This document shows, piece by piece, positions 1-17,851 of a DNA stretch of 17,851 bases. The DNA comes from Saprospiraceae bacterium UBA7328 (GTDB lineage: Bacteria; Bacteroidota; Bacteroidia; Chitinophagales; Saprospiraceae). The position numbers and the translations under genes were made by a program. Location of the stretch: the NCBI GenBank assembly GCA_002471345.1, contig DKPS01000014.1:1-17851 (forward strand). Reading direction: 5' to 3'. The stretch's first letter is position 1. The number at the start of each line of letters is the position of its first letter. Below the pieces are notes generated by a model. It was not told the origin of the DNA and searched no databases. It was given only the letters and a program-made list of their open reading frames with translations.

Positions 1-806
1 CCTCTGGATCCTGAAATTAGGAATCCAACTACAATGAGAATAAAAGAAACTGCATACAAGATCTTTCTTTTATCAACTCTTCCTGGCTGAAGAAGTAAAA
101 TTCCAGAGATTAATGCAAACATAGCTTGTGAAGCACCAAATTGCCCAGCATCTGAATAAAAAGAGAATGCTCTTAACACCCCAAACAAAATGTGTTCCTC
201 GTGATGATTTTCAGCCCATAACCAATAATCTTCAGCTGCGTCTGTCCCTATATATTTTTGTTTTATTGCCCAAAGTGCGCCAAGAACTGACAAGAAAATT
301 AATAAGTGAAGTATTTTAATTAGAAAATCAGGTTTCTTGACTAGCCAAAGAACTATAATGAATGTGAGTAATTGATACAAACCAATTCCTCTCATAGCAT
401 AAAACCAGGCCGTAATACTTCTGGCTTCAGGATTGGCAACTTCCAGCACTATATAAGCCATCCATATTACACTCCAGAGAACGATATCCTTACTAAAAAT
501 CGACCAATCAACCTTTCTGAATCCTCTCAATACTATACTTAGTATTGCCAAGACCAAAAAAATGTCTATTCCTAAGCCCCACTGAAATTTTATATATCTG
601 GTCAGACCAGAAATGAAAAAAGAAAGCACTACAGCAGTGATTAGTATCTTCATTGGGTTTTGAAATAAATTGACCGATGTTGCTAATGCTAGTGGGAGAA
701 TCAATAATATGATTCCTACTTTCAACCCCATTTTACCGATAATGATCCCAGAAATAACTGACAACACCATCAAAACAGCTAAAAACAGGAGACTTCCTGT
801 CTTCAT
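1..806 (-). CDS. O-antigen ligase/polymerase-like membrane protein (C-terminus beyond left edge)
   Basis: An open frame with no stop runs leftward from ATG 806 off the window edge, giving 268 residues. An upstream GTG at 839 is in frame, just after a TAA, but ATG 806 gives the better hydrophobic N-terminus. The protein is almost entirely membrane segments: two at the start, one after YIKFQWG, then several more, with a soluble loop (IGTDAAEDYWLWAENHHEE) typical of the large periplasmic loop. The segments SDAGQFGAS and ISGSR just at the edge match what I recall of Wzy_C / O-antigen ligase family proteins in Bacteroidota. The expected role is joining or polymerising lipid-linked oligosaccharide repeats at the outer face of the inner membrane. 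It is the last visible gene of the leftward polysaccharide unit, 154 bp after the glycosyltransferase. Whether it is a ligase or a polymerase cannot be decided from this part. Confidence 0.75.
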   Translation of the reverse strand, partial: MKTGSLLFLAVLMVLSVISGIIIGKMGLKVGIILLILPLALATSVNLFQNPMKILITAVVLSFFISGLTRYIKFQWGLGIDIFLVLAILSIVLRGFRKVDWSIFSKDIVLWSVIWMAYIVLEVANPEARSITAWFYAMRGIGLYQLLTFIIVLWLVKKPDFLIKILHLLIFLSVLGALWAIKQKYIGTDAAEDYWLWAENHHEEHILFGVLRAFSFYSDAGQFGASQAMFALISGILLLQPGRVDKRKILYAVSFILIVVGFLISGSR

Positions 807-960
807 ATATCCTGTTTCTTGTGTAATCAAATGGTTCACTTTGACTTATTTTTTAACAAATTTTAATCTAAATGCTGATGGAGTTCAGATCTTTCGTTTT
901 TTGGTATAATTCAGAAGAATATTGGAGGATATTGCCTGTATTCAGGAATATCAATTTGAC

Positions 961-2160
961 CTAAGAAGCAAGTTTTTCAATAATTTCACTAAACTCATGA
1001 GCACGAGATTTCCAACTGTTACTTCTAGCAAAGTCTTTTCTTTTTTGAATGTCATTTAGAGATGACCCTTGAGTTAATAATTGTTCAATACATTTCGAGA
1101 AAGAAGGTCCATCTTTTGCTATTGAGATCATGCTCTGGAAGTCAGATAAATCAGCGAATGGAGTACTCACGACGGGCTTACCTCTTAGAAGATATTCATT
1201 TATTTTTAATGGATAGATAGAAGCGGTGAGTTTATTGATTTTGAAGGGTATTAAACAAATATCCATACAATCAACTTGAACAGGTAATTCACTTGGTTGT
1301 AAAGGACCTTTAAATTCTACATTATCAAATTTTGAAAGCCTGTTTTGAATCTTAGGATCTGTTACTCTTCCCACAAATTTGAATAAGTACTGCTTACATG
1401 TTGATATTAGATTTATAAGTAACTCTAAATCAATTCTCTCATCTATAGAACCTAAGTAACCAATAGTGTGGGTAAAACCAGTGAGGTTATCATCCAATAA
1501 TAATTTATCATCATATTCGACAGAAAATACAGAGGTGTCCACACCGTTCTTCACCACAGAAATATTAGGACTTATCTTAGATTTGGTTCTTAATAAATGA
1601 TCAGAAGTTACTATGGTGTAATCTGCTAATTTCATAAATTCATTCTCCATTTTACTGCCATGCTTTTTTATCCATGGTGCAGCTGAAATTTCATCATAAC
1701 AATAATAAATCACCTTGCTTTCATCAAGTTTGCCATTCCAGAAATAGCCCAGCCAAGGTTGAAATGCATTAACTACAATTGAGTCTGAAAAATGGAGTTT
1801 TTGTATAACCTTCTGTAAGAAGAATAATAAGTATCGTGCATTGAAAGAAGAAATAAATTGATAAATTCTGTCATTTCTTATCCAATTGCATGGTATGATA
1901 GGAGGTAGCCTCAAAACATCAATAGAGCAATTATCGTCTAGTTGAATTTTGCTGACTCTATTCTTCCATCCAAGAATATGTTTTACTGGAATATATTTCT
2001 TTCCTAAAATGGAATAAATAATATCCGCCCATGAAAAGGTATAGTCTACATAAAGAACGTCATATTCTTTAGCCAAACATTTCATCATCTGAACTGTAGA
2101 TTTTAAATAGTTTCCTTCCCATTTTGGAAATGCAATACAGATCATTTTCTTCTTTTGCAT
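961..2160 (-). CDS. GT4-type glycosyltransferase
   Basis: A 399-residue GT-B fold glycosyltransferase, expected to add one sugar to the lipid-linked repeat on the cytoplasmic face. A Rossmann-like start (MICIAFPKWEGN) is followed by the linker strand VVKNGVD (203-208), the nucleotide-binding C-domain entry HTIGYLGSIDER (231-242), and the GT4 donor-site motif YPLKINEYLLRGKPVVST (316-333), with the conserved Glu322. No membrane segment or signal peptide is seen. I chose ATG 2160; a TTG one codon upstream (2163) is also possible. The start lies 4 bp after the TGA of the co-polymerase gene, so the two are very likely co-translated. Donor and acceptor sugars cannot be read from the sequence. The YCYDEISAAPW stretch (153-163) resembles exopolysaccharide glycosyltransferases annotated near TuaH, which I give only as a hint. 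Confidence 0.85.
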   Translation of the reverse strand: MQKKKMICIAFPKWEGNYLKSTVQMMKCLAKEYDVLYVDYTFSWADIIYSILGKKYIPVKHILGWKNRVSKIQLDDNCSIDVLRLPPIIPCNWIRNDRIYQFISSFNARYLLFFLQKVIQKLHFSDSIVVNAFQPWLGYFWNGKLDESKVIYYCYDEISAAPWIKKHGSKMENEFMKLADYTIVTSDHLLRTKSKISPNISVVKNGVDTSVFSVEYDDKLLLDDNLTGFTHTIGYLGSIDERIDLELLINLISTCKQYLFKFVGRVTDPKIQNRLSKFDNVEFKGPLQPSELPVQVDCMDICLIPFKINKLTASIYPLKINEYLLRGKPVVSTPFADLSDFQSMISIAKDGPSFSKCIEQLLTQGSSLNDIQKRKDFARSNSWKSRAHEFSEIIEKLAS

Positions 2161-2164
2161 CAAT

Positions 2165-4396
2165 TCAGATTTTATCTTTTATGGAAAAATTGAAGTTCAC
2201 CAAGTTTTTAATCCATCTTCGTGCTCTCGATCTTGATTTTGGCAGTTCACCTAAAAACTCTTCCATGCTTTCTAACCTTACCCCATTAAGCATTATGATT
2301 GGAGGCTTTCTTAATGATTCATTTAACAAATCAAGACTATATGCATCTGCCTTACTCCAAACCCTATTTGACCTACACACTAACAAAAAATCATTTGCGT
2401 CCTTGAATAAGTGAAGTGGAAAACTTGTACCAATTATTGCCGGAACTTCTATAATTACGTTTTGGTAATTAGACGCCCAACCATTTGGTCCTATACGATC
2501 CAACCAATTTTCGATACTTTTTGCCTCAACAAAAGATTCATACTCTTTATAATAAATTGTATCAGCGGTTAAGCCATGAATTGCTCCAGAAAAAGATTGT
2601 TCAGGTTCTAGGCACAAGACTTTCTGAATATCCTTTTGAAATCTCTTCTTAATTAGTTGTGATACAAATGAAACCCCTTCTTTACCTCTCATACTTGAAA
2701 CAATCATTATAAATGGATCCGAATTACTTCGTTTTTTATTTATTAAAAGTCTTTGATAAAGGATTTCAATTGCTCGATTTCGGATGGATAAAAAATTTAT
2801 TTGAGAAGGGTTTGTGAACCCCGTATTGGGATTGGGTAGTTTAGGAAGAACACCTGCAACTTCCAATTTTAGTCTATCTGCTACTTCAGAAGGAGTTTTC
2901 ATAGTATTGTCAAGGAACTCCATTAGGATTATTATTCCTAATGTTATAAATATCCCAACTGCGAACCCAACAAGAATCAATAAAACTCTTTTACTTCCAT
3001 TGTCTTTTATTGGTAAAAATGGAGCATCTAATATCCGTAGATTAGATGACATAATTGTATTTTGAAGATGAAGACGTGCTTGATTGAAACTGTGTAAATT
3101 TTCAAGATAGGCCTCCTCTGCAAGTGCAATTTCTCGTTCTATCTTTTTAAGTCTCGAACCCCAAGGTGCAAACTGAGCATAAATAGTTTGAAATTCTTCT
3201 TTTCTGCTATTGAGAGCATCTAGACGCGACTTTGATGTTTCAACTTGTATTACACTTTTTAACCAGCTTGAAAGCAATTCATCAGAAAGCAACCCTTCAG
3301 GTGTATACTTTATATTATGAGATTGAAGGGTAATGCTGTTAATCTCACTTTCTAATTGCTCACGTTGATTAATCCAGCTCGCTTTAGATGAATCATCATA
3401 TTTATCATTTGGACCTGAAAGTTCAAATAAGGTAAGTTTTTTTGTTATTTCTGAAAGCTGGTCTCGTTTTGATAATAGAGCATTATTCAATTCTGAGAGA
3501 AGTCCTCTATTTTTCAACTGAGAATCAATACGTTTCTTTGAAGAAATTGCACCCTGTAGTTGCATTTGTTCTTTTAACACCATTTCATCTAGATCTTCCT
3601 TTTTGTCTGCGATAAAACGAGTTTGCTCATAATAATTGATGATTTGGTTATCTACCCTAAACCGAAGCAATTTATCTTCTGCTAACTTTAATTTGTCCCT
3701 GCTTTCTCTAGTAGCTTCTTCAAAATACCCCAATACATCTTCTGATTGTCCCTCTTTAAGCAATCTGTGCTTTTCAAAAAAAACCTCACTGAGCAATTGA
3801 AGCGTCTTTCTACATACATAGGGATCCGATGTGGTGTAAGAGAACTCAATAAGATCACTTCCTCCTTTCCTGTTTACCCTAATTTTTTGAAGCTGCTCTA
3901 ATCCAAAGAATTGATGATCTGAATAGACTAATTCGATCAATGATCTATTGTTAAATGTATCTATCAGATACTCAAGATGGGTGATTGTTTTTTCAATGTT
4001 CTCCTGTTTTAAATCGTCATAACTTAATGAACCAGTAAAAACGGAGTTTATCTCTTCAAAACCTTCTTCACTAATCAACTCTACATCTGCTTCTTCAAGT
4101 TCAAGGTAATGAGCTATCAATCGTATAGATAACATTTCTAGAGTTTCAAAAGCCGTAGCTAGATTAATGAGATTTTCAATCTCATTCCTAGTGTAATCTC
4201 TATCTATTCTGCTATCTGAATTATGATTCTCAATATTATAACCAGATACAACACCTGTATTAATAACGGCTTTGGATGTGAATTGCTTTTCTTCATTAGT
4301 TGTAAGAAAGAAGATTATAGATGCAGTCAAGATTCCAATACAAAAAATGAGCAAGAATTTACTCACAATAATCTTAATAAATCTTTCTAAGCTCAT
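2165..4396 (-). CDS. GumC/Wzz-type polysaccharide co-polymerase with degenerate BY-kinase domain
   Basis: A 743-residue inner-membrane protein controlling chain length and export of the polysaccharide. The order is: N-terminal Wzz domain with membrane segment 1 (about 13-32); a periplasmic part with long charged helices (about 215-450) predicted to form coiled coils; a proline-containing stretch (LDAPFLPIKD, 456-465); membrane segment 2 (about 470-493); and a cytoplasmic domain (about 535-720) with the layout of a bacterial tyrosine kinase. That domain looks inactive. The Walker A place reads SSMRGKEGVSF (567-577) instead of a GxGK[ST] loop, the second Walker strand reads VLCLEPE (593-599) without the Asp, and the third reads VIIEVP (647-652). 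There is no C-terminal tyrosine cluster. The ATG overlaps the upstream stop by 4 nt (ATGA, 4396-4393), indicating translational coupling. Full-length PCP-2a kinases are of similar size. Confidence 0.85.
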   Translation of the reverse strand: MSLERFIKIIVSKFLLIFCIGILTASIIFFLTTNEEKQFTSKAVINTGVVSGYNIENHNSDSRIDRDYTRNEIENLINLATAFETLEMLSIRLIAHYLELEEADVELISEEGFEEINSVFTGSLSYDDLKQENIEKTITHLEYLIDTFNNRSLIELVYSDHQFFGLEQLQKIRVNRKGGSDLIEFSYTTSDPYVCRKTLQLLSEVFFEKHRLLKEGQSEDVLGYFEEATRESRDKLKLAEDKLLRFRVDNQIINYYEQTRFIADKKEDLDEMVLKEQMQLQGAISSKKRIDSQLKNRGLLSELNNALLSKRDQLSEITKKLTLFELSGPNDKYDDSSKASWINQREQLESEINSITLQSHNIKYTPEGLLSDELLSSWLKSVIQVETSKSRLDALNSRKEEFQTIYAQFAPWGSRLKKIEREIALAEEAYLENLHSFNQARLHLQNTIMSSNLRILDAPFLPIKDNGSKRVLLILVGFAVGIFITLGIIILMEFLDNTMKTPSEVADRLKLEVAGVLPKLPNPNTGFTNPSQINFLSIRNRAIEILYQRLLINKKRSNSDPFIMIVSSMRGKEGVSFVSQLIKKRFQKDIQKVLCLEPEQSFSGAIHGLTADTIYYKEYESFVEAKSIENWLDRIGPNGWASNYQNVIIEVPAIIGTSFPLHLFKDANDFLLVCRSNRVWSKADAYSLDLLNESLRKPPIIMLNGVRLESMEEFLGELPKSRSRARRWIKNLVNFNFSIKDKI

Positions 4397-5178
4397 TGGA
4401 CAGTATCAACAATTTTGGATGGAGAAGCACCAATAATTTCCTGAAGAAGAAGAAAGGATAAATTAGCCTCTGAATGAAAGTTCAGCAATTCATATTCTGC
4501 TCTGGAAAGTATACTTAATGCGGTCGTATATTCATTGATATCTAAATCTCCTTTTCTCATAAATTGCTCAGCATAATTAGTTGTCAATTTTAGAGATTCG
4601 ATCTCCTTAGCTTTAATGCCAATAGCCTTTATTTTAGTCTTAAGGACATTGCATTGTTTGATAATAACTTCTCTTATTGTTTGCTCAATAGCTTCTTTTT
4701 CATACTCCTCTATTCTCCGCTGATTTAAAACCTTATCATTCCGAACTTTCCGATTAAATAATTCTGAGATTGGGATTCGAGCTGACAATGTGAGATTGGC
4801 AATACTGTTATTACGGTTAGTCGTTCTGAAATCATTTATACCTAAGGACCCTTCAGTAGTATCCGTATAAAAACTAGAGCCGTACAAGTAAGTTCCACCT
4901 ACAGATATATAATCGCTCCATTTTCGATTATTTAATTTTAATTCGTTGTCATAGTTGGCTATCTGTATCTCTTTAGACTTCAGTAGTGGGGAGTGTATGA
5001 TTGCTAATTCCACCATCTGATCAATCGTCATCAATTGAGTAATGTCCGGATTTTCATAGTTTACTTCCATTACTGATTTCGAAGGTGATAGATTAAAATC
5101 CTTTTGGTCTTGACTTTTTAATTTTTTAGCAGGGCCAATCACTAAAACAAATGCAAGAAAAAGTAATTTTTTATTCAT
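4393..5178 (-). other. TolC-like segment with own start and signal peptide inside the fused ORF
   Basis: From ATG 5178 the frame encodes 261 residues: a positively charged MNKK start, a hydrophobic core, a likely signal peptidase site near LKS/QDQ, a helix with MTIDQMVELAIIHSPLL, beta-strand-like ISVGGTYLYGSSFY and NLTLSARIPIS, and two long charged helices ending in EIIGASP. This is the pattern of one OEP repeat; TolC proper has two per chain. It probably works in the outer membrane whether or not it is first made as part of the fusion. A one-base shift just upstream would close the acyltransferase at a TAA (in the CCCATTTAAATT stretch around 5200) and leave this as a separate gene. Confidence 0.55.
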
Positions 5179-6360
5179 AATGGATGTCAATAATTTAAAT
5201 GGGAAAAATGAAGATGACAATCGTTCTTTAGTCAGAGAAGACCAGCTTGGATCCATAAAAGGCTTTTCAATTAATAGGTAAAAAACACCTGATAGTATTA
5301 GCACAATTGGAATCCAAAAAATAAATTGAAAAAAGAATGAGACAAAAATGGAACTTGTAGATAGAATTGGTGCTGACCATTGTACAACTAACTCCATCAA
5401 GGGAAGATGGATCAAGTAAATTGTATAACACATTCCTCCTATGGCAGTAATCCATGGATTAGAAAAGTACTTGTTCATTATCATTCCATTAAAGACAGAT
5501 ATAAATAGTAAGCCTGTTGAAAATGAAAAAATCAATTCTTTATGCCATTCATTAGACCATGTACAGGCCATGAATATTAATGAAAGGAATCCTACTAAGT
5601 CCCATAAATAATTCTTTCTAAAAAATAAGATCTGACGATTCAGATAAAAGTCCGCAATTAAAAATCCTAGGAGAAAATGTTGTAGTTGACCTATTATAGT
5701 TGCTTTCCATGGCATTGCATTCCAACCAAACATATGTTGTAGAATAGGAATGAGGATAATAAATACAGTAATAAAAATTCTTCTTATTCTTTCATGAGAT
5801 ATAGAAAAATAACCATAAGCCAGAAATGGAGCTAAAAGATAAAATTGAAATTCAACTTCAAGAGACCATGCTACCGGATTAATAATAGAATAGGAATTAT
5901 AAATAAGACTGTGGCAATAAAAGATACTTGCCATATAATTACCTAGAATGTCACCAACAGGTGGACGACTTTGAATATAAAGGACAACTGTAAATAAAGT
6001 CATCCATATTATGAAAGGGGGTTCAAGTCTTGTAAGTCTCCTCTTCAAATAAGTCTTGTAAGATGGTTGTTTGCTCCGATTAAAAAAAGCCTTACCAAAT
6101 GGTAAACTGAGAATGAATCCACTGATTGCAAAGAATAAAAAGACACCAAACGTTCCCCTCCCAAAGATTGAAACTATATTACTTTCTGACCAGGACACTC
6201 CTCCTTCAATTGGCGTATATTTTATTATTCTCTCTGACAAATGCTGAAAGAGAACCGGAATAATAGCAACAAATCTCAACCCATCTATTTCATGGATATA
6301 TTTTCTGTTAGATGTAACTCGCCTTAATAATGTTGGAACCTTTTTTAGCTTTCTGAACAA
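4393..6360 (-). CDS. Acyltransferase-3 protein fused in frame to a half-length TolC-like protein
   Basis: One open frame of 655 codons that looks like two genes. Residues 1-394 are an acyltransferase-3 integral membrane protein: EIDGLRFVAIIPVLFQHLSE (24-43) carries the family's conserved His40, GRGTFGVFLFFAISGF follows (68-82), the KRRLTRLEPP basic motif is at 106-115, and about ten membrane segments end near IEKPF. Such proteins transfer acetyl or other acyl groups to sugars. Residues 395-655 begin with their own Met and a Bacteroidota-style signal peptide (MNKKLLFLAFVLVIG, cleavage likely before QDQK). They continue as a single outer-membrane efflux repeat of helices and strands, 261 residues against roughly 450 for a full TolC. 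No stop separates the parts. Either this is a real fusion, or translation restarts at ATG 5178, or one indel has removed the first stop. The end overlaps the co-polymerase start by 4 nt. Confidence 0.8.
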   Translation of the reverse strand: MFRKLKKVPTLLRRVTSNRKYIHEIDGLRFVAIIPVLFQHLSERIIKYTPIEGGVSWSESNIVSIFGRGTFGVFLFFAISGFILSLPFGKAFFNRSKQPSYKTYLKRRLTRLEPPFIIWMTLFTVVLYIQSRPPVGDILGNYMASIFYCHSLIYNSYSIINPVAWSLEVEFQFYLLAPFLAYGYFSISHERIRRIFITVFIILIPILQHMFGWNAMPWKATIIGQLQHFLLGFLIADFYLNRQILFFRKNYLWDLVGFLSLIFMACTWSNEWHKELIFSFSTGLLFISVFNGMIMNKYFSNPWITAIGGMCYTIYLIHLPLMELVVQWSAPILSTSSIFVSFFFQFIFWIPIVLILSGVFYLLIEKPFMDPSWSSLTKERLSSSFFPFKLLTSIMNKKLLFLAFVLVIGPAKKLKSQDQKDFNLSPSKSVMEVNYENPDITQLMTIDQMVELAIIHSPLLKSKEIQIANYDNELKLNNRKWSDYISVGGTYLYGSSFYTDTTEGSLGINDFRTTNRNNSIANLTLSARIPISELFNRKVRNDKVLNQRRIEEYEKEAIEQTIREVIIKQCNVLKTKIKAIGIKAKEIESLKLTTNYAEQFMRKGDLDINEYTTALSILSRAEYELLNFHSEANLSFLLLQEIIGASPSKIVDTVQ

Positions 6361-6650
6361 CTTAATGGCATTTTAAAATTATAACTATTGTTTATTGAAA
6401 GGATTAATTCCTTCACTGCATTTGTAAAGCAAAAGGAAACTTGCCGGCTATTAAGAATATTTAGGAATTTGGCAACAAAAGGAGGTTCAACTGTTTATTC
6501 TCCTCTCTTTTTGAACTATCCAGAAATATATCTACTAAAAATGCAGCAAATCAGCTCTTTTGGGTCGAATTCCGTTTCCAAAAGACCAAATTCCTAAAAT
6601 CCATACTGTTCATGAATTCGACTTATAGATTTGGTGAAAAATAAATAGCA
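6361..6650. promoter_or_regulatory. Divergent intergenic control region of the polysaccharide locus
   Basis: 290 bp separate the two divergent polysaccharide units, so both promoters must lie here. It holds no convincing gene. Visible are a perfect 9-bp inverted pair, GTCGAATTC (6564-6572) and GAATTCGAC (6614-6622), 41 bp apart, a weak AGGAG/CTCCT hairpin near 6481-6506, and a -7-like box next to the response-regulator start. Confidence 0.6.
6626..6633 (+). promoter_or_regulatory. Bacteroidota-type -7 box before the response regulator
   Basis: TAGATTTG matches the Bacteroidota TAnnTTTG -7 consensus exactly and ends 17 bp before the ATG at 6651, which would give a very short leader. I see no clear TTTG -33 element at the expected distance, so the assignment is tentative. 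Confidence 0.4.
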
Positions 6651-7025
6651 ATGCAATCTATTTTCATAGTTGATGACTCAGAAATGATGCGAGTATTCCT
6701 CGGTAAGTTGTGTGAAAAACATGGCGATGTACACCTCTTTAATAATGGAGAATCAATTCTAGCAGAACTTAATATTGGAAACATTCCTGACATTATAATT
6801 CTTGACTTGAATTTACCCGGAATAAATGGAATGCAAATTCTTGATATTCTTAACACTTATTATAAACATCACCATATCAAAACCTTTGTAGTCTCGGGAA
6901 TAGATAGTTCCGAAGAACGAATTGCATGTCTTGCCCTAGGAGCTGTTGATTTCATTGTTAAACCCTTCCACCCAAAAGAATTGGAGTATAAAATCTTAAA
7001 TGGATTGAATTTATCCATTCAATAA
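6651..7025 (+). CDS. Receiver-only response regulator
   Basis: A 124-residue protein that is a complete CheY-like receiver domain and nothing else. The acidic pair Asp8-Asp9 (VDDSEMMR), phospho-acceptor Asp52 (ILDLNLPGINGM), the Ser82 switch position (VVSG) and the invariant Lys104 (VKPFHP) are all present, so it should be phosphorylatable. There is no output domain and no kinase gene nearby. It is the first gene of the rightward unit, 31 bp before the sugar transferase, suggesting that phosphorylation signals adjust polysaccharide production, perhaps by protein contact with an enzyme or with a partner regulator encoded elsewhere. The target is unknown. ATG 6651 follows the -7-like box closely and leaves the first beta strand (IFIVDD) intact. 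Confidence 0.9.
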   Translation: MQSIFIVDDSEMMRVFLGKLCEKHGDVHLFNNGESILAELNIGNIPDIIILDLNLPGINGMQILDILNTYYKHHHIKTFVVSGIDSSEERIACLALGAVDFIVKPFHPKELEYKILNGLNLSIQ

Positions 7026-7056
7026 AATTAAAAGATCACACTAAATCCAAATAAAA

Positions 7057-7860
7057 ATGCTTGAATTAACAAATCTAATGGATAAAAGAAAATCTGCTAA
7101 AAGTAAATTTCCTAATTCAATAAAGGGGGCTGGTTTTATGGAAATTCCACTCTGGAAGCGAACATTTGATATAATTGGTTCAAGTTTGTTAATTCTGCTA
7201 TTATCTCCGTTGTTCCTATTAATTTATATGATCGTTAAACTGGAATCAACTGGGCCTGCTATTTATACCTCTAAAAGAGTAGGTCAAGGGTTCAAAGTAT
7301 TTCCATTTTATAAGTTTAGGTCCATGTATTTTAATGCTGACCAAAGAGTAAAGGATATGCAAAATCAAAATCAATACTCAACTGGCAATTCTGAAATACA
7401 AGTAAATATTGAGGTATACAACCAAGAGCTCTTAGATGACAGTGGGATCGTAGAGGAGTCCGAGTTTCAAAAACGAAAGATTAAGACAAAAAAACATACC
7501 TTTTTTAAGGTAGCCGAAGATGTAAGAATTACAGGATTTGGCAGAATTATTAGGAATACTAGCTTAGATGAATTACCGCAACTTTTTAATGTATTAAAAG
7601 GACACATGTCCATAGTTGGGAACCGTCCATTACCAGTATATGAAGCTGAAAAATTAACTTCAGACGAATGGATAGAACGATTTGCCTCTCCTTCAGGAAT
7701 AACAGGTCTGTGGCAGGTAGAGGGTAGAGGTGGAGGAGATGTCTCATCTGAAGAACGCAAAAAATTGGACATTACTTACGCCAAAAACTATGGACCTTGG
7801 TTAGATCTTAAAATCTTGCTCAAAACCATTCCAGCAGTAATTCAAAAGGCAAATGTTTAA
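7057..7860 (+). CDS. Initiating polyprenyl-phosphate sugar-1-phosphate transferase
   Basis: A 267-residue bacterial sugar transferase (WcaJ/PglC-type catalytic domain) that starts the repeat unit by moving a sugar-1-phosphate from a nucleotide sugar onto undecaprenyl phosphate at the inner membrane. It shows the re-entrant membrane helix (about 36-60, FDIIGSSLLILLLSPLFLL), the KFRSM motif (86-90), the catalytic Asp171-Glu172 in NTSLDELPQL, SIVGNRPLP (185-193) and GITGLWQV. It lacks the extra N-terminal four-helix part of WbaP/WcaJ. Between KFRSM and the catalytic dyad lies a charged insertion of about 55 residues (95-148), longer than in PglC. A second possible start at 7138 (MEIPLWKR) would drop a basic leader. 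It sits 28 bp before the UDP-glucose dehydrogenase gene. The sugar transferred is not predictable. Confidence 0.92.
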   Translation: MLELTNLMDKRKSAKSKFPNSIKGAGFMEIPLWKRTFDIIGSSLLILLLSPLFLLIYMIVKLESTGPAIYTSKRVGQGFKVFPFYKFRSMYFNADQRVKDMQNQNQYSTGNSEIQVNIEVYNQELLDDSGIVEESEFQKRKIKTKKHTFFKVAEDVRITGFGRIIRNTSLDELPQLFNVLKGHMSIVGNRPLPVYEAEKLTSDEWIERFASPSGITGLWQVEGRGGGDVSSEERKKLDITYAKNYGPWLDLKILLKTIPAVIQKANV

Positions 7861-7888
7861 AATTATTTAAAAATCAAAATTAATTAAT

Positions 7889-9247
7889 ATGCAAATTACA
7901 GTAATAGGAACAGGTTATGTAGGTCTGGTGACCGGAACATGTCTCGCAGAAACAGGAAATCAAGTTGTTTGTGTTGATATCGACGAAAACAAAATCATGT
8001 GTTTGAATAATGGTGAGACGCCAATTTATGAACCAGGATTAGAAACAATTCTTAAACGAAACATTCAACTTGGGAATCTTCAATTCACAACGAATCTCAA
8101 AGAAGGAATATCCAATACTGATGTCATTTTTCTTGCATTACCCACTCCTCCTAAAGAAGATGGTTCTGCTGATTTGTCCTATTTATTAAATGTCACACAT
8201 GAACTTGTAAATCTCATTCAATCATACACTGTCATTGTAACAAAAAGTACTGTACCTGTTGGTACAGGTGATCGAATCGAAGACATTTTATCGGATCATT
8301 TAGAATCAGATCTTTTTGATGTTGTATCCAATCCTGAATTTCTAAGGGAAGGTTGTGCTATAGAGGACTTTATGAGACCAGATAGAATAGTGATCGGTAC
8401 ATCCAGCAATGAGGCGAAAGAAATAATGATGAAGATTTATAGGCCCTATGTCAGACAGAACAATCCAATCATTTATATGGATCGAAGGTCCTCGGAAATT
8501 ACAAAGTATGCCTCCAATAGTTATCTAGCTACTAGAATTTCATTCATGAATGAAGTAGCTAATATCTGCGAAGCTGTCGATGCCGATGTAGATTTAGTTC
8601 GAATGGGTATGGGATCAGACTCTAGGATTGGAAAACGATTCTTATTCCCAGGTATAGGCTATGGTGGAAGTTGCTTTCCAAAAGATGTAAAAGCTCTTCT
8701 AAATACAGCTTCACAAAATGGATACGATTTTCAAATATTAGATTCAGTAAATTCTGTTAATTCTGGACAGAAAAAGATTCTTACCAAGAAAATTTTGGCA
8801 CACTTCAACGGATCCATTCAAGGTAAATCAATTGCAATGTGGGGCTTATCATTCAAGCCTAATACTGATGATATCAGAGAAGCCCCAGCTCTCGTCATGA
8901 TTGATGAGTTTATCAAAAGGGGTGCTCATGTTAAAGTTTTTGATCCAGAAGCTATGATAAATGTTAGGAGAATATATGGAAATAAACTGATATATGGAAT
9001 AAATCAATATGAGATACTTGAAGGATCGGATGCCCTTGTTATTGCTACCGAATGGAGCAACTTCAGAACTCCTGATTTTAGATATATGAAAAATTTGATG
9101 AGTCAACCATTAATTTTTGATGGAAGGAATATGTATGATATAGAAGAATTAAAATCTTTAGGTTTCAATTATGAATGCATTGGTAGAAATTCAGGCCTTA
9201 CTTTAGGAATAAACCAAGGCCATCACAAACTTAGTCTTGCAAGCTGA
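7889..9247 (+). CDS. ugd: UDP-glucose 6-dehydrogenase
   Basis: A 452-residue cytoplasmic enzyme of the UDP-glucose/GDP-mannose dehydrogenase family, most likely oxidising UDP-glucose to UDP-glucuronate with two NAD+. The N-terminal Rossmann fold has ITVIGTGYVGLVTG (3-16); PTPPKEDGSADLSY is the substrate/NAD loop; STVPVGTG and NPEFLREGCAIEDF are central-domain motifs; the active-site segment GYGGSCFPKD carries the nucleophile Cys262; and WGLSFKPNTDDIREAP marks the C-terminal nucleotide-binding domain. GDP-mannose dehydrogenase is the alternative, but the FPGIGYGGSCFPKD form favours the UDP-glucose enzyme. As last gene of the rightward unit it implies that the polymer contains uronic acid or a pentose made from it. 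No clear terminator hairpin follows. Confidence 0.93.
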   Translation: MQITVIGTGYVGLVTGTCLAETGNQVVCVDIDENKIMCLNNGETPIYEPGLETILKRNIQLGNLQFTTNLKEGISNTDVIFLALPTPPKEDGSADLSYLLNVTHELVNLIQSYTVIVTKSTVPVGTGDRIEDILSDHLESDLFDVVSNPEFLREGCAIEDFMRPDRIVIGTSSNEAKEIMMKIYRPYVRQNNPIIYMDRRSSEITKYASNSYLATRISFMNEVANICEAVDADVDLVRMGMGSDSRIGKRFLFPGIGYGGSCFPKDVKALLNTASQNGYDFQILDSVNSVNSGQKKILTKKILAHFNGSIQGKSIAMWGLSFKPNTDDIREAPALVMIDEFIKRGAHVKVFDPEAMINVRRIYGNKLIYGINQYEILEGSDALVIATEWSNFRTPDFRYMKNLMSQPLIFDGRNMYDIEELKSLGFNYECIGRNSGLTLGINQGHHKLSLAS

Positions 9248-9751
9248 TTTAATTAGGCAGATATATCCTACTTACTTGCAATTACCAAAACAATATTTAG
9301 ATCAGGATTAAGATTCTTTTCAAATTGGAGTTCACTAATTCAGCTAGTGATCAAAAGATTGCCCAAAAAGAAAATCTCTCTATTACTATATCAGTAGTTC
9401 GGGAGGTGGACCTAGATGGATAATTATTCATTCATGAAGGCTTTCGAAACTATTTTTGATATCCTTTCACTTTTTATTTTTTAACCTCTAAAATAACCTC
9501 TGATTATTAAAAGATAAAGAAAGAAAACAATCTATATAGTATAATTGGATTATTGGGAGTAAATAATGTCAAAAGGAGTTTACTAATTACATAGAAAATA
9601 ATGATTCTGTATTAGTACAGTTGAAAAATAAATGTTATAGTCAAATATCCATTTCCTAATATTTTGTAAGACTGTATCTCCTGAAGAAATGATGAGTAAA
9701 TAAGCTGCATCTTCTGAAAAAGATATTCAATTTTCTCAATTGATCATGATT
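9248..9751. other. Gene-free AT-rich spacer
   Basis: 504 bp between ugd and the convergent LysE-family gene without a believable ORF; the frames are broken and lack a family-like pattern. It contains two small dyads, TCACTA/TAGTGA (about 9332-9350) and CTGTA-TTAG-TACAG (9607-9620), and a direct repeat AACCTCT at about 9482 and 9494. None is followed by a T-run strong enough to call a terminator. An open stretch of about 40 codons without a start codon (about 9301-9423) ends in a TAA; I do not regard it as a gene. Confidence 0.5.
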
Positions 9752-10405
9752 CTACATTCCACCGAAAAGCGCAACACTCTCTTCAGGAAATACACATCTG
9801 TAAAAAATAACGAGACCAAAAAGTGCTACTACCAAGCCCGCCACTTTATTGATCTTAGAAAGAAGAGGAGCATTTAATTTATTCCTAATCATCTTGGCTA
9901 GTACAACCTTCAATGTATCTGTCACAACTATTGTTATCAAAATAGACCCAAGAAGTAAATAGGAATTCTTAGAATCCAGCTGTCTGGATATAATAAAGGA
10001 AGTGATAAAACCCATCCAGAAGATAAAGGTGAATGGGTTTATAGTATTGACTAAAAACCCTTTTGTCCAATATCCAATAAAACGCAATGTGCTTATTTTG
10101 ACTTTAGAATAATCAAGAACTGTTTTACGCAAAGCCAAATAAATTCCAAAACCAAAGAGGACCGCCCCGCCTATAGCCCCAAACCAAAAAATAAATTCTG
10201 GGTCTTCAACAACCTCCTTGAGCTCTTTTAAAAAAATGTAGAAACCAAAAATGATAATAAGGTCACTGGTCCAGATACCTGTGCCAACACTTATTCCAGC
10301 TCGAACTCCCCGCTCTATTCCGGTCTGAATCAATATGATGAATATGGGACCTAAAAGAATTGCAAGAGATAAGCCTCCAAGAATACCCTCCAAAATATAT
10401 GACAT
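9752..10405 (-). CDS. LysE/RhtB-family amino-acid exporter
   Basis: A 217-residue integral inner-membrane protein with six predicted membrane segments (about 4-27, 37-58, 71-92, 112-138, 148-168, 186-203). The first helix carries the family's Gly-Pro (ILLGP, 16-20), and NPFTFIFWMGF (123-133) corresponds to the NPK/NP-type motif at the start of a later helix. Length and topology fit LysE translocators, which use the proton gradient to export amino acids such as lysine, threonine or homoserine; the substrate here is unknown. It is transcribed alone, convergent to ugd across the spacer and divergent from the HAD gene, with 118 bp between the two starts. The C-terminus is slightly extended (residues 204-217). 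Confidence 0.88.
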   Translation of the reverse strand: MSYILEGILGGLSLAILLGPIFIILIQTGIERGVRAGISVGTGIWTSDLIIIFGFYIFLKELKEVVEDPEFIFWFGAIGGAVLFGFGIYLALRKTVLDYSKVKISTLRFIGYWTKGFLVNTINPFTFIFWMGFITSFIISRQLDSKNSYLLLGSILITIVVTDTLKVVLAKMIRNKLNAPLLSKINKVAGLVVALFGLVIFYRCVFPEESVALFGGM

Positions 10406-10523
10406 ACCCTAAAAGTAGACTAAAATTGACGAATTTCAGCGTCATTTCATCTGGGTTAACTTAGAATTAAATTGGATTGCCTTCTGTCTTTCTTTTTACG
10501 CTTATCCTTATATCTTCACATCT

Positions 10524-11132
10524 ATGATAGATACTATTATATTCGATTTAGGCAATGTATTGATCAGATGGGATCCTGGTGTTGTATACAAGGATTATTT
10601 CAAAACAGAAGACGAATTAAACTATTTTTTCGAACATGTATGCACTCTACAATGGAATGAAGAGCAGGACAAAGGACGACCAATAGAGACCGCCACTGAA
10701 CTTTTAGTAAAAGAACATCCTTCTCATGAAGAAGCGATCAGAATGTATTATGGCAGATGGAAAGAGATGATTCTTGGTCCAGTAGATGGCACTCCTGAGA
10801 TTCTAAATTCTCTTCACCAAAAACAGAATCAGCGATTGTTGGCGCTGACCAACTGGTCCGCAGAATTATTCCCTTATGCACTTGAAAATTTTGATTTTTT
10901 GGGTTTCTTCGAAGGAATTCTAGTTTCAGGTGAAGAGAAAATGAAGAAACCTGATCTTGAGATTTATAGACGCTTTGAAGAAAAATTTCCAATTGATAGA
11001 ACGAAATCTGTATTTATTGATGATAGTGCAAAAAATATAGCTGGAGCAAAAGAAGCAGGTTGGAATGTCATTCACTTCAAAAATGCTTCTCAGCTTGAAA
11101 CTGAATTAAACAACCTAGGAATAACCGTCTAA
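10524..11132 (+). CDS. HAD-superfamily phosphatase, YihX-like
   Basis: A 202-residue cytoplasmic HAD hydrolase of subfamily IA. Motif I is FDLGNVL with nucleophile Asp8, motif II is Thr109 (ALTNWS), motif III is Lys142 (MKKPDLEIY) and motif IV is the Asp166-Asp167 pair (FIDDSAKNI). Residues 15-85 form the helical cap. The second Asp of the usual DxD motif I is Gly10; the same FDLGNV is known in YihX, a sugar-phosphate phosphatase, so the change does not by itself mean inactivity. The substrate is probably a small phosphate ester. It is followed 15 bp later by the alpha/beta hydrolase, so the two are probably co-transcribed. The start at 10524 places the first beta strand immediately, as expected for the family. 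Confidence 0.88.
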   Translation: MIDTIIFDLGNVLIRWDPGVVYKDYFKTEDELNYFFEHVCTLQWNEEQDKGRPIETATELLVKEHPSHEEAIRMYYGRWKEMILGPVDGTPEILNSLHQKQNQRLLALTNWSAELFPYALENFDFLGFFEGILVSGEEKMKKPDLEIYRRFEEKFPIDRTKSVFIDDSAKNIAGAKEAGWNVIHFKNASQLETELNNLGITV

Positions 11133-11147
11133 AAATTACTAAAAATT

Positions 11148-12086
11148 ATGATACCAGCACATGAAACTTTTAACGGAACCTTTCCATTTGAACCTCATTA
11201 CAATGAAGTCAATGGATTTAAAATGCATTATGTGGATGAAGGTGAAGGCGATGTAATTATATGTCTTCATGGAGAACCAACATGGGGTTATTTATATAGA
11301 AATTTCATTCCAAGTCTATCGCAAACACATAGAGTCATAGTTCCTGATCACATGGGTTTTGGTAAAAGTGAAACACCTAATAATAAGGAATATGTATTTG
11401 CAACTCACGTGCAAAATCTGATCAATTTTATAGATGATTTAGAGTTAAAAGACATCACATTCGTTGCTCAAGATTGGGGAGGACCAATTACAGGTAATTT
11501 GGCACTTCGTCGTCCTGAATTAGTAAAAAGGTTCTGTCTTATGAATACCATGTTGGGCTATAGCGGCGCTGTAAGAGATGCTTCTTCTTCAACAACAAAA
11601 CCTCCTAAACTCACCGAATCCACTTGGTTTCAATGGGTATTGAATAGTCACAAAAGTGGAAAGTATTTTGAAGTGTTGAATAATCTGGGAGATAATGTTT
11701 TAAGCCTCATGAAAAAGTTAGGTTTTGAAAATTCTACTGCGGTAGATGATAATTGGATAATGGCCTATTCCATGCCATTTAGTTCTTTAGATGAAACTAA
11801 AGCGGCAATTGAATTTCCACTTGATGTTGCACTGGACCGGGTTTCTGCTTTTGTCATGGAAGGTTTAAAAATGGGAAATCTTGAAAAAGTAAGAAGCAAA
11901 CCCGCTATGCTTGCTGAAGGAATGAAAGACAAAGCTATGCCACCTGCTCTGGTAATTTCAGACTTTCAACGGCTCTTTCCTGAAGGACCAGTAGTGGAAA
12001 TTCCTAATGCAGGCCATTTTTGCCAAGAAGATACACCTGAAACACTGGTAGCTTTAATTCAAATGTTCATACAAATGACAGACTAA
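11148..12086 (+). CDS. Haloalkane dehalogenase-like alpha/beta hydrolase
   Basis: A 312-residue alpha/beta hydrolase that closely follows the haloalkane dehalogenase subfamily I pattern of DhlA. The oxyanion-hole motif is HGEPTWGYLYR (41-51), the nucleophile is Asp109 in VAQDWGG with halide-type Trp110, the acid is Asp261 in EGMKDK, and the base is His290 in NAGHFCQED. The aspartate nucleophile (not Ser) and the spacing D109/D261/H290 nearly equal the 124/260/289 layout I recall for DhlA. Known members cleave carbon-halogen bonds with water; some relatives with the same residues lack measurable dehalogenase activity, so the natural substrate is open. The second halide-binding Trp of the cap is not certain (Trp160 or Trp164). 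It lies between a HAD phosphatase and a flavin reductase-like gene with gaps of 15 bp each. No signal peptide is seen. Confidence 0.85.
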   Translation: MIPAHETFNGTFPFEPHYNEVNGFKMHYVDEGEGDVIICLHGEPTWGYLYRNFIPSLSQTHRVIVPDHMGFGKSETPNNKEYVFATHVQNLINFIDDLELKDITFVAQDWGGPITGNLALRRPELVKRFCLMNTMLGYSGAVRDASSSTTKPPKLTESTWFQWVLNSHKSGKYFEVLNNLGDNVLSLMKKLGFENSTAVDDNWIMAYSMPFSSLDETKAAIEFPLDVALDRVSAFVMEGLKMGNLEKVRSKPAMLAEGMKDKAMPPALVISDFQRLFPEGPVVEIPNAGHFCQEDTPETLVALIQMFIQMTD

Positions 12087-12101
12087 ACTATAATTAATCC
12101 A

Positions 12102-12596
12102 GTGTCAATTCTTACCATTTCAGGATCAATAAGAAAGAACTCTACAACAGTTAGTTTTTTAGAAGCAATTGTTCAGCCCTTTCCTCATTTTGAATTTGAA
12201 CGTTTCAACCTTGATCATATTCCAATGTTTCATCCTGATGCATATGACTATACAGTTCCGAAAGAAGTCATTGATTTTAAAGAAAAAATTAAAACTCATG
12301 ACTCTGTAATCATAGCTACTCCAGAATATATCCACAACATACCAGCTGTACTGAAAAATGCACTAGAATGGACTACACAAACTGGAGAGTTTGCTGGCAA
12401 AAAAATACTAGCTATTACTTATACACCTAATGCTCCAAGAGGAGAAAGAGCTATGACCAGTCTAAAGTTCTGTCTGAATGCATTGGATGCCAATGTAGTA
12501 GCAACAATGGATTTGTATCATGATGCAATTGTAAATAATAAACTTTCAGTTGAAGCCAAAAATGTAATCACTGAAGCCCTTGACCTGCTTCACTAA
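12102..12596 (+). CDS. NADPH-dependent FMN reductase-like flavoprotein
   Basis: A 164-residue flavodoxin-fold protein of the NADPH-dependent FMN reductase family (quinone, azo or chromate reductases belong here). The phosphate-binding loop is GSIRKNST (8-15) after the first strand, and the flavin-contact segment TPEYIHNIPAVLKNALEW (73-90) is the family's most typical motif. GTG at 12102 is the start; it places the first strand at residue 2 and no ATG lies nearby in frame. It begins 15 bp after the dehalogenase-like gene and ends 7 bp from the convergent secreted-protein gene. It probably reduces quinones or other small electrophiles with NAD(P)H; the substrate is not predictable. Confidence 0.88.
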   Translation: MSILTISGSIRKNSTTVSFLEAIVQPFPHFEFERFNLDHIPMFHPDAYDYTVPKEVIDFKEKIKTHDSVIIATPEYIHNIPAVLKNALEWTTQTGEFAGKKILAITYTPNAPRGERAMTSLKFCLNALDANVVATMDLYHDAIVNNKLSVEAKNVITEALDLLH

Positions 12597-12603
12597 ATGA
12601 AAT

Positions 12604-13266
12604 TTACTCGGCATTGTCCAAAGCAACTAATAAAGCCAATAAGTCCCATTGGTTCTTCATCTTGTTCTTTGTTTTCTTCAAAGTTTTCTCAGCATTCTTT
12701 CCAAGTATAGATAGGACTTCTTTCTTTTTGATTTTGACTTCATGGGGCTTGCCATCCATTTCAAGAATGAATTCCTCCTTTTTTCTGATGTATTGCTTTA
12801 CCATTGTTTTTCCAGGAGTATTATATACTCTCTCATCTGTAATTGCATGAATACTTTGAAATAAAGAATATCTATCAGAAAGAAAGAGTGTAACTAGAAA
12901 TCCATTTGGCTTTGTACTATCAGGAATCATACTGAGCAGATTCTCTTCATATTCAAAATCTACCTTCCGAATTATATTCTTATCCAATTCGATAAATTTA
13001 TCTCCTTTAAAAATCTCAACAGATTCAGAAAGTAGATTGACATTTACATCATTTAACTCAAATGCTTTTTCGTCGCCTTTCACATATACCTTAGCGACTT
13101 GGTTATTTTCAAAATAATATGGATTTCCAGTGTAGTCACCGTATCTATCATAATCAATTTCCTGAGTATTATTTAGAAAAACTTGTGATGATAATTGCAC
13201 ATAAAATACAGTAAATAGCATCACTAAAAGGAATTTGATTTTACAATTATTTGGCATCTTACTCAT
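12604..13266 (-). CDS. Secreted protein of unknown function, paralogue A
   Basis: A 220-residue protein that I cannot place in a named family. An N-terminal signal peptide (CKIKFLLVMLFTVFYVQLSS, cleavage likely before Gln28) sends it to the periplasm or surface; ATG 13257 (residue 4) is an alternative start. The mature part is rich in charged residues and predicted beta strands, with landmarks YYFENN (50-55), VEIFKGDKFIELD (83-95), YNTPGK (148-153) and YIRKK (159-163), and a basic C-terminal helix with LKKTKNKMKNQWDLLALLVAL (196-216). It is clearly homologous along its whole length to the gene at 13581-14225, with the best-kept part at the C-terminus. The start lies 15 bp after the apparent remnant at 13282-13551. 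Confidence 0.8.
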   Translation of the reverse strand: MSKMPNNCKIKFLLVMLFTVFYVQLSSQVFLNNTQEIDYDRYGDYTGNPYYFENNQVAKVYVKGDEKAFELNDVNVNLLSESVEIFKGDKFIELDKNIIRKVDFEYEENLLSMIPDSTKPNGFLVTLFLSDRYSLFQSIHAITDERVYNTPGKTMVKQYIRKKEEFILEMDGKPHEVKIKKKEVLSILGKNAEKTLKKTKNKMKNQWDLLALLVALDNAE

Positions 13267-13281
13267 AATTTTTAATAAGTA

Positions 13282-13551
13282 CTAAAATTCACATTTTAAA
13301 ATAAACCTAGATGTGGAAATGGACTCTTTGAAGAGGGAAAATGCAAAACCGACACCTAAGAGAATTTGATCTATGGCTGCTAATCCTATGCTATTTAAAG
13401 CAACGCCTACTGATCATAATGTAAGATTTCCTTTGGCCCCTTTGGAAACTGAAGGACCAAAAAGAAAAGAATTAGATCATAGATTTTGGGTAAACCATAC
13501 AAACAACTACACCAAGAAATCACTATCCACAAATGATACTTCACATTCATA
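13282..13551 (-). pseudogene. Possible decayed C-terminal gene fragment
   Basis: In the roughly 300 bp between the two paralogues, one leftward frame gives a protein-like stretch of about 90 codons ending at a TAG (13284-13282) but broken by one TAG and two TGA codons. Its last uninterrupted part reads SVGVALNSIGLAAIDQILLG, then VGFAFSLFKESIS, and ends SRFILKCEF with a terminal Phe. Just before it come LFGPSVSKGAKGNLTL and a TGA where Trp would fit. The alternating hydrophobic pattern and terminal aromatic suggest a membrane or beta-barrel C-terminus. Window genes use TGA as stop (for example at 4393 and 2165), so this is not recoding. It may still be chance. Confidence 0.3.
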
Positions 13552-13580
13552 TCAGAAAAATATGAAGCTGTTCATTTATC

Positions 13581-14225
13581 TTAACTATTTTGCTCTAAAG
13601 CAGTAAGTAATGCCACTACATCCCATTCATCTTTAAGTTTGTTTTTCGTTTTCTTAGCAACTCTATCCGCTTCACTACCAAGAAGTTTGAGAATACCCTT
13701 TTTTTTCAATTCTACGGTGTGTGGCTCATCTTTGATATAGAGAGTATAGGTATGTTTATTCCTCACAAAATTTCTTTCATACACCTTCCCAGGGATATTG
13801 TAAATCCTATTTTCAATTGTTGGAAGTATCTCATGAAAAAATCTGTATTTAGGGGTTTCATAAAGATTAAAAATGAATCCATCTGTAAGTGGAGATGGTA
13901 TCATTGATATCTCATGTCCATTTTTATTAAATGCTACTTTGGTAAATTTCTTTCTGGCAATTTCTACAATTTTCCCACCTCTATAAACTTCTATGGCCTT
14001 AGTCACCAGATTAAGGTTTGCTTCATTTGCTTTAAAGGTTTGCTCCGCACCTTTGATGTACAACTCAGTTTCTAGAAAATCCTCGAAATAGAAAATTTGC
14101 CCAGAATAACTATCAAATCTTTCCCCTAATATTTTTTGCTTTTTAGATAATTGACCAAATAGTATCAAAGAAGTGAAGAGGAGAACCGAAGTAAAAAGTG
14201 TTTTCATCTCTATATTTATTTTCAT
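13581..14225 (-). CDS. Secreted protein of unknown function, paralogue B
   Basis: A 214-residue secreted protein of the same unnamed family as the gene at 12604-13266. Two starts are possible: ATG 14225, or ATG 14207 (MKTLFTSVLLF), which gives the more usual signal peptide; cleavage is likely before Gln25 (ILFG/QLSKK). Shared landmarks are FYFEDF, IEVYRGGKIVEIA, the SMIPS segment, YNIPGK, FVRNK and the C-terminal KKTKNKLKDEWDVVALLTALE. No lipobox, no repeats and no known catalytic motif are visible. The pair probably arose by tandem duplication. An expected role would be structural or binding at the cell surface, but nothing in the neighbours points to a pathway. Confidence 0.8.
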   Translation of the reverse strand: MKINIEMKTLFTSVLLFTSLILFGQLSKKQKILGERFDSYSGQIFYFEDFLETELYIKGAEQTFKANEANLNLVTKAIEVYRGGKIVEIARKKFTKVAFNKNGHEISMIPSPLTDGFIFNLYETPKYRFFHEILPTIENRIYNIPGKVYERNFVRNKHTYTLYIKDEPHTVELKKKGILKLLGSEADRVAKKTKNKLKDEWDVVALLTALEQNS

Positions 14226-14314
14226 ACAGTCATGTGGAACTGTCTTCTATTCATATTCAATACTGAAAGTCATATGAATATGCTACTGAAAACATAGTTA
14301 TCCATGCTAAATTT

Positions 14315-14337
14315 ACAATTATTCAATTGTTCAATTG
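14315..14337. repeat. Short dyad plus tandem octamer
   Basis: ACAATT (14315-14320) and AATTGT (14325-14330) form a 6-bp dyad with a 4-base centre, overlapping two adjacent copies of TTCAATTG (14322-14329 and 14330-14337). It lies between divergent starts (14225 leftward and 14374 rightward), where an operator could sit; low-complexity chance is the alternative. Confidence 0.35.
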
Positions 14338-14373
14338 TTCATTCCATAGAATAACGTTTCTTAATCTGTCTTC

Positions 14374-14898
14374 ATGAATAAAATCACTTTTAAAAAACAT
14401 CTCGAGCAACTAGAATTAGATGATCTAAAAGAGGAATTGATGAATTTATTTACAAAAATTCAAGGGGTAAAAGAATATTACCTCATGGAACTTGGTAATG
14501 ACAAACAGAGGCAAAAAGTTTATGACAAAGCTAAAAAAGACATCACTTCAAAATATGCTACCAAGAGTCGTCGAAGACCTCGGAGGCCAAGAATCCAAAA
14601 AGTAAAAAACATTATAAAAACCTTAGAAAAAGAATCAAGTCTCCCTTATGAACTCATTGACATTTATCTACATAATACCGAAGAAGCTTTGGATTTTATG
14701 ATGAAATTTAGATTCGATTCTGCACCATTAAGAAACTCCATAAATGGTACTTTCATAAAGGCACTTAATCTGATAGAATTAGAACTGATGAAAGAAGAGT
14801 ATCGCGAAAGGTGTGGTAAAATCACGAATAAAATGAGTTATGCTCCTTGGGTTTTTGAAGATGGGTTAGTTTTATATAAAAGAATTTTCCTTTCTTAA
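14374..14898 (+). CDS. DUF6155-like protein of unknown function
   Basis: A 174-residue, highly charged, probably cytoplasmic helical protein without signal peptide or membrane segment. The N-terminal half (HLEQLELDDLKEELMNLF, VKEYYLMEL) resembles what I recall of DUF6155 proteins, common in Bacteroidota and Firmicutes; this naming is from memory of the pattern. A strongly basic patch, TKSRRRPRRPR (63-73), could contact nucleic acid. The C-terminal half is helical, with an FIKALNLIELELM stretch. It is transcribed alone and ends 14 bp from the convergent proB gene. The ATG at 14374 is the first in the frame after the divergent spacer. No function is assigned. Confidence 0.75.
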   Translation: MNKITFKKHLEQLELDDLKEELMNLFTKIQGVKEYYLMELGNDKQRQKVYDKAKKDITSKYATKSRRRPRRPRIQKVKNIIKTLEKESSLPYELIDIYLHNTEEALDFMMKFRFDSAPLRNSINGTFIKALNLIELELMKEEYRERCGKITNKMSYAPWVFEDGLVLYKRIFLS

Positions 14899-14912
14899 TA
14901 GAAGCATTTATA

Positions 14913-15686
14913 CTATGAATGTGTGAGTATTTTAGTGAATTTGCTTTCTCCATTCATAGCATTGATCAAAAAATTTTGCTTTAACCCTGATATTATCCAA
15001 GTCTCTATACCTGCTGACTGAGCTATTTGAGCAGATTGTAATTTAGATTTCATACCACCTGAGCCCAGTGTTGATTTAGAATCACTCATCCCACTTATGT
15101 GAGAATCAAGCTCAAATATTTCTTTTATAATTTGGGCATCTCCATATTCTTTAGGGTCTTTTGTGAATAGTCCTTCTGTATCAGTAACTAATAGAAGTAA
15201 ATTAACATCCATCAATTCAGATGTTAATGCTGCTAGTTTATCATTATCTCCAAATTGAATTTCAGCAGTAGCAACAGTATCATTCTCGTTGATAATTGGA
15301 ATATATCCATTATCCAAAAGTGTATTAATAGTATTAGTCATATTGATTCGAGACTCCTGATTGTCAAAGTCATAGTATGTCAATAAACACTGTGCACAGT
15401 TTAAATCATAATCCCTAAATATCTCTTGGTATATCCGCATTAAATGCATTTGACCGATAGCGGCAAGAGCCTGTTTTACCTCTATTGAAGGCCCTCCTGC
15501 TAAATCGACGAATTGCCGTGCTGCTGCAACTGCACCAGAGCTGACTAAAATAATATCATATTCCTTTTGCAACTTTTGAAGCTGCTCCGCTATATCTTCA
15601 ATCTTCCCCCTAGATATTTTTTTATGCCCTTGAGTAAGAGTAGAGGAGCCAATTTTAATCAATAGTCTTTTCTTTCGTCCTACCAT
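14913..15686 (-). CDS. proB: Glutamate 5-kinase, short form without PUA domain
   Basis: A 257-residue amino-acid kinase-fold enzyme that phosphorylates L-glutamate with ATP, the first step of proline synthesis. Visible are LLIKIGSSTL with Lys11 (8-17), LVSSGAVAAA (47-56), the glutamate-site INENDTVA (132-139), FGDNDKLAAL (145-154), the ATP-site VTDTEGLFTKDP (167-178) and GSGGMKSKLQSAQ (208-220). The length covers the kinase domain only; the E. coli enzyme is about 367 residues because of a C-terminal PUA domain, which is missing here. PUA-less forms are known in other bacteria. The start overlaps the end of the aldo/keto reductase gene by 7 nt, so the two are co-transcribed. No proA is in the window, so the pathway partner must be elsewhere. 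Confidence 0.92.
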   Translation of the reverse strand: MVGRKKRLLIKIGSSTLTQGHKKISRGKIEDIAEQLQKLQKEYDIILVSSGAVAAARQFVDLAGGPSIEVKQALAAIGQMHLMRIYQEIFRDYDLNCAQCLLTYYDFDNQESRINMTNTINTLLDNGYIPIINENDTVATAEIQFGDNDKLAALTSELMDVNLLLLVTDTEGLFTKDPKEYGDAQIIKEIFELDSHISGMSDSKSTLGSGGMKSKLQSAQIAQSAGIETWIISGLKQNFLINAMNGESKFTKILTHS

Positions 15687-16666
15687 AACTGGTGTACCTC
15701 TTTTTTAATCAGTCGACCATATATTTCATCTATTTTTTGCATTTGCTCCTTTGTGATTTTGGGTATGTCCAATGCTTTCAGATTAGATTGAACTTGCTCA
15801 ACTTTTGAAGCTCCTGGTATAACCGTAGTAACATGGGAAGATTGCAAAACCCATTTTAAAGCAACAGGAGCCAAATTGTTATATTCTGGAAATAATTCTT
15901 TGAGTTCATTTACTGCTTGAAGTCCAGTCTCATATGGTATACCACTAAACGTTTCTCCTTTATCAAATCCTGCCCCTTCTCTATTGAAAAATCTATGATC
16001 GTTTTTTCCAAAAGTGGTGTTCTTAGTATATTGCCCTGTGAGAAGGCCACTGGCTAATGGCACTCTAATAATTATTCCCACATCTCTATCTGAAGCCAAT
16101 TCAAACAGTTTTTCATGGGGTCTTTGTCTAAACATATTATAGATGATCTGAATACTCGTCACATTTTCATACTCAATGGCTTTCATTCCTTCCTCCACTT
16201 TTTCCACACTGACTCCCATACTCCTAATTTTCCCTTCATCTTGAAGTCTTTGAAAAGTTCCAAATATCTCAGGTCTATAATACACTTCTATTGGAGGGCA
16301 GTGAAGTTGAACTAGATCGATCCTTTCTAATTTCATACGCTTTAGGCTACTTTCTACGAAGTCTCTCATAGCCTTTGGTGTATAGGAATCATTTTCATGA
16401 GGTTGTAAAGCTCTTCCACATTTAGTGGCAACAAATACTTCTTCTCGACGACTATTTACAACTCTTCCTACAGCACTTTCACTCATGCCTGCTTCGTAAA
16501 TATCCGCTGTATCTATAAAATTCACTCCCTGATCTATAGCTGAATTTATTATAGCATCAGCTAGATTATCATCAAATCCACTGCCCCATTTACCTCCTAC
16601 TTGCCAAGTACCAAGTGAAATTTCAGAAATATTCATTCTTGATTTCCCTAATTTCCTATATTGCAT
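15680..16666 (-). CDS. Aldo/keto reductase
   Basis: A 328-residue cytoplasmic TIM-barrel oxidoreductase using NADPH. The catalytic tetrad is complete: Asp52 and Tyr57 (FIDTADIYEAG), Lys82 (VATKCG) and His122 (VQLHCPP). The C-terminal cofactor motif VIPGASKVEQVQSN is present, as is the IRVPLASGLLTGQY segment of the AKR subgroup related to YghZ/IolS-type general reductases. Length is normal. The substrate, some aldehyde or ketone, is not predictable. Its ATG at 16666 lies only 24 bp from the divergent start at 16691, and its end overlaps proB by 7 nt. Coupling of an AKR to proB has no obvious pathway meaning; the AKR is not a replacement for ProA or ProC by sequence. Confidence 0.92.
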   Translation of the reverse strand: MQYRKLGKSRMNISEISLGTWQVGGKWGSGFDDNLADAIINSAIDQGVNFIDTADIYEAGMSESAVGRVVNSRREEVFVATKCGRALQPHENDSYTPKAMRDFVESSLKRMKLERIDLVQLHCPPIEVYYRPEIFGTFQRLQDEGKIRSMGVSVEKVEEGMKAIEYENVTSIQIIYNMFRQRPHEKLFELASDRDVGIIIRVPLASGLLTGQYTKNTTFGKNDHRFFNREGAGFDKGETFSGIPYETGLQAVNELKELFPEYNNLAPVALKWVLQSSHVTTVIPGASKVEQVQSNLKALDIPKITKEQMQKIDEIYGRLIKKEVHQLW

Positions 16667-16690
16667 ATATCACTTCTTAATAATTATATC

Positions 16691-17626
16691 ATGGCCAATT
16701 ATAGAGTTTTTTTAGCTTTTTTCACCCTTGTATTCATTACTTCTTCACTGACTGCTCAAAAGAGAGGATTAATTCTACAAAAGCCGAAACCGGAATCCAC
16801 CAAACCAGACCCATCTCCTTCAGACGCTGAGACTATGAAAGTCCAAAAAGTAATAGAAGATCTCTTCGACGCTATGCGGATATCTAAAGGGGCCAATGTG
16901 AGTCATCTTTTCGAAAGTGGAGCAACACTTTCATCAGTATCTACAAGTCAATTGGGTCAAACAAAACTCCAGAATAGTAATATTCAAGGTTTTATAGATG
17001 CTATCCGCAAACCGAGAAGTGATCAATGGGACGAGAAAATTTGGAGTTATGATATAAAAGTAGATGGTCCACTGGCTGAAGCCTGGACACCTTATTCTTT
17101 CTATGTAAATGGAAACTTATCACACTGTGGAGTCAATAATTTTGAACTAGTGAACCAATCAGGCGCATGGAAGATCAACCGAATTATTGACACAAGAAGA
17201 AAACTTGATTGTACTACTGATCCTAAAGAAGCTATCAATCAGCTTATGGATGATTGGCACCAGGCTGCAGCAAAGGCTGACGAAAATGCCTTCTTCGAAA
17301 GTATGACACCAGATGGAATTTATGTAGGAACTGATGCTTCTGAAAGATGGAATAGAGAAGAAATGAGAGTGTGGGCTAAACCCTATTTCGATCGTGGTAC
17401 AGCATGGTCATTTACAGCTAAGAGTAGGAATATTAGTATTTCTAAAGATGGTGATATTGCATGGGCTGATGAGGTATTAGACACTTGGATGGGTGATTGT
17501 AGGTCAACGGCAATTTTAGTGAAAAAAGATCAAGACTGGAAAATTAAATATTTCCACGTTGCAATAGCAGTACCTAATGATGCAGTAGATGGGTATCTAA
17601 AATTGATTGGGAAACAAGGGAGATGA
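16691..17626 (+). CDS. Secreted protein with two NTF2/SnoaL-like domains
   Basis: A 311-residue exported protein. The signal peptide ANYRVFLAFFTLVFITSSLTA is cleaved before Gln23; this supports ATG 16691 rather than the ATG at 16661, which would overlap the divergent gene and put ten extra residues in front. A proline- and charge-rich linker (28-47) leads into two cone-shaped domains: the first (about 50-170) resembles lumazine-binding-like/NTF2 proteins, and the second (about 178-305) a SnoaL-like domain with the typical DGIYVGTDASERW (208-220), AKPYFDRG (229-236) and WKIKYFHVAIAVP (283-295). Such domains bind small ligands in a pocket and are sometimes enzymes; no clear catalytic acid pair stands out here. 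The function is unknown. It is a monocistronic gene convergent with the partial gene at the right edge. Confidence 0.82.
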   Translation: MANYRVFLAFFTLVFITSSLTAQKRGLILQKPKPESTKPDPSPSDAETMKVQKVIEDLFDAMRISKGANVSHLFESGATLSSVSTSQLGQTKLQNSNIQGFIDAIRKPRSDQWDEKIWSYDIKVDGPLAEAWTPYSFYVNGNLSHCGVNNFELVNQSGAWKINRIIDTRRKLDCTTDPKEAINQLMDDWHQAAAKADENAFFESMTPDGIYVGTDASERWNREEMRVWAKPYFDRGTAWSFTAKSRNISISKDGDIAWADEVLDTWMGDCRSTAILVKKDQDWKIKYFHVAIAVPNDAVDGYLKLIGKQGR

Positions 17627-17665
17627 AATTATTGATGACTGAGAAAATTTCAATGAGTATCAACG

Positions 17666-17851
17666 TTATTGGTCTCCTAATTCTATGTCTTCTTTAGGTG
17701 GTTCTTTTACTTCTTCGCAGTCTATTTCTACCACATAGACTTGATTTCCATCTTTAAGAATACCTAAGCATTTTCCAGTTTTAAGCTGAGAACTGATACA
17801 CCTGGCTACACGTATACCTTTTCCTTTACACAAGATTTTTTCTGGATCAAG
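17666..17851 (-). CDS. C-terminal end of an unidentified cysteine-containing protein
   Basis: An open frame enters from the right edge and ends at a TAA (17668-17666), giving the last 61 residues. It contains four cysteines spread over CKGKG, RCISSQ, GKCLG and IDCEE, and a charged tail (EEVKEPPKEDIELGDQ). The even, soluble, beta-like pattern (LGILKDGNQVYVVEID) makes a real gene likely. I do not recognise the family. It converges on the NTF2-like gene with 39 bp between the stops. Confidence 0.6.
   Translation of the reverse strand, partial: LDPEKILCKGKGIRVARCISSQLKTGKCLGILKDGNQVYVVEIDCEEVKEPPKEDIELGDQ

Follow-up and report, generated by a model that had tools for sequence, protein, structure and literature searches.

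An acyltransferase joined in frame to half of a TolC in Saprospiraceae: a proposed processed polyprotein for polysaccharide export

In Saprospiraceae bacterium UBA7328, a single gene joins an acyltransferase-3 (AT3) enzyme to half of a TolC-like channel and directly precedes a gene for a Wzc-like polysaccharide co-polymerase (PCP). The parts are of known kinds; what appears to be new is the combination of an AT3 with a half TolC. From the unbroken frame and its conservation, signal-like features at the junction, the gene neighborhood and the predicted folds, we infer a processed polyprotein: signal peptidase I would release the half-TolC to serve as a polysaccharide exit, leaving an inner-membrane acyltransferase to act on the polymer. 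We put the probability of this reading at about 70%.

Domains and predicted fold

The gene lies at positions 4393..6360 (minus strand) of the 17,851-nucleotide stretch that was analyzed (contig DKPS01000014.1; hereafter the window). Its 655 codons run in one frame from a TTG start to a TGA stop, limits that rest on the open reading frame and on a relative of the same length, P0002 (a cluster at 80% identity, likewise 655 aa), which starts with Met and keeps the internal Met discussed below. This bears out the sequence-only reading of a complete acyltransferase-3 and a half TolC joined with no stop between them. That reading had also pointed to a stop one frame away near the junction; stops indeed occur in both other frames near 5190-5200, a trivial feature.

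Pfam PF01757 covers residues 23-360 (5281..6294, minus strand; E 8.8e-31, 107.6 bits against a curated cut-off of 31). Passages of PMC7448272 give the AT3 hallmarks as R/K-X10-H in TMH1 and RXXR in TMH3, and both are present, as R29-X10-H40 and R108LTR111. H40, R108 and R111 are invariant in an 84-row alignment of fused proteins, and R29 is at least 90% conserved. The AT3 part has the transmembrane acyltransferase fold and is probably a sugar-acylating inner-membrane enzyme. The second domain, residues 447-641 (4438..5022, minus strand), is one stretch of PF02321, the OEP repeat (E 1.7e-12, 48 bits against a cut-off of 22).

An AlphaFold2 model built from the 84-row alignment (mean pLDDT 88.0, pTM 0.66) shows a membrane domain of several helices and a single TolC repeat, the latter with a helix (458-484), two long strands (485-503 and 509-527; 4780..4908, minus strand) and two further helices (531-602 and 608-643). 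Residues 410-432 fall below pLDDT 50. The strands would be expected to lie in the outer-membrane barrel. The order of helix, two long strands and two helices is that of the TolC/OprM factors (PF02321), and the fold matches OprM and CusC. Unlike those proteins, the half-TolC has one repeat rather than two, neither Pfam nor the model revealing a second, forms the tail of a membrane enzyme and adjoins a Wzc-like gene. Pfam found only PF01757 and PF02321 in the fused protein and in 77 scanned relatives, with no SGNH domain and no Poly_export domain (PF02563, the mark of Wza-type OPX proteins) in any of them. The window's own genome contains a full-size TolC gene elsewhere; no second copy of the fused protein was found in it.

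The fusion among relatives

The fused frame recurs in 11 of 398 same-family genomes, spread over six genera, while adjacent but separate AT3 and half-TolC genes occur in 10 of the 398, in five genera; the 398 are an even draw from a larger group and include the window's own genome. A profile search against 5.8 billion proteins scored the 7998 candidates with the most shared words and gave 4029 matches. Among the best 120 of these are 91 fused-length clusters with the junction motif, a share that is not unbiased, since fused proteins went into the profile and the 120 are only the top of the list. An earlier word-based protein search with residues 395-655 alone, a method of limited reach, had found two clusters only. 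Both PF01757 and PF02321 are present in all 77 fused proteins scanned of the 91. The alignments A2 and A5 comprise 84 and 77 of the 91 clusters, the omissions being mostly near-copies, with A5 trimmed for size as well. In a named collection, of which the best 80 loci were considered, cultured Reichenbachiella versicolor (L043) carries the fused gene, whereas in the ten Cytophagales-type relatives that were read, among them Algoriphagus and Roseivirga, the genes are split and either share an ATGA overlap or are separated by at most about 15 bases. Such names as the listed relatives bear ("acyltransferase family protein", "peptidoglycan/LPS O-acetylase OafA/YrhL" or "hypothetical protein") hide the channel half.

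The sequence-only reading had allowed that an indel removed a stop. A single indel would suffice for an assembly error or recent frameshift to join two genes, given that 6 of the 10 same-family split relatives (L002, L003, L017, L019, L021 and L022) have an ATGA overlap that sets the two genes in different frames. Against this, no stop interrupts the two domains in 11 same-family genomes, and the fusion is found in many independent genomes and in the cultured R. versicolor, which rules it out as an artifact. Both halves are moreover under purifying selection in L012/L013 and L025/L027, the two pairs in which dS can be used for each half (dN/dS 0.09-0.14 across both domains). We accordingly give an artifact or recent frameshift next to no credence. 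Nor are all homologs encoded as two genes, a case named beforehand as one that would speak against a true fusion; fused and split genomes number 11 and 10 among the 398. Because of the ATGA overlaps in another frame, an indel is possible as an old evolutionary event.

Identity in the linker between the domains is 28-50% in five of six pairs of close relatives. As a separate observation, L014 and L015 have AT3 halves that are 96% identical and half-TolC halves that are 67% identical, reflecting either a mosaic history or very uneven evolution inside one gene.

Phylogenies are consistent with repeated change between the two states. AT3 trees require at least three fused/split changes; a quick tree has 80 rows, covering 56 of the 91 fused clusters and lacking L052 and L060 of eight intended lone-AT3 rows, and a careful tree has 74, six rows having been dropped. 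The half-TolC tree (91 rows) requires at least four. In it, AT3-linked and AT3-less half-TolCs separate with an SH-aLRT of 97, apart from the long-branch AT3-less row L127, and when it is rooted on the AT3-less rows several early branches are fused and form a polytomy. The repeated event may be either fusion or fission.

The junction as a probable internal signal peptide

Past the last AT3 helix the protein presents the successive elements of a signal peptide: a net positive linker that would act as a cytoplasmic n-region (residues 370-397; 5170..5253), a hydrophobic core (residues 399-411; 5128..5166) and a predicted cut site for signal peptidase I, S416|Q417 (LKS|Q; 5110..5115), all on the minus strand. 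As parts of PMC5837995 and PMC10653852 describe, most signal peptidase I substrates of Bacteroidetes carry Gln directly past the cut, the "Q-rule", and the junction here, with LKS|Q, has the full set of substrate features: a charged n-region, a hydrophobic core, and small-x-small followed by Gln.

These features are conserved across the fused proteins. The linker is net positive in 91 of 91 (median +5), and small-x-small|Gln follows the segment in 85 of 91 clusters under a strict rule and in 90 under a loose one. Elsewhere in these proteins, membrane segments pass in 33 of 725 cases (strict) and 47 of 725 (loose). Shuffled linkers pass at 20.9% (strict) and 33.6% (loose), and since a third of shuffles satisfy the loose rule, weight rests only on the strict rule and on positional conservation. 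In the 84-row alignment the linker is otherwise poorly conserved, yet Q417 reaches at least 90% conservation; in the R. versicolor protein P0094 the Gln is missing from the site (SKA|D). In split relatives a similar segment serves as an ordinary N-terminal signal, and the window's own genome encodes a match to the signal peptidase I family.

A natural comparison is with the AT3-SGNH proteins (OafA, OafB and OatA), which likewise have an N-terminal AT3, an added hydrophobic segment and a C-terminal domain outside the cytoplasm. Here, by contrast, that domain is a half TolC rather than SGNH, and beyond the segment lies a conserved site of the signal peptidase I type, where the AT3-SGNH tail stays attached. 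Sections of PMC9558356 describe AT3-SGNH fusions as placing their periplasmic domain by way of an eleventh helix. By analogy, the segment could stay uncleaved as an eleventh helix, anchoring the half-TolC in the inner membrane so that the protein bridges both membranes, and a hydrophobicity of 1.4-3.0 across the fused clusters would suit a membrane helix. Yet the eleventh helix of AT3-SGNH proteins passes the strict rule in 1 of 110 cases and the loose rule in 7 of 110, against 85 of 91 (strict) here; of the 120 best listed, those shorter than 560 aa and three without an anchor were left out, and the 110 counted include non-Bacteroidota, in which the Q-rule does not hold. The conservation of the site, together with the use of a similar segment as a plain N-terminal signal in split relatives, makes a stable tether improbable. 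Cleavage of the internal signal by signal peptidase I, one of the options raised by the sequence-only reading, is the best reading of the strict-rule counts, the controls and the conserved Q417.

Another of those options was that the ribosome restarts at an internal ATG, residue 395 (5176..5178, minus strand), which may be a relic or a secondary start. Two products would then arise, the half-TolC being translated alone from the ATG at 5178 and the in-frame join being incidental. The context here (ATG AAT AAA AAA) is well placed, P0002 keeps the Met, and a Met lies within 12 residues ahead of the segment in 38 of 91 fused clusters, with a mild enrichment just ahead of the segment (4.0%, against 1.8% further upstream). 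But no Met lies between the AT3 and the hydrophobic segment in 41 of 91 clusters, a count that becomes 35 when the search extends four residues into the segment and 26 when it takes in the whole of it. At the DNA level the linkers of L013, L015 and L018 have no ATG, although their TTG codons could act as starts. For these reasons restarting at ATG is not the general route, and as a full account of the join it is highly improbable; in the window's own lineage, where the ATG persists, it may still supply extra half-TolC.

Gene neighborhood and a probable Wzc-like partner

The stop of the fused gene overlaps the next start by ATGA (4393..4396, minus strand), and the product of this next gene (2165..4396, minus strand; 743 aa) is a Wzc-like PCP that matches the Wzc fold over its full length. 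The pairing, which was outside the view of the sequence-only reading, is recurrent: a Wzc-like gene follows all 11 same-family fused loci, 9 of 10 same-family split loci (the tenth contig ends inside the half-TolC) and all 20 loci checked in the named collection. Across Bacteroidota a PCP is adjacent at 19 of 22 half-TolC loci, against 0 of 8 loci of full-size TolC; at the other 3 of 22, none was detected within 1.5 kb. As a side observation, the window's Wzc-like protein reads EGV at its Walker A-like site (residues about 567-576), where 15 of 16 aligned sequences read EGK, a replacement that may leave its nucleotide-binding domain inactive.

Beyond the PCP lie a glycosyltransferase (Pfam PF13692; 961..2163, minus strand) and a membrane protein that runs off the window (3..839, minus strand); the latter has no Pfam match itself and sits where the syntenic L042 cluster has its Wzy_C gene (PF04932). 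On the other side, Pfam identifies a single-domain response regulator (6651..7025, plus strand), which is the same neighbor as in L042, a bacterial sugar transferase (PF02397; 7057..7860, plus strand) and a UDP-glucose/GDP-mannose dehydrogenase family protein (7889..9247, plus strand). Sugar transferases of the PF02397 type start polysaccharide synthesis on a lipid carrier. The L042 cluster encodes a Wzx-type flippase, Wzy_C and a PCP, and none of its 10 scanned proteins contains PF02563. In 1 of 17 genomes the same contig has a PF02563 gene within 50 kb, where it adjoins another PCP; contig ends limit several of the 17.

Several further arrangements were observed. In L128 (positions 10844-13955; contig C12 of G283), some 14 kb away from the fused gene, another PCP gene, with GNVR and Wzz matches, adjoins a PF02563 exporter, placing both kinds of exit on one contig. 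Half-TolC genes with no AT3 gene next to them occur in several Bacteroidota families (L125 4184-7220, L127 2352-5390, L126 2223-5161 and L133-L149), most of them beside a Wzc-like gene. By eye, three similar short tandem genes upstream of the Reichenbachiella cluster (L043 5147-6918) resemble single-domain response regulators, and two adjacent proteins in the window (12604-13266 and 13581-14225, minus strand; 220 and 214 aa), which resemble each other and look secreted, read like a tandem duplicate.

Proposed mechanism

In the processed polyprotein that we favor, the ribosome would deliver a single chain. Its AT3 part would enter the inner membrane so that the C-terminus of this part faces the cytoplasm, after which the positively charged linker and the hydrophobic segment, acting as an internal signal peptide, would take the half-TolC through Sec. 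A cut by signal peptidase I ahead of Q417 would leave the acyltransferase in the inner membrane, with an eleventh helix, and set free the half-TolC, which, possibly with an N-terminal pyroglutamate, would travel to the outer membrane. Because the half-TolC amounts to one OEP repeat, a ring would need roughly double the subunit number of trimeric TolC: six, or a larger number if it is to match a Wzc-like octamer. The ring would dock on the Wzc-like co-polymerase encoded next and, taking the role of a Wza-type protein, serve a Wzx/Wzy-type polysaccharide pathway as its exit through the outer membrane. The acyltransferase would acylate the polymer or its repeat units.

That the half-TolC is a polysaccharide exit is our proposal from its gene neighborhood. 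The same processing might instead supply a channel for other cargo, either a small molecule or a protein. TolC relatives include known channels for efflux and for type 1 secretion, and most of these genomes have PF02563 exporters elsewhere (18 of 21 in one set, 15 of 17 in another). However, the frequent adjacency of a PCP speaks against other cargo, as does the finding that Pfam detects no ABC, RND or adaptor family in the window genes beside the fused gene or in the ten L042 neighbors, and we consider this alternative unlikely. The Wza-Wzc capsule machine offers a parallel in the Wzc-like partner, with the full-length fold match, and in the Wzx/Wzy-type cluster; the difference is that the half-TolC stands in the place of PF02563, a domain that none of the examined clusters showed next to it.

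A precedent for the processing is FbcH, the cytochrome b/c1 precursor of Bradyrhizobium, in which one gene with an internal signal is cut into two envelope proteins. Its products are respiratory and both of the inner membrane, unlike those expected of the AT3–half-TolC protein. To our knowledge, no bacterial polyprotein yielding one inner- and one outer-membrane protein has been described. We found no published AT3-TolC fusion or TolC-Wzc polysaccharide module in open-licence PMC; in the available text of the AT3 review PMC9558356, the combination does not appear and the word "TolC" occurs 0 times.

Implications

The proposed AT3–half-TolC polyprotein is widespread, and it points to a Wza-independent polysaccharide exit in Bacteroidota. 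In its broadest form, which we hold to be about an even proposition, the idea is of an export machine in this phylum that sets a Wzc-like co-polymerase on a ring of single-repeat TolC, of the type that preceded duplication, with no Wza-type protein. In one large branch the channel would be the tail of the polymer's own acyltransferase, released by signal peptidase, such that the inner- and outer-membrane proteins are made in equal numbers. A living single-repeat relative of TolC also bears on the origin of the two-repeat TolC.
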